Positions 1 through 56,903 of a DNA stretch of 56,903 nucleotides are shown piece by piece. The first letter of the stretch is position 1, and each line of letters opens with the position of its first letter. Source of the stretch: a virus. Below the pieces are notes generated by a model that saw only the letters and a list, made by a program, of their open reading frames with translations, was not told the origin of the DNA and ran no database searches. The DNA is taken from IMG/VR virus record IMGVR_UViG_3300035670_000254, positions 1 through 56,903 of that record. The stretch is one strand, 5' to 3'. A program made the translations under genes and the position numbers.

Positions 1-127
1 AAGCGTAATGAATCTAATACTACGCGAGATTAAGGAACTATGGGAAAGGCCACGTTTGCTGATGCAATATGTGGTCTTAAACTTTTTCTTGGTTTCAGTT
101 GGTGTCGCCGCTGTTGTCTATGTCAAA
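1..127. repeat. Left copy of 127-bp terminal direct repeat
   Basis: These bases are identical to 56777-56903. They cover the start of the first gene. The length fits a k=127 assembly overlap of a circular contig rather than a packaged terminal redundancy. Confidence 0.95.
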
Positions 128-319
128 AAGGAGTTAGCAGTTCAACACACGATAAAGCAGAGCGAGCAGATACTAAAAGTAGGAGAAAAGCTTGAAAAGG
201 TTGATTTGCCACCTTCCGTTGAGAAAGACGTGAGGAAACTTCAGAAAAACGCCGAAAAGACGTTGGAGCAAGGTAATTCAACTTCTACCCCGCCAGAAAA
301 TCAAAGTTCTAAAAAGTAG
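8..319 (+). CDS. Small membrane protein next to the holin
   Basis: A 103-residue protein with one hydrophobic segment at about residues 18-40, followed by a charged, probably coiled-coil tail rich in Lys and Glu and a Ser/Thr/Asn/Pro-rich end. On the circular genome its start overlaps the end of the holin-like gene (56462-56809) by 26 bases, so it belongs to the lysis cassette. I do not recognise the family. A single membrane anchor with a charged tail next to a holin would fit an antiholin or accessory lysis protein, which is inference from position. The first 120 bases of this gene are repeated at the far end of the window. Confidence 0.75.
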   Translation: MNLILREIKELWERPRLLMQYVVLNFFLVSVGVAAVVYVKKELAVQHTIKQSEQILKVGEKLEKVDLPPSVEKDVRKLQKNAEKTLEQGNSTSTPPENQSSKK

Positions 320-355
320 TAAAGGACGAGCTACTTCAGCAACCTCTTGCGTTTA

Positions 356-404
356 GCTCATACCGCCGTTATAGTTCAGGGAAACTACGGGAGGCGGTAT
401 GAGC
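356..404 (+). promoter_or_regulatory. Stem-loop over the terminase small subunit start
   Basis: A perfect 12-bp inverted repeat (GCTCATACCGCC at 356-367 and its complement at 393-404) encloses a shorter inner stem (TAGTT 372-376 with AACTA 383-387). The 3' arm contains the ATG at 399 and part of the Shine-Dalgarno GGAGG at 390-394. In RNA this would hide the ribosome site; in DNA it could be a terminase recognition site. Which of the two applies cannot be told from sequence. Confidence 0.6.
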
Positions 405-971
405 GACGCATCAAATATAAATCCTGACTGGACAGCCTACATGGAGTATTCGCGAACTCTGTCGCAAGCCGAAATGGCTATACGCGAGCAGGTGGTTCGT
501 GAGTATCTTTATGACTACAACTGGACTAATGCCTGCCTTCGTTGCGGTTTCCGTCCGGAGTTCGCTGAAGATAACGCCAGGCGTTTTGCACAAGACCCTT
601 ATTGCATTTGGCGTGTTAAAGAACTGGCCCGCGAGAAAGGTCTTAACCCTAATCCAGAACAACGTCAACAGCAAGTTGACACCGACAAAATTGACATCCT
701 TAATGCGCTACGCAAAGAGGCGCATTATTACGGCCCTGGCAGTTCCGCCGCAGCGCGCGTTAGTGCCCTGGGGAAACTGGCGCAGCTACTTGGCATGGAA
801 CCGCCGAAGCAGTCTAAAACGGAAACTAAGGTTCAGGGTGTTATGGTTGTTCCTGGTATAGCTGACACAAACTCTTGGGAAGCTATTGCTGAAGCAGAGC
901 AGGCCAAACTTCAGAGCGAGACAATGGACGCGATCACCCGAGGAATTTCAAATGATGGTGTCGTTCACTAA
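399..971 (+). CDS. terS: Terminase small subunit
   Basis: A 190-residue protein placed directly before the large terminase, where the DNA-recognition subunit of the packaging motor normally lies. The N-terminal third has the helical character of a small-terminase DNA-binding domain: a WTNACLRCGF segment near residues 42-51, then NARRFAQDP. The central part is charged and probably oligomerises, and the C-terminus is acidic. The ATG at 399 lies 4 bases after GGAGG, unusually close, and inside the arm of an inverted repeat (356-404). The gene overlaps the large subunit by 20 bases, suggesting translational coupling. Assignment rests mainly on position and general resemblance. Confidence 0.8.
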   Translation: MSDASNINPDWTAYMEYSRTLSQAEMAIREQVVREYLYDYNWTNACLRCGFRPEFAEDNARRFAQDPYCIWRVKELAREKGLNPNPEQRQQQVDTDKIDILNALRKEAHYYGPGSSAAARVSALGKLAQLLGMEPPKQSKTETKVQGVMVVPGIADTNSWEAIAEAEQAKLQSETMDAITRGISNDGVVH

Positions 972-2505
972 AAACGAAATTAAAGCACCTGAAAGAAAAG
1001 TAGTCTGGCGCCCCCACCCGGGATCGCAAACGTTAGCGCTTTCTTGTCCTGCTGATATTATTGTTTATCACGGAACACGTGGACCAGGTAAAACAGATGC
1101 CCAGCTCATGCGCTTTCGCCAGCGCGTGGGCTTGGGCTATGGCAAATATTGGAAAGGCATCATATTCGACCGTGAATATAAAAACCTTGATGACCTTGTA
1201 ACCAAATCCCAACGCTGGTTTCCTGAGTTCTATGACGGGGCGAAGTTCTTATCTTCAAAATCAGATTACAAGTGGGTATGGCCCACAGGTGAAGAGCTTC
1301 TGTTTCGTGTTGCAGCAAAGCCTGAAGACTATTGGTCATATCACGGTCACGAATATCCGTTCATTGGCTGGAACGAATTAACCAAATACCCGAACTCGCT
1401 GGTGTTTGATGCGATGATGTCTTGTAACCGCTCATCGTTCCTTCCTACTGATCACCCACAAAGAGATGATACCGGTAATGTCTTTTACTTGCCGAATATA
1501 CCTCTTGAAGTATTTGCTACTACCAACCCGTTTGGCGTAGGGCATAATTGGGTCAAAAAACGCTTTATTGATGTTGCTCCGATGGGTCGAATTGTCAAAA
1601 AGGATATCCAGGTATTTGACCCACGTACACAGAAAGATATTGTGGTCACAACTACACAGTGTCATATCTACGGGTCTTATCGTGAAAACAAAAATCTCGA
1701 CCCGAAATATATTGCTAAGTTGATGGAAGAAACTGACCCTAACAAAAGAGCTGCGTGGCTTGGTGGTTCTTGGGATATCACTTCCGGCGGTATGTTCGAT
1801 GACTTGTGGAGTTCGCGGCATCATATTGTTCAACCCTTTAACATTCCACATACCTGGAAGATTACACGTTCATTTGACTGGGGTTCATCCAAACCGTTTT
1901 CAGTGGGCTGGTGGGCTATTAGCGACGGCACTAGCTACGTGGACGCGCAAGGGCGCACCCGTAACACAATACGCGGCGATCTTTTCCGCATAGCGGAGTG
2001 GTACGGCACGAACGGAAAACCTAATGAAGGTTTACGTATGCTTGATAAAGCGATAGCCACAGGTATCGTGTTACGTGAATTAAATTTAGGCATTCGTGAT
2101 CGGGTTGTTCCTGGCCCGGCTGATAACAGTATTTGGGATTTGGAAAACGGAAACTCAATTGCCGCTAAGATGGCTGAGAAGATTGTAATTAATGGCGTGA
2201 CGCATAAAGGGGTATCTTGGAAGCGCTCTGACAAAACTCCAGGTTCTCGTAAACGAGGCTGGCAAAAGATGCGTGAATTTTTTGCCGGAAGCGTACCTGA
2301 TGCTGGCGTTCCTCGTGAAAACCCAGGTATATTTGTTTTTGATACTTGTAAATATTTTATCGACCTTGTACCGAGCTTACCTCGTGATGAAGTAGACCAG
2401 GACGATGTCGATACTGAATCCGAAGACCACCTTGGTGACGAAGTACGTTACTTGGTACTTGATCAAGCCGTCTACAGTGGCGTTAAAGCGACTAAAGGTA
2501 CATAA
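952..2505 (+). CDS. terL: Terminase large subunit (ATPase and nuclease)
   Basis: This 517-residue motor protein cuts and pumps DNA into the prohead. The Walker A loop GTRGPGKT is at residues 41-48, with a hydrophobic strand ending in acidic residues (YPFIGWNE, 135-142) as Walker B. The C-terminal RNase H-like nuclease begins at TRSFDWG, with the likely metal-binding Asp309, and continues at GPADNS with Asp391. The ATG at 952 is preferred over an upstream in-frame start because a GAGG Shine-Dalgarno lies about 8 bases before it; a second ATG follows directly. It overlaps the small subunit and is followed after one base by the portal gene. Confidence 0.93.
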   Translation: MMVSFTKNEIKAPERKVVWRPHPGSQTLALSCPADIIVYHGTRGPGKTDAQLMRFRQRVGLGYGKYWKGIIFDREYKNLDDLVTKSQRWFPEFYDGAKFLSSKSDYKWVWPTGEELLFRVAAKPEDYWSYHGHEYPFIGWNELTKYPNSLVFDAMMSCNRSSFLPTDHPQRDDTGNVFYLPNIPLEVFATTNPFGVGHNWVKKRFIDVAPMGRIVKKDIQVFDPRTQKDIVVTTTQCHIYGSYRENKNLDPKYIAKLMEETDPNKRAAWLGGSWDITSGGMFDDLWSSRHHIVQPFNIPHTWKITRSFDWGSSKPFSVGWWAISDGTSYVDAQGRTRNTIRGDLFRIAEWYGTNGKPNEGLRMLDKAIATGIVLRELNLGIRDRVVPGPADNSIWDLENGNSIAAKMAEKIVINGVTHKGVSWKRSDKTPGSRKRGWQKMREFFAGSVPDAGVPRENPGIFVFDTCKYFIDLVPSLPRDEVDQDDVDTESEDHLGDEVRYLVLDQAVYSGVKATKGT

Positions 2506-2506
2506 A

Positions 2507-4045
2507 ATGTCAATTGAGTCAACGCATCCTCTATTTGATAAGTTTCTTCCTGTGTGGGAGAAACTTGAAGATGTTTACGAAGGTCAGGAAAAAATTAAGG
2601 AAGAAGGCCCGAAGTATTTGCCTCACCTTCCCTCAATGATTTTGGACGGTATTAAGTCAGAAAATGATCTGGGCTATCAGCGCTATAAACAGTATCTGCT
2701 TCGCGCTAACTTCCCGGACGACTATTCTGAAGCTGTTCGAAACAATCACGGTCTGCTGTGGAGTAAACCGCCGACGATTCAATTGCCTGCGGGTATGGAA
2801 TACATGATGGAGAAAGCTACGCGCGACGGTCAGTCTTTGCCCGCGCTGCTTTCCCTCGTGAACGAAATGCAACTTCGCAACGGTCGCGTTGGTCTGCTGC
2901 TGGATATGAGTTCTTCTCCTAGCGTTGATAACAAACCTTTTATCAGCGTCTACTATGCCAAGAATATCCGAAATTGGGATAAGTCAGACGGCGGTGATCA
3001 GGTTGAACGTGATTCGTTGAATTTGGTTGTTCTTGACGAATCGAAAGACGTCCGTAACGGCGATTTTGATTGGACCTTTGAAAAACGTTTCCGCGTACTT
3101 CAGCTGGGCTCTTTAGGTAACGAAGATGCCGAAGGTGAAGATGGTGTTGTTTATAAGCAAGGTCTTTTCGTTGAAGATGCTTATAGCGAAGAGAATATGC
3201 TGACACCTGTTTATCGTGGGAAATCGTTGGAAGAAATACCGTTCATTGCTATTAATGCATCAGACTGTATGATCGACCCTGACGTGCCTCCGCTTCTGGG
3301 CTTAGCTAATCTTTGCTTGTCAATGTACATTAGTGACGCTGACTATCGCCAACACCTGTACTTACAAGGTCAAGATACTTTAGTACGTATTGGGGCCTCA
3401 GGCGCAGGAACCGAAGACGGCGAAGCCCCGGCGCGTGTTGGTGCGGGCGCAGTGATGGACGTTGCTCTGGGCGGTGACGTTAAATACGTTGGTGTTGAAT
3501 CACGAGGCCTGGAAGAAGAACGTTTAGCCTTGCAGAACGACAAAGCTGAAGCGCAGCTTAAAGCTGGTCAGATGGTTAACAACACCAAAGGTAGTCAGGA
3601 GTCAGGGGAAGCCCTCCGGACCCGCATCGGCGCGCGCACTGCAAGCCTTGTACAGATCGCGAAAACCGGGGCCAACGGCTTAGAGATGCTTCTTAAGATC
3701 TGTGCTAAGTGGATGGGCGAAGACCCGGAAAAAGTTCGCATCATCCCGAATCTGGACTTTTCGAAAGCTCTGTTTAGCGGTCAGAACTTGGTTCAGACGA
3801 TGGCCGCGCGTAAACTCGGCGCACCTGTTTCGCTTCAAACTATCCATAAGTATCTGGTAGATCAGTCGTTAACCGATCTTACCTTCGAAGAAGAAATGAC
3901 TCTGATGAAGGAAGAATTTGACAAATATCCGTTCTTAATGGAAATGATGCAAGCCGGGGCCGCTGACCAAAATCCTCAGCAGCAAGCACAGAAGTCTGAT
4001 GTAAGTTCAACGGGCGTTCCGCAAGGAAAACAGTCTGGACAATAA
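2507..4045 (+). CDS. Portal protein (DUF4055-like)
   Basis: This 512-residue protein lies between terminase and scaffold, the usual portal position, and has the size and composition of DUF4055 portal proteins. These form the dodecameric ring at the capsid vertex through which DNA passes. The C-terminal half has a long helical stretch (RLALQNDKAEAQLKAGQMV) typical of the portal stem and wing, and the tail end is Gln-rich. The start is the ATG one base after the terL stop; in-frame codons further upstream lie within terL. Identification is from context and recall of the family. Confidence 0.85.
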   Translation: MSIESTHPLFDKFLPVWEKLEDVYEGQEKIKEEGPKYLPHLPSMILDGIKSENDLGYQRYKQYLLRANFPDDYSEAVRNNHGLLWSKPPTIQLPAGMEYMMEKATRDGQSLPALLSLVNEMQLRNGRVGLLLDMSSSPSVDNKPFISVYYAKNIRNWDKSDGGDQVERDSLNLVVLDESKDVRNGDFDWTFEKRFRVLQLGSLGNEDAEGEDGVVYKQGLFVEDAYSEENMLTPVYRGKSLEEIPFIAINASDCMIDPDVPPLLGLANLCLSMYISDADYRQHLYLQGQDTLVRIGASGAGTEDGEAPARVGAGAVMDVALGGDVKYVGVESRGLEEERLALQNDKAEAQLKAGQMVNNTKGSQESGEALRTRIGARTASLVQIAKTGANGLEMLLKICAKWMGEDPEKVRIIPNLDFSKALFSGQNLVQTMAARKLGAPVSLQTIHKYLVDQSLTDLTFEEEMTLMKEEFDKYPFLMEMMQAGAADQNPQQQAQKSDVSSTGVPQGKQSGQ

Positions 4046-4051
4046 AACCCC

Positions 4052-4089
4052 TGGTATAATATAGTGACTAGCGCCCAATGTCGGGCGCT
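4052..4089 (+). promoter_or_regulatory. Extended -10 promoter with 5' hairpin, upstream of scaffold gene
   Basis: TGGTATAAT at 4052-4060 is an extended -10 element with no convincing -35. A perfect 7-bp hairpin (AGCGCCC 4070-4076, GGGCGCT 4083-4089) would begin within a few bases of the expected transcript start. It could stabilise the 5' end of the capsid mRNA or act as a weak terminator for the portal transcript. Confidence 0.6.
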
Positions 4090-4119
4090 TCTAATTGTTG
4101 CATGGCAACAGGAGAAAAC

Positions 4120-4995
4120 ATGAAACGCAATCTTATGACCGTCGGTATCCTCAAAGCTCTTATCCCGGTCCGTCCTGGTGACGGTACGCCTGAGCTGGAA
4201 CTGAGCTATGAAAGCCAGGATGATATCCCCGCAGGCTTCGAATCGCTGTATACCGAAAAAGATGGCAAGTTTACGCTCACTCGCGTAAAAGGCCTCAAAA
4301 CCACAGCCGACATCGAACGCCTCCAGACGGCTCTGAACAAAGAGCGTTCTGATCATAAAACTGTGAAGCAGCAACTCGCCGCTCTCGCATCCCACGGCAC
4401 CGTCGAGGATATCGTTGCACAGCTGGAGCGTATCCCCGAGCTCGAGGCTAAGCAGGGGAAAGGCGACCCGGCGGACGTTGAAAAACTGATTAGCGCGCGC
4501 TTAACGCCGCTCCAGCGCAAACTGGACGAAGCTACCAATCAGTTGAAAGAGCGCGATCAGGTGATCGAAAGCTTCAAAGGTAAAGAAGTGAAGGCGACGG
4601 TTGCTGACGCTGTACGTAAGGCCGCTAAATCCCTCAAAATTCGCGACAGCGCAATCGAAGATGCGATTATGTACGGTGAGCGCGTGCTGACGATCGATGA
4701 ATCCGGTAATGTGGTCACGAAAGAAGGTGTCGGTGTAACCCCTTACATCACTGCCGATGACTGGCTGCGCGACCTTCTCCCGAACCGTCAACACTGGCTG
4801 GAAGATTCTTTTGGCGGTGGTGCGCAGGGCGGTAAAGGCGGCAACGGTGCAACTGTTAACCCGTATTCTTACGAAGACTGGTCTGTCAGCAAACAGATGG
4901 AACTGTATCGCGCGAATCCGGAAAAAGCCAAAAAGATGGCAGCACGCCACGGCGTCGATCCGCTGAATCCGAAACGCCCCGCTAAAAAATCCTAA
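4120..4995 (+). CDS. Capsid scaffolding protein
   Basis: A 291-residue, highly charged and largely helical protein located directly before the major capsid protein. Residues about 70-190 form a Lys/Glu/Gln-rich predicted coiled coil with repeated KERDQ/LQRKLDE-type segments, followed by a Gly-rich linker (near residue 250) and a basic C-terminus, as in phage scaffolds whose tail binds the coat protein. The start was chosen at 4120 because AGGAG lies just upstream. It has its own candidate promoter. No protease domain was seen. Confidence 0.8.
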   Translation: MKRNLMTVGILKALIPVRPGDGTPELELSYESQDDIPAGFESLYTEKDGKFTLTRVKGLKTTADIERLQTALNKERSDHKTVKQQLAALASHGTVEDIVAQLERIPELEAKQGKGDPADVEKLISARLTPLQRKLDEATNQLKERDQVIESFKGKEVKATVADAVRKAAKSLKIRDSAIEDAIMYGERVLTIDESGNVVTKEGVGVTPYITADDWLRDLLPNRQHWLEDSFGGGAQGGKGGNGATVNPYSYEDWSVSKQMELYRANPEKAKKMAARHGVDPLNPKRPAKKS

Positions 4996-5105
4996 AATGA
5001 TATTGACCATGCTTTTTGAATACGCTAACTTTTGCCTCATGAAGCATGGTCTTCACTCATTTTAGGCCTTCCATGGGGAAAGGCTGATAAAAACACAACC
5101 TTTCC
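4991..5105 (+). promoter_or_regulatory. Nested hairpins between scaffold and capsid genes
   Basis: Two perfect 10-bp stems are nested: CCTAAAATGA (4991-5000) with TCATTTTAGG (5057-5066), and inside it GACCATGCTT (5005-5014) with AAGCATGGTC (5042-5051). A further 7-bp stem, GGAAAGG (5077-5083) with CCTTTCC (5099-5105), ends 5 bases before the capsid Shine-Dalgarno. No T-run follows, so it does not look like a simple terminator. A role in mRNA processing or in setting the scaffold-to-coat ratio is possible. Confidence 0.6.
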
Positions 5106-5120
5106 TTCATGGAGAAGAAT

Positions 5121-6191
5121 ATGTCACGCATTATCAGTCTCGCAGGTATGCGCCCCATCCGTCTGGGTGCCACCGACTTAACTCGCATTGCCGACGTTGT
5201 TGTTCCGGAAATCTTCGCTGGTTACGTTCAGACTCTTACCGCAGAAAAATCCCGTCTGATTCAATCAGGTGCGCTGGTTACTTCTGAAGTGCTGAGCAAT
5301 AACCTGAACGGCGGCGGTCTGACCTTCAACGAACCGTTCTATCACGATCTGCTTTCTACCGACGGTGACCACTCCGAAAACATCTCGACCGATAAAGGTC
5401 CTGATGCGATTCCGGACAACATCACGACCGGTACCGAAATCCAGATTCGTATGTCGCGTAACAAATCCTGGGGTTCAGCTGACCTGACTGCTGCTCTGGC
5501 GGGTAACGACCCGATGGATGCAATCGCTCGTCGTGTAGCTGACTGGCGCGAACGCCGCCTGCAAGCTGCCTGGCTGGCAACCATGAAAGGTGTTTTCGCA
5601 ACCAACGATGCCGCGCCTGCTGGCGGTTCCACTCACGTTGCAAAAGACCTGACGCTGGATATCTCCGGCAACACTGGCGCAGCGGCGAAGTTCAGCTCTT
5701 CTGCTTTCATTTCTGCAACCGGCCTGATGGGCGACAGCATGGGCCAGCTGACTATGGTTATGATGCACTCTATCGTATACCAGCAGCTTCAGCGCCTGAA
5801 CCTCATCGACTTCATTCCGGACGCCCGCGGTGAAGTTAACATCGCGTACTACATGGGCCGCGAAGTTATCGTCGATGACGGTATGCCGAACTCTGGCGGT
5901 GTGTTCCATACCTACCTGGTAGGTGCTGGCGCAACTGCTTTCGGTTCTGGTTCTCCGAAAGTTCCGGTTGAAATTGAACGTAAAGCAGCGGCCAACAACG
6001 GCGCTGGTGAAGAAGTTCTCCACAACCGTTGGGAGTGGATTATTCACCCGGTCGGTCACGCCTGGAAAGGCACTGCCGCTTCTAAAGGTGGCCCGAGCAA
6101 CGCCGAACTGGCTGTAACTGGCTCCTTCAACCGTGTATTCCGCGAACGTAAACAGATTCGCATCGCGCGTCTGATTACCAAAGAACTGTAA
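5121..6191 (+). CDS. Major capsid protein
   Basis: This 356-residue protein follows the scaffold gene and has the layout of an HK97-fold coat protein: a helical N-terminus (EIFAGYVQTLTAEKSRLIQ), a mixed middle part and a beta-rich C-terminal half. The MTMVMMHSIVYQQLQR segment near residues 205-220 is the kind of spine-helix sequence found in E2/DUF-type major capsid proteins. The start at 5121 is preceded by GGAGAAGA. Codon choice is strongly biased to frequent E. coli codons compared with neighbours, as expected for the most abundant product. A strong terminator follows. Confidence 0.88.
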   Translation: MSRIISLAGMRPIRLGATDLTRIADVVVPEIFAGYVQTLTAEKSRLIQSGALVTSEVLSNNLNGGGLTFNEPFYHDLLSTDGDHSENISTDKGPDAIPDNITTGTEIQIRMSRNKSWGSADLTAALAGNDPMDAIARRVADWRERRLQAAWLATMKGVFATNDAAPAGGSTHVAKDLTLDISGNTGAAAKFSSSAFISATGLMGDSMGQLTMVMMHSIVYQQLQRLNLIDFIPDARGEVNIAYYMGREVIVDDGMPNSGGVFHTYLVGAGATAFGSGSPKVPVEIERKAAANNGAGEEVLHNRWEWIIHPVGHAWKGTAASKGGPSNAELAVTGSFNRVFRERKQIRIARLITKEL

Positions 6192-6209
6192 TACATTCGG
6201 TTAACTAAG

Positions 6210-6233
6210 AAGGCGACTTAGGTCGCCTTTTTT
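6210..6233 (+). terminator. Rho-independent terminator after capsid gene
   Basis: An 8-bp stem (AAGGCGAC and GTCGCCTT) with a TTAG loop is followed by a run of T. It ends the capsid transcript and probably sets the downstream genes to lower expression. Confidence 0.9.
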
Positions 6234-6246
6234 AGGAGGGTAGAAA

Positions 6247-6426
6247 ATGCGTTACGCACGACATATCAGAAAGCGCGATTACATGCGCTATGAGCGTCAT
6301 GGCAGCGCAGTCAAAGACTGGCTCGACTCTCAGAATCCTACCACGCCAACGGTTCCTGAAAACACTGTTACCACAGGTGGCGAGCCGTTAACTATGAACG
6401 GTGAATATGTCACGATGGGAGGTTAA
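6247..6426 (+). CDS. 59-residue small protein
   Basis: A short reading frame with a strong AGGAGG site 8 bases upstream, stopping 2 bases before the SGNH hydrolase start. The N-terminus is very basic (MRYARHIRKRDYMRYERHG) and the C-terminal half is Thr/Pro/Asn-rich. The good ribosome site and tight packing between genes support translation. I do not recognise it; a minor capsid or DNA-contacting protein is conceivable. Confidence 0.65.
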   Translation: MRYARHIRKRDYMRYERHGSAVKDWLDSQNPTTPTVPENTVTTGGEPLTMNGEYVTMGG

Positions 6427-6428
6427 AA

Positions 6429-7502
6429 ATGGATTTAAGTCAAGCATTACGTTTTCAGAACGTTCCTCGCGCGCAAGAGCTGGCTAAGCTGGCAATGACA
6501 GCTATGCCGACCGTCACCCAGGCGCAGCAAACTACCACTACGATCACCGGTGGTGTTATGTCTGGTCGCGGTACGGGCAAATTTCGCTATACCTGCCCGA
6601 TGCCTGGTAACTGGAACAGCTCATTCTACGTTCCTGGCGCGGGTAATAGCGGTTCTCCTGACCTTGCTGCGCTGATGAAAGTCGACTTCGATACGGATGC
6701 ACGTTACGTCGAGCTGTACACCCTGAACTACAACACTAACCTTGACATTCGCGTCAATGGTGTTTTAGTTCAAAACGTTGTGCTGAACGCTTCCGGCTCT
6801 GCTCAGTGTATTAAACTCGACTTCGGCGCAGGTAGCGCGGGAACCATCAAGCGCATCGAGTTCGCTGGCTTTAACTTTGGCTTCGGTGGTGTCTTTACTG
6901 AAGCTGATGCTAGCGTATGGTATCCGCTTCACGACCGCCGCCCTCTGATGTACTTCTTTGGCGACAGCTATACGCAGGGTACGGGCGCAGCAGGTCCTGA
7001 CCAGGTTGCTGCTCGCGCTTGCGCTGACGCTCTCGGTTTCCGTTGCTATCAAGATGGTATTGGTGGAACGGGCTGGACTTCAAGCGCTGGTTCGCTGCCA
7101 GTCACCCGTGTAGGTAAGCGCCTGAATCTGATGACTGAAAAGCCGAAAATCATTGTAACTCTCCTGGGCTATAATGATGCCGGCGGTAACATGGATACGC
7201 TCAAAACCAACTTCGCTGCTTGGGTTGACGCTGCTCGTGCTGCCTCTCCGGACGCTCAGATCATTGTTGTAGGCCCGTGGACTCCGCTGGGGGCCACTGA
7301 CAACCTGACAACTGTTGAAACTACGCTTCAGGGCGCAGCTTTCGAAAAAGGTTTGTTCTTCGTAAGCGCCAAAGACTTCGTCACGGCGGCCAACAAAGCA
7401 CGCTATACCGGTGCTGATAACGTTCACCCGAACCAGGCGGGTCATGATTACCTGGGCGCACGTCTTGCTAGTGCGCTGCTGGCTAACACCGTATTCAACT
7501 GA
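6429..7502 (+). CDS. SGNH/GDSL-type hydrolase in the capsid module
   Basis: A 357-residue protein. Residues about 40-165 are beta-rich and resemble a carbohydrate-binding or jelly-roll module. Residues about 172-355 form an SGNH hydrolase: block I FFGDSYTQG with nucleophile Ser180, block II around GGTGW (212-216), block III GYND with Asn249, and block V ADNVHPNQAGH with Asp330 and His333. The family contains esterases, lipases and polysaccharide deacetylases. The location between coat protein and head-tail connectors suggests a virion protein, possibly a capsid decoration acting on surface sugars; that role is inference. All four catalytic blocks are intact, so activity is expected. Confidence 0.85.
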   Translation: MDLSQALRFQNVPRAQELAKLAMTAMPTVTQAQQTTTTITGGVMSGRGTGKFRYTCPMPGNWNSSFYVPGAGNSGSPDLAALMKVDFDTDARYVELYTLNYNTNLDIRVNGVLVQNVVLNASGSAQCIKLDFGAGSAGTIKRIEFAGFNFGFGGVFTEADASVWYPLHDRRPLMYFFGDSYTQGTGAAGPDQVAARACADALGFRCYQDGIGGTGWTSSAGSLPVTRVGKRLNLMTEKPKIIVTLLGYNDAGGNMDTLKTNFAAWVDAARAASPDAQIIVVGPWTPLGATDNLTTVETTLQGAAFEKGLFFVSAKDFVTAANKARYTGADNVHPNQAGHDYLGARLASALLANTVFN

Positions 7503-7526
7503 TTCTGTAGTAGGTTAGAGGGGGTG

Positions 7527-7591
7527 TTCGTCTAGGTTTCTTTATTTAGACGAAGGTGCTACACTCATTTTCTGTAGCACCTTTCTTTTCA
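7527..7591 (+). terminator. Overlapping hairpins ending in a terminator
   Basis: An 11-bp perfect stem, AAGGTGCTACA (7553-7563) with TGTAGCACCTT (7573-7583), is followed by TTCTTTTC and is a good terminator. An upstream 8-bp stem, TTCGTCTA (7527-7534) with TAGACGAA (7547-7554), shares two bases with it, so the two hairpins partly compete. Confidence 0.85.
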
Positions 7592-7607
7592 CGCACGAGG
7601 AACGATC

Positions 7608-8399
7608 ATGAAAGAGAAGATTCTGAAAGGCTTGCAGTCTTTGGACGTCAAAGCCGATAACTACTGGAACAAAGACGGTCAGGTCAACCTGAACGCTTTT
7701 AAATTCGTCGTTGGCGAAGATGTTAGCCGCGAACAGATCGACGAAGTGGCTCCTGAGTTCAACCGTGAATCTGCCGCGTCCTACTTCGACAAAAAAGAAG
7801 AAGGCAGCAACGGCACTGAAACCAATCAGGGTTCTGCAACCGGCGAAGAGAAAAAAGCTGGTGACGAACAGGCTGGCGTAACCGATAACGCTGGTAAACT
7901 GGTTGACAACGGTGAAGAAGAACCGCTCTATGAAATCGGTAACCTGCACGCGAGCGAAGCGCCGGGCAACGAGCGCCTGACTGAGCTGGCCGAAACCAAT
8001 CCGGAACTGCACAAAGAAACCCTCGAAGCTACCTCTAATGTGGCTAAACAGGCAGACTTTGATAACAGCGCCGACGGTCAGATCAAGCGCTTGCTTGGTA
8101 TGGGCAAAGAAATCGATCTGGACAGCATCTCTGATGAAGAACTTCAGAAACTGCGTGAGCAGATTCCGGAGCGTCGTAACAGCCTGATCGAAATCCGCGA
8201 AAAATTCGTTGCAGCGGTAGAGAACGAGTTCTACACTCTCGCCCGCATCGAAGAAGCCGCTACTCGTGCGCAGCCGCAGGAAAACCTGGCTGATATGGTT
8301 AAGCGCGCGCACGACGCAAACGTCAATGGCGGGTCCACCTTTGACATCGATCGCCCGCGTCAGCGTGTTGCCCAGCCTATTCCGCCGATGAAAAAATAA
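7608..8399 (+). CDS. Acidic virion-region protein, unrecognised
   Basis: A 263-residue protein with its own terminator upstream and a good GAGGAACG ribosome site. Residues about 60-105 are a low-complexity Glu/Asn/Gly/Thr linker, and residues about 110-230 are acidic and helical (EELQKLREQIPERRNSL). It has no recognised enzymatic motif. Position between the capsid hydrolase and the connector genes suggests a head-associated or internal protein. Codon use is as strongly biased as in the coat gene, so it may be made in quantity. Confidence 0.7.
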   Translation: MKEKILKGLQSLDVKADNYWNKDGQVNLNAFKFVVGEDVSREQIDEVAPEFNRESAASYFDKKEEGSNGTETNQGSATGEEKKAGDEQAGVTDNAGKLVDNGEEEPLYEIGNLHASEAPGNERLTELAETNPELHKETLEATSNVAKQADFDNSADGQIKRLLGMGKEIDLDSISDEELQKLREQIPERRNSLIEIREKFVAAVENEFYTLARIEEAATRAQPQENLADMVKRAHDANVNGGSTFDIDRPRQRVAQPIPPMKK

Positions 8400-8408
8400 G
8401 GGATTGAA

Positions 8409-8744
8409 ATGAGACACGATCGAAATTACAAGTCTTGGCTTGTACAGCAAAATAGAAAAGTTCGTCAGAACGCTTCTAGCCCGGTGATTTTTGCCATTAT
8501 GGGTAACCTTGATTCCGACGTGTCTCCGTCCCTCGTTGCACCACCTGCACTTAACATCGAGGGCGGCACTAACTATGTCGCCCTTTCATGGTCCTCGTCA
8601 GATACTACTATTCTGGATATTGATACTTCAGGCTCTAGCCCTATGCTAAGTTTGAAGGCTCCGGGCGCTGTCACTTTGTCGGCTAAATTCACAAATGAAG
8701 ACGGTTCCGAATATACCACCTCAAAACAATTCACCATTAAATAG
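8409..8744 (+). CDS. Ig-like (BIG2-type) domain protein, possible head decoration
   Basis: A 111-residue protein with a basic N-terminal tail of about 30 residues, followed by a bacterial Ig-like domain. Visible hallmarks are the NYVALSWSSSDTTILDID strand pair and the PGAVTLSAKFTNEDGS strand, which match the W-x-S-S-D...V...A pattern of BIG2. Phages use such domains as surface decorations on head and tail proteins that weakly hold glycans. The major tail protein (10486-11664) ends in a related domain. A small capsid decoration is the likely role. Confidence 0.7.
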   Translation: MRHDRNYKSWLVQQNRKVRQNASSPVIFAIMGNLDSDVSPSLVAPPALNIEGGTNYVALSWSSSDTTILDIDTSGSSPMLSLKAPGAVTLSAKFTNEDGSEYTTSKQFTIK

Positions 8745-8752
8745 GTGGCGTC

Positions 8753-9241
8753 ATGGCTATTCAGCTAATCATTGAAGATGGCACCGGTGTAGTCGATGCC
8801 AATTCTTATATCACAGTCGCGGAGGCTAAAGCCTATGCGTCAAATCGTGGTGTTGATTTGGGCTCAGATGATGCAATCGCAGCTAACCTGGTGTTGGCTG
8901 CTGACTACATGGAAACAAAAGGCCCGTACACAGATATCCCTTACAGCCAAACGCAAGGGCTTTCCTTCCCTCGTCGAGAAAGAATTGGCTCTCCATCGCT
9001 CGGCATTCCTGCCAATATCAAGAAAGCGCAAGCACAGCTTCTTCTGGATATTAAAGAGAGCGGCGCTCTGCTTACTACGTCCCGCCAGTACGCGCTCAAA
9101 AAGCGTAAACTGGAAGGCTTAGAGCAAGAGTGGGCTGTAGGCGCTAACGCTGTTTACAAGCCCTCTGCGAAGCACGAAATGTTTGATTATTATATGCGTG
9201 CTTTTCGTCAGTACGGTAATGGAGTGTACGTGATACGATGA
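8753..9241 (+). CDS. Head-tail adaptor (DnaT-like fold)
   Basis: A 162-residue protein that I recognise as the 'DnaT-like ssDNA-binding' family of phage head-tail adaptors, with the typical start (EDGTGVVDANSYITVAEAKAYA) and the LSFPRR motif near residue 75. It probably forms a ring below the portal. The family name comes from an early annotation; DNA binding is not implied. Its stop overlaps the next start. Confidence 0.75.
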   Translation: MAIQLIIEDGTGVVDANSYITVAEAKAYASNRGVDLGSDDAIAANLVLAADYMETKGPYTDIPYSQTQGLSFPRRERIGSPSLGIPANIKKAQAQLLLDIKESGALLTTSRQYALKKRKLEGLEQEWAVGANAVYKPSAKHEMFDYYMRAFRQYGNGVYVIR

Positions 9242-9609
9242 GCGCCTATGATGAATTTTATGAGATGGCCCGCGAGATGCTAAGTGATCCTGAAATTTGC
9301 TCACACGCAAAGCTTCTGATCAAAGGCACAGGCCCTCAAAACCCCTCAAAGCCTTGGGAACCACCAAAGGTTGAAACCACTGTACATGATGTTACGTGCT
9401 TCTACTACAAGCCAAAAAACAACATGGTTAACGGTACGGTTATTGCTACTGGACAAAAGGCGGTTCTAGTACAAACCGAGGTTTCCGAGGCTTCCTTATT
9501 GTTAGCCACATGGAAGGATAACGCAGGTAAGGAATGGCTTATCAAGACTTATGAGAAAGTCGAGCTGAACGATAAGCCAATCTACTACAAACTTTTGATA
9601 GGTACTTAA
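9238..9609 (+). CDS. Head-closure / neck protein
   Basis: A 123-residue protein overlapping the adaptor gene by 4 bases. An N-terminal helix (EFYEMAREML) is followed by a beta-rich part. Its position between adaptor and tail-completion protein and its size fit the head-closure (stopper) proteins of siphophages. I base the call on gene order. Confidence 0.6.
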   Translation: MSAYDEFYEMAREMLSDPEICSHAKLLIKGTGPQNPSKPWEPPKVETTVHDVTCFYYKPKNNMVNGTVIATGQKAVLVQTEVSEASLLLATWKDNAGKEWLIKTYEKVELNDKPIYYKLLIGT

Positions 9610-9610
9610 C

Positions 9611-10024
9611 ATGGCCAGGCCTTCATTTCGTGATCAATTTGACGCAGCTACCCTGAAAGCTATGCAGGCGGTGTCACGCGAAGCGAAGGCCCGTCTTATG
9701 GGCTTCGTTGGTGCCGTTGTCGACGATACTCCTGTGCTGAACGGCTACCTGAAAGGTAGCTGGCAGATTGTTAAAACCGGGGCAGAGTTTATCGAGGGCC
9801 TCCCTCCCGATCCTTCAAGTCAAGCTACTAAGGCCCGGCTCATCCAGAAGATTAAATATCTTCCCATCCACATGGACTGGCAAATTCTGTTTGGTACGCC
9901 TGTGCCTTACGCGCACAAAGTCGAATATGAAGGCTGGTCAAAACAAGCGCCTTCGGGTATGGTGCGCAAGAATATAGTTCTGGGCGGTGAGCGCTTCAAA
10001 GGCATCTACATAGGAGAATTTTGA
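9611..10024 (+). CDS. Tail-completion protein (HK97 gp10-like)
   Basis: A 137-residue protein with the features of the HK97 gp10/minor tail completion family: N-terminal helix with SREAKARLM, a D(T)PV(L)NGYLKGSW segment near residues 37-50, and VPYAHKVEYEGWSKQAPSGMVR near residues 97-120. It joins the head connector to the tail terminator. Its TGA shares the A of the next ATG. Confidence 0.75.
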   Translation: MARPSFRDQFDAATLKAMQAVSREAKARLMGFVGAVVDDTPVLNGYLKGSWQIVKTGAEFIEGLPPDPSSQATKARLIQKIKYLPIHMDWQILFGTPVPYAHKVEYEGWSKQAPSGMVRKNIVLGGERFKGIYIGEF

Positions 10025-10473
10025 TGGCTTTTGAATGGGTGAAAGATACAGTACAAGGATTTATCGCTGCTGGGTTAGGTGAGTTCGCTAAGGACACCAC
10101 TTGGAAAAATTTGCCGTTTGACCCGGCAGGACGTAAATTGTGGTTAAAGATCATCTATGTTCCCGTCACTGAAGATGCTGCGACGCTTGGTGTAAACGGC
10201 GAGAATGAACTCAAAGGATTCGTTCAAATCGGTGTTTACCAACAAGCTGGTACCGGCACTATGGAAAGTGATGAAGCATTAGACAAGATCAACGCGCTGT
10301 TAGCTATCCCTCAGCGTTTGAACGCTCCTGTTGGTTGTTTGCTCCGGCTGACATCCAAAACAAGCGGGCAAGGTGGCCAGACGTCAACTGCTGATACTTC
10401 AGCCGGAGGTACTGAAGGCTTATGGGATGCAAATTATGTCACCGTTTACTGGCTCGCACGTGAGCCGAGATAA
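10024..10473 (+). CDS. Tail terminator protein
   Basis: A 149-residue protein in the gene-order position of the tail terminator, which caps the finished tail tube. The segment RKLWLKIIYVPVTEDAATLGVNGENELKGFVQIGVYQ has the beta pattern of lambda gpU-like proteins. The ATG at 10024 is preferred over the TTG three bases earlier because AGGAG lies at the correct distance. Confidence 0.65.
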   Translation: MAFEWVKDTVQGFIAAGLGEFAKDTTWKNLPFDPAGRKLWLKIIYVPVTEDAATLGVNGENELKGFVQIGVYQQAGTGTMESDEALDKINALLAIPQRLNAPVGCLLRLTSKTSGQGGQTSTADTSAGGTEGLWDANYVTVYWLAREPR

Positions 10474-10485
10474 GAGGATACAGCA

Positions 10486-11664
10486 ATGGCAGAAGGTTCA
10501 CGTTATGCCAGCTATTTCGCACCTGAGGCTTCGAGCGGCGTTACCCCATCTGCCGCAGCATTTAAAGTCTTTCGTGCGACTAAGTCTGGTTTGGATATCA
10601 GCATCGCAGCGCTTCAGTCCGAAGAAATTCGTAATGACGCTGAAGTAGCTGATTTTCGCCTGGGTGCGCGCCACGTAGAAGGTACTGCTTCGGCTGAGCT
10701 TTCCTACGGCACGTTTGACGACCTGATCGCAGCGGCGCTTCGTGGCAAGTGGGTCAACGATGTTGTTATGGGCGGTACTGAGCGACCGAGCTTCACTTTC
10801 ATCGATTATAACGCAGATATTCAAGATCTTCCGTATACCGTTTATCGCGGTTGCGAAATTAACTCTATGAGTTTAAAGATCTCTGCGTCTGCAATGGTGA
10901 CCGTTGAGTTTGGTATCGTAGGTCGTTCGATGGAACAGCTGGCGGAAAAACCTGCTGACTGGACTATCGGTGATCGTACCCTTACCAGCCCGATGGACGG
11001 TTTCTCCGGTGGTCTGTCAGCTAACGGTGTGAAGAACAACGTTATCACTGAACTGTCGATCGATGTTAACAACGGCATCGAGCCGCGCTTCGTGGTTGGT
11101 TCGAAGTATTCAATTCGCCCAGGTGCTAAGCGTCGCAACGTAACTGGTTCAATGACTGCGTACTTCGAAGACAACTCACTTCGTCTGGCTTACCTGAACG
11201 AACTGCCTCAGGCGATCGTTATGACGCTCTCTGATGGTGCGTCGGGTAATACTTACGAAATCACCCTGCCGCGCGTCAAGCTGACTGAAGCTCCGCGTCC
11301 GGTCGACGGTGAAGGCGATATCATGCAGAACATTTCTTATCGTGCTCTGCTGGACGGTACCGCCGCGACGTCTATCAAAATCACTCGCAAAGTGGTCGTA
11401 CCTGATGCCGAAGGCGTAATCGTAACACCGGCCTTTGTGCCTAACGTTGCTCCGGGTGCCAAACAGCAGTTCAGCGCGAATGTGCTGGGTACTACTGCGC
11501 AGGGTGTTACCTGGTCCGTCGACCCACCTGCTAACGGTACTATTACCGCGGGTGGCCTGTTTACCGCAGCAGCCGCTGACGCAACGGGCAAAACGACGAT
11601 CAAAGCAACTTCGAGCAAAACTAACACCGAAGTTGGTACCGCTCGAATCGATAGCATCGGCTAA
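10486..11664 (+). CDS. Major tail (tube) protein with C-terminal Ig-like domain
   Basis: A 392-residue protein. Residues 1 to about 300 form the tube protein, with the long beta-rich sequence and the RNDAEVADFRLG and YRGCEINSMSLKISASAMVTVEFG segments that I recognise from siphophage tube proteins. Residues about 305-392 are a BIG2-type Ig domain (PAFVPNVAPGAKQQFSANVLG, VTWSVDPP, TTIKATSS). Such domains stud the tail surface in lambda and relatives. Codon bias is strong. A terminator follows. Confidence 0.88.
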   Translation: MAEGSRYASYFAPEASSGVTPSAAAFKVFRATKSGLDISIAALQSEEIRNDAEVADFRLGARHVEGTASAELSYGTFDDLIAAALRGKWVNDVVMGGTERPSFTFIDYNADIQDLPYTVYRGCEINSMSLKISASAMVTVEFGIVGRSMEQLAEKPADWTIGDRTLTSPMDGFSGGLSANGVKNNVITELSIDVNNGIEPRFVVGSKYSIRPGAKRRNVTGSMTAYFEDNSLRLAYLNELPQAIVMTLSDGASGNTYEITLPRVKLTEAPRPVDGEGDIMQNISYRALLDGTAATSIKITRKVVVPDAEGVIVTPAFVPNVAPGAKQQFSANVLGTTAQGVTWSVDPPANGTITAGGLFTAAAADATGKTTIKATSSKTNTEVGTARIDSIG

Positions 11665-11670
11665 TCAACA

Positions 11671-11698
11671 AAGGCTCCTAACGGGGCCTTTTCTTTTT
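11671..11698 (+). terminator. Terminator after the tail tube gene
   Basis: AAGGCTCC and GGGGCCTT form an 8-bp stem with one G-U pair, followed by TTTTCTTTTT. It would cut transcript levels between the abundant tube protein and the assembly genes. Confidence 0.88.
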
Positions 11699-11708
11699 CC
11701 TTCCTCCC

Positions 11709-11717
11709 TGCTATAGT
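11709..11717 (+). promoter_or_regulatory. Candidate extended -10 promoter, tail assembly genes
   Basis: TGCTATAGT directly after the terminator resembles the extended -10 elements at 4052 and 53576. No clear -35 box was seen. Confidence 0.4.
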
Positions 11718-11751
11718 CTGCTCGATCCCCAAACATTAACGGAGCATTACG

Positions 11752-12129
11752 ATGGGCAGTTTCAAAAAATATAATACCGTTCGTGACTTTGAAGAAGCAA
11801 TTATCGAAATTCCGGTGATCTATCCGGGCATCGGTGACACAGGCGAAATTATCAAAATTCGTAGTCGTTACAGCCGCGAGTTCCGTGAGGCATCGGCCAA
11901 AGCTGAACGTCAAATTTCCACCATGATGGTTGCCAATAAAGGCGAAATGCCGTCTGAAGATGTTTTGCAAGAGATCGAAAACGCTCAGTTCACAGCCCTT
12001 ATCGCCGAGTGGTCTTTTGACGAAGATCTGACCGCTGAAAACGTCGCGGAATTTATGAAAGCCAACCCGCAAATCCGCGATGAGATCAACCGTAAAGCCG
12101 CGCAGGACTCCCTTTTTTTAAACAAGTAA
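11752..12129 (+). CDS. Tail assembly chaperone, short form (gpG-like)
   Basis: A 125-residue acidic protein between the tube and tape measure genes, where siphophages encode the tail chaperone pair. It should coat the tape measure protein before the tube polymerises. Its last codons run through CCCTTTTTTTAAAC, a slippery site, and the stop at 12127-12129 is 4 bases beyond. A minority of ribosomes shifting by -1 would make the longer form ending at 12494. Confidence 0.85.
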   Translation: MGSFKKYNTVRDFEEAIIEIPVIYPGIGDTGEIIKIRSRYSREFREASAKAERQISTMMVANKGEMPSEDVLQEIENAQFTALIAEWSFDEDLTAENVAEFMKANPQIRDEINRKAAQDSLFLNK

Positions 12130-12494
12130 GGGACGAAACAATTGAATATGCCTTGCTTCACTGGAAGATGGTTATTCCTCCCATTGGTAGCAAGGCATCT
12201 TTAGTTGATCAATTAAAGCACGTCCGTAAAGTAACTGGTAAAACCCCCGCCCAATTAGCTGAATACGAGAAGAAGAAATTACCTCGTGAAACCAGCTACG
12301 TGTACCTTTATTTCCAAGACTTTTACAACGGCGATCAGTTTAGTTATACTGAGCTTCAATCGTGGCAGCAGTTCATGGGCTTTCAACTCGCTTATTGGGA
12401 AGCTGAACTGATACGTCAATTGTGTCTTGAACGCCTTGCCTTCGACTACAAACGTCAACAAGAATTCGTCCAAAATGAGAAGGGTAAGAAATAA
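11752..12494 (+). CDS. Tail assembly chaperone, frameshifted long form (gpGT-like)
   Basis: A -1 shift at 12113-12123 fuses the short chaperone to the downstream frame, which is open from before the slippery site and has no good independent start (first possible codon is a TTG at 12153 with no ribosome site). The predicted fusion is 247 residues; the added T domain is basic and helical (QLAEYEKKKLPRET). Two classic heptamers overlap here, T TTT TTA and T TTA AAC. The T domain stop overlaps the tape measure start as TAATG. In lambda the G:GT ratio matters for tail length assembly. The added residues should be listed as a join, not as a separate protein. Confidence 0.85.
12113..12123 (+). promoter_or_regulatory. 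Programmed -1 frameshift slippery site
   Basis: TTTTTTTAAAC contains both T TTT TTA (12114-12120) and T TTA AAC (12117-12123), each in the zero-frame register needed for tandem tRNA slippage. Either slip gives the same 247-residue length. Confidence 0.85.
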
Positions 12495-15400
12495 TGGCCG
12501 ATTCAGATATTCTGATAAGGGTAAGAACGGACGGTATAGCGGGCGCCGAAACGGCGCTTAATCGTTTGAGGGATGTAGGCGTTCGAACTGAGCTTGTCAC
12601 TGACAGCATGGCGCGAGCCTTTGAACGAAATAACCGCGCAGTACAAGCCAACCAAGTTGCGTTTCGTGCCATGCAAGGTATTGGCATTGTTTCCTTCCTT
12701 GGCGGTATGGCTGGCGCGGTTGCTATGCTTAATGACCAGTATACCAACCTTACTAACAAACTCATCAACGCAAACACAGCGAACGAACGTTTAGTTGATG
12801 TTCAGCAACGTGTCTTTGATATCGCGCAACGTTCACGCACCAGCTTAGAATCTACCGCTACGCTGTACGCCCGAATGGAGCGCTCGCTTAGCCAGTACGG
12901 GGCAACGGCCCAGCAAGTAGCGCGCGTTACTGAAACAGTCAGCAAAGCAATGATTGTTTCTGGTGCGACAACGGCTGAAGCCAACGCTGCGATCATACAG
13001 CTTTCCCAGGGCTTACAGTCTGGTACGTTGCGTGGCGATGAATTTAGATCTGTAATGGAACAGGCTCCGCGTCTTGCGAAAGCAATGGCGGATAGCTTGG
13101 GCGTAACCACAGGTGAACTTCGTGCCTTGTCAATGCAGGGTAAGCTCACCGCTGACGTAGTCGCTGGCGCTATTTACCGGGCTTCTGAAGTGATTGACAA
13201 GGAGTTCAACAATACTGTAGCTACGTTTGGTCAGAAGTTACAGATGGCGCAGAACAACCTGATTCGATTTGCAGGCACGAGCGAATCTGTATCCGGTACA
13301 ACGTCAGCGCTTGGCGATGGTATCCTCTTACTTTCTAACAACTTGGACGTGGTAGCAACAGCAGTCGGTGTTCTTGCTACGGCGTTCACAGGTCGTTTGA
13401 TCACGGCACTCGCAGCCAGCGCTGCCGCTTCTGTGCGTAATACGTTAGCCCAGCAGCAGGAGACACTAGCGGCCCGCGCGCTAACCAGCGCAAGGGTGCA
13501 GGATGCGGCGGCAGCGTATCAACAAGCGCAAGCTGCCCTGGCAACTGCCGCCGCGGAGCGTACTGCTATTCAGGCCGCTTTAGCTGCTAATCAACAGTAT
13601 TACAAAGGCATTGCAACGACCAACGCTTACATTCAGAACACGAGACTGGTAAGAACTGCAACTGCTGAAGTCGCTGTAGCGCAGACTGCCCTTAGTACCG
13701 CACTCAATGTGGCTACCACTCAAGCTCGTGTGGCCGCTGTAGCTATGACTGCTTTACGGACCACAATGGGTCTGCTAGGCGGTCCTGCTGGTATCATTAT
13801 GCTCGCGGTTGGTGCTCTGTATATGTGGAACCAGTCGCAAGAGCAAGCGGTGCAAAATGCGCGAGCCCTTGCAACAGACACTGACACTTTACGTGATCGC
13901 TTAGCCAAGTTAACGACAGAGCAGCAAAAAGCGCTTCAGGTTGAACTACAACGTGCGCAAGTCAAACTCGTTGACCAGTTACGCGAAGAACAGAATGAAC
14001 TCAATGAACTTCAAAACCGGTTATATAATGCTAACCAGGCAATGAAGAACTCAACTGAAGGCTCGTGGGCTTACAAAGACGCGCAGCAGGCAGTTAAAGA
14101 GATCACTGACGATATTACTGTTAAGACTGGCGATCTGTCAACTACACAGACTCAGCTTTCTAACACTCGCTCTAACCTTAAAACTGTCACAGACAATCTG
14201 GCAGAAGGTGAGCGTGGTTTACGCGCAGCGGTGCAAGAAACCAATGCCGCAATGAACCTGGCAACTAAAGCGGCGACTCAACGTTCAGATGATTTAACGA
14301 AAGCGTTACAGGCTCAACAGTCTGAAGCAGATGTTGCAACTCTGAAGTTGAATGGTAACGCTCGGGCTGCTTCTGTACTCGCTGACGTTCAAAGTCGTAT
14401 GCCTAAGGTATATGCGCAGAACAAGGCATTTATTGATGACTTAATTGCAGGTCATAGTGGATTAACGACCGTTATGACCAATGAGCAATTGGGCATTAAA
14501 GAGTTCATTGATCAGGCAGGTAAAGCCTACGACGCGCAGGAAAAACTGCGTCAGAATAAAAAGGATGATGCACAGAGCAAGCGTGACGCGGCTGCCGCAG
14601 TTCGCTATCAAGAGCAGTGGGATAAAGCCTACGAGCGAACTGAAGCGCGTGGGGCAACTGCTATTGACCGTTTGCGCATACAACAAGATGCCGAGGTGCG
14701 GGCTATACAGAACAAGGCGGAGCGGGCGGGCGCTACGCAGGAGCAACTTGGCGCAGCATTACGGGCTATTGATGAGAAATATGCTCGCGAACGTCAAAAG
14801 GTAGCCGATGAATATAACCCGGCGTCTAAGATTGCCACGAACTATCGTGAAGCGCTAGAAACTATTTCACAGCTTCAACGCGCTGGTTTACTGGACGATG
14901 AACAAACTAACCAGGCTAAGCTGCGGGCTGAAGCGACTTACCTTCAAGAGCGTATGCGCTTAGTTCAAGAACAAGCGGTCAGCGAACGTGATCAGCTTCG
15001 CGGCGAGTATGACCCTGTCATTGCAGCGCAAAATCAATACGCCGAAGAGTTAGCCCTTCTCACTGAAGCGCACGACCAGAAGCTAATGGAAGATAACCGC
15101 TTCTACGAACTGCGTCATGCTGCTTATACTCGCTTTTTACAAGAGCAAGGTGTTGCGCAGAATCAGGAAGTGCTTAGCTTTTTAGCTTCAACTAGTACAA
15201 TGGCAGATAGCATGGCCACAGTATTGGCAAGCATGGGTGCTAAGAACTCTGCTGCTTACAAAGCAATGTTTGCGCTGTCAAAGAGTTTTGCAATCGCAGA
15301 AGCGACTATCAAATTGACTCAAGCGACTGTGCAAGCAATGGCAGACCCGACAGCTATTACCCCGATGCAGAAGTTTGCTAACTATGCTGCTGTAGCTGCC

Positions 15401-15754
15401 GCAGGTGCATCTTTGATTAGTCAGATCACTAGCGCAACTATGACAGGTATGGCACATGATGGTATTACCGAGATACCTAAAGAAGGTACGTGGTTGCTTC
15501 AGAAAGGTGAACGTGTTCTGTCAGCACAACAGAACGCAGACTTTACTAACTTTATGCGCAACGGCGGTTCTGGTAATACTCCAACAGTGTCAGGCGGTAA
15601 CGTGACGCAATATATCACCGTTTCGGGTGCGGGTGATCAAGCTCTGGCTGATGCGGTCCAACGAGCTACTGCCGACGGCGCGGAACAGGGTTATAATCGC
15701 GTTCTCGTTGACGTCACTAACCGTGGCAATGTTAGCCGTAAAATTGGGAGATAA
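12494..15754 (+). CDS. Tape measure protein
   Basis: At 1086 residues this is the longest product in the window and sets tail length. Residues about 60-220 match the lambda-type tape measure N-terminal domain (RTSLESTATLYARMERSLSQYGA, MEQAPRLAKAMADSLGVTTGELR). A hydrophobic region near residues 420-435 (GLLGGPAGIIMLAVGALYMW) could insert into the host membrane. The rest is Ala/Gln-rich helical coiled coil, and the C-terminal part has HDGITEIPKEGTWLLQKGERVLS, a familiar lambdoid gpH end. No lytic transglycosylase or peptidase motif was seen. A length of about 1086 helical residues predicts a tail of roughly 160 nm by the usual 1.5 Å rule. Confidence 0.93.
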   Translation: MADSDILIRVRTDGIAGAETALNRLRDVGVRTELVTDSMARAFERNNRAVQANQVAFRAMQGIGIVSFLGGMAGAVAMLNDQYTNLTNKLINANTANERLVDVQQRVFDIAQRSRTSLESTATLYARMERSLSQYGATAQQVARVTETVSKAMIVSGATTAEANAAIIQLSQGLQSGTLRGDEFRSVMEQAPRLAKAMADSLGVTTGELRALSMQGKLTADVVAGAIYRASEVIDKEFNNTVATFGQKLQMAQNNLIRFAGTSESVSGTTSALGDGILLLSNNLDVVATAVGVLATAFTGRLITALAASAAASVRNTLAQQQETLAARALTSARVQDAAAAYQQAQAALATAAAERTAIQAALAANQQYYKGIATTNAYIQNTRLVRTATAEVAVAQTALSTALNVATTQARVAAVAMTALRTTMGLLGGPAGIIMLAVGALYMWNQSQEQAVQNARALATDTDTLRDRLAKLTTEQQKALQVELQRAQVKLVDQLREEQNELNELQNRLYNANQAMKNSTEGSWAYKDAQQAVKEITDDITVKTGDLSTTQTQLSNTRSNLKTVTDNLAEGERGLRAAVQETNAAMNLATKAATQRSDDLTKALQAQQSEADVATLKLNGNARAASVLADVQSRMPKVYAQNKAFIDDLIAGHSGLTTVMTNEQLGIKEFIDQAGKAYDAQEKLRQNKKDDAQSKRDAAAAVRYQEQWDKAYERTEARGATAIDRLRIQQDAEVRAIQNKAERAGATQEQLGAALRAIDEKYARERQKVADEYNPASKIATNYREALETISQLQRAGLLDDEQTNQAKLRAEATYLQERMRLVQEQAVSERDQLRGEYDPVIAAQNQYAEELALLTEAHDQKLMEDNRFYELRHAAYTRFLQEQGVAQNQEVLSFLASTSTMADSMATVLASMGAKNSAAYKAMFALSKSFAIAEATIKLTQATVQAMADPTAITPMQKFANYAAVAAAGASLISQITSATMTGMAHDGITEIPKEGTWLLQKGERVLSAQQNADFTNFMRNGGSGNTPTVSGGNVTQYITVSGAGDQALADAVQRATADGAEQGYNRVLVDVTNRGNVSRKIGR

Positions 15755-15756
15755 TA

Positions 15757-16347
15757 ATGGCACTATTGATATGGCCGAGCGGAATATTACCGTCTAGCTT
15801 TGATTGGTCGCTAAAGTCAAACGGCTCGAGCTTTACCAGTCCTTGGACAGGGCAGACTCAAACCGTTCGCTATCCAGGGTCTGCTTGGCAGGCCCAATTA
15901 ACACTTTCCAACTTAGACGATTATGAGTCTCGTGAAGTAGAGGCTCTTATTTTTGAGCTGGACGGTTTAGCAGGTCGCATTAAGCTCTGGGATTTTGGTC
16001 GCTTTCCTGGTGCAGTAAAAGGTACGCCACGTATTGCCGGCGCGGGCCAAACAGGCTCACAGATTGTGACGGACGGCTGGACACCATCGACCAAAGTTTT
16101 ATCGCGCGGTGATTATATTACCGTTAATGATGAAATGAAAATGGTGCTTGCAGACGTTACAAGTAGCTCTACGGGCGCGGCAACTGTGCGCATAGCGCCG
16201 CAGCTTCGCAACAGCCCCGCAGATAACGCTGCAATTATTGTTGACAGACCTTATGCGATCTTTCGACTTGAAAAGGGTGAGAATGGTGTAAAACGTTCTC
16301 CGGCATTTAATAACGACTTTACTTTGAACTTTGTAGAGGTGTTCTGA
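15757..16347 (+). CDS. Distal tail / tail tip protein
   Basis: A 196-residue protein directly after the tape measure. The pattern of N-terminal beta segment (SGILPSSFDWSLKSNG), middle GRIKLWDFGRFPGAV and late FRLEKGENGVKRSPAF resembles distal tail-type proteins that join tube and tip. Its stop overlaps the next start. The call rests on gene order and general features. Confidence 0.65.
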   Translation: MALLIWPSGILPSSFDWSLKSNGSSFTSPWTGQTQTVRYPGSAWQAQLTLSNLDDYESREVEALIFELDGLAGRIKLWDFGRFPGAVKGTPRIAGAGQTGSQIVTDGWTPSTKVLSRGDYITVNDEMKMVLADVTSSSTGAATVRIAPQLRNSPADNAAIIVDRPYAIFRLEKGENGVKRSPAFNNDFTLNFVEVF

Positions 16348-16934
16348 TGCTAGTAAATCCCTTTTCACTTAACGTTGCACAAGGTATGATGGATGAATCT
16401 GTCAACCTTATCTTAGCTGCTGAAATACTTTTCGACAGTGGCCCGACGCGAGTGCATACCGGTACTGGTAATGTGGTCATAGAAGGTAATAACTACGTTG
16501 GCGTGGGCTTCCTCGGTAAAGTTGACGCAGTGCGCGAACAGAATAACACCAGCGCAACTCAACTTAACTTAACACTTGGTGGCTTAGATACGTCAATGAT
16601 TGCCACTATCCTGAATGAAAACTGCGTAGGCCGCCGAGCTTCCATGTTTGTGGGTGTACTCAACGACAACTTCATACTTAATGATTATGATGTTGTTTTT
16701 CGCGGTAAGATCAGAAATACTGCTATCCTTACAGGTGAACAGGGCGCAGTAAACATAACTGTATCAAACGTGTTTGAAGAATGGGCACGCGCGAAAGCCT
16801 GGCGCTTCACTGACGAATCACAGCAACAACTTAATGGCGGCGATCGCATTTTCAGATACGTTTCGCAGATGGCCGAATACTCAATTTATTGGGGTTCGAA
16901 AAAGGATGCACCGCCTTTCAGGTATGTACCATGA
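16347..16934 (+). CDS. Tail tip hub-type protein (DUF2163-like)
   Basis: A 195-residue protein whose sequence DSGPTRVHTGTGNVVIEGNNYVGVGFLGKV resembles the DUF2163/baseplate-hub family of the phage tail tip. It comes before the NlpC/P60-like and J-like genes, the usual tip order, and overlaps the following gene by 4 bases. Confidence 0.65.
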   Translation: MLVNPFSLNVAQGMMDESVNLILAAEILFDSGPTRVHTGTGNVVIEGNNYVGVGFLGKVDAVREQNNTSATQLNLTLGGLDTSMIATILNENCVGRRASMFVGVLNDNFILNDYDVVFRGKIRNTAILTGEQGAVNITVSNVFEEWARAKAWRFTDESQQQLNGGDRIFRYVSQMAEYSIYWGSKKDAPPFRYVP

Positions 16935-17338
16935 AAAAACTAAACTGGCAAACTGATTTTCTGAAGTTAGTAGAAGAAAGAAAAGATACCCCTTTTGAAT
17001 GGGGTGTTAACGATTGCGTAATGTTCGCAGCAGACGCCGTTATTGTAATGGGCAATGAAGACCCGGCCAAAGCGTCACGTGGGAAGTACAAGACTGAAGC
17101 AGGTGCGAAACGTCACCTTGCATCGGCCTATGGTGATCTCTACAAAGCGTGGGACGGTAAACTTGAAAAAATTGAAAATGTCAACTTTGTTCAAAACGGT
17201 GATGTTGTTCTGTTTGATGGTGAGTTGGGCCTTACTAGTGCTATCTATTGGATGGGTGGTGTCTTCGTTCCTACTATGGACGGAGTAAGGTTTGCTGATG
17301 AACAGCATCATAAAATTTTAGCGGCGTGGAGGGTATAA
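16931..17338 (+). CDS. Tail tip NlpC/P60-like or DUF6950-type protein
   Basis: A 135-residue protein with the motif TPFEWGVNDCVMFAADAV; Cys29 in this context is the expected nucleophile of NlpC/P60-type papain folds, here in the small DUF6950-like form. The gene-K position of lambda, between hub and J proteins, also fits a tip protein that cleaves or binds peptidoglycan during DNA entry. The His residues (for example HHKILAAW near the end) are compatible but not conclusive, so activity is uncertain. Confidence 0.65.
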   Translation: MKKLNWQTDFLKLVEERKDTPFEWGVNDCVMFAADAVIVMGNEDPAKASRGKYKTEAGAKRHLASAYGDLYKAWDGKLEKIENVNFVQNGDVVLFDGELGLTSAIYWMGGVFVPTMDGVRFADEQHHKILAAWRV

Positions 17339-17339
17339 G

Positions 17340-20300
17340 ATGCCAGCAGCGGTCATAGTTGCAGCGGTAGCAATGGGTGCGGCTGGCGCAGCAGCGGCAG
17401 GTATTATCACAGCGACAGTGGCGATGGTAATTACTGTCGCTGCTACCGTTGCCGCTTCGCTTCTGATCAAACCAGCAATACCCTCCATCGGGGCCTACAC
17501 CTCTCAGCAGGAGCGCAAGCAAACGCTAAGGAGTGCCACAGCGCCCATGAACTTCATTTACGGGGCCACAGTGGTTTCCGGCTTGCTGTTCTTTGCTGAA
17601 GAGCAGAGCACAGGCGACGACATTAAAGAATGGGTCCATTTAGGCATTGCTATAGCGGGTCACCCGATTGATCGAGTAGGTCGTATTTGGCTCGGTGATG
17701 AGCTGTTAGGCGAATATGGTGACCTGGCTCGTTACGAGATTCATAACAACCGGTCAACGGTAGACCCGTTTATGAAAGCTAATTGTCGTTCATGGAAAGA
17801 CGACATGATTGGCAAGGGTATTACCTGGGCCCGCATATCCCTTAAGTTTGACGGTGATAAATTCCCGGCCGGTTTACCTAACGTCAAATTTGAGATTTTT
17901 GGTAAGAAAGTATACGACCCGCGAAACGGAACAACAGCATGGAGCGATAATGCCGCTCTCTGTATCTTGGATTTTTATCGCAGCTATTTAAAAGTACCTG
18001 ATAGCGATATTAACATGGAACAGTTTATACAAGCTGCCAACATTTGCGATCAGACTCTTAATGACGGCGGTGGGGTTCGCAAACGTTATACGCTGAACGG
18101 TACTTTTGATGCCTCCGAAACTCAAGCAGGTATTCTTGATGATATGCACTTAGCATGTGCCGGTGAACCAACCTTTATGGCTGGTAAACACGGTATTTTA
18201 GCGGGTGCTTATTATGGCCCCGCTACAATGGAAATTCGCCCGGGCCAGATTATTTCTAGCGTTAAGATTGTACCTGAAGCAGCTTATAACGATAAACTCA
18301 ACATCGTTACAGGTACTTTCCTGGACGCTAAGCAGCAATACAGCGAAGTTGATTATCCTGCGGTTAAAGTTCAGAAGTATATCGACGAAGATGGTGGCGA
18401 ATATACTTCAGACTTAAAACTTCGCTTCGTTGCTAACGAGTTTCAAGCCCAGCAGCTTGCGCAAATTAAAATGAACCGTACTCGTATTGGTCGAACCATT
18501 ACCTTTACGATGAACATGAGCGGCTATCAATACCGCCCGGGCTATTACGTGCGCTTGTACTTACCGCAACTTGGTATCAACGGGCAAGAGTTTAGAATCA
18601 CTGAATGGGCAATGTCAGCTGAAAACGGTGTTGACATTACTCTGAAGCAAGAAACAGCCGATGTGTGGAACGATGCGGTCGGTAAACCTATCGAGCGCCC
18701 AGAGATAACCGATTTCCCGAAAGCCACTGTAGCAATGCCAGTGAACCTGAAATACGATGTTCAAGAAATTGGGCAAGTCGTTCAGGGCGTTCTGTCTTGG
18801 GGTAACATTGGCGACATTGCCTACAATACTGTGGTTATCAGACGAGCAGGTAAAGTTATCCAGACTATTCAAGTACCTGGTCAAAGCGTTAACATTACAG
18901 GCCTTATTCGCGGTAGCTATCAGATGGGTGTTATGGCTGTCAACCGTTTCGGCCAACGTTCTGCTGAAGCTATGATTGTTGTTGAAATCAGGGCGCCGAG
19001 TAAACCTACTGGCTGCGACGTTACTCAAGAATTTTTTGCTGTAACACTACGCCCGCGTTCTCCAGACATTTTTACTGTATCCACACAATATGACTTCTGG
19101 ACTAGTTACGAACAGCGCTTACCTAATGCTGAACACGATACAGTCGTAACTAACGCGACACGTTTCACTATGGGTATGCAAGCGACGTCGAGCAACTTAC
19201 AGAACGATCATACTTACTGGTGGTATATCAGGGCAATTAACGCATTCGGTTATTCTGACTTCTTAGAAGTTGAAGTCTTGTGTTACACAGATATCACGGA
19301 GCTTATGCCTCAGATTGACGAGGCTATCAGAGATTCTGATGCTATGAAAAACGTGATAAATGGTGTTGATACTAACCTTGAAGGTATTCTACAAAACGCA
19401 TTAGCGAATAATGGTACAGTAGAACGTCAATTCCAGCAACTGGGTGAAGTAAATGCTGAGATCTTAACAGTTAGAACAACAATTGCCACGGTAGACAGTG
19501 CTCTTGCTCAGCTTACTACTAGTGTCAAGTCTCAGTTTGATGGAGTTAATTCTCAAATTCTTGAACAACAAACAGCTATTAGTGATAACAAGAACGCTAT
19601 CGCTTCGCTCAATACGTATGTTCAGGCTCAGTTTGGAGACGTGACAGCAGCGATTAACCAGAAGCTAGACGCTGAGGTGACAAACAACGGTACTGGGAAA
19701 GCATCATACACCCTGAACCTTGGTGTTATTCGCAATGGTGTGAAGTATAATACCGGCTTTGGAATGTCCATTGAGCCATCTGGCGGGTCCTACAAATCCA
19801 CAATAGTTTTTGCTGCTGACCAATTCGGCATTTACTCTGGGAGTGATCCTGGGAATTATCAAGCTGCTTTCTTCGTCTATAATGGTCAGGTGTTTATGAA
19901 CGAAGCCTTTATCCGTGATGGGAGTATCACTAATGCCAAAATCGGTAATTACATTCAGTCAAATAATTATGTGGCAGGAGCATCAGGTTGGCTCATCAAT
20001 AAGGCAGGTAATGCTGAGTTTAACCAGGTCACTGTAAGAGGAACGGTATATGCATCGGCAGGTTCATTTACCGGCGACGTCTACGCAAACAATGGGCGTT
20101 TCTCTGGTGTTGTAGAGGCTAAAAGCTTTATTGGTGATGTAGCCAATATGAACGTCTGGCCGGATGTGGTGCGTAGTAGTCCGGGCACAACAACGCTGAA
20201 GATGGGGTACACGGATTCATCAACATCAAACCTCGTGAAAAAGGTCATGGTTATGTGTGTGGCGGATTATGGCGGCAGGTTAACTATCAATATAAACGGG

Positions 20301-20468
20301 TCTGAAAAGACGTATGTCCTTTCTGGGGCGGCGTGTTCGGTAATGCATACGGCAGAAGTTAGCACGCCGACCGTTAATGCTTCTATCACCATATCTTCTG
20401 ACGGCACAGGCGGCAGGGCTTCATCTCCCACAATGATAATTGCCCGCGGAACCGGCAGATTCTATTAA
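17340..20468 (+). CDS. Tail tip receptor-binding protein (lambda J-like)
   Basis: A 1042-residue central tip protein. An Ala/Val-rich N-terminal hydrophobic segment (residues about 3-45) is followed by the conserved J core with the FIYGATVVSGLLFFAEE segment, then fibronectin-like domains around residues 460-650, a helical linker (residues about 660-770) and a C-terminal lambdoid-type tip (GVIRNGVKYNTGFGMSIEP, SGWLINKAGNAEF, VYASAGSFTGDVYANNGRFSG). The last part normally touches the outer-membrane receptor. From about residue 770 the text looks closer to lambda/N15-type J proteins than the rest, which fits domain exchange. A weak terminator follows. Confidence 0.9.
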   Translation: MPAAVIVAAVAMGAAGAAAAGIITATVAMVITVAATVAASLLIKPAIPSIGAYTSQQERKQTLRSATAPMNFIYGATVVSGLLFFAEEQSTGDDIKEWVHLGIAIAGHPIDRVGRIWLGDELLGEYGDLARYEIHNNRSTVDPFMKANCRSWKDDMIGKGITWARISLKFDGDKFPAGLPNVKFEIFGKKVYDPRNGTTAWSDNAALCILDFYRSYLKVPDSDINMEQFIQAANICDQTLNDGGGVRKRYTLNGTFDASETQAGILDDMHLACAGEPTFMAGKHGILAGAYYGPATMEIRPGQIISSVKIVPEAAYNDKLNIVTGTFLDAKQQYSEVDYPAVKVQKYIDEDGGEYTSDLKLRFVANEFQAQQLAQIKMNRTRIGRTITFTMNMSGYQYRPGYYVRLYLPQLGINGQEFRITEWAMSAENGVDITLKQETADVWNDAVGKPIERPEITDFPKATVAMPVNLKYDVQEIGQVVQGVLSWGNIGDIAYNTVVIRRAGKVIQTIQVPGQSVNITGLIRGSYQMGVMAVNRFGQRSAEAMIVVEIRAPSKPTGCDVTQEFFAVTLRPRSPDIFTVSTQYDFWTSYEQRLPNAEHDTVVTNATRFTMGMQATSSNLQNDHTYWWYIRAINAFGYSDFLEVEVLCYTDITELMPQIDEAIRDSDAMKNVINGVDTNLEGILQNALANNGTVERQFQQLGEVNAEILTVRTTIATVDSALAQLTTSVKSQFDGVNSQILEQQTAISDNKNAIASLNTYVQAQFGDVTAAINQKLDAEVTNNGTGKASYTLNLGVIRNGVKYNTGFGMSIEPSGGSYKSTIVFAADQFGIYSGSDPGNYQAAFFVYNGQVFMNEAFIRDGSITNAKIGNYIQSNNYVAGASGWLINKAGNAEFNQVTVRGTVYASAGSFTGDVYANNGRFSGVVEAKSFIGDVANMNVWPDVVRSSPGTTTLKMGYTDSSTSNLVKKVMVMCVADYGGRLTININGSEKTYVLSGAACSVMHTAEVSTPTVNASITISSDGTGGRASSPTMIIARGTGRFY

Positions 20469-20488
20469 CACCTCACCTTTATAAACAA

Positions 20489-20512
20489 CCTCGCTCTGGC
20501 GGGGTTCTTATT
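20489..20512 (+). terminator. Weak terminator after the J-like gene
   Basis: AACCTCGC and GCGGGGTT form an 8-bp stem with one G-U pair and a TCTG loop, followed by a short, broken T stretch. Confidence 0.5.
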
Positions 20513-20529
20513 GCCCATAAGGAGCGCAT

Positions 20530-21420
20530 ATGTCTACAGGAACTATTAACCTGACAAATAAATCAGCAGCGGTTACTGGTAATGGAACATCATTCACAAC
20601 GGAATTAAAAGCTGGCGATCTCATTGTTGTTAAAATTGGTGGGACTCCTTACACCCTGCCTGTTAAAACAATTACAAGCAATACTCAGCTGACGCTTGTC
20701 AGTAATTACACGGGGCCAACTCAAAGCGGTGCCGCCTGGTTTGCCGTTCCTCAGGAAGCACAGAGTTTAATTACCGCGTCACTTGCCTCACAGACCGCCG
20801 AAGCCTTACGTGGACTTAACCTGGACAAAACAAACTGGCAGCAAATGTTTTCAGGCGCAGGTAATATCACCGTTACTCTACCAGACGGTAGCTCATGGAC
20901 TGGCCCATCATTGAATAGCATTAAAGATATGGTTGACGCTCTTTCACCTGTGGGGTCGATGTTAGTGTGGCCTTCTTTAAATCTTCCTGACAACTCAACT
21001 CTTGGAATTAAATACCTCAGGTTGAATGGGGCACCATTCGATAAAACGCTATACCCAAAATTAGCTTCTATTTATACGACAGGCGTTCTTCCCGATATGC
21101 GTGCTAACGTAGTCAGGGGATTTGATGATGGCAGGGGAGTAGATCAGGGGAGGGCAATGCTTTCGGAACAACTGGACGCAGCTCCTAATATTGTAGGGTC
21201 TTTTGCGCCATCGGTTGATTCCAGAGGATTTGGCACAGGCGCGATAACGTGCATAGGAGGCGTTGCAGCTGCGTACACAATAACGAGTGACACAACTTTC
21301 CTTCGTAGCGTGACTGCAACCATTGATGCATCAAAATCAAGTCCTTCTTATGGTCGTGGAAACTCAGCAGAAGTCAGAATGAGAAACATAGTCTGGAATA
21401 TGATAGTGAGGGCTTCGTAA
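20530..21420 (+). CDS. Tail fibre protein, prophage-like
   Basis: A 296-residue fibre. The N-terminus (STGTINLTNKSAAVTGNGTSFTTELKAGD...AWFAVPQEAQSLI) is the attachment module of many lambdoid prophage side fibres. The middle has a tail-collar-type segment (YLRLNGAPFDKTLYPKLASIY) and the motif DMRANVVRGFDDGRGVDQGRA, and the C-terminus (SAEVRMRNIVWNMIVRAS) is the usual end of such fibres before the chaperone gene. It is short for a side fibre, about a third of lambda Stf, so it may sit on the J tip. Context suggests it came from a prophage (see 22275-22321). Confidence 0.85.
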   Translation: MSTGTINLTNKSAAVTGNGTSFTTELKAGDLIVVKIGGTPYTLPVKTITSNTQLTLVSNYTGPTQSGAAWFAVPQEAQSLITASLASQTAEALRGLNLDKTNWQQMFSGAGNITVTLPDGSSWTGPSLNSIKDMVDALSPVGSMLVWPSLNLPDNSTLGIKYLRLNGAPFDKTLYPKLASIYTTGVLPDMRANVVRGFDDGRGVDQGRAMLSEQLDAAPNIVGSFAPSVDSRGFGTGAITCIGGVAAAYTITSDTTFLRSVTATIDASKSSPSYGRGNSAEVRMRNIVWNMIVRAS

Positions 21421-22001
21421 TGGTATTCAATTCAAATGGTTTTGCTGAACAAGATTTCATCCAAAAAGTTTATATTGCAGACATCAGCGGGGAATACATA
21501 GGCACTTCCGAAGTCATGATTAGTAGAGGAACGGGACTTCCAGCTGGCGCATACCTCGACGCGCCGCCGCCTCTGCAAGAGGGAAAGGCGATAATCAGAA
21601 ATGCGAATGGATCTGCATGGATTATCACCTCAGATTATCGGGGCAAGACGGCCTATTCTACTGACAAAAGCAAGACCATGATTATTAATGAGCCTGGAGA
21701 CATTCCTGATGGGTTTACTTTGTCTGGTCCTCCCCGGGCATGGGAGTTTTGGGATGGAGAAAAGTGGCTACCCGACGATAAAGCACTCAAAGATATTCAG
21801 CAGAAAGAGGCAGTAGAAAGGAAAACGATGCTGATGAATGAAGCAAGCAACGAGATATCACTCCTTCAGGATGCTGTTGATCTTGGTATGGCAACAGAAG
21901 ATGAGACAACAAGACTTTTAGCCTTGAAAAAATTCAGAGTGTTATTAAGTCGTATAGACACGACTTCCGCTCCTGATATCTCATGGCCCATAGCGCCCTG
22001 A
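21420..22001 (+). CDS. tfa: Tail fibre assembly chaperone (Tfa-like)
   Basis: A 193-residue protein that overlaps the fibre stop by one base. It has the classic pattern of Tfa/Caudo_TAP proteins: N-terminal variable part, RPPRAWEFWDGEKWLPDDKAL-type core (here GPPRAWEFWDGEKWL near residues 101-115) and the C-terminal RIDTTSAPDISWPIAP near-signature ending. It helps the fibre trimerise and may stay bound at its tip. Chaperones of this type co-transfer with their fibre. Confidence 0.9.
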   Translation: MVFNSNGFAEQDFIQKVYIADISGEYIGTSEVMISRGTGLPAGAYLDAPPPLQEGKAIIRNANGSAWIITSDYRGKTAYSTDKSKTMIINEPGDIPDGFTLSGPPRAWEFWDGEKWLPDDKALKDIQQKEAVERKTMLMNEASNEISLLQDAVDLGMATEDETTRLLALKKFRVLLSRIDTTSAPDISWPIAP

Positions 22002-22274
22002 TAGCAATCTATGTGGCATGCATGGGGCAAAAAATTAGCGCAAAACAACTCAAAACCACGGAAGGTGTCGATTCGTCTTGCGCTTAGCTACAGGTGGGAC
22101 AGAAGTGAGACACGCAAGGCTTTGCACCGGTTTGCAGAGCTTTGCGTTCTCTGTGCCATATTTGTGACATGCACACAGAAACAAGATTCATCATCTTCCC
22201 TCTTGTGCCACTGACTTGATGGCTGTGAATGCGGTCAATGCCAGTAAAAACAGTTGGTTAAATGAGGTGCTTCA

Positions 22275-22321
22275 CATTCGTAATGCGAAGGTCGTAGGTT
22301 CGACTCCTATTATCGGCACCA
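22275..22321 (+). other. thrW tRNA-Thr(CGU) 3' fragment, attachment-site-like
   Basis: From the anticodon arm (CATTCGTAATGC) through the T arm (GTAGGTTCGACTCC) to the CCA end, the 47 bases agree with the E. coli thrW gene as I remember it. The 5' part of the tRNA is absent: the preceding bases give a poor acceptor strand and no D stem, so this is not a working tRNA. thrW is the integration site of P22 and CP4-6, and tRNA-targeting phages carry exactly such a 3' tRNA copy as attP core. With no integrase present this is most simply a transferred attachment-site scar. Confidence 0.75.
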
Positions 22322-22353
22322 CCCGCCGCCGTACTCCTTAGCACGCTGAATGA

Positions 22354-22602
22354 GCACCCACCTACCGGGCGGAACTGGTTATTCAACCGGCTCCTGGTGA
22401 ATCTGCTATAGGCTGGGCAAAGGTTACCAGTATGAATCCAGCAAGATGCACGGCACGTGACCCGTTCCCTAACCCGCCGTCGCAGGGGTATCCTCAGACT
22501 GTTAATATTAAGCCTGTAGCTGTTGATACGAATGGTACTGAAGTGAGGGTGGAAGCGTTTGGGCAGATGATTAGTATATTGGTCAAGACAACAGGAGCAT
22601 AA
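22354..22602 (+). pseudogene. C-terminal coding remnant, possibly of the replaced fibre
   Basis: An open frame of 82 codons ending at 22602 reads as a normal protein C-terminus (for example TEVRVEAFGQMISILVKTTGA) but has no start with a ribosome site; the first ATG, at 22432, would give 56 residues. It ends directly before the terminator. Its position suggests the leftover 3' end of an older fibre or tail gene cut by insertion of the prophage-like cassette. An intact small gene starting at 22432 is the alternative. Confidence 0.5.
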
Positions 22603-22634
22603 AAAGAAAGGGCGCTTCGGCGCCCTCTTTTATT
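22601..22634. terminator. Bidirectional terminator between convergent blocks
   Basis: GGGCGC TTCG GCGCCC (22610-22625), flanked by A-rich sequence on the left and T-rich on the right, can end both the plus-strand structural transcript and the minus-strand transcript of 22630-23400. Confidence 0.9.
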
Positions 22635-22947
22635 TGACCCAATTGTAAAAGTCTTTCACGTCAGGGTCGTCTTCGTATTCTTCACATCTTTCCTGAACTT
22701 CCAAATCTGTAGCCTTCCAGAGTGAGCAGCTCGTTTCAGAGATTCCTATGCTCCGCGAAAAGCGCATAAGCGCTATTGCCTGCTCATAGCATAGCTTTTG
22801 CTGGCCCTGGGGTTTATCCGCGCACAGCGAGGAAAGGATAGGGCTAATAACCCCGATCGGCTCCTGTTTAACAGGCGCAGCGTCCAGGTCTGCGGAAACT
22901 ACTAACCCGAACAAAAAAGCACAGAGAAAGTTCTTAAGATGTTTCAT
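22630..22947 (-). CDS. Secreted or periplasmic small protein, unrecognised
   Basis: A 105-residue protein with a typical signal peptide: MKHLKNFLCAFLFGLVVSAD with cleavage likely near LDAAPV. The mature part has four to five Cys residues (SLCADKP, KLCYEQA, SCSLWK, RCEEYE), which suggests disulfides in the periplasm. The start at 22947 is preferred because it gives the signal sequence without extra residues. It could act at the envelope, for instance in superinfection exclusion, but no family is recognised. Confidence 0.7.
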   Translation of the reverse strand: MKHLKNFLCAFLFGLVVSADLDAAPVKQEPIGVISPILSSLCADKPQGQQKLCYEQAIALMRFSRSIGISETSCSLWKATDLEVQERCEEYEDDPDVKDFYNWVK

Positions 22948-23146
22948 CTTCTGGTTCCTTATAGTTGAAAGGTTTTTTCGGTACATCGGGAAGCTTGCCA
23001 AATTTACCGTGGTGCCCAGGCTTGCGCGCTACGTATAAGACACCTTGCGATTCAATAACGTTACCGCGATGATCGTAACGTTCTCTACGTTGAGTTTCAA
23101 GATTGTCATACCAACCTTTAGCCACCCAACGTTTCCTACTGCTCAT
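22934..23146 (-). CDS. 70-residue basic protein, unrecognised
   Basis: This small basic protein (SSRKRWVAKGWYDN...ERYDHRGNVIE) lies between two overlapping genes in the three-gene unit 23400-22630. The internal ATG at 23146 is preferred over one three codons upstream because of the G-rich ribosome site (GAGTGGGG) before it. No function is evident. Confidence 0.6.
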   Translation of the reverse strand: MSSRKRWVAKGWYDNLETQRRERYDHRGNVIESQGVLYVARKPGHHGKFGKLPDVPKKPFNYKEPEDETS

Positions 23147-23400
23147 AGGCCCCACTCTTTACGTACAGTTTCTTCAATTGCGTAAAGAAATTCAAGGTAG
23201 TCAGAACATTCCTTAACGGTTCTAAACCAACCTAACCGTGAAACCATTCTTTTAGGTAAGCCTGCGGGATGATTATAATACAAATTAATTTCGGTGCCTT
23301 CCTGGCAAAGGGTAGGCTCAAGACCTTCCATTAGAAGTTCTTTGATGAGGGGGCGAAAAGCTTTTTTATGAATAGGCTGAAGATATTGTTTAACGATCAT
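23143..23400 (-). CDS. 85-residue protein, unrecognised
   Basis: First gene of the short unit driven by the promoter at 23426-23455. A strong AAAGGAG site lies 7 bases before the ATG at 23400. The protein is mixed alpha/beta in appearance with an EWGL end. It overlaps the next gene by 4 bases. No family recognised. Confidence 0.65.
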   Translation of the reverse strand: MIVKQYLQPIHKKAFRPLIKELLMEGLEPTLCQEGTEINLYYNHPAGLPKRMVSRLGWFRTVKECSDYLEFLYAIEETVRKEWGL

Positions 23401-23425
23401 AGATAGCTCCTTTGTCGGTATAAAG

Positions 23426-23455
23426 AGTATCGTCCCTGACACTCTTTCAAGTCAA
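23426..23455 (-). promoter_or_regulatory. Promoter for 23400-22630
   Basis: On the minus strand TTGACT (23450-23455) and GATACT (23426-23431) are 18 bases apart. The -35 continues as TTGACTTGAA, identical over 10 bases to the promoter at 42379-42408. It abuts the stop of the polymerase gene. Confidence 0.7.
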
Positions 23456-25420
23456 CTACTGATAACCCATCATTTCCAAATATTTATTGGCCTTAGCGAT
23501 GTAAACATCATGGTTGAGGTTTTCGGGAAACTCATCAGGTAACTCCATCATAGGAACACCACCAGCTGAGTTGGTTACCTTGTTACCGGAAGCTGCATAG
23601 ACCATTTCAGGATAATCCTCGGGACCATAATACCAGCGTACAACTTTCCCTAAATAGTCACCGTTACACACAGCCCCGCCTTTAACGGCGCGTACAACCG
23701 CAAACTTGCGTATATCTTTACACTTAGTGATTGTTTCTTCTACTGGTATATTATCCTTCAACTTAGCCCGAACAGCTTCAATAATAATTTCCCCGCTTGG
23801 GTTTTTAGACAGACCTGAGTCTGCAAACCAACCCTTGCATTTGAGCTTACCTTTATCATCTATCGCTACGTAGTTGTTAACGTTCGCAGAATAGAGCGCA
23901 CGATAGAAGTTGGATTCCATTTCAAATCCTGTTTGTTTCTCCCACCATTTGATAATTTGTTCGACCAGTGGTTCCTGCTCTTCGGGATAGTCAATAACAA
24001 TACCATCAGTGTTGGCAGATATAACAGGTATTCCCATCAGCTCGAAAGCTTCAATTAACATCAGCAAGGAAAGCTGACCTGTAATTGTTACCTGAATGAG
24101 TAGTTGCGGCGCATACAAGACTGACCACATTGAACCCAGCTTACCGAATGAACCGTTGATAACGATCTTCAGTGTTTGTGCTGTTTTCTTGTCACCAGTA
24201 TGTTTCGCGCGAACACGTCGATCTACAATCTTCTTATAGACGCGAAGGAATACTTCACCCAAATGCTCGGGGAATAAGCGTTGGCCAAGTATCACGCTCG
24301 GGTAATAAGAGGTAACGTCGATATCACGCTTCTTCCGGCCTTTTACATAATGGTGGCAGGCTTTTTCTTCAGTTGAGTGCAAACCACCAATACCCATCTG
24401 ATAACTTGCGTTACCGATATTGATGCGCAAGTTTTTTAGCTGCCAGGGTAGTTCAACAGAACCTTTTTCGCTAATGACGAAGTCGCATTTCTTAATCAAG
24501 TCAATAACGCTATTCATCAGCGGTGTCTGGTAAACTAGGAAGCGAGGCACGTTATATTTATATCTACGCCCTGGCTCCACCTTAGCACGCTGTACGCGCT
24601 TCCTCGTTATGCGCTGTATTTCGTGGCGTATAACATCCTCTGCGATTTGGGCATCCGAACGGGAACGAAGGTCAACACCGTATTCTTGTGACATGATCTC
24701 CCGAAGATGTATTTCATCTTGAAGCGACAAGTAAAGCGCTTCGGTAGCATCCAGGTCGTTGATACAGTAATGAAGAACTATTACCATATGGTTCCGCGTT
24801 AGCATCATGTTAGGCGGGAATGGTAAATCCTGAAGTCTCTTACGATGCAGACGGCCCGCACGTTGTTTCAATGAACCGCCAGCGGGTGCAACTTCCATGA
24901 CGTCAATGTGGTTAAGCTTCAGACGTTCCAGTTCTGCGTTTTTGAGTATGTCGCTTGGCCGCCAGTCTTCGGTAATGATACGATCGCTGGCTTCTTTAAG
25001 CTCTGCGTTAGTTGCACCAGCAAGGGCCAGAGTGAGAATAGGTTCGTCGTATCCTAAACCGTTATAGCTGATTAAGAGTACGTTATGAGCTACCCAACTT
25101 AACCATTCAACATTTAGTTCGCATCCCAGATACTTTTCAAAGTAGATTACTTTTTGAGTCAGGATATTTCGGAAAGCTATCAAGAAATAGTTAGGGTAAC
25201 ACTCGATATCGAAAACATGGGGTTCACCATTTTTAACAGCTTTGACTAGTTCTTCTTGACTATAGCGGTTATAAACAGCGCGCAAAGCTACCTCAAGGCC
25301 TGGCAGATAGTCAGGCCTTTCCCAGGTGCGTTCTGGGGGAGTTCGTTTAATTTTTTCTTTCTTAACTTTTGGAGGAGGCGGCAAGTCTTGCCAGAATAAT
25401 CCAATAGCATCAGTTCTCAT
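23456..25420 (-). CDS. B-family DNA polymerase with 3'-5' exonuclease
   Basis: A 654-residue replicative polymerase, compact for the family. The exonuclease domain shows Exo I FDIEC (Asp71, Glu73), Exo II SYNGLGYDE (Asn120 to Asp125) and Exo III YCIND (Tyr218, Asp222). The polymerase domain shows motif A DIDVTSYYPSV (Asp368), motif B KIVINGSFGKLG (Lys418) and motif C SANTDGIVID (Asp472). Motif C is NTDG rather than the usual DTD; the second catalytic Asp is kept. The clamp-like gene upstream overlaps by 4 bases, so the two probably work as a pair. Confidence 0.9.
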   Translation of the reverse strand: MRTDAIGLFWQDLPPPPKVKKEKIKRTPPERTWERPDYLPGLEVALRAVYNRYSQEELVKAVKNGEPHVFDIECYPNYFLIAFRNILTQKVIYFEKYLGCELNVEWLSWVAHNVLLISYNGLGYDEPILTLALAGATNAELKEASDRIITEDWRPSDILKNAELERLKLNHIDVMEVAPAGGSLKQRAGRLHRKRLQDLPFPPNMMLTRNHMVIVLHYCINDLDATEALYLSLQDEIHLREIMSQEYGVDLRSRSDAQIAEDVIRHEIQRITRKRVQRAKVEPGRRYKYNVPRFLVYQTPLMNSVIDLIKKCDFVISEKGSVELPWQLKNLRINIGNASYQMGIGGLHSTEEKACHHYVKGRKKRDIDVTSYYPSVILGQRLFPEHLGEVFLRVYKKIVDRRVRAKHTGDKKTAQTLKIVINGSFGKLGSMWSVLYAPQLLIQVTITGQLSLLMLIEAFELMGIPVISANTDGIVIDYPEEQEPLVEQIIKWWEKQTGFEMESNFYRALYSANVNNYVAIDDKGKLKCKGWFADSGLSKNPSGEIIIEAVRAKLKDNIPVEETITKCKDIRKFAVVRAVKGGAVCNGDYLGKVVRWYYGPEDYPEMVYAASGNKVTNSAGGVPMMELPDEFPENLNHDVYIAKANKYLEMMGYQ

Positions 25421-26373
25421 GGTCTTTGTCCTACCAGTATGCCACGAAAATTTTTACCAAAGAATGTACACGGATTCGGATACAAAGTTAAGTCTGCGGT
25501 ATCCACATTGTTCTTAAGCAACATCAACATTTCTAAAGCATAGATGCCATGAACAGTTTCAGATTGCATGTTGTATGACGCACCTTCTGTTTCGTCTGCG
25601 TGGGTGCGAACAACTCCATTTTCGATATATACGCGCCCGTTATCCGTTGCAAACGGCTTCAGCTTCTCCAGGGCGTCAAACAACGTCGGGTCGATAGTTT
25701 GCGGATTGCTTTCCTGGCTTAACATCTTTTCAACTTGAACAGGCCATCCGTTTTCCATCAAGGTGCTACGCATCCAACAGCCCGACTCATAATGGAAAGT
25801 GATAGAATTTTCGGTTACCTGCGCTCGAACTGGAGTTTCTTTAATCTTAACCAGCGCTTCGACAGCATCAGAAGACAATACAACATCAAGAGGGAATGGG
25901 CTTCCAAACCAATATTGAGCAAGGCAGACGTTGTTGGTTGCAAATGCTGAACCTCCCTTAATAAGGACAGACATACTAAATCGCCTACTAGCATCAGAGC
26001 CGATAAAAGGACCCACAGTTTTAAGAGCGGTGATAAGTTCTGCTCCGTTAATCTCATACATTTCCCCTTCAGGGTCAACGTGCGCGCCGATTTTATCCGT
26101 ACAGGGTATATTGGCTTTAAACGCACCAGATTTAATATTTAACTTACCGTTTGCCAGCATAGTTAGCTGTGTTGCGCTTTCGCAGTTTGCTATAGCCTTT
26201 AGCATTGGGATAGCTTGCGGGGCGCACTCTAAGCTCAACGGGATAGGCGCAGCCATAGCAATGACACCATTAGTGGCCCGGACCATTCCCTCTTTGATCA
26301 AAAAGTGCGTAGTGCCTTCAACAAAGGCTCGCTTACCTACCGCAGATGATGCGAACTTGAGAGCGTCAAGCAT
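25417..26373 (-). CDS. Sliding clamp-like protein (DnaN-like)
   Basis: A 318-residue protein with the repeated beta-alpha layout of a beta-clamp, for example FPLDVVLSSDAVEALVKIKE and PTLFDALEKLKPFATDNGRVYIENGVVRTH. It is slightly shorter than bacterial DnaN (366). It is translationally coupled to the DNA polymerase (4-base overlap), and a polymerase processivity factor is the natural reading. Similarity is at the level of pattern, so a remote-homology search or structure prediction should confirm it. Confidence 0.65.
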   Translation of the reverse strand: MLDALKFASSAVGKRAFVEGTTHFLIKEGMVRATNGVIAMAAPIPLSLECAPQAIPMLKAIANCESATQLTMLANGKLNIKSGAFKANIPCTDKIGAHVDPEGEMYEINGAELITALKTVGPFIGSDASRRFSMSVLIKGGSAFATNNVCLAQYWFGSPFPLDVVLSSDAVEALVKIKETPVRAQVTENSITFHYESGCWMRSTLMENGWPVQVEKMLSQESNPQTIDPTLFDALEKLKPFATDNGRVYIENGVVRTHADETEGASYNMQSETVHGIYALEMLMLLKNNVDTADLTLYPNPCTFFGKNFRGILVGQRP

Positions 26374-26545
26374 GAGTGTCTTCTCTTATCAGATAGATTT
26401 CACTTTTCCAAGGTTCCTTGAAATCAATATGCTTAATTTCAATCCTTGTTCCCGGAAACTTCATAGCCTGTTCAATTTCATCTATCCGCCACATAGCAGG
26501 AGGAACATTAGCCATCTCCTGACAATTGCGAAGTATGTTAGCCAT
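26366..26545 (-). CDS. 59-residue protein between clamp and TGT-like gene
   Basis: This frame fills the gap exactly: its ATG overlaps the TAA of the TGT-like gene (TAATG) and its stop overlaps the start of the clamp gene by 8 bases. The sequence begins MANILRNCQEMANVPPAMWR and ends in a mixed charged region. Such tight coupling on both sides supports a real gene. No family recognised. Confidence 0.7.
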   Translation of the reverse strand: MANILRNCQEMANVPPAMWRIDEIEQAMKFPGTRIEIKHIDFKEPWKSEIYLIREDTHA

Positions 26546-27141
26546 TATGGTAACTCCATCCGAGCATTATAAGCCTCATATGCTTGTTTGATTAGTGGGA
26601 GCATGTGGTCGTATCTACTTACCCCGGACCCGTCGCAAGTATGTGCGCCTAATACATGGTACAGCATAAACCTCGCAGGACCGTTAACACGACCAATGTG
26701 AACGTGCTTACCTTTAGCCAGGGCATCCAGCACAGCATCTTGAGCTTCTTCTGATTCTTTGAATTTGTCTGTTCCCCCAATAAATAAAGCTCCAGCCTCA
26801 TCGGGCATACCATTATATCCATCTTGCGCAACAAAAGCTTTAACATAACCATCAGCGAGATGGTTAAAATCATTCCACATTTGTTGTGTTGTGATATGGC
26901 AGCCAACTTTATCGGGTATGCAAACAAATAAACATTGAGTTCTTTGTTCCCATTCTCTCTTAAGGAGAGATATGAACTCTTTTTCTCTTAGGCCGCTAAA
27001 CGCCCCGTTGTCAATCGCATATACAGGTTCACCTCGGCGATAACGAGTTAAAGGCGTTAAGAGCTGACCCGCGATACCTTCAGCCCATTGCAATTTTCTA
27101 AATGCTACTCTATCCCTGTGCCCATCTATCAGAAATTGCAT
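26545..27141 (-). CDS. Second, short TGT/DpdA-like protein
   Basis: A 198-residue protein with the marks of the tRNA-guanine transglycosylase barrel: YAIDNGAFSG (Asp44, equal to the base-binding Asp of TGT 'DSGGFQ'), GALFIGGTDKF (residues 117-127), KHVHIGRVNG (145-154) and HTCDGSGVSRYD with Asp170 as candidate nucleophile. It is much shorter than the neighbouring DpdA (307 residues) and bacterial TGT (about 375), and no zinc site is visible. It lies 2 bases after DpdA. It could be a second DNA transglycosylase with another sequence preference, a partner subunit, or a related barrel hydrolase. Confidence 0.7.
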   Translation of the reverse strand: MQFLIDGHRDRVAFRKLQWAEGIAGQLLTPLTRYRRGEPVYAIDNGAFSGLREKEFISLLKREWEQRTQCLFVCIPDKVGCHITTQQMWNDFNHLADGYVKAFVAQDGYNGMPDEAGALFIGGTDKFKESEEAQDAVLDALAKGKHVHIGRVNGPARFMLYHVLGAHTCDGSGVSRYDHMLPLIKQAYEAYNARMELP

Positions 27142-27143
27142 CG

Positions 27144-28067
27144 TCAGAACAACTCCATTATTTTTGGTTCGAAAACACGCGAATGTTTATCCTTGTTGAT
27201 GCGCTCTGCTATTTGCCGATAGCTCCACATGTTGAAGGTTGCGCGTGTTTCGTAAATTGTGGTCAAACGTTGTAAATCGAACCCCGACTCTTCAATAACT
27301 TGGTCTATATAAGCCCGCTCGAGGGGGTTGAGAGTAAGAACGTGCCTTCCGGCTTCGTGAATGGTGCCAGCTTTCTCTGAAACTCGATAAGGTACTCCGG
27401 TCGGGATGAACATCGATCCATAAGCTCCGAACTGAATCCAGGATGAAGAATCAACGGAATACCACGGGTATCTTTCCATGACTCGGACAGATGTGATACC
27501 GAAAGCATGGAACTTAGCTTTTGGACGTCCTGCACCGTCAATGATGTATTTTTCCCAGATACGATCGAGCCAGATGATAAGTTGCTCAACAGTTTTTCCG
27601 ACCATGCCGCCGAGTGTGATGTAGGGATATTTAGACATGTAATATTCAAGATATCTCTCATCCTCGCCGAAGTGAAAACAGGGTAGTGGAGTAACTCCTC
27701 TGGCTTCCATTTCATTTTGATTGCGCCAAGTCTGTAAGGGGTCGCCAATCCCATCAAGGACTGAAGCCATGATGACGCCGTCGTCTTTTCTGATGATATC
27801 TTCGTTTTCTTGAATGTAGCGACAATAGCCAGGTAGGCTGATCGTTGCTCCCATGTTCCAAGCAGAGAAAGCCCCTGAGTCAAGAAACACTTGAGCTCCG
27901 TCGGCTCGCATTTCATCAACGTATTTTTGGCGATTAACATAGTGATAGGATTCCAATATGTTGGGGATGGTATCCACAATTTCAGCTTCGCGTTCGTTCA
28001 GCTTCGGATACGTCGACTGACCCTTGCGAAAGCTGTTAGTATAAACCGCAGCAAGGTATAGATTCAT
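27144..28067 (-). CDS. dpdA: DpdA-like DNA-guanine transglycosylase
   Basis: A 307-residue TGT-superfamily protein. It would exchange guanine in DNA for a 7-deazaguanine base such as preQ0. Motifs: FLDSGAFSAW with Asp63 (base recognition), TLGGMVGKT with Gly153-Gly154, KFHAFGITS (185-193) and WYSVDSSSWIQFGAYG with Asp206 as candidate nucleophile. The zinc-binding CxCxxC-H of tRNA-modifying TGTs is missing, as in phage DpdA proteins. The surrounding preQ0 genes (28358-32527) provide the substrate. The modification protects phage DNA from host restriction, as shown for relatives such as CAjan. Confidence 0.85.
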   Translation of the reverse strand: MNLYLAAVYTNSFRKGQSTYPKLNEREAEIVDTIPNILESYHYVNRQKYVDEMRADGAQVFLDSGAFSAWNMGATISLPGYCRYIQENEDIIRKDDGVIMASVLDGIGDPLQTWRNQNEMEARGVTPLPCFHFGEDERYLEYYMSKYPYITLGGMVGKTVEQLIIWLDRIWEKYIIDGAGRPKAKFHAFGITSVRVMERYPWYSVDSSSWIQFGAYGSMFIPTGVPYRVSEKAGTIHEAGRHVLTLNPLERAYIDQVIEESGFDLQRLTTIYETRATFNMWSYRQIAERINKDKHSRVFEPKIMELF

Positions 28068-28300
28068 GATTGCTCCACTAACTTAAACCAGGTTTCTACA
28101 CGCTCTTCAACAATGCGCTGGGCATTCTCAAACGTTTTGTAGGTATTACCCGTTTTCGGGAGTCCTGGCAACAGCATCGAAATGTTGAACTGAGTCTCGC
28201 CCGAAGCTTGCCAGCTAATTGCAGCTACTTTGATATTATTAATGTACGCCAGGCGAGCGTCACGAAATTTATGTTTACCTTCACGCCAAGTTAGCTTCAT
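28064..28300 (-). CDS. 78-residue protein in the deazaguanine cluster
   Basis: It lies upstream of dpdA and overlaps it by 4 bases. The sequence is basic at the N-terminus (KLTWREGKHKFRDARLAY) with a helical C-terminus. No family recognised. Coupling with dpdA makes a role in the same process possible, for example DNA binding or regulation, but that is only positional. Confidence 0.6.
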   Translation of the reverse strand: MKLTWREGKHKFRDARLAYINNIKVAAISWQASGETQFNISMLLPGLPKTGNTYKTFENAQRIVEERVETWFKLVEQS

Positions 28301-28318
28301 TTATTATCTCCAATAAAA

Positions 28319-28336
28319 AAGGCCCCGTAGGGCCTT
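28319..28336 (-). terminator. Terminator after folE
   Basis: Read on the minus strand, AAGGCCC TACG GGGCCTT is followed by TTTT, directly behind the folE stop and before the 78-residue gene. Confidence 0.85.
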
Positions 28337-28357
28337 AGTATAACATACGACTTTATA

Positions 28358-29005
28358 TCATTTACAGGCTTCAAGAAACTCGCGACGCCATGTATCTGCT
28401 TCAAGGTAATGCTCAATGGTGCTAATATCCGTAGCTCCCCGGAAAGCTTTGGTAATCGTGCTGGAGCCGCAGGACTGTTTAACTCCGCGCGACTCCATGC
28501 ACATATGGCGAGCGTCGATGTAGACGCATACGGCCTTCGGTTGCAGGTGTTCGTTAATTGCATCTGCGATCTGGTTAGTCAGACGTTCCTGAACCTGGAG
28601 GCGGCGGGCAAAAGCGTCAACCACACGGCTCAATTTACTGAGCCCGACAATTTTACCGTTGGGCACATAACCCACTACCGCGCGACCGATGATGGGGGCC
28701 ATGTGATGTTCGCAATGGCTATAAACCGGGATATCACGAACGATAACCATTTCGTTGGTACCTTCTGCACCGTCTTCGAACACTTTGAACAGATCGGCGA
28801 TTTCAACTTTATAACCGCCGAACCAGGTTTCATAAGCTTTCGCGACACGATCAGGGGTTTCAATGAGGCCCGGGCGCAGAAGCATACCTTCAGAACCGCC
28901 TTCGATGATGTTCAGGATACCGCTGATATAATAAGCGATTTCGTCACGTTGAGGATTTTCGGAATCTGATTCTGCTTTAATACCGTTCAGTTTTAACTGT
29001 TCCAT
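28358..29005 (-). CDS. folE: GTP cyclohydrolase I
   Basis: A 215-residue enzyme converting GTP to dihydroneopterin triphosphate, the first step to preQ0. The zinc and active-site motifs are intact: YSHCEHHMAP (Cys98, His100, His101), GLSKLSR (121-127), and ARHMCMESRGVKQ with Cys169. The start at 29005 overlaps the queD stop as TAATG. Length and motifs fit a normal GCH1 (E. coli 222). Confidence 0.95.
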   Translation of the reverse strand: MEQLKLNGIKAESDSENPQRDEIAYYISGILNIIEGGSEGMLLRPGLIETPDRVAKAYETWFGGYKVEIADLFKVFEDGAEGTNEMVIVRDIPVYSHCEHHMAPIIGRAVVGYVPNGKIVGLSKLSRVVDAFARRLQVQERLTNQIADAINEHLQPKAVCVYIDARHMCMESRGVKQSCGSSTITKAFRGATDISTIEHYLEADTWRREFLEACK

Positions 29006-29577
29006 TATTTGCTGTACTCCACATGGCATTTAGAAGTTTCTTCGATGACGCATTTTACCAGCTCAACGCCATGTTCGGCAAGCAACATCGGGCCAATAAC
29101 GTCGACCATATGAGCGGCCAGGTTTTCAGCGGTAGGGTTGAAAGGCAGCGATACCAGCGAATTGAAGAAATGATTTTGATCATTTTCTGAGATGTACTCT
29201 GCCATTTCCTCTTCAAATTCCACCAGGGTTTTCAAACCATTGATCAGATCATCCTTTTCCCAATGCAGGAATTTATGATCCCAATTATCTTCCAGCCACT
29301 GGCAGAGTGTAGTCTTAACAACACTGAAGTCGATAACGCGACCAACATCGTCCAGCTTGGTACGATCGTTAACCGTCATGTTGCGGTAAGTCGGTTTAAA
29401 TCCTTGGCCCGGAATATGGGCAGCTTTACCCGTTGCGACCGCCACAGTTTTCATTTTCGGCGCGACGTGGAAGTGAAACACGTAATTGTGGCCATGCAGG
29501 TGGCGGCATTTGCTTTCGTGACCTACAACACGATGGCCCGCGCAAATTTCATGTGAACGAATAACTTTGTAAGACAT
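29005..29577 (-). CDS. queD: 6-carboxy-tetrahydropterin synthase
   Basis: A 190-residue QueD/PTPS-family enzyme, second step of preQ0 synthesis. The signature is CRHLHGHNY at residues 24-32 with Cys24 and zinc ligands His28 and His30, plus His15 in AGHRV. HKFLHWEKDD and CVIEETSKCHVEY near the end are the other conserved blocks. It is longer than E. coli QueD (120), the extra length being an insertion around residues 45-75 and 100-145, as in several phage and Campylobacter-type forms. It is coupled to folE. Confidence 0.93.
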   Translation of the reverse strand: MSYKVIRSHEICAGHRVVGHESKCRHLHGHNYVFHFHVAPKMKTVAVATGKAAHIPGQGFKPTYRNMTVNDRTKLDDVGRVIDFSVVKTTLCQWLEDNWDHKFLHWEKDDLINGLKTLVEFEEEMAEYISENDQNHFFNSLVSLPFNPTAENLAAHMVDVIGPMLLAEHGVELVKCVIEETSKCHVEYSK

Positions 29578-29617
29578 TTTATTTCTCCAGTTGAAGCCAT
29601 CCTTGGCTAGCCCGACA

Positions 29618-30103
29618 TTAGGCGACTGTTAAGCCGTTCCGTTTTCTGTTTTCGTAGATGACGTATAATAACGCCGAAGCAAAGAATTTGGAAAGGCTCA
29701 TTGCAAGGATAGATCCCCAGCTGGCATAGCCTATCATATGCAGGAAGATGAAGGAGTCTACCGGGACTGCGATCATAGAGCTGAACACGACCCGTTCATG
29801 GAACGGTTTTTTAGTGATCGTGAATATTGCATAGTCCAGCAGCTCGCTAACCGCGAAAGATGTCACAGACGCGACAACGACAACCGGGTCGCCCAGCCAG
29901 TAGCTAATTAAACAGGCCAGCGCTATAGCCCATAGGACGTGGTGGCCTGCGCTACGTTGCGCGTAGTCGCGTAGCACGAACACACAGCCCACGAAGAAAG
30001 CCATAAGCGGCACAGCGCCCAACGGCGTGGGCACGATTGGCAGGTAGCTGAAGCCCAGGTTTACGAACACAACCATTAAGAGGTAAGCGAAAATGAACTT
30101 CAT
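29618..30103 (-). CDS. yhhQ: YhhQ-type preQ0 transporter
   Basis: A 161-residue VUT-family (DUF165) inner-membrane protein with about five hydrophobic segments. The family pattern is clear: VFVLRDYAQR near residues 43-52, SVTSFAVSELLDYAIF (79-94) and a late SLSKFFASALLYVIYE. The E. coli homologue imports preQ0/preQ1. The start overlaps the upstream gene by 4 bases. With de novo genes beside it, the phage appears to draw on two sources of precursor. E. coli YhhQ is longer (221), so this is a trimmed version. Confidence 0.88.
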   Translation of the reverse strand: MKFIFAYLLMVVFVNLGFSYLPIVPTPLGAVPLMAFFVGCVFVLRDYAQRSAGHHVLWAIALACLISYWLGDPVVVVASVTSFAVSELLDYAIFTITKKPFHERVVFSSMIAVPVDSFIFLHMIGYASWGSILAMSLSKFFASALLYVIYENRKRNGLTVA

Positions 30104-30780
30104 TTGTTTTTCTCCTGATGTTGGAAGAGAGCGCGTTCAACCGACGAAAGTATATCGATTAAATCTTGCTCGTAGGTTTTGTGACCGCGCTGACCAGGAG
30201 CTAAGATCTTTTTCAAAGCATGTTGCAGCGGGCCGGAGGTCACTTCATAACAATCAATCACGTCGTAAACATCAATGAAAACGCCGGGTTTGATTTCGCG
30301 CTTATATTTGTCGTTAGAGTAAAAAGGGCCAACGTCAGGCTCTAAGCCAGCCTTTTCAAGTTCTTCGCGGGTAAGAGGTTCTTTGCTAAAAACTTGATGG
30401 AATACTTCGTCAGCTTTCCACGGAGCATTGTCTGGATTAATTTTAATATCGGTCGCCCCGCTTGTGCTAACCCCAGGGCGAGAAGGAAATTCGCTAGCCA
30501 GTCGCCAGCGTTTAATCCCGTTCGGAGGTAAAGTTTCCAGTTCAGGAGAAGTATTATAAGTCGCTTTAATCTTAGCGTCGTTAATTTCAACATTCTCAAG
30601 AATGCTACCATTGACAGTTAAGATATCGAAGTTAAAACCCGCATCCCGCATAAGAGCAATGCACTCGTTGGATAGCTGCTGGCTCTGAACTCCACCGTTA
30701 TGAATAGAAACCCAACCTTCTACATCAACAATACCCTGTAAGCGGTCGCAATATCGAAGTAATGTTTCACGTCTACCCAT
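30100..30780 (-). CDS. DUF3310-like protein in the deazaguanine cluster
   Basis: A 226-residue protein. The C-terminal 60 residues (FIDVYDVIDCYEVTSGPLQHALKKILAPGQRGHKTYEQDLIDILSSVERAL) have the DUF3310 pattern of phage nucleotide-kinase-associated proteins. The N-terminal part (GVQSQQLSNECIALM) is unrecognised. It sits inside the queuosine-type cluster, coupled to yhhQ. Whether it helps base modification or only travels with it cannot be told. Confidence 0.6.
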   Translation of the reverse strand: MGRRETLLRYCDRLQGIVDVEGWVSIHNGGVQSQQLSNECIALMRDAGFNFDILTVNGSILENVEINDAKIKATYNTSPELETLPPNGIKRWRLASEFPSRPGVSTSGATDIKINPDNAPWKADEVFHQVFSKEPLTREELEKAGLEPDVGPFYSNDKYKREIKPGVFIDVYDVIDCYEVTSGPLQHALKKILAPGQRGHKTYEQDLIDILSSVERALFQHQEKNK

Positions 30781-30817
30781 GATAATCTCCTAGGCGCATC
30801 CTTGCGCCCGCCAGTAA

Positions 30818-31552
30818 TTAGAATTTAAAAGGGTTATTTTCTACAAAGGCTGAAAAGCCTTTTTCACGAAGTTGGCAAGCAGGGCACTCGCCGCAGCCAT
30901 AGCCCCACACGTTGTCAGTAGTGTGGTCACCATTATAGCAGGTATGACTATCTTCCAGCACAACTGTCAGAAAATCGACTGCTTTAGCCAGTGCGAACGT
31001 TTCAGCTTTATTTAACCACATTAACGGCGTGGCAATCTCGATATTGGTCTGATAGCCGACGTTTAATGCTGTTTGAAGCAAACGAATAAACTCGTCGCGG
31101 CAATCAGGATAACCGCTGTAGTCGGTTTCGCAGACGCCAGTAATGAGCGTATCTGCACCAACTTTTTGAGCGTATGCGTGAGCTGTAGTTAAGAACAGCG
31201 CATTGCGGTTCGGTACAAAAGAGGCCGGAAGGTTGGAGTTCTGCGCGTGTTTAGCGCTAACGTCTTTTTGTTCGGTGCCGCGAATGAGCGCGCTATTGCC
31301 GATAGATTGCAGCGCAGGAATCGAAAACACGGTGAAGGGTACGTTGTGTTCTTCACAGATGCGCGCGGCGCAGTGGATTTCAACTTCGTGCTTTTGTCCG
31401 TAGACAAAACCAACAGCGTGAACAGTTTCAAAGTTGCGAAGGGCAAGGCCCAGGCAAGTTACGGAGTCCTGACCGCCAGACAGGACAACAACGGCGGATT
31501 TGCCCTTCACACTTTCAACAACGTTGTACACTTTTTCAGATGATACGTTCAT
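30818..31552 (-). CDS. queC: 7-cyano-7-deazaguanine synthase (preQ0 synthase)
   Basis: A 244-residue enzyme that turns CDG and ammonia with ATP into preQ0. The PP-loop SGGQDS is at residues 25-30; YGQKHEVE (51-58) and NRNALFL are conserved blocks, and the zinc knuckle is Cys205, Cys220, Cys223 and Cys226. The protein has standard QueC length and no fused amidotransferase (Gat) domain, unlike the Gat-QueC of phage 9g; thus the final base should be preQ0, not archaeosine. The ATG at 31552 is preferred over an upstream TTG because AAGGT lies at proper spacing. Confidence 0.95.
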   Translation of the reverse strand: MNVSSEKVYNVVESVKGKSAVVVLSGGQDSVTCLGLALRNFETVHAVGFVYGQKHEVEIHCAARICEEHNVPFTVFSIPALQSIGNSALIRGTEQKDVSAKHAQNSNLPASFVPNRNALFLTTAHAYAQKVGADTLITGVCETDYSGYPDCRDEFIRLLQTALNVGYQTNIEIATPLMWLNKAETFALAKAVDFLTVVLEDSHTCYNGDHTTDNVWGYGCGECPACQLREKGFSAFVENNPFKF

Positions 31553-31562
31553 AGTCAATACC

Positions 31563-31823
31563 TTATAAATGATCAGCGTATTTACGGCTCATTTCCGCAG
31601 CTTCATCAGCGGTGCGGTACGGGTTGCTAAATTGTTCAGCTTCATCAGTGAACACATAGCATACTTCTTCAGTACAAGGATCGCGGAGTTTATAAACCGG
31701 ACCGGCTTTTTCAACATCGCGCTCTTTAGTACAAACCAGGGCATCCTGACAACATGCTTCCTGAAGATCGTTCCAGGTCATGCCGCCAATTGCGCGGTTT
31801 TCGAACATATATTTTTCGCTCAC
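31563..31823 (-). CDS. 86-residue protein between queC and queE
   Basis: A small acidic protein with four Cys residues (CCQDALVC, CTEEVC) that could bind a metal. It lies 2 bases from queE and 10 from queC, in the same transcript. It is not recognised; being inside the pathway unit it may assist these enzymes. Confidence 0.65.
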   Translation of the reverse strand: MSEKYMFENRAIGGMTWNDLQEACCQDALVCTKERDVEKAGPVYKLRDPCTEEVCYVFTDEAEQFSNPYRTADEAAEMSRKYADHL

Positions 31824-31825
31824 GG

Positions 31826-32527
31826 TTACTCCACATTTAACAGTTTATGAATCTGAAGTTGAACGGTATAGTTAAACTTCATTGCACTTTCCAGGACCGC
31901 TGCAACGTTGTCGGCGTTATAGCCAGCGTCTTGCTCGTCCATCGGTTGCAGGTAGATTTTACCCTTAAATGACTTTGGAGGCCTCGCAATAAATGGCGTA
32001 GCTCGGTGATCAAGAGCTTGCAAGGGTAAACCGTCCTCCTGTCGCACGCTGTTAGCTTTTAAAACGTACTTAAAGGCGTTGGCCCGATGCAGGGCGCTCG
32101 GATGCAACTTAGCGGTTTTCGGCGAGCATACAACCGTGACCAACTGCGACAGCTCGAGAGGAATAGCCATGCTGCCGTTGGTTTCGATTTGCACGTCGAA
32201 ATCGTTTTCAATCAGGAAATCGCAGAAAGGAGTGATGTTCTGACGGAAAGGTTCGCCGCCGGAAATGACGATCAGGTTTGCGTTGCTGCGCGTTTCCATT
32301 TTCTGGTGATACACGTGGTCAAGAATATCGCCGTAGGTCATACGTTCGCGACCTTCAGTATATTCAGTATCACAACCAGGGCACTGGAGATTGCAGCCAG
32401 CAAGACGAACGAAAACAGCAGGGCGACCGCAGAAAGGGCCTTCACCTTGAATAGTGCTGAAAATGGAATGAACTTCGAGGGTAGATTGATAATCTTTCTT
32501 TTCGGGGGTCTGAGAGTTCAGCTTCAT
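31826..32527 (-). CDS. queE: 7-carboxy-7-deazaguanine synthase
   Basis: A 233-residue radical-SAM enzyme that makes CDG from 6-carboxy-tetrahydropterin. The iron-sulfur motif is CNLQCPGC with Cys45, Cys49 and Cys52, preceded by FSTIQGEGPFCGRPAVFVRLAG, the QueE signature. VISGGEPF and IETNGS blocks are present. The ATG at 32527 was chosen over an upstream one because the conserved N-terminus starts soon after and AGGGA lies before it. Confidence 0.95.
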   Translation of the reverse strand: MKLNSQTPEKKDYQSTLEVHSIFSTIQGEGPFCGRPAVFVRLAGCNLQCPGCDTEYTEGRERMTYGDILDHVYHQKMETRSNANLIVISGGEPFRQNITPFCDFLIENDFDVQIETNGSMAIPLELSQLVTVVCSPKTAKLHPSALHRANAFKYVLKANSVRQEDGLPLQALDHRATPFIARPPKSFKGKIYLQPMDEQDAGYNADNVAAVLESAMKFNYTVQLQIHKLLNVE

Positions 32528-32575
32528 GGTTTTATCCCTGTTTCCTAGGCGAGTGAGCCAGATTTTAGTCAAAAA

Positions 32576-32604
32576 TAAAGCGCCCGAAGTGGGGCGCTTT
32601 TATT
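32576..32604 (-). terminator. Terminator of the 33379-32624 gene
   Basis: Minus-strand stem AAAGCGCCC with GGGCGCTTT, loop about 6 bases, followed by ATTTTTG. It separates the queE-led group from the gene upstream. Confidence 0.8.
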
Positions 32605-32623
32605 ATAGTAGATTACTGGATGA

Positions 32624-33379
32624 TCAGTCCAGCAGACCTGTCGGCAGAGGCATCTGAACACGGCCTTCAATGCCGTTGAACTTCTTCCAGCGCGCGTACT
32701 GCGTTTTAACAGTATCGTGGTTCAGTTCACGCTTTTCAGCGGCTTGCAGAAGCAGAGCGATCGGAACCGGCTGTTTCAGTTTTTCGCTCAGTTCATCCAT
32801 CAGCGCCCAGGCGTTACCGCAAGCGGTATCCGGGCGCGGGCGGGTAATGCCGTTCTGGTTCGGCATCGCGTTCGCCGCTTTCTGCTCGTCTTTCAGACGT
32901 TTTGCTTCAGCTTTTTCGGCATCTTTCTTAGCTTTCTTAGCTTCAGAAACTTTGCCTTTGACAGACTTAACAGCGCTGTCGAGCGTTTCGACCATGGTTT
33001 CGGCCTGTTCCAGCGCGACTTTCAGGTCGCCCGGCTCTTTCAGTTTTTTGACGCTCTTTTTGATAGAGGTCAGAGACGCCTTGGCAGACTTCAGGGTTTC
33101 ACCGGCTTGTTTGCCAGCTTCTTCGATCTGCTCAACGGTCGACTCAGCGGTCAGGTTCGCGATCAGCGTGTTACCGTTGTCAACATAACCTTTCAGGTTG
33201 TTGAAGTCGGTCGTAACCGCGGCGGTCGCTTCCTGCAATTTGCGCGCTTCGTCAGCTGCTTTCTGATCAGCTTTGGTCTGATCGTTAGCGTTCTCAGTCT
33301 GCGCGGCGTTTTTGGCAGCGGCTTCCTGCTGTGCGAGGCGAGCCTTTTCTTTTTTCTGTTCAGTAGTCAGTTCGGTCAT
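32624..33379 (-). CDS. Coiled-coil, Lys/Ala/Glu-rich protein
   Basis: A 251-residue protein with an almost continuous charged coiled coil at residues 1-165 (repeats of KKAEKAEAKRLKDEQKA type) and a globular end of about 70 residues (GITRPRPDTACGNAWALMDELSEKLKQPVPIALLLQ). The C-terminal part resembles one found in another gene here: the 50150-50740 product shares the layout of Lys/Ala-rich stretch plus short globular end with TVKTQYARWK/GIQYYACKAY-like final helices. Its own promoter and strong codon bias suggest a high level. It could be a DNA-associated protein; function unknown. Confidence 0.65.
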   Translation of the reverse strand: MTELTTEQKKEKARLAQQEAAAKNAAQTENANDQTKADQKAADEARKLQEATAAVTTDFNNLKGYVDNGNTLIANLTAESTVEQIEEAGKQAGETLKSAKASLTSIKKSVKKLKEPGDLKVALEQAETMVETLDSAVKSVKGKVSEAKKAKKDAEKAEAKRLKDEQKAANAMPNQNGITRPRPDTACGNAWALMDELSEKLKQPVPIALLLQAAEKRELNHDTVKTQYARWKKFNGIEGRVQMPLPTGLLD

Positions 33380-33423
33380 TTCTTTTACTCCACTCAGTAT
33401 TGTTGATCTGTATTAGTTTAGGG

Positions 33424-33432
33424 GTTATACCA
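33424..33432 (-). promoter_or_regulatory. Extended -10 promoter for the coiled-coil gene
   Basis: TGGTATAAC on the minus strand about 50 bases before the ATG at 33379, the same type as at 4052. A weak TTAAGT -35 lies 17 bases upstream. Confidence 0.5.
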
Positions 33433-33521
33433 CAAGACAGAATGAAACTTAACAGAGCTCTTTAGATCGTGCAAGCATTATTTTCGTATTGTGGTTATCA
33501 CTTTTACAACTATTAAGCCTG

Positions 33522-34004
33522 CTAAGGTTTAAACGCTAATTGCATTGGATGTTTAAATTCGATAGCGCGCTTGGTGATTAACAGTTTAGCCGCATCCTCG
33601 GTACTAATGTCAATAGTCAAATTATCCCATAATCCTTCATCAAGGGATGGAACTTTCGCGCCGACTACAAAAGAACATAGACCTTGAATATCCCATTCAA
33701 TTGCATATTCAGCTTGAGCGGCAGCTTCGTTGAAGTTGAGTAAAGTCTCTTTAGCTTCATTCATCAAGTGAATAAGAATATACTCAAGATCAGAATATTC
33801 CCATTCGTCGGGAGGAGTTTCCAAGGTGATACCAATATAAAGCATCACCAGTTCATATTTCTGCCAGCCTTTAAACATACCAAATTCAAGAGGTAGTACC
33901 TCCTGGCATTCAGGGCAATTGATAATTCCCAGATGATGCAACGTCAAGAAATTGGGATGTTTGGCGATCAAATCATATTTGTCGCGATTAATTAACACGT
34001 ACAT
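33522..34004 (-). CDS. 160-residue protein, unrecognised
   Basis: An acidic protein with one CxxC pair (IINCPECQEV, residues 29-38) and a final basic end. It follows the SF2 helicase by 9 bases in the same transcript. No family recognised. It is rich in hydrophobic helices but has no membrane segment. Confidence 0.6.
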   Translation of the reverse strand: MYVLINRDKYDLIAKHPNFLTLHHLGIINCPECQEVLPLEFGMFKGWQKYELVMLYIGITLETPPDEWEYSDLEYILIHLMNEAKETLLNFNEAAAQAEYAIEWDIQGLCSFVVGAKVPSLDEGLWDNLTIDISTEDAAKLLITKRAIEFKHPMQLAFKP

Positions 34005-34013
34005 AGTTTCACC

Positions 34014-35957
34014 TTAGAAAGGAATATCTTCATCAAAAGGCATATTAGCAGCAGGTGTCAAAACTTGGTAGCCATCAGTGCTAGCTGCGGATACTTCCTC
34101 ATGGTTATCTTGATCGTATACGTTTTGATAAGTTTCAGTCGAGCTAGATGACATGATGTTATCTTTCGTATAAACCTGAATACCGATATCAGGAACTACC
34201 GACTCAATAGTACCGAAACAAGTACCATCATAGCAAGAACGTAATACTTCGTAGAACTTACCATTTTTACGCGCCTTGATATGCGTTGGCACTTTTAACG
34301 ACGCGACTATTTCTAAAGCATCGTCAATAGTTGCAGGTAACGGTAAATTCGTCCTGTTCTTCCACCAGGTGTACGCCTTACGCCCTGCCCAATCGCTGTG
34401 CATTAAGCAGACAAATTCAGATATCGTTGTGTGACCACAATGATATGTTACTTTCAGCGTCGGCGGTTTAGTTGGGTCGTTGCGGTTAATGTTCTTCTGA
34501 TAAATTACGTTTTCTACTGTGAAGTCTTTAACTAAGGTTTTATCTTCCAGAGATTCTTTGATAAGCTTTTCGCTACTTGATGCAACTTTTAGCTTTTCTT
34601 TGAACTTAAAAGCAGCCCCGCAGAATCCATGTGGCACTTTTCCTTCAGCTGGGTCAACACCACCGCAGAAGCGCCAGGCAGGATATTGACCATCAGTTCC
34701 GCAAACTTCACATTCTTTATAAATACCAGGGCCGGAGCCTTTACGCCCAGGGCGACGCGGTACAGCAGGGTCGTTAATGGGTCCTAAGCGGCGGCTATTG
34801 CCGGAGAAGTCCAACACCAGGCAATCGTGTTTCGTGCTTGCTTGTATAGCCTCCAAGCGCTGTTCCCGCACGCTAATATCATACCCTGGCGCATAGTCCG
34901 GGCGCGTACCGCGGCCCAGCATTTGCACCCACAGGACAGTTGATTGAGTTGGGCGTAACATGATGATCATATCGATGCCCGGATAATCAAATCCCGTTGT
35001 CAGAACGTTATTGTTAGTAACAGCTCTGATGCGTCCTGCTTTGAAGTCAGCAATTATTCGGTCACGCTCCGCATCGGTCGTTTTACTATGAACAGCAGCC
35101 GCGCTGATTCCTTTTTCGTTGAGCATGTTGGCAACGTCAATGGCATGTTCAACGCCTGCACAGAACACCAGCCAGCTTTTACGGTCGGCACCTACTTCTA
35201 AAGCTTCGTTTAATGCGGCTTCGTTTGCTTCACGCTTGTTAACAGCGGTTTGAAGTTCAGCAGCAACAAACTCACCACCACGCTTTTTAACGCCATTAAC
35301 ATCAAGTTGAAAGCTGGTGCGTTTAGGCACAACGGGCAGGAGATAGCCTTCACTTATGAACCAGTTAAAGAAAGCTACTGAAGAGCCATCAAATACAATG
35401 TGGTCAAACATTGCATCAATACCCTCTTCAAGGTCTCCTTCCATGCGGGTAATAGGTCCGAAGCCTAAGCGATATGGAGTGGCTGTTAAGCCTATCACTT
35501 TTAAATAAGGGTTAACCTTTTTTAGTTCTTTGAAAAAGAGATTATATGATGTCGCTTCTTTTGGGCTTATCATATGACATTCGTCGACCATGACAATATC
35601 GACTTTACCAAAGAGCTGTGCCTTTTTAGCTACAGACTGGATGCCTGCAAAGATAATTTGATGATTGGTATTTTTCTTCTTTAAGCCTGAGCTATAAATG
35701 CCAGCAGGTGCTTCAGGCCAAAGATTCATCATTTTTTCATGGTTCTGTGCGATCAGTTCTTTAACGTGCGTTAACAGCATCGCTTTCTGGCCAGGATACC
35801 ATTCCAGAAGCAAACGAAAGAACTCCGCGATAACAAGGCTTTTACCAGTGCCAGTAGGCAACACCACCACAGGGTCGCCGGAGGCTGACTTGTATTTATC
35901 AAAATAGCGAAAAATGCTGTAAACCGCTTCAGTTTGATAGTCACGAAGTTTGTACAT
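34014..35957 (-). CDS. Superfamily II DNA helicase
   Basis: A 647-residue DEAD/DEAH-type helicase. Motif I is LPTGTGKS (residues 33-40), motif II VDECH (124-128), motif III LTATPYR, and motif VI QMLGRGTRP; the family is the T4 UvsW/RecG-like group used in recombination and fork repair. The C-terminal part carries a Cys-rich region (CEVCGTDGQYPAWRFCGG) that may bind zinc, and an acidic tail. It is next to the Cas4/RecB-like nuclease, so the two may process DNA ends together. Confidence 0.9.
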   Translation of the reverse strand: MYKLRDYQTEAVYSIFRYFDKYKSASGDPVVVLPTGTGKSLVIAEFFRLLLEWYPGQKAMLLTHVKELIAQNHEKMMNLWPEAPAGIYSSGLKKKNTNHQIIFAGIQSVAKKAQLFGKVDIVMVDECHMISPKEATSYNLFFKELKKVNPYLKVIGLTATPYRLGFGPITRMEGDLEEGIDAMFDHIVFDGSSVAFFNWFISEGYLLPVVPKRTSFQLDVNGVKKRGGEFVAAELQTAVNKREANEAALNEALEVGADRKSWLVFCAGVEHAIDVANMLNEKGISAAAVHSKTTDAERDRIIADFKAGRIRAVTNNNVLTTGFDYPGIDMIIMLRPTQSTVLWVQMLGRGTRPDYAPGYDISVREQRLEAIQASTKHDCLVLDFSGNSRRLGPINDPAVPRRPGRKGSGPGIYKECEVCGTDGQYPAWRFCGGVDPAEGKVPHGFCGAAFKFKEKLKVASSSEKLIKESLEDKTLVKDFTVENVIYQKNINRNDPTKPPTLKVTYHCGHTTISEFVCLMHSDWAGRKAYTWWKNRTNLPLPATIDDALEIVASLKVPTHIKARKNGKFYEVLRSCYDGTCFGTIESVVPDIGIQVYTKDNIMSSSSTETYQNVYDQDNHEEVSAASTDGYQVLTPAANMPFDEDIPF

Positions 35958-35958
35958 G

Positions 35959-36879
35959 TTATTTACCGTAGTAATTAGCCATCGTATAGTTCGGGCAAGC
36001 CGCTATCTGCTCGTCAGTGGTTAGTGTAGCATTTACGGCAGCATTACGACAGAACCAAGTGCCATCCTCACGGGCAATAGAATAAGCGCAAGTTCGGCAA
36101 CTTACAGCGGGTATTTCTTTTCTGTAACAGAAGTCAGCATAGTCGCACCATTTGCATTCATACCAACCAGCACCTTTCTCGCTCAAGCCAACAGGCGGCT
36201 CATCAGCTAATACAATCTTAACGCCCCGGTGAATAAATTGATCTGCCACCACGCTATCTAAAGGAATGAGTTCTAAATAAAGCTCATCATTATTTTTGTT
36301 GACAGCGATGTAGAGGCATACACTAAAACCCATTTTGCGCATGTAGACTTGAACTTGCGCGTAGTGCATAGGTTTAGATTCTCTCACACCACTCTTAAGT
36401 AGCTTTTGAAAGCTTTTATCAGCGTGAGTTTTCATTTCAGCCAGAATAGGCATTGAAGGGTCTTGAAGATCAGGACAGCCTATAACTACCCCATCGATAG
36501 CAGAACCAAAATGACCGCCCAGCTCTGAAATACGATATTGGTTTCCGTTTGCATCTTGTTGATAAACAGTCAGACCTGCTGCAAGCAAGGCGGCAATGAA
36601 GCGACCTTCTTCCATGTGCCCGCGATTGAATAGACGTAACAGCTGAGCATTGTGACGCGGTTTACTAACCCATCGGAAGTTGAAGAAAAGTTTACGTGCG
36701 CAAGGGTCACCAATAGTGGATACGCCAAGATGAGAACGTCTACCGGTGCGAGGGTCAAAGGCATCGCTAATAGTTGGTATAACACGACCCAACCATTCAC
36801 GGTATTTAGATCCCTGATCTTCTTCAATCTTATCGTTGATCAGTTGTTTTGTTTTTGTAGCAAGGTAAACAGGCATCAT
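35959..36879 (-). CDS. Cas4/RecB-like PD-(D/E)XK exonuclease
   Basis: A 306-residue nuclease. Active-site elements are GDPCARKLFF (residues 57-66), SAIDGVV with Asp129, and ILAEMKTH with Glu148 and Lys150. The end has clustered Cys residues (CKWCDYADFC, CRTC, then C) that could hold an iron-sulfur cluster as in Cas4/AddB. It probably resects ends for Sak4-type recombination. A second ATG follows the first; the AAGGAG site fits either. Confidence 0.85.
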   Translation of the reverse strand: MMPVYLATKTKQLINDKIEEDQGSKYREWLGRVIPTISDAFDPRTGRRSHLGVSTIGDPCARKLFFNFRWVSKPRHNAQLLRLFNRGHMEEGRFIAALLAAGLTVYQQDANGNQYRISELGGHFGSAIDGVVIGCPDLQDPSMPILAEMKTHADKSFQKLLKSGVRESKPMHYAQVQVYMRKMGFSVCLYIAVNKNNDELYLELIPLDSVVADQFIHRGVKIVLADEPPVGLSEKGAGWYECKWCDYADFCYRKEIPAVSCRTCAYSIAREDGTWFCRNAAVNATLTTDEQIAACPNYTMANYYGK

Positions 36880-36895
36880 ATCTCCTTAAAGTAAA

Positions 36896-36917
36896 AATAG
36901 CGCCCGAAGGCGCTATT
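36896..36917 (-). terminator. Terminator after the DUF669 gene
   Basis: A 9-bp minus-strand stem AATAGCGCC with GGCGCTATT and TTCG loop, followed by TTT. Confidence 0.9.
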
Positions 36918-36935
36918 AATTGACGGGCTTTTACT

Positions 36936-37874
36936 TTACTGCTGCCACGGCGGCAGTTGTGCCTGTGCCGGGTGAGGAGGTTCCGCCGCCGGTTGTTCCT
37001 GCTGCGGCGCCTGAAGTTGTTGCGGTGCCGGGGTAGCAGTCTGCTGAGCCCACGGCGGTGGAATAGCTGCGCCAGCGGCAGGTGCCGTTTGTTCAACCGG
37101 GGCTTGCGGCTGTTGCGGCTGTTCTACCGGAGCGGGCTGCTGTACCTGCTGGACCGGAGGCTGGACAGGCTGTTGAACCGGAGCCTGTGGCTGCTGTACA
37201 GGCGCTTGCGGCTGCTGTTGTGCGGAAGTGTCCCACGGCTGAGCGCCGCCCCAGGGTTGTTGAACCGGCTGCTGTACAGGTTGCTGAACCGGCGGCTGTT
37301 GAACCGGAGGAGTCATCGGCTGTACCGGAGCCTGAGGTTGAACAGGCGGTTGCATCGGCGGCTGCTGGACCGGAGCTTGCATCGGAGGTTGCATCGGAGC
37401 GCCAGGGAAAGCGCCACCAGGAACCGCACCAGCACCGGGAACAGTAGGCTGAACAGCCAGCGCACGCTGAACGTTGATAGAGTCATAACCGTTCGGCTGG
37501 TTACGATCTTCATAGTCAGAACCTTCCGGCGCTTTTTCGACTTTCAGTTTGACGTGAAAAGGTTTTTCGTGAAGTTGTTCAGTTGCGTTCCAACGCGGGA
37601 CGCCGACAGCCATAGACAGCGCTGCGAGTTGTTCGTGACCGATGCGCACTGCATCTTCGCTGGTCGGGTGAACGACGTTATAGCTCAGGAAAATTTTGCG
37701 GCCTTTAGCAAAAGCCGGCTCGAGGATTTCACCGACGAAGGCTAACATCTGGCCTTTATTGGCGGTAGTTTTTGCTTCAGATTCAATCAGCTTCGCCTTA
37801 TACCAACCTTTAGGCAGAGCGTCCATGTTCATGGTTGACGCATGTTGACTGGCGTCGAAGTTAAATTGTGCCAT
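36936..37874 (-). CDS. DUF669 single-stranded DNA-binding-like protein
   Basis: A 312-residue protein. Residues 1 to about 125 are the DUF669 domain (LPKGWYKAKLIESEAKTTANKGQMLAFVGEIL) found beside phage recombination ATPases, usually taken as an ssDNA-binding protein. Residues about 145-312 are Pro/Gln low complexity with repeated PVQQP/APVQQPQ units, an unusually long disordered tail. It precedes the Sak4-like gene by one base overlap. The DNA of the tail is repetitive, so length may vary among relatives. Confidence 0.8.
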   Translation of the reverse strand: MAQFNFDASQHASTMNMDALPKGWYKAKLIESEAKTTANKGQMLAFVGEILEPAFAKGRKIFLSYNVVHPTSEDAVRIGHEQLAALSMAVGVPRWNATEQLHEKPFHVKLKVEKAPEGSDYEDRNQPNGYDSINVQRALAVQPTVPGAGAVPGGAFPGAPMQPPMQAPVQQPPMQPPVQPQAPVQPMTPPVQQPPVQQPVQQPVQQPWGGAQPWDTSAQQQPQAPVQQPQAPVQQPVQPPVQQVQQPAPVEQPQQPQAPVEQTAPAAGAAIPPPWAQQTATPAPQQLQAPQQEQPAAEPPHPAQAQLPPWQQ

Positions 37875-38608
37875 TATTGATTACCTTTTGCCTTGATCTT
37901 GTTGATGATATAACCCAGGTGGGGAAACTCAAACTCATTGAGTACACCCGACCGATCTTTTGCACTGTCGTTCAAACCAGGCTGCGTTTGCAACATACGT
38001 GTCTTAGCGCCGTCTTGACCAGTTACGATCTGATAACGGAAAACTTCATCAAACAAGTACGGCAATTGCGGCCCCAGCTTCTGGCCGGGCATTGAAGGCC
38101 CCCACAGTAACTGGCCAGTAAGTTCGTCTTTATCTTTACCCATTTTGGCAGACATGTAAACATGTTTACCTTTGATGTCACGGAATTTTTTAATTAAGTC
38201 CATGACCTCATCCTGCATTTCACCATACGCCTTACGCGGGTCTTTGTTCAGCGGTTTAAAGTGAGCCAGTATTTTTTCAGCCATCTCAGACAAGGAGTCA
38301 AGAGCTACTGAGTCGAAATATTGCTGACTGTCAGGATGAACAACCCACTGGTAGGCTTCACGAAGCTGTTCCAATGTGGTTACCTGAATAGTCAGAATAT
38401 TATCGCTAAAGGGCAAACCAGTCGGACCGAAAATCCGTTCAACGTTTTCTTTACGCAGGGAGAGCAAGCCTGATTCAGCGCTAATTAATACCGGGCGAGG
38501 AAGCGTAGCGACCAGGACAGTCTTACCAACACCAGCATCGGAGTAAGTAAGAATTTTAACGCCCGAGTCTTCAACGATCTGCTGTGTGTACATCAGCTCG
38601 ATAGCCAT
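37874..38608 (-). CDS. Sak4-like RecA-fold ATPase
   Basis: A 244-residue AAA-type protein of the Sak4/RecA-core family, used with DUF669 proteins in phage single-strand annealing recombination. Walker A is SDAGVGKT (residues 23-30) and the Walker B-like strand is FDSVALDSLSEM. Conserved context is VLISAESGLLSL after Walker A. It overlaps the DUF669 gene by one base, supporting joint action. Confidence 0.85.
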   Translation of the reverse strand: MAIELMYTQQIVEDSGVKILTYSDAGVGKTVLVATLPRPVLISAESGLLSLRKENVERIFGPTGLPFSDNILTIQVTTLEQLREAYQWVVHPDSQQYFDSVALDSLSEMAEKILAHFKPLNKDPRKAYGEMQDEVMDLIKKFRDIKGKHVYMSAKMGKDKDELTGQLLWGPSMPGQKLGPQLPYLFDEVFRYQIVTGQDGAKTRMLQTQPGLNDSAKDRSGVLNEFEFPHLGYIINKIKAKGNQ

Positions 38609-38710
38609 ATTGTTACCTATTGTCTTGGGGTGCTTAGTTTAGCGATTACGTTTTAGATCTGCAAGCCGTTTTATTTGGTCCAGTTCATGTTATGTAACCA
38701 CAATATCTGG

Positions 38711-39046
38711 CTACATAGCCTTTAGCGCTTCCAAGTCTTGTTGAGTGATCGTCTTACCCTTCAGCTCTTTCGCAAGCTCATCGCGCATCTTAGTATAACA
38801 GATAATAAGATTAGCAAGCTCGAGATTAGGCTCAGGTGAAACCGACATTTCTTGCAACGTGCGCCGTAGGTGCTTATTCACAGCACGCTTAAGGCACTCG
38901 CGGGCACAATGACGCATAGTCAGTGAATCATCGCGAAAATCTTTCTTCGCAAAATGCTTAGCAAGCTGAATAGTAGCAATGATATCAGGAAACTCGCTAT
39001 AAGCAGAGTTATAGATAATCTTTTCAGCCATCGCTTGACTACTCAT
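38711..39046 (-). CDS. 111-residue helical protein, unrecognised
   Basis: The ATG at 39046 lies 6 bases after GGAGG, inside the end of the ligase gene, so it is coupled to it. The product is helical and basic (CARECLKRAVNKHLRRTLQ) and has no recognised motif. Confidence 0.6.
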   Translation of the reverse strand: MSSQAMAEKIIYNSAYSEFPDIIATIQLAKHFAKKDFRDDSLTMRHCARECLKRAVNKHLRRTLQEMSVSPEPNLELANLIICYTKMRDELAKELKGKTITQQDLEALKAM

Positions 39047-39980
39047 CGTCGTCCTCCGGAGGAAGAATATCATTGATATCGCGCCACGATAAGAAACGGG
39101 CTTGACGCGGTTTATCTTTCACACCTTTAGGGAAGTGACGAAACTTGACAATCATTTCATTTTCGATTGCCTCGTGACGTGTTTCCCAGAGATGGATACG
39201 TTCTGCGTGAGTTAGCTTACCAGGTCCGATACGCGCATACTCGCCATTATCAAGACGACGCACCATAAGAGGGCCAGCCATTCCTTTGCCGACTTTATTT
39301 TCTTTATGCGTGCTGCGTTTGGTGAGACCCTGGGCATCGGTAAAAGCCTCATTTAAATTCTCCTCTGCTTCAAATACATCAATGAGAACGCCTTCCGTAT
39401 CTTCATACGGTTTACGTCGAGTATATCCCGATTCACGGGCGGTACTGCGGCCCCATTTATAAACCGCTTTCAGGTCGCGCTGGATTAAACCTTCGTAACC
39501 CATCTCAAGCCAGCGTTCTTCCCACTCGAGAAGTTCTTCCTCGTTGTTAACGATTTCCAGGGGAACAACTTTTAGATCGAGAAGCTTACCTAAGCCGTGT
39601 TGAAACTCTATCCAGTTCTTTAACATGGCATAGCGTTCTTCATACGGCTTATTTGAAACGTTCGGTTCGCACAAATCGAAAACGTGCCATACCACTGTAG
39701 GTTCACCTTCGTGACTCATTACAGCAGAAACTGTTTTGCGGCAAAGATCATCGTCAGTTTCAATACCGCAAGCTAACTCACCGTCAAAACCCCGATAAGC
39801 TTCACCACTGAAGTTTTCACGGGTAAAACGGTTCGGCATGAACGCTAGCGTTCGCGTTAGCAATGTGCCATAAGGATTAAGAGCGCGAACGCCGTCAATC
39901 TTAGGCATAACCCCGCAAGGATATTTCACCTTTGACAAATCAGTGTCACAGGCCCGGTAAGCCCGGAATTGTTTACCCAT
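39039..39980 (-). CDS. ATP-dependent DNA ligase
   Basis: A 313-residue ligase sealing nicks in phage DNA. The adenylation motif is PKIDGVRAL with Lys27, and the further nucleotidyltransferase blocks FDGELACG, EGLIQRD (motif IV) and the late MAGPLMVRR (motif V region) are present; an OB-type domain should follow, with GEYARIGPGKLTHAER. The size is typical of T7-type phage ligases (359) or a little smaller. It overlaps the RNase H gene by 8 bases. Confidence 0.9.
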   Translation of the reverse strand: MGKQFRAYRACDTDLSKVKYPCGVMPKIDGVRALNPYGTLLTRTLAFMPNRFTRENFSGEAYRGFDGELACGIETDDDLCRKTVSAVMSHEGEPTVVWHVFDLCEPNVSNKPYEERYAMLKNWIEFQHGLGKLLDLKVVPLEIVNNEEELLEWEERWLEMGYEGLIQRDLKAVYKWGRSTARESGYTRRKPYEDTEGVLIDVFEAEENLNEAFTDAQGLTKRSTHKENKVGKGMAGPLMVRRLDNGEYARIGPGKLTHAERIHLWETRHEAIENEMIVKFRHFPKGVKDKPRQARFLSWRDINDILPPEDDDE

Positions 39981-40512
39981 GAACTTTACCTCGTTTAGTT
40001 GATCGCAAATAGTTTGTTTTACGCCTAAAAGGTTTAGGCATTTCTGATGTAGTGCTTAAGATGGTATCCCGCTTTAAACGCATTTGGCGCAGAGCTGCTA
40101 AATCGCAAAGGTTTTGCGCCCGGGTGCGCCTGTCCGTCCCCTTTGTATGCCCTGGTACGTGCTTATACGTTGCAACGTATCCGCCGCTTTTAAGCAGCCC
40201 GAGAATGTACTCGCAAGCGTTTTGAATTTGATCGCAATAAGGCTTCTTTTCACCGCTGAGGATTTTAATTGCCGTATCGCTGTCAGACTGAATTAATAGT
40301 CTGTCTCCTTCAACAATAAGATTATGACGAATACCATGATAGAGAGCGTTACCGATAGCCATAAGTTCTGCGACATTATTATCGGAAGGGTCACGCAAAG
40401 GACCTTCGAAGGATTTAGAGCCATTAGACCCTGCTATCCAGATTCCGTAGCCTGCGGCTTTAGTTTGGTTGCAGTAAGAAGCATCGGCAATGATAGTGAC
40501 TAAGTTACGCAT
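39973..40512 (-). CDS. Ribonuclease H
   Basis: A 179-residue RNase H1-type enzyme for removing RNA primers. The acidic residues are in IADASY (Asp10), NNVAELMAIG (Glu49) and IQSDSD (Asp77), with HVPGH and a late Asp in the end region CDLAAL. The pairing with ligase in one unit matches Okazaki fragment maturation. The C-terminal 30 residues are basic and extra to the domain. Confidence 0.88.
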   Translation of the reverse strand: MRNLVTIIADASYCNQTKAAGYGIWIAGSNGSKSFEGPLRDPSDNNVAELMAIGNALYHGIRHNLIVEGDRLLIQSDSDTAIKILSGEKKPYCDQIQNACEYILGLLKSGGYVATYKHVPGHTKGTDRRTRAQNLCDLAALRQMRLKRDTILSTTSEMPKPFRRKTNYLRSTKRGKVHG

Positions 40513-40523
40513 ATTTTATCCAT

Positions 40524-40539
40524 AGGGCCCGAAGGCCCT
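40524..40539 (-). terminator. Hairpin after the 40977-40543 gene
   Basis: AGGGCC TTCG GGCCCT on the minus strand with no clear T-run; a weak terminator or mRNA-stabilising hairpin. Confidence 0.45.
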
Positions 40540-40542
40540 TTA

Positions 40543-40977
40543 TTATTCTGCGCCTTTAGGTTTCACAAATTCAAGTGAACCAGTGGCAGGTTTAGTGGTT
40601 ACACACTGGTCGAAAATTTGGTGCTGTTCCGGCGTAAGGTCGCGCCAAGCTTTGACCTTTAGAACCGGTTTACGCTCAACGACTTCTTCAACGTTAACAC
40701 CTTTTTTGACCAATTCGGGCAGAAGGTTAGTCAGCATCGCTTCATCGACGTCGCGGGTCAGCTTGTGAACATATTTCAGCTTATAACCGTTGCCGAGCTC
40801 GTGGGTGTTAGTACCCTCTTTTGCAGCTCTGAAAAAAGTACGAGAGATTTTATCACGAAGAAGAATCTCTTTAGCTTTCAGACGAGAAAGTTCTTCTCGC
40901 GCATTGAGCCATTGAAGAATATCTTCGCTGGTAGCTTGCTCCGACTCATAAGCGTCGAAATCGAAATCAGGGATCAT
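40543..40977 (-). CDS. 144-residue protein, unrecognised
   Basis: An early helical part (EDILQWLNAREELSRLKAKEILLRDKISRTFF) is followed by a beta segment (ELGNGYKLKYVHKLTRDVDE). I have seen similar proteins in siphophage replication regions but cannot name a function. It starts a transcript from the promoter at 41006-41033. Confidence 0.65.
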   Translation of the reverse strand: MIPDFDFDAYESEQATSEDILQWLNAREELSRLKAKEILLRDKISRTFFRAAKEGTNTHELGNGYKLKYVHKLTRDVDEAMLTNLLPELVKKGVNVEEVVERKPVLKVKAWRDLTPEQHQIFDQCVTTKPATGSLEFVKPKGAE

Positions 40978-41005
40978 AGTAGTCTCCTTTGTTGCCTACA
41001 CCTTT

Positions 41006-41033
41006 ATTATATACAGACTAAAGATGCAGGCAA
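41006..41033 (-). promoter_or_regulatory. Sigma70-type promoter for 40977 and below
   Basis: Minus-strand TTGCCT (41028-41033) and TATAAT (41006-41011), 16 bases apart, just upstream of the ATG at 40977. Confidence 0.6.
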
Positions 41034-41041
41034 GACTCAAA

Positions 41042-41515
41042 TCACTTGAGATGCGGTGACGGCACCATAGGCAGGATTTTGGCATCAGTAGACCCGAAAC
41101 CATTGGCGCCGCGCTCGCCCTGTACGTTAGCCCGTTCAACTTCTTCAATAGTAGTGAACGGACGATAGATCAGCATAGCCTGGGCGATAGCTTTACCGTA
41201 CGGCTGGTAATAAGTTTCTTCGCCGTCGTTACGCAGACCAACCATAATAACGCCGCCGTAGTCTTGGTCAATGACACCAGTACCGTTCACCAGCGTTACC
41301 TGGCTGTTGAAGCCCTGACCGCTACGGCTGAAAACCAGCAGAACGTGGTCGTTAGGGATTTCAGCAACCAGCCCGGTGCTGACACGAAGCCATTGGCCCG
41401 GTTTAATTTCAACGTCTTTAACTGCAAAAAGATCAAAGCACGCAGAATCTTTTGTGCCTCGCGTAGGCATAATCGCGCGCTGATCTGTTCTTTGAATCTT
41501 TAAAGTTGGCATCAT
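41042..41515 (-). CDS. dut: dUTPase
   Basis: A 157-residue trimeric dUTPase that lowers dUTP and makes dUMP. The five motifs are visible: GTKDSACFDLFA (motif 1), SRSGQGF (2), GTGVIDQDYGG (3), the GKAIAQAML region (4) and RGANGFGSTD (5). The glycine-rich end is complete, so it should be active. Confidence 0.94.
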   Translation of the reverse strand: MMPTLKIQRTDQRAIMPTRGTKDSACFDLFAVKDVEIKPGQWLRVSTGLVAEIPNDHVLLVFSRSGQGFNSQVTLVNGTGVIDQDYGGVIMVGLRNDGEETYYQPYGKAIAQAMLIYRPFTTIEEVERANVQGERGANGFGSTDAKILPMVPSPHLK

Positions 41516-41979
41516 GTATAACTCCCGGTTGTGAGGATGAAGTCAGTCACGTGCGCGCGGAATATATCTTTGAAATCATCCAAAGTAATAATAGCGCGAA
41601 TGGGTGACTTATTGTGGTAATAATTAAATTCTTCCGGTTGATGCACCCAGGGATTGACAAAAAGCATCACCGACCATTTACGTTTATCTTTGTAAATAAG
41701 AACAGGTCGCTTTTTAGTCTCATGGGCCGATGTGACGCATTGATTCCACCAGGTGTTCAGGTTTAGCTGTTCCTGGTTCTTAATTTCAAAGGCATAACCG
41801 CAAGTATTATCGATATCCATACCGCCAACAGCGGATTGATTCTGGCGGCGCTGGGCAATAGGTTTAGGAGGTAAAGGGATACCAAGAATACTATGCACCT
41901 CAGCGTAGATTTCATTACACCAGTTAACGATATCTCTTTCACCACGCTGCCCTTTTGCACGAATGTTGATACCTGCCAT
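41512..41979 (-). CDS. Resolvase/VRR-type PD-(D/E)XK nuclease
   Basis: A 155-residue protein with KGQRGERDIVNWCNE (N-terminal Glu), SAVGGMDID (Asp) and YAFEIKNQEQLN (Glu-x-Lys), the metal-binding pattern of small phage PD-(D/E)XK nucleases and Holliday junction resolvases of the same fold. It overlaps dut by 4 bases. A junction-resolving role for packaging or recombination is likely but not proven. Confidence 0.75.
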   Translation of the reverse strand: MAGINIRAKGQRGERDIVNWCNEIYAEVHSILGIPLPPKPIAQRRQNQSAVGGMDIDNTCGYAFEIKNQEQLNLNTWWNQCVTSAHETKKRPVLIYKDKRKWSVMLFVNPWVHQPEEFNYYHNKSPIRAIITLDDFKDIFRAHVTDFILTTGSYT

Positions 41980-41981
41980 GC

Positions 41982-42266
41982 TTAGTTTCCAGGATAAGGC
42001 TTGAAGATTGCTGTGCGAGAAGGTACGAATTTAAAATCATCGTTGATCTTCTCATTAAAGATAATGGCTTGACCAAACAGCCAGGCCTTCGGGTTACGAC
42101 CGCCCTTTTCGAGCCAGTAGGCCCCGTCAAGAGAAGTAATGTCAAAAAGAAGCGAGTTATAGAACTCACGCTTCATATGAATTTCTAAAGCCTGTGTGTC
42201 AGGAATGTTGTTCAGCGCTCTGTATTGATAATGAGCGTCGCGGATACGTTCTAAAGGACTAGACAT
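41982..42266 (-). CDS. 94-residue protein, unrecognised
   Basis: A small protein (FDITSLDGAYWLEKGGRNPKAWLFGQAIIFNEK) with a strong GGAGG site that lies in the 26-residue membrane gene upstream. No family recognised. Confidence 0.6.
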   Translation of the reverse strand: MSSPLERIRDAHYQYRALNNIPDTQALEIHMKREFYNSLLFDITSLDGAYWLEKGGRNPKAWLFGQAIIFNEKINDDFKFVPSRTAIFKPYPGN

Positions 42267-42269
42267 TTT

Positions 42270-42350
42270 TCAGCCTCCAAAAAATACACTTCGGATAGCA
42301 TCAAAGGCAAGTAAGGCGCCGATGATTATTACGATTGGCATAGGAAACAT
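42270..42350 (-). CDS. 26-residue membrane peptide
   Basis: This mini-gene has a strong AAGGAGGG site and a promoter just upstream. It encodes an almost fully hydrophobic peptide (MFPMPIVIIIGALLAFDAIR then SVFFGG) with a single membrane segment. Its 3' end carries the ribosome site of the next gene. A membrane role in host takeover is a guess; a leader peptide for 42266 is another option. Confidence 0.55.
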   Translation of the reverse strand: MFPMPIVIIIGALLAFDAIRSVFFGG

Positions 42351-42378
42351 TTTCAACCCTCCTTGTATAAACAAGAAA

Positions 42379-42408
42379 AGTATAGTGGTCTCCATAAATT
42401 CAAGTCAA
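42379..42408 (-). promoter_or_regulatory. Promoter TTGACT-18-TATACT
   Basis: Minus-strand TTGACT (42403-42408) and TATACT (42379-42384), spacing 18. The -35 extends as TTGACTTGAA, the same as at 23426-23455, which suggests a shared class of early/middle promoters. Confidence 0.75.
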
Positions 42409-42413
42409 TAAGA

Positions 42414-42431
42414 AACCGCCCGAAGGCGGTT
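42414..42431 (-). terminator. Terminator after the primase-helicase gene
   Basis: A 7-bp stem AACCGCC with GGCGGTT, TTCG loop, overlapping the stop codon of the gene and ending in TCTTATTG. Confidence 0.7.
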
Positions 42432-44865
42432 ATTGATTTACGATACGCTCTAACATTTCCATGTCAGGTACGCGCCAGGCGTGCGCGTCTTTACTGATCT
42501 TAATTGGCGTCACCTTATCATCTTTAGGGTCTGCCAGTGCAGCTTTCTGACCGTCGGTAAGTAACTCGATCAATCCTTCTTGAACGAAGTCCGTAAGAGT
42601 GCGGCGTAAGACATCAGCAGGCCCTGAATTACGTCTTGCCTGTTCCACCCTTGCAAGTTGAGTGCTACAGCGCGCGAGGATAGGGCCTCGTAAAAATATG
42701 CTGAGTTTCTGATGTGGCATGTAACGCATTTCGGTCTTGCTATCTGACAAGTCAGCAGTAAGGTAACGAAGGATAGCGTTCGCAACAGTACGACGAATTT
42801 TTGATTCATTGACTTCACCAATTTCACCAGTCTTGTAGCGGTCCAGCATCATACGAACTGACGACATAATATAGGAATAGGACCATTCAACATGGTGTAG
42901 ACGAACAACAGGATCATCAGGCCTTTCGAATACTGCAAACGTGCCCGCCATACGTTCAGTTTTTTCCTGAATACGGTTATAGATCTGACGAAGCGTTTCA
43001 TCATTGATCTTAGCTTCGTTGCCTAACTTACTTTCCAGAAAATCCTGTATTTCCCCAAGCTTGGCACGAGCCGCTTCATCTTCAGGAATGTTGTGGGCGT
43101 AGCCGTTGCTTTTATAAGAGGCCTGGGTGCTGTAAATATAATGAATCAGTTGAACAAGTTCGTTCGGAAATTCCAGCTGAGTATCAAGATTTCGTTTAGT
43201 TGTGTAGCCTTCGTAAACGCCGTAATTAAAACGTGACATAAAACCATCAGCAGCCAGCTTACCTGTCAGGTTTTTAAACAGCGTGTCAAGAGTAGTTTCA
43301 CCAATAACAGTTAAAGTCACTTCAGTGTTTTTGGCTTCAATATTGTTCTCTTTGTTTGAATACTCCGCACCACCCGTCAATGCGCCTTCATGTGCGGCGG
43401 AATAAGCATTCAGTAAGAAGTTTTTCTTTTCCGCAGCCGCAGGGTTAGCCGCATTGTTTAGATCTTCTAACAGGCCACCGATTTCCGGCATGATCGTACA
43501 AAGGTTGACCTGTTCCAACAGCTTCTTACGCCACGCAATAGTCGAACGCATATCGGCAGCGGTAAAAATATGATCAAGGTCGTCGCCTAGTTCAATCATC
43601 TTCTTAACAATACGCCCGATACCCTGGTGCATGGTGTTTTTACCAGTACCAGAACGAGCCGCAATGATGTAGTAAGCGTTAAGATGTTTGTCGCGGTAAC
43701 GCCAGCCTTTAGCGGTTAGGGCAGACGCAAAGGCCAATGCTGTGGTTATAGCAATTACAGGAACAGGCATCGTGGACGTCTGGAAAATCCACTTCGCTAT
43801 TTCACCAATAGGCCCTGGCGGAAAACCGTATTCGACTTTCTCAACTTCGAACTCAGCATCACGGACCGCTAGCGCTTGCTTCACTTGCACCTTTTGAGCT
43901 TCTGCTTGTTCGCTGTTTTGCATCCATGCCGACACGTTGTTACGCGACATAGCGATAAGCGCTTCCCGCTCTGCTTCCTTACGTTGTTGCTCGACCTGCA
44001 AATAAGAGCGCATATTGTTGATAGTACGCAGCAGATATTTATCATCTGCCATGATCTTATCTTTCTGGCCAGGTTTAGGCCCGCGGTTAGCCAGCGGTGT
44101 TTTACGGAAGATGCGCATAACCTGCGCGTTATTTGGCGACGCTTTAATCAAGAAGTTAATAAGCGCAGCATCAGCTTCTGACCCTGACGGATACTGGTTA
44201 GGGATTAAGCGATCAATAGGTGAGTAGAACAACACCTGAAAGAAGTCGGCGTTTTCCCAAGTGAGAATATCATTAACAACTTCTTCATCCGTACGAACTT
44301 GAGGGCCGTCTTCGACTTTGATAATAACTTTAGCTTTCTCATCAAGCATAGGTGCCAGGTATTCGCAAACACCGTTGCCGTTTGAAAGCGGGCGATTGAT
44401 AACCACATTACCTGTGCAAATAATGAATCGCTCTTGACTATAGCGTTCGATGCCGTAGTCAGAGGAACGACGACCTTCTCCGTGGTTACCGTAAATCCAG
44501 ACGTGCAGACCCTTTCCGCTGGCAGAGCTTTCTACGTAGCTGTTAGAGCCTTGCGCAATGGACCAGAACCAGTTCATGTGTTCAACCGGCGTGTCTGCGT
44601 GTACGTCCATATCAATTACAGTGAACGGGTCGTCGGGAGTTAGAACAAAGCCAGGTAACAGACCCTCGTTAAGTTCGCAAAGATGTTCAGCCGTAGCGAA
44701 TGACATCCAAGTCTTAGGGTCGGTGGGGGAAGCTTTTTCGAGAGGCTTTTGATAGCCCGGGGAGTACATGGGAATCTTGTCGGCGTAACTGACAACCCAC
44801 TGTGGAACAGCTTTTATTTCTTGAGGGAAGCTGTAGCCATCAAATTCAGTTTCAAATTTCTTCAT
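42430..44865 (-). CDS. AEP-type primase with fused helicase
   Basis: An 811-residue replication protein. Residues about 60-165 are a primase-polymerase domain: TVIDMDVH (Asp85, Asp87), SSASGKGLHVWIYG (Ser/His, His121) and RFIICTGNV, the catalytic AEP pattern. Residues about 350-700 are a DUF3987-like helicase with Walker A AARSGTGKNT (402-411) and LCTIMPEIGGLLED as Walker B. One protein thus makes primers and unwinds DNA, replacing DnaG/DnaB. It lies close to the iteron-rich region (48327-48573), which supports its use at the origin. Confidence 0.88.
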   Translation of the reverse strand: MKKFETEFDGYSFPQEIKAVPQWVVSYADKIPMYSPGYQKPLEKASPTDPKTWMSFATAEHLCELNEGLLPGFVLTPDDPFTVIDMDVHADTPVEHMNWFWSIAQGSNSYVESSASGKGLHVWIYGNHGEGRRSSDYGIERYSQERFIICTGNVVINRPLSNGNGVCEYLAPMLDEKAKVIIKVEDGPQVRTDEEVVNDILTWENADFFQVLFYSPIDRLIPNQYPSGSEADAALINFLIKASPNNAQVMRIFRKTPLANRGPKPGQKDKIMADDKYLLRTINNMRSYLQVEQQRKEAEREALIAMSRNNVSAWMQNSEQAEAQKVQVKQALAVRDAEFEVEKVEYGFPPGPIGEIAKWIFQTSTMPVPVIAITTALAFASALTAKGWRYRDKHLNAYYIIAARSGTGKNTMHQGIGRIVKKMIELGDDLDHIFTAADMRSTIAWRKKLLEQVNLCTIMPEIGGLLEDLNNAANPAAAEKKNFLLNAYSAAHEGALTGGAEYSNKENNIEAKNTEVTLTVIGETTLDTLFKNLTGKLAADGFMSRFNYGVYEGYTTKRNLDTQLEFPNELVQLIHYIYSTQASYKSNGYAHNIPEDEAARAKLGEIQDFLESKLGNEAKINDETLRQIYNRIQEKTERMAGTFAVFERPDDPVVRLHHVEWSYSYIMSSVRMMLDRYKTGEIGEVNESKIRRTVANAILRYLTADLSDSKTEMRYMPHQKLSIFLRGPILARCSTQLARVEQARRNSGPADVLRRTLTDFVQEGLIELLTDGQKAALADPKDDKVTPIKISKDAHAWRVPDMEMLERIVNQ

Positions 44866-44890
44866 GAGGTGGCTGTCCTTTGGACGTAAC

Positions 44891-44914
44891 TAGGGCGCCT
44901 ATATTAGCGCCCTA
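44891..44914 (-). terminator. Hairpin between 44922 and the primase gene
   Basis: A perfect 8-bp stem TAGGGCGC with GCGCCCTA. No T-run, so it may act as processing or stability hairpin rather than a terminator. Confidence 0.4.
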
Positions 44915-44921
44915 TAAAGAA

Positions 44922-45110
44922 TCAATGCAACGTAACAATATTAACAGTCACTACTTTGTAGGGATCGAGGTTAAATTTGCGCGCCATTACACGTTCTTGA
45001 TTGATAATGAACTCCTGAGTGAGTCCGTTATCTTCAATTTCGTAGAACTCGCGCTCTTTGTGCGTTCGACCGTCACGCGCGGTAATTAAGAACACCATCA
45101 TTATCTTCAT
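44922..45110 (-). CDS. 62-residue protein, unrecognised
   Basis: The ATG at 45110 overlaps the stop of the upstream small gene (ATGA), so translation is coupled. The product is charged (GRTHKEREFYEIED) with a hydrophobic end. No function recognised. Confidence 0.6.
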   Translation of the reverse strand: MKIMMVFLITARDGRTHKEREFYEIEDNGLTQEFIINQERVMARKFNLDPYKVVTVNIVTLH

Positions 45111-45250
45111 GCGGTCAACCAATCAATGAAGTAATACAGCGCAGTAGCGAAACCGCCCATAATAATGAGGGCACCAATCCAGGCGGGTATTTCAACGGCC
45201 CAATCAATACCAGGGTTTACAAACTCATCATCGAGCTCATTATGTTCCAT
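45107..45250 (-). CDS. 47-residue single-pass membrane protein
   Basis: The start shares TAATG with the upstream stop and the stop shares ATGA with the next start. The N-terminus is acidic (MEHNELDDEF), then a membrane segment (IPAWIGALIIMGGFATALYYF) and a short end. Perfect coupling on both sides supports it. Function unknown. Confidence 0.65.
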   Translation of the reverse strand: MEHNELDDEFVNPGIDWAVEIPAWIGALIIMGGFATALYYFIDWLTA

Positions 45251-46080
45251 TAGTATTCATCTCCGTAGTTCTTGAATGCTTTTTCAATTACACCTTCAAA
45301 GCTTTGATCGTATTCTTCCCAGGTTGTTTTGGAAACGTTACCCGCTTTGATATGGTAGGTCATAGTGGCATCGTCCTGGAATATGCGCAGGACAGTATCG
45401 CTACCATTCTGCACGTATCCCATCAGATTGCGGATATTATCAAACAACTTTGCCTTTCTGACAATATCCTCAGACACAACCGGCGCGGGTGGTTCAGCGA
45501 GCGAAACAGGCTCATCCGGTAACGCCATCCAGTGCGTAACAGAGCTGGCGCCGGAGTCTACGAAAGCTTGCGTGCGCTGCCAGTAGCCACCCATGGCTGA
45601 CAGTTTAAAGACGTCACCCAGATTACTGAGAGCGACAACTTCTTTAGACCATAACCCAGGTTCGTTATGGGGCATTGCTACCGAACACGGTATCCAGCCT
45701 GATTTTTGATTTTTCGCAATCTCATATACGAGCTGACTAAAAGCGGGGCCGAACATGCCAGCAGAGATATCGCAGCCTTCTGAGATTTCATCTGACAATA
45801 CAGACTTAGCAATTTTGTCAGCCAGCTCGGATACTTCTTTATCCATCACGGGAAGAGGAGTGGGACCATCCACGCGGCGTTCGATTGCTTGCCAAACCGG
45901 CTCATATTCCGGCCAGTCGCTTTCAACCACAATGACTGTCAGATCACCTTTCCCTTCTTTGATTCTGCCCATTCTTACAGCGTGGCGAACCTTCTGAAGT
46001 TCTTCCCAATTTTGACCGGAAAGATGTTTGTTGCAATCAGTCAACTTTAAAACAATATAACGATCAAATTCGCGTTTCAT
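45250..46080 (-). CDS. DUF551 domain protein
   Basis: A 276-residue protein with the DUF551 signature SGWIPCSVAMP...GYWQRTQAFVDSGASSVTHWMALPDEP at about residues 130-195, a module common in enterobacterial phages and prophages. The ends outside this module are unrecognised; the N-terminus (KREFDRYIVLKLTDCNKHLSGQNWEELQ) is charged. Role unknown. Confidence 0.75.
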   Translation of the reverse strand: MKREFDRYIVLKLTDCNKHLSGQNWEELQKVRHAVRMGRIKEGKGDLTVIVVESDWPEYEPVWQAIERRVDGPTPLPVMDKEVSELADKIAKSVLSDEISEGCDISAGMFGPAFSQLVYEIAKNQKSGWIPCSVAMPHNEPGLWSKEVVALSNLGDVFKLSAMGGYWQRTQAFVDSGASSVTHWMALPDEPVSLAEPPAPVVSEDIVRKAKLFDNIRNLMGYVQNGSDTVLRIFQDDATMTYHIKAGNVSKTTWEEYDQSFEGVIEKAFKNYGDEY

Positions 46081-46082
46081 TT

Positions 46083-46640
46083 TTATACCCCGTAGACAGA
46101 GCAGATGTAATCATTCATCGCCCACCACTTGTAAGGTTCAGTGGTAGACCCGTAATCTATTATATGGATGTTAAGCATCTTGGCAAGACGTAACGCCTGA
46201 CCAGTACCGCCACCGCCTAAGCCACCTTCCGTCCAGCATACAACAAACTGAACTGGTGTATTCAGGTCCGTCCCTAAGATCTGATAAGTGTTACGCGCGT
46301 GCAACTCAAGCGCATCAGGTGACAGATTCTTTCCGTTAGGATGCAGAAGGCGCGCAATGACTTTACAAGCCACTACAGATCCTTTATGTTCATCCATGTA
46401 GGATACTTCAGGTTTAGCTGAGCCGTTCCCGACAAAACGCGGCCTGCCCTCCGGGAGAAAGATCTCACACGGCCCTAGAACTGCCCGAGCGCCATTCTCA
46501 AATGCCTGATCAGCACGTATAGCGCGACCGCTCCGCAACGTCCAGCCCGCGCGCCCTAAGCGCCCCGCAAGGTGAGCAAAGGCCTCGCAACATTCCGGAG
46601 GTGTTTCGCGGGAACCAATACCAGCGTAGATTTTATTCAC
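46083..46640 (-). CDS. SLOG/DprA-like Rossmann protein
   Basis: A 185-residue protein of the SLOG superfamily: KIYAGIGSRETPPECCEAFAHLAGRLGRAGWTLRSGRAIRADQAFENGA holds the GxGSR...G loop seen in DprA/YpsA/LOG-type nucleotide-binding proteins, and VCWTEGGLGGGGTGQALRLAKMLNIHIIDYG is the second binding loop. Such proteins bind nucleotides or ssDNA and occur in phages with unclear roles. Options are nucleotide-derived signal handling, ADP-ribose metabolism or a DprA-like recombination mediator. Confidence 0.78.
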   Translation of the reverse strand: MNKIYAGIGSRETPPECCEAFAHLAGRLGRAGWTLRSGRAIRADQAFENGARAVLGPCEIFLPEGRPRFVGNGSAKPEVSYMDEHKGSVVACKVIARLLHPNGKNLSPDALELHARNTYQILGTDLNTPVQFVVCWTEGGLGGGGTGQALRLAKMLNIHIIDYGSTTEPYKWWAMNDYICSVYGV

Positions 46641-47161
46641 CAGTCTAACTCCTTGCCTTCTGACATACCTTTACGGCTAAAATGAATCATAGTGAACCAG
46701 ACTGGTGATACAAATCGGTTTAAATGATCTTTTCGCCACCCGTTACTTAATAATATTTCAACTACTTCAGGAAACTTAAACGCCAAGGCTTCTGAGTTTT
46801 TTCTACTCATATGTTGAAGAGGTTTATAGCTAAACTCGCCTTCTTTTCTTATCAGAAGCCCTAATAATCTTAAGCGGTAAAGTATACCGTTATCGGTTCT
46901 GTTAAACTTTCGACAGAAGTCTGCGAGCAGTACCTCAGTGCGTTTCTTACCTTTAGTTTGAGCTATCAGTTCTTGAATTAAACTGATAGTTTCTGGCTTA
47001 GTCCAGCGCGCACCTACTAAGCAGCCATGACAGTCAGCAGGTAGGTTTTTATCATGCTTCATGCGCTTCTTAGCTTTTGCTTGCTCCAGACGGCGCCAAC
47101 GGGATTCCTCCACCTGCGCGGGAGTCATATTAGACTCGTCAATCCACGGAATAGATTTCAT
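46637..47161 (-). CDS. 174-residue basic protein, unrecognised
   Basis: A basic protein (SRWRRLEQAKAKKRMKHDKNLPADCHGC) with a Cys-His-x-x-Cys site near residue 45, and a winged-helix-like middle (IQELIAQTKGKKRTEVLLADFCRKFNRTDNGILYRLRLLGLL). It may bind DNA. The ATG at 47161 overlaps the upstream stop (ATGA). Confidence 0.6.
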   Translation of the reverse strand: MKSIPWIDESNMTPAQVEESRWRRLEQAKAKKRMKHDKNLPADCHGCLVGARWTKPETISLIQELIAQTKGKKRTEVLLADFCRKFNRTDNGILYRLRLLGLLIRKEGEFSYKPLQHMSRKNSEALAFKFPEVVEILLSNGWRKDHLNRFVSPVWFTMIHFSRKGMSEGKELDW

Positions 47162-47484
47162 CAAAATGTTCCTCGGTTGATGGGCTCAGCAGTGTAATGT
47201 TTCAGGTTGCGACGGCGGATAAGAACAGCCATGAAGGCGACGTTATAATCAGACATATAACGCCCAGGACGCTTACGACTGTGAAGCACGCAGTTCATTT
47301 CAGAGAGCTCATAATGAACTTCTTCAAACTGATCTGCGGTAAGGTGGGCGAAACGCCTTTTAACTAGAACCTCCATAGCTTCAGGAGTGGCGCCCATGTT
47401 TATGCCGTTTAAGATCATACGGTGGAGAACTTCAACTTCTTCGAATAAGCGTTTCGCAGCTTCTTCAGCGGTTTTAACGTTCAT
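47161..47484 (-). CDS. 107-residue protein, unrecognised
   Basis: A helical protein (TAEEAAKRLFEEVEVLHRMILNG) in the coupled series 48262-44922. No family recognised. Confidence 0.6.
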   Translation of the reverse strand: MNVKTAEEAAKRLFEEVEVLHRMILNGINMGATPEAMEVLVKRRFAHLTADQFEEVHYELSEMNCVLHSRKRPGRYMSDYNVAFMAVLIRRRNLKHYTAEPINRGTF

Positions 47485-47705
47485 TAGAATTTCCAGAGCC
47501 AGCGGATTAATAAGCCTAAGGCGAGAGAGCCGCTAAACAGCAGCGCGCCAAACACCATCTCTTGAAGTATAGCCAACATCGTTGATGTCTTGATCATAAG
47601 AATTAAACTCCAGCCGTATTCCAAAATCACACCTACACCGAAAGACAATGTACCTATTATAACACAGACTAACACCCGACCGGCCCTAGATATAAGAGGT
47701 TTCAT
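47484..47705 (-). CDS. 73-residue two-helix membrane protein
   Basis: Two hydrophobic segments (residues about 9-30 and 43-70) with a basic N-terminus and a short polar turn. It is coupled to genes on both sides. A membrane role is clear; the function is unknown. Confidence 0.65.
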   Translation of the reverse strand: MKPLISRAGRVLVCVIIGTLSFGVGVILEYGWSLILMIKTSTMLAILQEMVFGALLFSGSLALGLLIRWLWKF

Positions 47706-48262
47706 TTTGATTTGCCAGAAGCAGATTTCTTGTCGCTATACTTCAGCTTGCGAAAGGTATCTTCAATGTGACTCATGGCCCGACTGAGCTCAACAGGTTG
47801 GTAGGGCAGAAGCTCTACAATACAACCTTTGGCTTTCCCGCCTTTGTAATATTGTGGATACTGAGAAGCGATATAATCCTTCCATTTATCCCACACAACT
47901 TCTAACGGCTCGTTTGACGTGTACTCGGTGCCGAACAGGGTATAGGTGAACTCGCCCTTAGATTTCTTAGGACGACCGGCTTTCTTCTCGTTCTTAGCCA
48001 GCTTGGTAGAAATGCGGGCTTGCTGCGACGCGACGTACTGCCCGAACCACCATAACGCAAAATCCCGCGGGTAGAGTACACGCTGTGCGGATTTAACCAC
48101 AATAAGCTTACCTGCACGTATAAGCTGTGTTTGACGTGACATTGATACTTTGAACTTTTCTTCTACTTCTTTAGCAGTCATGTAATGCTGAACAAATTCA
48201 GCTTCTGCTTGGTCGGTATAGAGCTTTACTTGCTCCGGTGTGAGATCAAATGAAGTGGTCAT
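47702..48262 (-). CDS. Helix-turn-helix DNA-binding protein near the origin
   Basis: A 186-residue protein with a MerR/excisionase-type HTH at about residues 27-60 (YMTAKEVEEKFKVSMSRQTQLIRAGKLIVV), followed by a basic domain (KLAKNEKKAGRPKKSKGEF, an AT-hook-like GRPKK at residues 95-100). It is the first gene of the minus-strand block and faces the GTWACTTTR repeats at 48327-48573. It could bind them as initiator helper or as a repressor of its own operon. A TATAAT at 48287-48292 lies just upstream. Confidence 0.7.
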   Translation of the reverse strand: MTTSFDLTPEQVKLYTDQAEAEFVQHYMTAKEVEEKFKVSMSRQTQLIRAGKLIVVKSAQRVLYPRDFALWWFGQYVASQQARISTKLAKNEKKAGRPKKSKGEFTYTLFGTEYTSNEPLEVVWDKWKDYIASQYPQYYKGGKAKGCIVELLPYQPVELSRAMSHIEDTFRKLKYSDKKSASGKSK

Positions 48263-49051
48263 AGCAGCTCCTCATGCTTTATGCACATTATACAGGCAAC
48301 AACTATGATCTGCTACGGATATTTAATTACTTTACTTCTGCATCGACTTATTCCGTGAATAGCTATAGTTACTTTAACAGGATGCGATAGTAACTTTACT
48401 TTATGTGCTTAAATTGCGAGTAACTTTGCTTTAGTAACTTTCCCTATAGCTACTTAAGGACTAACTGCTTACTAAAGTTACTTTAGCATTGGTTGCTGTA
48501 AACTACGCGCTAGCCCTTGCAGCTACTAGCTTTAGCGTAATTGTACGAGTTACTTTAGGACAACGTTACTTTGCACGCTTTACGCTTTCCTATATATACC
48601 TTGGGAAAATACACCTATAGAAACTAGTTATTAAAGTGCAATTAATTGTTTTAGATTAACTGTAAAGTATAAAAAGTATAAGTAATATATATTAGATATA
48701 CTGTATTTACTGGGTTTCTCCTACTTTCTTGAGTATAAAGTATCGTTAAACAGACGAATCTTCTATCTTACATCGAATTAAGTGGTTACAGATACACCTG
48801 ACCGGCATATATTTGATCAATATAAATTTCAAAATTTCCAATTCAGATTTTCAAATTTCCTTTTTCGATTTCTTATTTTTCATTCCTAGATTTCAAGTCA
48901 CTTTACTGTTAGAATGTTCTTAGAGTCATTGAGAGCCGAAGTATGCAAGTCCGTTAGGACCGTTAGTAGGTGCGGTGACGTATTGTGGACACAAGAAACG
49001 CCTCGTGAATGCCGTGGCGTGAAAAGAGATCAAGCTGGGAGGAGTGGAAAT
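48263..49051. other. AT-rich intergenic region, candidate replication origin
   Basis: This 789-base stretch between divergent blocks has no supported gene. Its left part (48327-48573) has eight GTWACTTTR-like repeats in one orientation and a near-copy GTCACTTTA at 48897-48905; the middle (48640-48720) is almost pure A+T; at 48820-48870 there are TTTCAAAATTTCC/TTTCAAATTTCC direct repeats. From 48930 the base composition changes, with CCGTTAG twice (48950-48970). Iterons plus an AT-rich unwinding element are the usual parts of an origin. Confidence 0.6.
48327..48573 (+). repeat. Iteron-like repeats, consensus GTWACTTTR
   Basis: Copies start at 48327 (one base off consensus), 48368, 48390, 48420, 48434, 48477, 48549 and 48565, all on the same strand. 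Spacing is irregular (14 to 72 bases). They could bind the HTH protein encoded next door or an initiator. Confidence 0.7.
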
Positions 49052-49360
49052 ATGAAGATCGAAGGTCAGACCGAGAATTATATCTGTGCGGATGGTAAGT
49101 TCTTCACGCTCTATGATTATGATGAGAAGGGCGCTGCGCTCTACCGTCAGATCGAGTGTTACCTTCCCGCCGCAGAGGGCACGTATGGCGAGCCGCTGGC
49201 TGTTACTATGCAGCGCAAGCTCAACGCATTTGAGCAAGGAAAGGACTGGCGCTGGGCCATTGGTTCAACAGGGTCGCTCCTTACGGCGCGCTACCAGGTG
49301 CGGGAAAGCGACGGCGAGCTGGTTTCGCTGCTGACGTTGAGCGGAGGCATGAAGAAGTGA
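49052..49360 (+). CDS. 102-residue protein, unrecognised
   Basis: First gene of the rightward small-gene region. The ATG at 49052 follows GGGAGGAG; a much longer upstream start is unlikely because that part has no ribosome site and odd composition. The product (CADGKFFTLYDYDEKGAALYRQIECYLPA) is beta-rich in look with no known motif. GC content and codon choice are higher than the neighbouring AT-rich DNA. Confidence 0.6.
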   Translation: MKIEGQTENYICADGKFFTLYDYDEKGAALYRQIECYLPAAEGTYGEPLAVTMQRKLNAFEQGKDWRWAIGSTGSLLTARYQVRESDGELVSLLTLSGGMKK

Positions 49361-49838
49361 GCGCCAAGGGCCCAGGGACGGGCCTGGATTTATTCCTGTC
49401 AATTTCAAATTTTGTAGATGAGTCGCGTTTAGCGAATTTTCAGCTACCTCCAGAAAGCCCATCCTTCCGTTACTAATACTTCGTTGCCTAATGATAGGAA
49501 GCTCATCATTCGTTGGCTCAGGATATTATGAGTTGACTACTGGTATGTCAGACGCCTGCTAATTATTTCTTTTTAAAGAGCGTGCGAATAGTTAGCCAGT
49601 CTGTCGGCGCTGTGCTATCCGTACAGCTATTATAATTTGAACTCGTAATAATTCATAACGGAAACTATCTGATAGCATTTCTTGCCACACCAACTTCAAA
49701 GTTGTGTGTTACACGCGCACGCATTCCTTATAGATGCACATCACTTCAGAAACAGCACGATTGGCCACACCAAGTATCATAGCTGATGTATAATTACTTC
49801 AACGCCGCAATACTGCGGGACTGAATAGGAGTAATATC
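49361..49838. other. Intergenic region with GCCACACCAA elements
   Basis: This 478-base stretch has no gene that I can support. It carries two of three GCCACACCAA elements (49684-49693 and 49764-49773) and a hairpin (CCAGG/CCTGG, near 49371-49386) after the previous gene. The second element is followed 15 bases later by TATAAT (49789-49794). Confidence 0.6.
49764..49794 (+). promoter_or_regulatory. Promoter with GCCACACCAA element, gene 49839
   Basis: GCCACACCAA (49764-49773), gap 15, TATAAT (49789-49794), start codon 45 bases on. With the -10 fixed, CACACC takes the -35 place, so the element may replace a normal -35 or be an activator site. Confidence 0.55.
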
Positions 49839-50048
49839 GTGACTAAACGTTACCCGGTGGAAAACATCAACGAAGTAGTTTCTAACGGAACTGTTGAAGG
49901 TCGAGTAGTTAAGGCAGGTAATAAATACGCCATCGAAGTTCGTAGCGACAAGTGCCGCAACTGGAGCATTGACAGTTACCACGCTACCGCTTGCGATGCC
50001 TGCGAAGTGTTAGAGTCCATACTCGAATTTTTTGATTTCGGGGAATAG
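49839..50048 (+). CDS. 69-residue protein, unrecognised
   Basis: A small protein with a mixed charge (TKRYPVENINEVVSNGTVEGRVVK), two Cys in CDACEV, and an acidic aromatic end (EFFDFGE). AGGAG lies upstream. Its leader and the next gene's leader carry the same GCCACACCAA element. Likely an early gene. Confidence 0.6.
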   Translation: MTKRYPVENINEVVSNGTVEGRVVKAGNKYAIEVRSDKCRNWSIDSYHATACDACEVLESILEFFDFGE

Positions 50049-50056
50049 CACAAACG

Positions 50057-50088
50057 GCCACACCAAGCTTCAAACGTTGTTAGATACT
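50057..50088 (+). promoter_or_regulatory. Third GCCACACCAA element with GATACT
   Basis: GCCACACCAA (50057-50066), gap 16, GATACT (50083-50088), upstream of the Lys/Ala-rich gene. An 8-bp hairpin (GGGCAAGC with GCTTGTCC, near 50098-50119) follows in the leader. Confidence 0.5.
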
Positions 50089-50149
50089 ACTTACATCGGG
50101 CAAGCAATAGGGCTTGTCCACTAAAACAAAATTAATAAAGGATACGACC

Positions 50150-50740
50150 ATGTTTAACTTCACTAAAGTCTACAAAACCAAAGCTCAGGCCATCAACGCA
50201 ATCCGTATGAAGGCGCCGAGCCTGAACGTCGAACAGCTCGACACTGTTAAAGCCGCTGAGTTCGTATGGCCGCAGGCTGAAGGTTTCGTTGTTAACAATG
50301 CCCAGCTGAACGAGCATTACGGTTTCGCTTCTGTTGAGCAGCGTGTTGACGCAAACGCCATTGTGGACGGTAAGACCCTGGAAGCGGTAAGCGACGCCCT
50401 GGCAGAGCAGCGCGCTAAAGATGCTAAAGCTCCGAAGCTCCAGGCTCCGAGCAAGCTGGAACAGGACAAGGCAGCGGTTAAGGCTGCGAAGAAGGCCGCT
50501 AAGGCTTCCGCAGAGCCTAAAGCTCCGACCCGCTGCGAAACTAAAAACGGTGCGCGTCGCCCGCTGCGCGGCAAGACTCTGCTGGTTTGGGAAACTACCG
50601 AGCGCATGGCCGCCAACGGCGAAGTGCCTACGCTGAAGCAGGTACACGAAGAGCTCTGCAAGCTGGAGCCGGGCTTCAACAAGACTACTGCGGGCATCCA
50701 GTATTACGCTTGCAAAGCCTACAACGGCTGGACTAAGTAA
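50150..50740 (+). CDS. Lys/Ala-rich protein with helical ends
   Basis: A 196-residue protein. Residues about 85-130 are Lys/Ala/Pro-rich (DKAAVKAAKKAAKASAEPKAP), like a histone-H1-type tail. The last 65 residues form a small folded part (LLVWETTERMAANGEVPTLKQVHEELCKL) resembling a winged-helix or SWIB-like unit. The ATG at 50150 is chosen because AAAGGA lies 8 bases before it; upstream TTG has none. Strong codon bias suggests high level. DNA or RNA binding is plausible. Confidence 0.65.
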   Translation: MFNFTKVYKTKAQAINAIRMKAPSLNVEQLDTVKAAEFVWPQAEGFVVNNAQLNEHYGFASVEQRVDANAIVDGKTLEAVSDALAEQRAKDAKAPKLQAPSKLEQDKAAVKAAKKAAKASAEPKAPTRCETKNGARRPLRGKTLLVWETTERMAANGEVPTLKQVHEELCKLEPGFNKTTAGIQYYACKAYNGWTK

Positions 50741-50741
50741 G

Positions 50742-50784
50742 TTGATATTAACTGCTGTCGGTGTATAATAACTACATCGACAGC
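50742..50784 (+). promoter_or_regulatory. Promoter flanked by a perfect inverted repeat
   Basis: TTGATA (50742-50747), 16 bases, TATAAT (50764-50769). The -10 is framed by GCTGTCG (50754-50760) and CGACAGC (50778-50784). A repressor site or a hairpin at the mRNA 5' end are both possible. Confidence 0.65.
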
Positions 50785-50800
50785 TAACTGGAGTTATGTC

Positions 50801-51082
50801 ATGGATATTAAAACTTTTATCATCTTCGCCGCCGAAGTGATTTCCGAAAACATGAACTATTTGGCGGACGCCGAAGGTTCGGAAATCCAAACTACCTTGG
50901 AACAAAACCAAGAGCTGATGGATGCCGTTAAACGTGCTGTAACGCTCGGAATGGAAAGCGCTGAGCTCATCAGCTTAACTGAGCAGCTGATGCACTGGAA
51001 CGTTGTAGCGTGGGCCGACAGCGCAGAGTTTAAACTCCACATTATGGCAACTGATTATTTCAATGAAGTGGAAGGTGTATAA
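50801..51082 (+). CDS. 93-residue acidic protein, unrecognised
   Basis: An acidic, helical protein (EVISENMNYLADAEGSEIQ). It starts 17 bases after the inverted repeat and overlaps the next start as TAATG. No domain recognised; acidic small early proteins often mimic DNA or bind host proteins, but no evidence is at hand. Confidence 0.6.
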   Translation: MDIKTFIIFAAEVISENMNYLADAEGSEIQTTLEQNQELMDAVKRAVTLGMESAELISLTEQLMHWNVVAWADSAEFKLHIMATDYFNEVEGV

Positions 51083-51345
51083 TGAGCAGAGTCATACTTA
51101 CCAAGGTGATGGCTGCATCAGCTACTAAACCAGTGCGTGTTAAAGCGCAGTCAGTTAGCGCGCAAGCTGAAGTGAAGTGGAATCACGATTTAACTGATGC
51201 TGCTAACTATCGCTATGCTGCTAATCACCTGGTGCAACAGATTAATGCAGAGCCGTACAATGCGCGCAATGGTATCAAGTGGGAAATAGTAGCAGGCGGA
51301 TTGATGCCGGACGGTAATACATACGCATTCATCATCTCCGACTGA
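51082..51345 (+). CDS. 87-residue protein, unrecognised
   Basis: Basic N-terminal half (TKPVRVKAQSVSAQAEVKW), and a beta-like C-terminal half (IKWEIVAGGLMPDGNTYAFIISD). Coupled to the upstream gene. No family recognised. Confidence 0.6.
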   Translation: MSRVILTKVMAASATKPVRVKAQSVSAQAEVKWNHDLTDAANYRYAANHLVQQINAEPYNARNGIKWEIVAGGLMPDGNTYAFIISD

Positions 51346-51675
51346 AACAATCAAATCAGAAATGGTTAGCTGGGCGGTCATTGCTCGGCTAACCATAAGC
51401 AAGGCAACGATACCATCGGTCATAGTACCCGACCGCAATCATTTCGGGCCTCATAGTGTACCGGGTCCGGTGTCAATCGGGATAGTATCTTGGTCCTAAA
51501 ATATCAGCAGTCAGTACCCGTCCACCCTTATTTTGTGCCACCTGTTTTCATTCAGACTGTATATAGGGTTTTTAGAGTTAAAATCTAGACTGATCACATT
51601 TACTCCTGTATACTGTTTTTATTGTAAGTAACCCCGCTTACATCAATCCACCACCCAATACTAGTGGAGCATCAA
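51346..51675. other. Structured intergenic region
   Basis: This 330-base region holds no supported gene. A perfect 9-bp stem, ATGGTTAGC (51362-51370) with GCTAACCAT (51388-51396), is followed by small palindromes CGATACCATCG (51408-51418) and ACCGGGTCCGGT (51460-51471). A promoter lies at 51586-51614. A short noncoding RNA or binding sites for a regulator are possible. Confidence 0.55.
51586..51614 (+). promoter_or_regulatory. Promoter TAGACT-17-TATACT
   Basis: TAGACT at 51586-51591 and TATACT at 51609-51614, spacing 17, similar to the TTGACT/TATACT class of the minus strand. It drives the genes from 51676. Confidence 0.65.
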
Positions 51676-51876
51676 ATGAAACAGAAAGTCTTTACCCCTT
51701 CCTACAAGGTTTCGCGTCACGGTAACGGTTTGTACTCCGTTTACATGTCGGGCTATAACCCCATCTATATCACTCGCGTAGAACATGGCTCTCGTAACCT
51801 CTATCACGTGAACTCAAAGTGTCCGTTGTTCCCTACGCTGCGCGATGCTGTCATGCACATTGTGTTTGGAGGATAA
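51676..51876 (+). CDS. 66-residue protein, unrecognised
   Basis: A basic small protein (KQKVFTPSYKVSRHGNGLYSVYMSGYNP). The ATG at 51676 follows GTGGAG; an upstream GTG is less likely. Its last codons contain the GGAGG site for the next gene. Confidence 0.6.
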   Translation: MKQKVFTPSYKVSRHGNGLYSVYMSGYNPIYITRVEHGSRNLYHVNSKCPLFPTLRDAVMHIVFGG

Positions 51877-51877
51877 T

Positions 51878-52153
51878 GTGGATACCAAATTAACCGATGT
51901 AATGGATGCCAATAAAGGCTTCATCTTTGTTAACTCTAAAGGTCAGTATGCAGTTACTAGTCTGTCGGGCGGTTTCGGTCCTACCCGCGAAATTATCAAT
52001 TGGACGGTAGATATCAACTCCGCGACTGTTTTCCCGCACGAAGCTATGGCATGTCGTAAATTTGAGGTGCTGGCGAAATGCCAGAGTCTTAAAGTGGTCG
52101 TTAAACGCGAAGTTCTAGTGCATAACTGGAACAATGAAATGGAAGGTTCCTAA
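51878..52153 (+). CDS. 91-residue protein with GTG start, unrecognised
   Basis: The GTG at 51878 follows GGAGGATAAT, one base after the upstream stop. The product begins MDTKLTDVMDANKGFIFVNSKG and looks beta-rich. The stop overlaps the next ATG (TAATG). No function recognised. Confidence 0.6.
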   Translation: MDTKLTDVMDANKGFIFVNSKGQYAVTSLSGGFGPTREIINWTVDINSATVFPHEAMACRKFEVLAKCQSLKVVVKREVLVHNWNNEMEGS

Positions 52154-52560
52154 TGACTTTTAAAGCTAAACGTGATCACCGCCCGCTTGAAGAGCGCCCG
52201 GCGTACATACAATTCGAAGCAAAATTCCATCAAGCGCTGTGTAAAGCGCTTCTTCAGTGCTCAAATATGGGCAACAAAAAGCGTCAGGGTTATGTTATGG
52301 GCGCTTTCCGTGAAGTTATGGCCGAATTTCACGTTTCCACTAAACAAAAGGCCAATATGTGTGTCGAATTGACGGAGGAAGAGGCCAATTTTGCTTATGC
52401 TCTGGCTAACGACCTCACAAAAGCTTATCAGGATGCCTTAATCACACTTACATCTGACGCTGAGCGCGAGCGTTACGTAAATGCGGCCCGGGTTATGTCG
52501 GGTTTGAAGGTGAAATTCATGGTCCGACGTCTTATGGGGATAGATAATGAAGTATCTTGA
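52153..52560 (+). CDS. 135-residue helical protein, unrecognised
   Basis: A helical, basic-to-neutral protein (RPAYIQFEAKFHQALCKALLQCSNMGNKKRQGY; ELTEEEANFAYALANDLTKAYQDAL). It is coupled to genes on both sides (overlap of 14 bases with the next). No family recognised. Confidence 0.6.
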   Translation: MTFKAKRDHRPLEERPAYIQFEAKFHQALCKALLQCSNMGNKKRQGYVMGAFREVMAEFHVSTKQKANMCVELTEEEANFAYALANDLTKAYQDALITLTSDAERERYVNAARVMSGLKVKFMVRRLMGIDNEVS

Positions 52561-52846
52561 CTATAAAGCTCACCTTCAGTCGCAGGGCTGGGTTGTTGCC
52601 GCGCGTTATGTCGGGACAGGCGAAGAGAGTATGTGCGATATGACGCACCCTGACTGCAAATATTGGATAACTGTTAGCGTCAAAGGCGGCGAAGTAGTTG
52701 CCAGCGCCAGCATTACTCTCCGCGGCTTTATTAACATTATCTCTACGGGCGATTTTGGTTCACCCTGGAACAATAAAGCCTTCTTTACTCAAGTTCAAAG
52801 GCTTGAGAAAATCAAACTCGTAATGGGAGACTCGTTAATATTATGA
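52547..52846 (+). CDS. 99-residue protein, unrecognised
   Basis: Mixed alpha/beta protein (DMTHPDCKYWITVSVKGGEVVASASITLRGFI). Start overlaps the upstream gene and the stop overlaps the next by 4 bases. No function recognised. Confidence 0.6.
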   Translation: MKYLDYKAHLQSQGWVVAARYVGTGEESMCDMTHPDCKYWITVSVKGGEVVASASITLRGFINIISTGDFGSPWNNKAFFTQVQRLEKIKLVMGDSLIL

Positions 52847-53367
52847 GTAAACTGACTGATTGGATTGAAGCGCACCGGGACAACCCGGACGACGAGCTGG
52901 CTGTTCGCAACTATACGCTCAATGCTGAAATGTATGAGCGCGAATTTGCCGAAGCTGAAGCTAAAGGCATTGTTGTTGAGTGCAGCGTCTGCGGTTATCC
53001 GGAGAATCCGGAAAGCAGCTTAAACGGCGACGAGTATATCAAGCATAAGGTCTGCTTTATGTGCTGGTTCTGGTTGCATCATGTAGGGCTTAAGAACGGC
53101 CCTACCGCGCGTTCAATTATCGTTAAAGGCGTACACTACGTCGACGCTGGTAATAAGCCTAATGAACGTCATCGTTCTTTCCTGGGCTTTGGCGGCTCGA
53201 AGTGGTGGTATCGTAAGATTGGTGAAACAGACTATGTTGAAACCAATAACATGTGGCATCAGGGCACGATCCCCAAACGGTTCAACATCCCTGACACCCA
53301 CGAGTTCAAACCGTACGAACGTAAAGAGGTAAAACATGGCGGAACGAATCGCCCATTTGAAGGTTAA
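52843..53367 (+). CDS. 174-residue zinc-ribbon-like protein
   Basis: Two Cys pairs, VECSVCGYPE (near residues 47-52) and KVCFMCWFW (near 71-74), make a likely zinc ribbon. The remaining part is rich in Trp and Tyr (GGSKWWYRKIGE) and ends with basic residues. It is not assigned to a family; DNA, RNA or protein binding are possible. Confidence 0.6.
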   Translation: MSKLTDWIEAHRDNPDDELAVRNYTLNAEMYEREFAEAEAKGIVVECSVCGYPENPESSLNGDEYIKHKVCFMCWFWLHHVGLKNGPTARSIIVKGVHYVDAGNKPNERHRSFLGFGGSKWWYRKIGETDYVETNNMWHQGTIPKRFNIPDTHEFKPYERKEVKHGGTNRPFEG

Positions 53368-53542
53368 TATTGACCCGGGAGCGATGAACGATATCAAGAA
53401 GTCTTTGATGAAAGATATTGCTAGCGTCATTGAAGATGCTTACAGCGAGGGATGGGTTGACGGAATTGGTGGCGAGGATATCGACCGCGACTGGAAGAAC
53501 AGCGAAACTAAGAAAAAGCTCGACGAATTTATCAAGAGCTGA
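53336..53542 (+). CDS. 68-residue protein, unrecognised
   Basis: A small helical, acidic protein (MNDIKKSLMKDIASVIEDAYSEGWVDGIGGEDIDRDWKNS) of a type common among phages. It overlaps the upstream gene by 32 bases. A strong terminator follows. Confidence 0.6.
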   Translation: MAERIAHLKVNIDPGAMNDIKKSLMKDIASVIEDAYSEGWVDGIGGEDIDRDWKNSETKKKLDEFIKS

Positions 53543-53550
53543 CTGATTAA

Positions 53551-53576
53551 AGGGTAGACTTCGGTCTGCCCTTTTT
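53551..53576 (+). terminator. Terminator after gene 53336
   Basis: AGGGTAGAC and GTCTGCCCT form a 9-bp stem (one G-U) with a TTCG loop and TTTT. Confidence 0.88.
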
Positions 53577-53584
53577 GCTATACT
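53576..53584 (+). promoter_or_regulatory. Extended -10 promoter directly after the terminator
   Basis: TGCTATACT directly behind the T-run, about 28 bases before the ATG at 53612. It drives the last early group. Confidence 0.55.
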
Positions 53585-53611
53585 GTTTTCAGTCAATAAA
53601 GGAGATTGGAA

Positions 53612-54088
53612 ATGAAAGTTGTCAAAAAGAACGACATTATCGAAGGCTTGCGCAAACTCGGCTTATACGTCGAAGTAGCTAAAACCAAAGTTAAAGAATG
53701 GGAACGTATTCACGTTCACGTCGTGGTTCGCGAGACCACAAAGGAAGGCTGTCCTCTGATGCGTTACATCTGCAAAATCAGCCTTCACCATGGTTTGCTT
53801 AACACCTACACCTTCAAAGGTCTGCCTGACTATTACTGCTATGCAATTCGCCTGATGTTAGAAAAGGCCGTGATACTTAACCACATTAACTATCTGGCAC
53901 TCGGCGTGAAAGCTTACAACAATACGCTTGAGCTGAAAGAACGCGCTGACGCAGAGACCGACAAAAAGCTCAAGCACAAGGCAACACTTCATTATCATTG
54001 GGAGAAGAAAAAGAGATTTACTTCGTTGTTCACCGAGCGCTATTATGGCGGCGTCACTCCTAAAGGGAATACCCGATATGATATCTAA
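53612..54088 (+). CDS. 158-residue basic protein, unrecognised
   Basis: A Lys-rich protein (VEVAKTKVKEWERIHVHVVVRETTKEG; TDKKLKHKATLHYHWEKKKRFTSLF). The ATG at 53612 is preferred over an upstream TTG as AAAGGAG lies 10 bases before. It overlaps the following gene by 11 bases. No family recognised. Confidence 0.6.
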   Translation: MKVVKKNDIIEGLRKLGLYVEVAKTKVKEWERIHVHVVVRETTKEGCPLMRYICKISLHHGLLNTYTFKGLPDYYCYAIRLMLEKAVILNHINYLALGVKAYNNTLELKERADAETDKKLKHKATLHYHWEKKKRFTSLFTERYYGGVTPKGNTRYDI

Positions 54089-54521
54089 AGAACTGAAGCA
54101 TCAGACGCAGCCCACGCCGATGAGCTGCGTTTGCACCTGCCTGGCTATGCTGATGGACTGTCCTGCACAAGAAGTGATCGATAAGTATCATCGCGATTAC
54201 TTTGAATTGCAGGTGACAGAAGTTCATCACATCCTCTCGCATGAGGGTTTCATTTACAAACAGGGCATGGCGGGCCAGGTTTTGCCGCTCCTTCCCGGGG
54301 CGCTGTATCTGCTCACTGTAGCTAGCCTTAACATCCCCGGTGGCTTGCACCAAGTGCTGGTCGATTATCGCGACGAGGCCCTCCCTGTAGTGCTGGACCC
54401 GGCGAAAGGCTATAAGGGCCGCAAGTATTACACGTTCGACACGATCGAAGCCGACAGCGTAGAGCAAGCTTTCGTGCTTTCCAGCTGGATTATTGACTAC
54501 ACTATCACTGACAGAGGTTAA
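54078..54521 (+). CDS. C39-like papain-fold cysteine peptidase
   Basis: A 147-residue protein that aligns with peptidase family C39: HQTQPTPMSCVCTCLAML has the oxyanion Gln11 six residues before the catalytic Cys17, with Cys21-LAM as in C39; His91 is in GGLHQVLVDY and Asp107 in VVLDPAKG. All triad residues are in the expected order and spacing. The start at 54078 leaves Met1 ten residues before Gln11. A cytoplasmic protease that cuts host or phage proteins, or a catalytic fold for toxin-like action, are possible. It is followed by another hydrolase. Confidence 0.8.
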   Translation: MISKELKHQTQPTPMSCVCTCLAMLMDCPAQEVIDKYHRDYFELQVTEVHHILSHEGFIYKQGMAGQVLPLLPGALYLLTVASLNIPGGLHQVLVDYRDEALPVVLDPAKGYKGRKYYTFDTIEADSVEQAFVLSSWIIDYTITDRG

Positions 54522-54522
54522 T

Positions 54523-55017
54523 ATGACTGCATTGGCATGGGATGGAAAGGTATTAGCTGCTGATACACAGTACGACCAGGGCGGCCACAGAGGTCACAGC
54601 TCTAAACTGAGCGTCATCAATCACCCGATCATTGGTAAAATGATGGTCGCGCTGTGCGGTAGCGTTCGTGGCTCCAGTCTGATGATTGATCAGCTGGAAA
54701 GCAATACGGTTGCGAAAGTGAACGATTATGATGTTACTTGCGTTTACGGTATCGGCGTTGATTCCGGAAAGAATGTTTATAACATCTACGGCGATGGCTA
54801 TTGCGTAATTGAAGATAGACGCAATCGATTCATGGCGAGCGGGTCGTGCTACGAATTTCTTTATGGTGCAATGTTTGCAGGTCTCTCCGCTGGTGAAGCA
54901 ATTGAGCTCGCGATTGAACACCGTACGGACGCAGGCAACATCTGTGAAACGCTGGTTTGGTCTGAAGTCTTCAAAGGCTACGAAAATGAAAGATATCACG
55001 AAGATCCTCCCTACTAA
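54523..55017 (+). CDS. Proteasome/HslV-like Ntn hydrolase
   Basis: A 164-residue protein with MTALAWDGKVLAADTQ at its start: Thr2 would become the N-terminal nucleophile after Met removal, Asp14 is in the AAD motif and Lys28 in SSKLS. The block RFMASGSCYEFLYGAMFAGLSAGEAIELAI (residues 106-135) matches proteasome beta/HslV proteins. No HslU-type ATPase partner was seen. It lies 1 base after the C39-like peptidase and overlaps the next gene by 32 bases. Phage proteins of this kind occur but their targets are unknown. Confidence 0.75.
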   Translation: MTALAWDGKVLAADTQYDQGGHRGHSSKLSVINHPIIGKMMVALCGSVRGSSLMIDQLESNTVAKVNDYDVTCVYGIGVDSGKNVYNIYGDGYCVIEDRRNRFMASGSCYEFLYGAMFAGLSAGEAIELAIEHRTDAGNICETLVWSEVFKGYENERYHEDPPY

Positions 55018-55261
55018 GTTTAAAGAAAGGGCCGAGTTCAACCCTGCTGGCTATTGGAAGCTACCTGGCGAAGTTTACATTACGGATAATGATTCTATCG
55101 TCATATCTATCATTGACAGCGCAATGGACGAAACTCTCGTCATCTTTTGGGATGAAGAGCATCAGAAATGGTTCCATTACACCAACTGCTTTGGTTTGGG
55201 AGTGGGCGATGATATCGATACTGAGCGTGTTCTCCGTGAGTGGCTTGAAGCTTATCCTTAG
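54986..55261 (+). CDS. 91-residue protein, unrecognised
   Basis: A small protein (MKDITKILPTKFKERAEFNP...VIFWDEEHQKWFHYTNCFGLG). It starts inside the Ntn hydrolase gene at 54986 and ends within the i-spanin gene, so it is translated in coupled fashion. No family recognised. Confidence 0.6.
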   Translation: MKDITKILPTKFKERAEFNPAGYWKLPGEVYITDNDSIVISIIDSAMDETLVIFWDEEHQKWFHYTNCFGLGVGDDIDTERVLREWLEAYP

Positions 55262-55802
55262 GAAGGCTTGGCCGTACCTGTTAGCTATTGTGGTCACATT
55301 ACTTGCTGTGTTTTATGTCAAACATCTGTGGCATGAATCAATGCAAGAACGCTACAATGCTGGTGTTAAAGACGGCAAAGAAGCAGTGGCTGACGAATAT
55401 GCCAATAAAGCTGCTCAACTCCGTAATAATTGGGCAATTGACAAAGGTAGGCTCGAATATGAAGCGCAACAACGTATTAACGCGGCAAAAGCTGATGCTG
55501 ATAAGTCTCGTGAGTCTGCTCGCGGCTTGCAGCGAACCCTCGATCAAGTACGAAGCATCGCTGATCGAGCCGGAGTCTCTGTCGGCCCTGGCACGTCAAC
55601 CGCAAAAGCCATCAATCTGCTTGCCGACTTGCTCGAGCAATCAAACGATCGCTCAAGACAATATGCAGAGTTCGCTGATGCAGCTTATGAAGCCGGAAGA
55701 ACCTGTGAAATCCAATACGACGAAATGAGGAATCGAGTCCTTGAACAAACCAATGAACGACGCGCAAATCTTCGCGCAGGTACAGAAAGCCGGAATCAAT
55801 GA
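55209..55802 (+). CDS. Inner-membrane spanin (Rz-like)
   Basis: A 197-residue protein with one N-terminal membrane segment (PYLLAIVVTLLAVFYV) and a periplasmic coiled coil (DKGRLEYEAQQRINAAKADADKSRESARGLQRTLDQV), with a Cys in GRTCEIQ as in DUF2514-type proteins. The start at 55209 follows GGGAG; a TTG at 55245 is the alternative. The o-spanin frame is nested inside, the arrangement known from Rz/Rz1. Spanins fuse inner and outer membranes in the last lysis step. Confidence 0.8.
   Translation: MISILSVFSVSGLKLILRKAWPYLLAIVVTLLAVFYVKHLWHESMQERYNAGVKDGKEAVADEYANKAAQLRNNWAIDKGRLEYEAQQRINAAKADADKSRESARGLQRTLDQVRSIADRAGVSVGPGTSTAKAINLLADLLEQSNDRSRQYAEFADAAYEAGRTCEIQYDEMRNRVLEQTNERRANLRAGTESRNQ
55459..55728 (+). 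CDS. Outer-membrane spanin lipoprotein (Rz1-like), nested
   Basis: An 89-residue lipoprotein encoded in another frame inside the i-spanin gene. The signal MKRNNVLTRQKLMLISLVSL is followed by the lipobox LAAC, and the mature part is Ser/Pro/Gln-rich, as usual for Rz1. AAGGTAGG lies before the ATG at 55459. Fully nested spanins of this kind occur in lambda; the match of partners is convincing. Confidence 0.85.
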   Translation: MKRNNVLTRQKLMLISLVSLLAACSEPSIKYEASLIEPESLSALARQPQKPSICLPTCSSNQTIAQDNMQSSLMQLMKPEEPVKSNTTK

Positions 55803-55950
55803 TCAGTACAAACGTCATCTCGAAACGCTCATCGGAATGCTTGATGACGCGCAAGATAAAGGTGATTCCGAGCTGGCAGGTTTTCTCTTCGCTTTTGCAG
55901 CGACAGCTAACGAGGTTCAAAGAAGGCGCGGTAAAGTTAAGCCACGTTAA
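55741..55950 (+). CDS. 69-residue protein in the lysis cassette
   Basis: A helical protein (AQIFAQVQKAGINDQYKRHLETLIGMLDDAQDKGDSELAGFLFAFAATANEV) overlapping the i-spanin end. The start is uncertain: TTG at 55741 with a distant GAGG, or ATG at 55753 (65 residues). Role unknown. Confidence 0.5.
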   Translation: MNKPMNDAQIFAQVQKAGINDQYKRHLETLIGMLDDAQDKGDSELAGFLFAFAATANEVQRRRGKVKPR

Positions 55951-56011
55951 TTGACCACCTCTTCAAAAGCCTGTAGCCTTACCCTTGTCATTCACGAGAA
56001 GGAGTAGGGCT

Positions 56012-56449
56012 ATGGCTCAATTACCTCGCGGTATCCGCAACAATAACCCTGGTAACATTCGTTGGTCTAACGACCAGTGGAAGGGATTAATTCCTAAAGA
56101 TCAAGCCAGCGATAAATCGTTCTGTGTTTTTCGCTCACCTGAATATGGCATTCGTGCCATGGTTCGCATCATCCGCAATTATACCAAATATGCGGGCATC
56201 CCTGGCGTCGGTAACTCGAAAATCGATACCGTTCGTGAAGTGATTTCACGTTGGGCACCGCCGAACGAGAACAACACCGAAGCCTATATCCAAAGTGTCG
56301 CTAACAAATTGGGTGTTTCGGCTAACGCTCCCATAGATGTTTTCGATAATGCCACTATGGTTGTACTACTGAAGGCAATTATCGCGCATGAGAATGGACA
56401 GCAGCCTTATACTGACGCCCAACTGATGGCTGGCATCAATTTAGCATAA
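56012..56449 (+). CDS. Endolysin candidate (RGIRNNNPGNIR lysozyme-like family)
   Basis: A 145-residue protein with the N-terminal signature LPRGIRNNNPGNIRWSNDQWKGL of the phage PRD1 P5-like 'structural protein/lytic' family. Glu in SPEYGIRAMVR and the late GNSKIDTVREVISRWAPPNENNTEAYIQSVANKLGV block match the soluble lytic fold. It lies between spanins and holin, so it is the probable murein-degrading enzyme. No signal peptide, in agreement with a holin-dependent route. GGAG lies upstream. Confidence 0.8.
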   Translation: MAQLPRGIRNNNPGNIRWSNDQWKGLIPKDQASDKSFCVFRSPEYGIRAMVRIIRNYTKYAGIPGVGNSKIDTVREVISRWAPPNENNTEAYIQSVANKLGVSANAPIDVFDNATMVVLLKAIIAHENGQQPYTDAQLMAGINLA

Positions 56450-56461
56450 GGAAAAATCCAG

Positions 56462-56809
56462 ATGCTTTTTACGCCGGACCCAAAGTGGGATTGGTTGAAG
56501 ATTCTCTTCGTAACCATCCTGGCATTCTTAGGCGGTTCTCTGGGCTACACGATGCGAACGCTTGATGCGAACGAGAAGCTCGTATGGTGGCGAGTTTTTC
56601 TTGAAGGCCTCAGTGCGGTATTTTTCGCGGTCATCACCGGAATGATCTGCATGGAACGCGGCATCTCATTCGGATGGGCAAGCGCCTTAATTGGCGCTAG
56701 TTCATGGATTGGGTCTAGAGCAACATTCATTTTGATCCGGGCGGTGGCATTTAAGAAGTTAGGTATCGATCCGGAGAAGCGTAATGAATCTAATACTACG
56801 CGAGATTAA
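56462..56809 (+). CDS. Holin (phage holin family 3/LydA-like)
   Basis: A 115-residue membrane protein with three to four hydrophobic segments (WLKILFVTILAFLGGSLGYTM, WRVFLEGLSAVFFAVITGMIC, FGWASALIGASSWIGSRATFILI) and a charged C-terminus (KLGIDPEKRNESNTTRD). This matches class-I-like holins of the LydA type. It is encoded directly after the endolysin and overlaps the start of the gene at 56784, which continues at 8-319 on the circle. Confidence 0.8.
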   Translation: MLFTPDPKWDWLKILFVTILAFLGGSLGYTMRTLDANEKLVWWRVFLEGLSAVFFAVITGMICMERGISFGWASALIGASSWIGSRATFILIRAVAFKKLGIDPEKRNESNTTRD

Positions 56810-56903
56810 GGAACTATGGGAAAGGCCACGTTTGCTGATGCAATATGTGGTCTTAAACTTTTTCTTGGTTTCAGTTGGTGTCGCCGCTGTTGTCTATGTC
56901 AAA
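56777..56903. repeat. Right copy of 127-bp terminal direct repeat
   Basis: This is identical to 1-127 and contains the first 40 codons of the gene at 8-319. It marks the circle closure. Confidence 0.95.

Follow-up and report, generated by a model that had tools for sequence, protein, structure and literature searches.

The stretch of DNA analysed here (hereafter the window) spans 56,903 nucleotides of the IMG/VR virus record IMGVR_UViG_3300035670_000254 and represents a relative of Enterobacter phage EC151 (Queuovirinae). Its minus strand carries a full preQ0 gene set, comprising FolE (GTP cyclohydrolase I, 28358-29029), which matches the FolE annotated in related phages, QueD (29005-29577), QueC (30818-31558) and QueE (31826-32572), each with matches in related phages, and a YhhQ/QPTR-like preQ0 transporter (29618-30103) that matches the 'putative preQ0 transporter' of EC151 at E 2e-91 and TIGR00697 weakly (18.9 bits). 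On the same strand lies a CAjan/9g-type DNA 7-deazaguanine transglycosylase, DpdA (27144-28067, 307 aa), which is homologous to the DpdA of CAjan and falls into phrog_887 (7.5e-81), a family annotated as queuine tRNA-ribosyltransferase. DpdA-type enzymes are the known means of swapping a guanine base in DNA after replication. Two bases beyond the DpdA reading frame (27142-27143), a second and much smaller frame begins on the minus strand (26545-27141, 198 aa), and the next gene downstream of it encodes a DNA polymerase sliding clamp that is annotated in relatives (25417-26373, minus strand). In EC151 the slot between DpdA and the clamp holds a different reading frame (3987-4406, 139 aa, 'swarming motility protein'), so that this position looks like a cargo site. 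The only phage tRNA in the window is a tRNA-Thr(CGT) at 22240-22321, which is not a GUN tRNA; the DNA around it (22150-22330) is about 79% identical to the thrW prophage attachment region of lambdoid phages such as HK542, a stretch that is unexpected in a Queuovirinae-type phage and may be a recombination scar.

The original prediction described the two adjacent frames as a possible pair of DNA transglycosylases, the second at nearly half the size of usual TGTs, and suggested that the smaller protein might add a sequence context, form a heterodimer with DpdA, or remove or read the base. Both frames lie as it had placed them, and the key elements that it quoted from the small protein are all present, namely AIDNGAFSG (residues 42-50), IGGT (residues 121-124) and CDGSG with Asp170; the size comparison also holds, 198 residues being 53% of the length of E. 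coli TGT (375 aa). The small protein was assigned to phrog_15826 (1.3e-20), a family of unknown function, and has homologues in Vibrio and Escherichia phages at 57-72% identity. Together with at least 277 relatives in IMG/VR, these homologues and the family membership indicate a gene rather than a chance reading frame. Among cultured phages the family is rare, with only 22 and 24 members recovered when 50,697 records were searched twice by tblastn; in uncultured phages it is common, with at least 277 and at least 321 relatives in two IMG/VR scans, and thirteen bacterial genomes also hold a copy, several of them adjoining yhhQ. Cultured actinophage copies (Mycobacterium Fishburnevirus and Arthrobacter phages) already bear the label 'DpdA-like tRNA-guanine transglycosylase'. 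The copies in Erythrobacter phages are listed as 'DarB-like antirestriction', which proved to be a matter of annotation only, the frame of 213 aa being the same small protein with no fusion.

Sequence searches with the small protein returned no Pfam match at E values up to 1, the TGT profile PF01702 included, and a direct PDB sequence search with the protein or with its family profile gave only noise. Structure modelling, which the original prediction had proposed as a check, was more informative. An AlphaFold2 model of the small protein, built from an alignment of 35 homologues, was confident (pLDDT 96.3, pTM 0.92) and showed a TGT-type (beta/alpha)8 barrel; in a Foldseek search against the PDB, TGTs occupied ranks 1 to 17 (best E 2.7e-5, probability 1.00), and phage queuine tRNA-ribosyltransferases, including the DpdA of Sonali, were among the best viral matches. 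The corresponding model of the window DpdA, made from four sequences, was too poor for a structural comparison with the small protein (pLDDT 43.9). At the level of profiles, a family profile of 81 non-redundant homologues aligned with a profile of 14 DpdA sequences (four having been too shallow) at E 5.2e-5 and a probability of 67%, pairing DNGAFSG with DSGAFSA, PDKVG with LDGIGD, and FIGGT with TLGGM. The match to TGT was weaker (E 0.012) and placed Gln106 opposite the glutamine of the TGT VQG motif, IGG opposite VGG, and Asp170 opposite Asp264 of the E. coli enzyme. With the phrog_887 profile the family gives only borderline matches (E 4e-4 to 2e-3), and the small protein is not a member of phrog_887. 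Taken together, the model, the Foldseek ranking and the profile alignment make the predicted kinship to TGT more than a coincidence of motifs.

The conserved positions point in the same direction. The catalytic aspartates and base-pocket motifs follow the TGT/DpdA order (D..D..Q/H..GG..D), and five TGT-type motif residues, Asp44, Asp77, Gln106, Gly123 and Asp170, are identical in 81 of the 81 homologues, as are Pro30, Pro76, Phe120, Lys128, His148, Gly150, Arg151, Asn153 and Gly171. On the minus strand of the window, the codon of Asp44 lies at 27010-27012 (motif IDNGAFSG, profile-aligned with Asp63 in the DSGAF of DpdA), that of Asp77 at 26911-26913 (PDKVG, aligned with LDGIGD of DpdA), that of Gln106 at 26824-26826 (VAQDG, aligned with the VQG glutamine of TGT), and that of Asp170 at 26632-26634 (CDGSG, aligned with the catalytic Asp264 of E. 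coli TGT). Such conservation throughout the homologues argues for an active enzyme rather than a silent subunit. We found no C-terminal zinc site of the CxCxxC...H type in the small protein, which contains four cysteines in total and ends soon after the Asp170 motif; as modelled, it is a pared-down transglycosylase that lacks the zinc domain.

To place the family in its genomic setting, the best 80 loci of each IMG/VR scan (at least 277 and at least 321 relatives) were collapsed at 70% identity into 31 groups of the window branch and 49 of the actinophage branch, and their neighbourhoods were surveyed with profiles of QueC, QueD, QueE, FolE, YhhQ and DpdA. As a control, 80 loci centred on a Dcm-like methyltransferase in phages of the same kind were collapsed into 61 groups; this methyltransferase alignment replaced an earlier control scan with a DnaB protein, which had returned a single locus, the source itself. 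A queC, queD, queE or yhhQ gene lay within 300 bp of the small gene in 12 of the 31 and 37 of the 49 groups (49/80 in total), compared with a que or yhhQ gene in none of the 61 control groups, even at 5 kb. All adjacent pairs of the small gene with a que or yhhQ gene were on the same strand, many of them overlapping; 28 of the 82 tree rows lacked both que and yhhQ genes within 1 kb. Counting well-supported branches of the tree alone, at least seven changes were required for the que link and at least six for the YhhQ link, which indicates that the linkage is not one inherited arrangement and arose repeatedly. Representative neighbours were confirmed as QueC (PF06508, 151-198 bits) and Vut_1 (PF02592, 39-47 bits), and the linked QueD and QueE proteins had QueD and QueE as their best NCBIfam matches. 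A protein of about 80 aa (CPxGKLIDxYEI...QEDL) with no Pfam match also recurs beside the small gene (L071:3069-3308, L086:10531-10770 and L014) and is possibly another pathway component.

The most informative loci are three contigs with full preQ0 operons, in the orders queC-queD-queE-small (L216, 65 kb), queC-small-queC-queE-queD (L192, 40 kb) and queD-small-queC-queE (L020, 27 kb). None of the three, which may be incomplete, contained a match to phrog_887, phrog_7068 or PF01702, and as far as their sequences go the small protein is the only visible candidate user of the preQ0 made there. In L192, two QueC homologues (1313-2005 and 3352-3960) lie on either side of the small gene. The complete genomes of two cultured phages, Mycobacterium phage StevieRay and Rhodococcus phage ReqiPine5, carry yhhQ and the small gene as a cassette and have no phrog_887 DpdA; Synechococcus phage Ssp-JY42 likewise has the small gene but no phrog_887 DpdA. 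The linkage to the importer YhhQ would also fit salvage by an enzyme that releases or remodels the base, freeing 7-deazaguanine from degraded nucleic acid or removing misplaced bases rather than inserting them, and glycosidases and transglycosylases work by closely similar mechanisms; however, the three preQ0 operons would then be left without an inserting enzyme, and both the nucleophile and every base-pocket residue are retained, which makes base release quite unlikely. The frequent abutment on QueC raises a further alternative, namely that the small protein attaches 7-deazaguanine to a protein in the manner of Cap10/Cap9 of type IV CBASS. TGT-fold proteins can indeed act on proteins, as does Cap10, a TGT-family enzyme that works with a QueC-like protein (PMC11996544). 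The linked QueC proteins, however, are far nearer to canonical QueC (138.8-145.8 bits, against a cutoff of 150.3) than to QatC (14.9-25.8 bits), the YhhQ-linked majority has no QueC, the small protein had no PADLOC match, and no recurrent cluster with a CD-NTase neighbour was seen; we regard a protein target as highly improbable.

tRNA modification is the ancestral role of the TGT superfamily, the counterpart of Gln106 in TGT is the VQG glutamine, and the pairing with YhhQ equals that of bacterial queuosine salvage, so the small protein could instead put salvaged or newly made 7-deazaguanine into host or phage tRNA or another RNA and thereby tune translation. A single locus adds to this: in L209, the small gene and yhhQ are separated by the gene for a QueF-like protein of 106 aa (9668-9988; PF14489, 30.5 bits), an arrangement hinting at preQ0 import, reduction to preQ1 and then insertion, and suggesting that some members of the family use preQ1. 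QueF was nevertheless absent from nearly all small-gene loci, although bacterial TGT prefers preQ1, and its scarcity indicates that the pathway product is usually preQ0, the substrate of DpdA. The small protein also lacks the tRNA-binding zinc domain, its gene in the window is placed between DpdA and the DNA polymerase clamp, and the sole phage tRNA there is, as noted above, not of the GUN type. An RNA target is thus unlikely, and the lack of a zinc domain, the scarcity of QueF and the DNA-replication genes alongside favour DNA over tRNA.

In the surveyed neighbourhoods, a DpdA gene was found near the small gene in none of the 31 and only two of the 49 non-redundant groups; this absence is not proof, because the contigs are fragments and distant DpdA families could be missed. 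Conversely, DpdA is intact without the small gene in CAjan, EC151 and three further loci (L090, L092 and L093), and the EC151 DpdA is 95% identical to that of the window. The small gene is missing from CAjan, where the clamp and polymerase genes lie directly against each other and a search with the family profile gives no match. In the Escherichia phages phiG7 and SHIN8 (L001 and L002), a common frameshift splits the small gene into two overlapping frames (12001-12593) with DpdA left intact, which shows that the small gene can be dispensable. Across both halves of the split gene, only two of the ten differences between phiG7 and SHIN8 change an amino acid, weak evidence that selection may still act on the two pieces; the gene could have been broken recently, could encode an enzyme in two pieces or could be read through by programmed frameshifting. 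Overall, the DpdA gene and the small gene have been gained and lost independently of each other.

This pattern bears on the specific roles that had been proposed for the small protein. CAjan DpdA alone is credited with modification at both GA and GGC (PMC8306585), and deletion of dpdA in CAjan abolishes all modification (PMC6884629); a second sequence context therefore does not require the small gene, and we set this role aside as the main explanation, though the small enzyme could add a further context. A DpdA partner or regulator, whether as heterodimer or accessory subunit, is suggested in the window phage by the adjacent and probably co-transcribed genes, by the TGT-like nature of both proteins and the precedent of eukaryotic TGT, and elsewhere by the closeness of the two genes in L219 and their occurrence as one cassette in Vibrio phage R29Z and Arthrobacter phage Sonali. 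Yet the family occurs mostly without DpdA, some contigs combine queC-queD-queE and the small gene with no other recognisable transglycosylase, the DpdA of CAjan is functional on its own, and the small-protein active site is invariant, unlike that of a silent subunit. The phyletic pattern rules out an obligate pair, and a partnership restricted to the window phage is very unlikely. What stood of the original prediction is thus a TGT-like enzyme whose active site is intact and which is linked to 7-deazaguanine metabolism, well borne out by fold, conservation and gene linkage; its second-context and heterodimer roles drew less support.

Our preferred reading, to which we assign a probability of roughly 60%, sees the small protein as a miniature 7-deazaguanine transglycosylase of TGT fold that works by itself, most likely on phage DNA. 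Because its relatives usually occur without DpdA and directly next to genes for making or importing the modified base, in the window phage it probably swaps bases as a second enzyme in its own right rather than as a DpdA subunit. A base-exchange mechanism with an aspartate nucleophile is established for TGT. By homology, the small enzyme would replace guanine in a nucleic acid, most likely DNA of the phage itself, with preQ0 or a closely related 7-deazaguanine: Asp170 would act as the nucleophile and displace guanine to form a covalent sugar intermediate, Asp44 would serve as general acid/base, Asp77, Gln106 and the Gly122-Gly123 loop would read and hold the base, and the 7-deazaguanine would then take the place of guanine. 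In most phages the base would be supplied by the neighbouring queC/D/E set or imported via YhhQ, with DpdA not involved; in the window phage the small enzyme would work beside DpdA from a common preQ0 supply, possibly differing from it in target site or preferred base. Computation supports directly how the protein folds, that its active site is invariant, which genes it is linked to and that it does not depend on DpdA; its activity, its base, DNA as its target and any sharing of work with DpdA are inferences.

More broadly, and at somewhat short of even odds, the family may constitute a further, and the smallest known, subfamily of DNA 7-deazaguanine transglycosylases, working alone and mostly on imported base, with a cassette of YhhQ and mini-transglycosylase modifying DNA in hosts that lack the queuosine pathway and with the window phage bringing two independent guanine-exchange activities to bear on one genome. 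If true, this would show how 7-deazaguanine could be present in phages whose hosts lack queuosine genes, and a 198-residue enzyme with complete active-site residues would be the minimal transglycosylase, attractive for structural work and for the engineering of site-specific DNA labelling. Hutinet et al. (2019) reported that the phage preQ0 transporter is uncorrelated with any phage group (PMC6884629), and the cassette of YhhQ and the small gene offers a directly testable answer to why phages carry such a transporter.

We lastly compared the small protein with known systems. In the literature searched, which stopped short of the 2023 work on DpdA subfamilies, we found no description of the family, its size class or its linkage to YhhQ or QueC; an earlier description is possible. 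Like DpdA2 of Vibrio phage nt-1, the small protein is related to TGT, encoded by a phage and found beside preQ0 genes, but DpdA2 has 464 aa and the family profile has no match in the nt-1 record. Cui et al. in 2023 reportedly named DpdA3 (Campylobacter phages) and DpdA4 (archaeal viruses) as viral 7-deazaguanine transglycosylase subfamilies, a description that would also suit the small protein, but the profile matched neither Campylobacter phage CP220 nor halovirus HVTV-1; with no match at E up to 10 in these two or the nt-1 record, identity with DpdA2 or with the Campylobacter phage or HVTV-1 enzymes was rejected. A single-sequence search of 39 records with nt-1 DpdA2 gave no match at all, an uninformative result. 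The small protein resembles Cap10 of type IV CBASS, in which a TGT-family fold works with a QueC-like partner (PMC11996544), but Cap10 is a defence protein acting on protein, and PADLOC did not recognise the small protein. Bacterial and archaeal TGTs (PF01702) share with it the barrel fold (Foldseek E 2.7e-5) and the aligned Asp170/Asp264, Gln and GG motifs; the small protein differs in having about half the length, no zinc-binding C-terminal domain and no Pfam match, and in being phage-borne. From the DpdA enzymes encoded by Escherichia phage CAjan/9g and by bacterial dpd islands it differs in length (198 versus 307 aa), in belonging to another PHROG, in carrying AFVAQDG where DpdA has PCFHFGED, and in occurring mostly without DpdA and often with YhhQ, and it resembles DpdA in motif order, in its preQ0-gene neighbourhood and in profile (E 5e-5). 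The 'DpdA-like tRNA-guanine transglycosylase' of Mycobacterium and Arthrobacter phages belongs to the same family, its name being given by annotation only. The fold and chemistry of the small protein are of a known kind.

Follow-up and report, generated by a model that had tools for sequence, protein, structure and literature searches.

We propose that the 789-bp noncoding region between positions 48263 and 49051 of the window (the whole 56,903-bp stretch analyzed, IMG/VR record IMGVR_UViG_3300035670_000254) is probably a theta-type (bidirectional) replication origin, with the adjacent winged-helix (wHTH) protein P0001 as its likely repeat-binding initiator and autoregulator. An origin layout had been suggested for this region in the initial annotation, and this interpretation gained support from the conserved repeats, a minimum of duplex stability, the primase-linked kin of the wHTH protein, and a GC-skew minimum at the corresponding gap of phage 9g. 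The record represents a Queuovirinae-type siphophage, carrying 7-deazaguanine pathway genes (QueE, QueD, and queuine tRNA-ribosyltransferase) together with a polymerase, a clamp, an SF2 helicase, a Cas4-type exonuclease, and a primase. The records closest to it are those of Enterobacter phage EC151 and Klebsiella phage K4PH164, whose primases are 75% and 82% identical to that of the window, respectively. At the DNA level, the candidate origin region had no match among phage records in a megablast search, and an Rfam scan of the window returned no match. The features of the region are listed in table 1.

Table 1. Features of the candidate origin region and associated genes (positions in the window)
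Feature	Position	Strand	Remarks
Primase with DUF3987-type ATPase (primase-helicase)	42430-44865	-	
P0001, 186-aa wHTH protein, candidate initiator/autoregulator	47702-48262	-	Recognition helix at residues 41-49
AT-hook-like segment KKAGRPKKSKG of P0001 (residues 93-103)	47954-47986	-	KK, GRPKK, and KG invariant in three relatives
Whole noncoding region, candidate origin (ori)	48263-49051		Between conserved divergent genes
GAGGAGC ribosome-binding site of the wHTH gene	48267-48273	-	Follows TATAAT; invariant in three phages
-10-like TATAAT of the leftward (wHTH) promoter	48287-48292	-	Conserved; invariant context in three phages
Iteron array, consensus CTAAAGTAACTATAG on -, AGTTACTTTAG on +	48321-48573		About nine sites, mostly in one orientation, irregularly spaced
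Candidate DNA unwinding element, core 48650-48699	48609-48708		Least stable DNA of the record in a nearest-neighbor scan; same placement in relatives
Footprint block GAGTTTCTATAGG between iterons and unwinding element	48614-48629	-	Conserved in three-way alignment
Footprint block GAAACCCAGTAAATACAGTATAT on far side of unwinding element	48696-48718	-	Conserved in three-way alignment
Possible rightward promoter GTTACA-17-TATATT	48785-48813	+	Overlaps conserved block ACCTGACCGGCATAT (48796-48810); weak consensus match
First rightward gene, 102 aa	49052-49360	+	Conserved across clade

The boundaries of the region were examined by comparison with the two nearest relatives. The noncoding region had been placed at 48263-48913; its left edge was retained, but the right boundary proved to be an over-called start, and since the conserved start of the rightward gene, with 102 aa as in EC151 and K4PH164, lies at 49052, the gap extends to 49051. 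The lengths of the gaps are closely similar (789, 775, and 788 bp in the window, EC151, and K4PH164, respectively), and the position between divergent gene blocks, with the wHTH gene leading the leftward block and the 102-aa gene the rightward block, was confirmed. A three-way alignment of these gaps revealed invariant blocks, namely the repeat CTAAAGTAACT, GAAACCCAGTAAAT, GAGTTTCTATAGG, and GTCAGGT, and the sequence TATAATGTGC followed by GAGGAGC upstream of the wHTH gene was likewise invariant in the three phages. Matches of the kind that define the possible rightward promoter were not above chance in number. The conserved GGTCAGGT block at 48796-48810 may serve as the rightward promoter or as another operator; both EC151 and K4PH164 have two GGTCAGGTATATGC-type copies of it. 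In the rightward early region, we also observed, within about 380 bp, three near-identical GGCCACACCAA copies on the plus strand (49683-49693, 49763-49773, and 50056-50066), the first of which is followed by the inverted stretch CACACCAACTTCAAAGTTGTGTG; with up to two mismatches allowed, this 11-mer was not enriched across the whole window.

The repeat array reported beforehand, as eight GTWACTTTR copies in 250 bases, is present, but the count required revision: seven strict sites, six on the plus strand and one on the minus strand, lie within 206 bp (48368-48573), and the eighth lies at 12227. These 8 matches in the whole window compare with 2.0 expected by chance, and degenerate copies (ATTACTTTA at 48328, GTAACTTTC near 48435, and a diverged copy at 48444-48459) bring the array to approximately nine sites. 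The noncoding 9-mer repeat density reached the window maximum in the gap, where the best 9-mer count exceeded that of all 100 of 100 dinucleotide shuffles; an equal density peak at 37,101 is located inside coding sequence. In this coding stretch, the minus-strand gene at 36936-37874, which matches single-strand DNA-binding protein families, contains a GC-rich tandem repeat (GCTGCTG-type, 37001-37350), and in many relatives coding repeat-rich peaks occur in or near the region corresponding to this gene. As an out-of-sample test of the iterons, we searched the window with a weight matrix derived solely from the repeats of EC151 and K4PH164. Its four best matches all fell in the gap, between 48321 and 48487, and, at a threshold of at least 12 bits, 7 of the 9 sites were located in the 789-bp gap, with 2 in the other 56 kb of the 56.9 kb. 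The repeats are thus conserved in EC151 and K4PH164, a point on which the initial annotation had staked its proposal, and several direct repeats above chance occur in noncoding DNA, as in iteron-type origins. An IMG/VR scan for CTAAAGTAACTATAG was uninformative, with single sites per contig among the matches listed. The irregular spacing and the one inverted iteron count against the origin interpretation. As for DnaA boxes, the signature of a DnaA-dependent origin, only isolated one-mismatch sites were found, and these were not conserved between relatives.

Adjacent to the iterons, the AT-rich stretch noticed earlier is where the duplex stability of the record is lowest at lengths of 50, 100, 200, and 300 bp (z between about -4.3 and -4.6), with nearest-neighbor minima at 48650-48699 for 50 bp (z about -4.4) and at 48609-48708 for 100 bp (z about -4.6). 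AT-rich DNA next to the repeats, as expected of an iteron-type origin, is present in this region and is a candidate unwinding element. In EC151, K4PH164, yong3, STP-SP5, CAjan, Seurat, CSP1C, 9g, and Vid5, the stability minimum of the partial stretch examined likewise fell in the syntenic gap or in its counterpart ahead of the primase operon. The JenP1 minimum lay in this counterpart at 50 bp but outside it at 100 bp, and that of HTN2 was found some 10 kb away from the wHTH gene, at the end of the record. Among the primase loci retrieved from IMG/VR, the 100-bp minimum preceded the primase by 0.7-3 kb in 16 and by 5.5 kb in L032, a Vid5 copy, and the locus minimum was elsewhere in L021, L028, and L031; in L021 and L028, the segment with the second-lowest stability occupied the expected place upstream of the primase.

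A gap with the same anatomy recurred across Queuovirinae and in more distant phages, and the lineage-specific repeats, where clear, occupied the same place despite their different sequences. In particular, we observed TATAGGGT in CAjan, Seurat, and L019, CCCCTATAA in yong3 (with borderline significance), AAAACTTTG in STP-SP5, GTAATCCC in Vid5, GGTTACGA in L035 and L037, CATCACCCC in L039, CCATTAC in L030, and CCTACCCC in L041. The likely true repeats of L037 and L039 were found by eye and counting, both having been missed by automatic 9-mer picking. Where the repeats were clear, the usual order was unwinding element, iterons, and gene, with some copies on the far side. In the shuffle test, the repeats of 9g, L020, and L028 were not significant, and no clear repeat was observed in the Nipunavirus-type loci (PaMx25, L021, L022, and L025); the weakness of the repeats in several lineages is an exception to the origin layout.

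The gene flanking the array had been described as a minus-strand HTH protein with an AT-hook-like basic segment, and both the HTH and the GRPKK segment are present in P0001. A structure model of P0001 computed with an alignment contained a winged helix at residues 9-94, with a pLDDT of 85-97 over most of it and low confidence for the C-terminal part beyond residue ~95; a single-sequence model (pLDDT 50) was discarded. In Pfam, P0001 gave only subthreshold matches to Rv2175c_wHTH and HTH_17, with no significant match and hence none to the Rep_3/RepA plasmid initiators, and a profile search of its sequence against solved structures gave no confident match. In Foldseek searches of viral models, the top matches included PaMx25 and PSTCR4 members and AlpA- and excisionase-type proteins. 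The matches among PDB structures were BldC and MerR-type DNA-binding domains, none of which reached E <= 0.001 in Foldseek, and the VIA-align Z scores of 5-7.5 against MerR-type domains may reflect only a common arrangement. BldC binds direct repeats head to tail and thus provides a precedent for repeat binding by this fold. No P0001 relatives were found in IMG/VR, searched with the protein alone or with a 3-row alignment, or in 84,980 bacterial and archaeal genomes.

The relationship of P0001 to the replication genes was addressed by analyzing the primase neighborhood. In most relatives, the gene directly upstream of the primase encodes a small wHTH protein (~65-100 aa; 67 aa in CAjan), and P0001 is homologous to this family: its N-terminal profile matched that of the primase-adjacent proteins (hhalign A1 versus A5: 89%, E 2e-6), and the domain motif F-x3-Y-x4-E...R is shared. 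A further hhalign comparison (A6 versus A1) was discarded as circular, because both contain P0001. In the EC151 clade, the wHTH gene is the first after the array, about 3 kb upstream of the primase and not immediately before it, and its product carries an extra AT-hook and C-terminal part compared with the small primase-adjacent proteins; in Nonagvirus phages (JenP1), no such wHTH gene was found next to the primase. Both departures weigh against the origin interpretation. For the CAjan homologue of the primase, the DUF3987 and NrS-1 HBD matches exceeded the Pfam cut-offs, while the AEP match stayed below its own; the enzyme appears to be an AEP-type primase carrying a DUF3987 ATPase. Fusions of a primase with such an ATPase have been predicted to serve mobile elements as replicative primase-helicases (PMC5862659). 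We also noted that the start of the 9g primase (L013 4879-5160) was annotated as a separate gene, 9g_00026; JenP1 has a single 849-aa primase, which suggests that a frameshift was introduced into the 9g record during sequencing or annotation.

Recognition helices and repeats corresponded in two lineages. The stretch SMSRQTQLI was invariant in the EC151 clade, in which the proteins are just 49-60% identical to P0001, and this parallels the iteron common to the clade. Likewise, the wHTH helices of L035 and L037 are nearly identical, and the prediction that L037 would carry the L035 repeat held when that repeat was then found in it. This helix-repeat correspondence bears only indirectly on the putative binding of P0001 to the repeats.

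The main rival explanation is that the region is an operator or promoter region only, in which P0001 represses or activates two divergent early operons through the repeats, the AT-rich DNA is a promoter or UP element, and replication starts elsewhere. Such a role would fit the divergent promoters with a conserved TATAAT at the gap edge and the resemblance of P0001 to MerR/BldC/excisionase-type regulators. It also has a parallel in plasmid pRN1, in which transcription is repressed by the small protein whose gene precedes that of the primase-helicase, with the putative origin on the downstream side of the operon (PMC4234260); however, the stretch following the window primase (42267-42429) contained no large pRN1-like stem-loop (fold z -0.86). 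Moreover, an operator requires neither a genome-wide melting minimum nor a skew switch. With respect to the latter, skew or depth maxima located elsewhere were to have counted against the origin, and the local GC-skew minimum falls within the region, at 48906. The cumulative skew of the linear record has its absolute minimum at the first bases and its maximum at 22.6 kb (22612). The convergent junction of the two gene blocks, which contains a tRNA-Thr gene (22240-22321), adjoins this maximum. Skew minima in or at the edge of the gap were also observed in K4PH164 (5958), EC151 (6026), STP-SP5 (7122), yong3 (3928), and 9g (24875), and in CAjan the minimum of the examined stretch was at 3822, from which a plateau extended as far as the gap, with no sharp switch.

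Because the gap of the window coincides with the switch in gene strand, its own skew does not separate replication from transcription. In 9g, the gap (24,867-25,903) and the strand switch (27.8-28.4 kb) are about 3 kb apart, and the skew minimum of the stretch examined (24,875) is at the gap and not at the strand switch. The divergent promoters predicted by the 9g authors are at ~27.9-28.1 kb, 2-3 kb from the gap (PMC4276943), so that both the skew minimum and the least stable DNA lie away from them, which argues against a purely regulatory region. We further compared the coding-strand skew of the co-directional genes on the far side of the gap (0.009 in CAjan, -0.004 in STP-SP5, 0.040 in 9g, -0.006 in CSP1C, and -0.013 in Seurat) with that of equal-length windows downstream of the gap, which averaged 0.08-0.11. 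In CAjan, STP-SP5, and 9g, the far-side value ranked among the lowest 4-8% of the downstream windows, and in the two shorter comparisons, CSP1C and Seurat, every downstream window exceeded it (0%). This test in relatives is modest, and supporting rather than decisive, because the lineages share ancestry and the stretches are short. On balance, we consider a solely regulatory function unlikely.

Two other functions were weighed and found far less probable. A packaging initiation site (pac/cos), recognized by a wHTH protein resembling the terminase small subunit, was considered because similar wHTH folds can be found in small-terminase and redirecting-packaging proteins (6hn7 was among the structure matches) and the annotation of one relative reads redirecting packaging protein; we regard it as very improbable, given that the physical end of the packaged 9g DNA at 28,243 (PMC4276943) is at least 2.3 kb from the gap, that the large terminase gene of the window (886-2505) is far from the wHTH gene, and that the wHTH is linked to the primase in relatives. 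Least credible was a centromere-like site for partition or maintenance, acting in the pseudolysogenic carrier state described for 9g. Such a site would suit the metastable carrier cultures formed by this phage (PMC4276943) and the modest structural similarity of the wHTH to the RacA and pSK1 Par DNA-binding domains, but it leaves the skew switch, the melting element, and the primase linkage unexplained, and no ParA-like NTPase was identified in the subset of genes scanned.

For the preferred reading as a replication origin, we envisage the following sequence of events. P0001, expressed from the leftward promoter that borders the region, would bind the direct repeats at 48321-48573 head to tail. 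The filled array, perhaps together with AT-hook contacts to the AT-rich DNA, could strain and melt the unwinding element at 48609-48708, on which the phage primase-helicase would then be loaded, and forks would depart both ways from the melted element. Because the leftward promoter sits at the array edge, binding of P0001 would also be expected to damp transcription of the wHTH-primase operon and thereby limit firing. More broadly, and with rather less confidence, at somewhat below an even chance, we suggest that Queuovirinae and related siphophages may share an initiation module of a separate MerR/excisionase-like wHTH initiator and an AEP-type primase-helicase, in which the origin position and the melting element were kept, the iteron and the recognition helix changed together by lineage, and the EC151 clade carries the AT-hook version.

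We found no replication origin annotation for these phages, and searches of the openly accessible literature returned no paper that named an origin or an initiator for them. An iteron-type origin with a separate excisionase/MerR-like wHTH protein as candidate initiator, in an AT-hook form in the EC151 clade, thus appears to be undescribed. Among these phages are E. coli models that are easy to grow (CAjan, 9g, and the BASEL set), and the prediction provides exact origin coordinates (in CAjan, for example, 7.4-8.1 kb of locus L007) and a candidate initiator-iteron pair for each lineage, so that the coevolution of initiators and origins, and possibly compatibility between coinfecting phages, become testable.

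The proposed origin combines characteristics of several known systems. As in the iteron plasmid origins of the pSC101, P1, F, and RK2 type, direct repeats lie beside an AT-rich unwinding element, and the adjoining gene encodes a winged-helix DNA-binding protein that is probably self-regulating; in contrast to these plasmids, P0001 is a MerR/excisionase-like wHTH protein and not, by the searches made, a Rep_3/RepA initiator, there is no conserved DnaA box, and the primase-helicase, polymerase, and clamp are encoded by the phage itself. In the RepC-RepA-RepB' system of RSF1010, the iteron-binding protein is likewise separate from the helicase and primase functions (PMC4234260), which in the window phage are apparently fused. 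The SCCmec and SaPI origins (Cch2, Rep) similarly have short repeats near the replication operon of a mobile element, but in those elements the iterons are bound by the helicase, whose gene lies upstream of the origin (PMC7581432). In phage P4, a wHTH recognizing the origin repeats acts together with a primase-helicase, as proposed here; however, the wHTH of the P4 alpha protein is part of the same polypeptide and its primase is of the Toprim type, whereas the wHTH of the window phage is separate and its primase appears AEP-like. The lambda origin and its O protein likewise combine iterons with an AT-rich region in a phage; the lambda iterons, however, are inside gene O and recruit the host DnaB through P, whereas those of the window are noncoding and the phage encodes its own primase-helicase.
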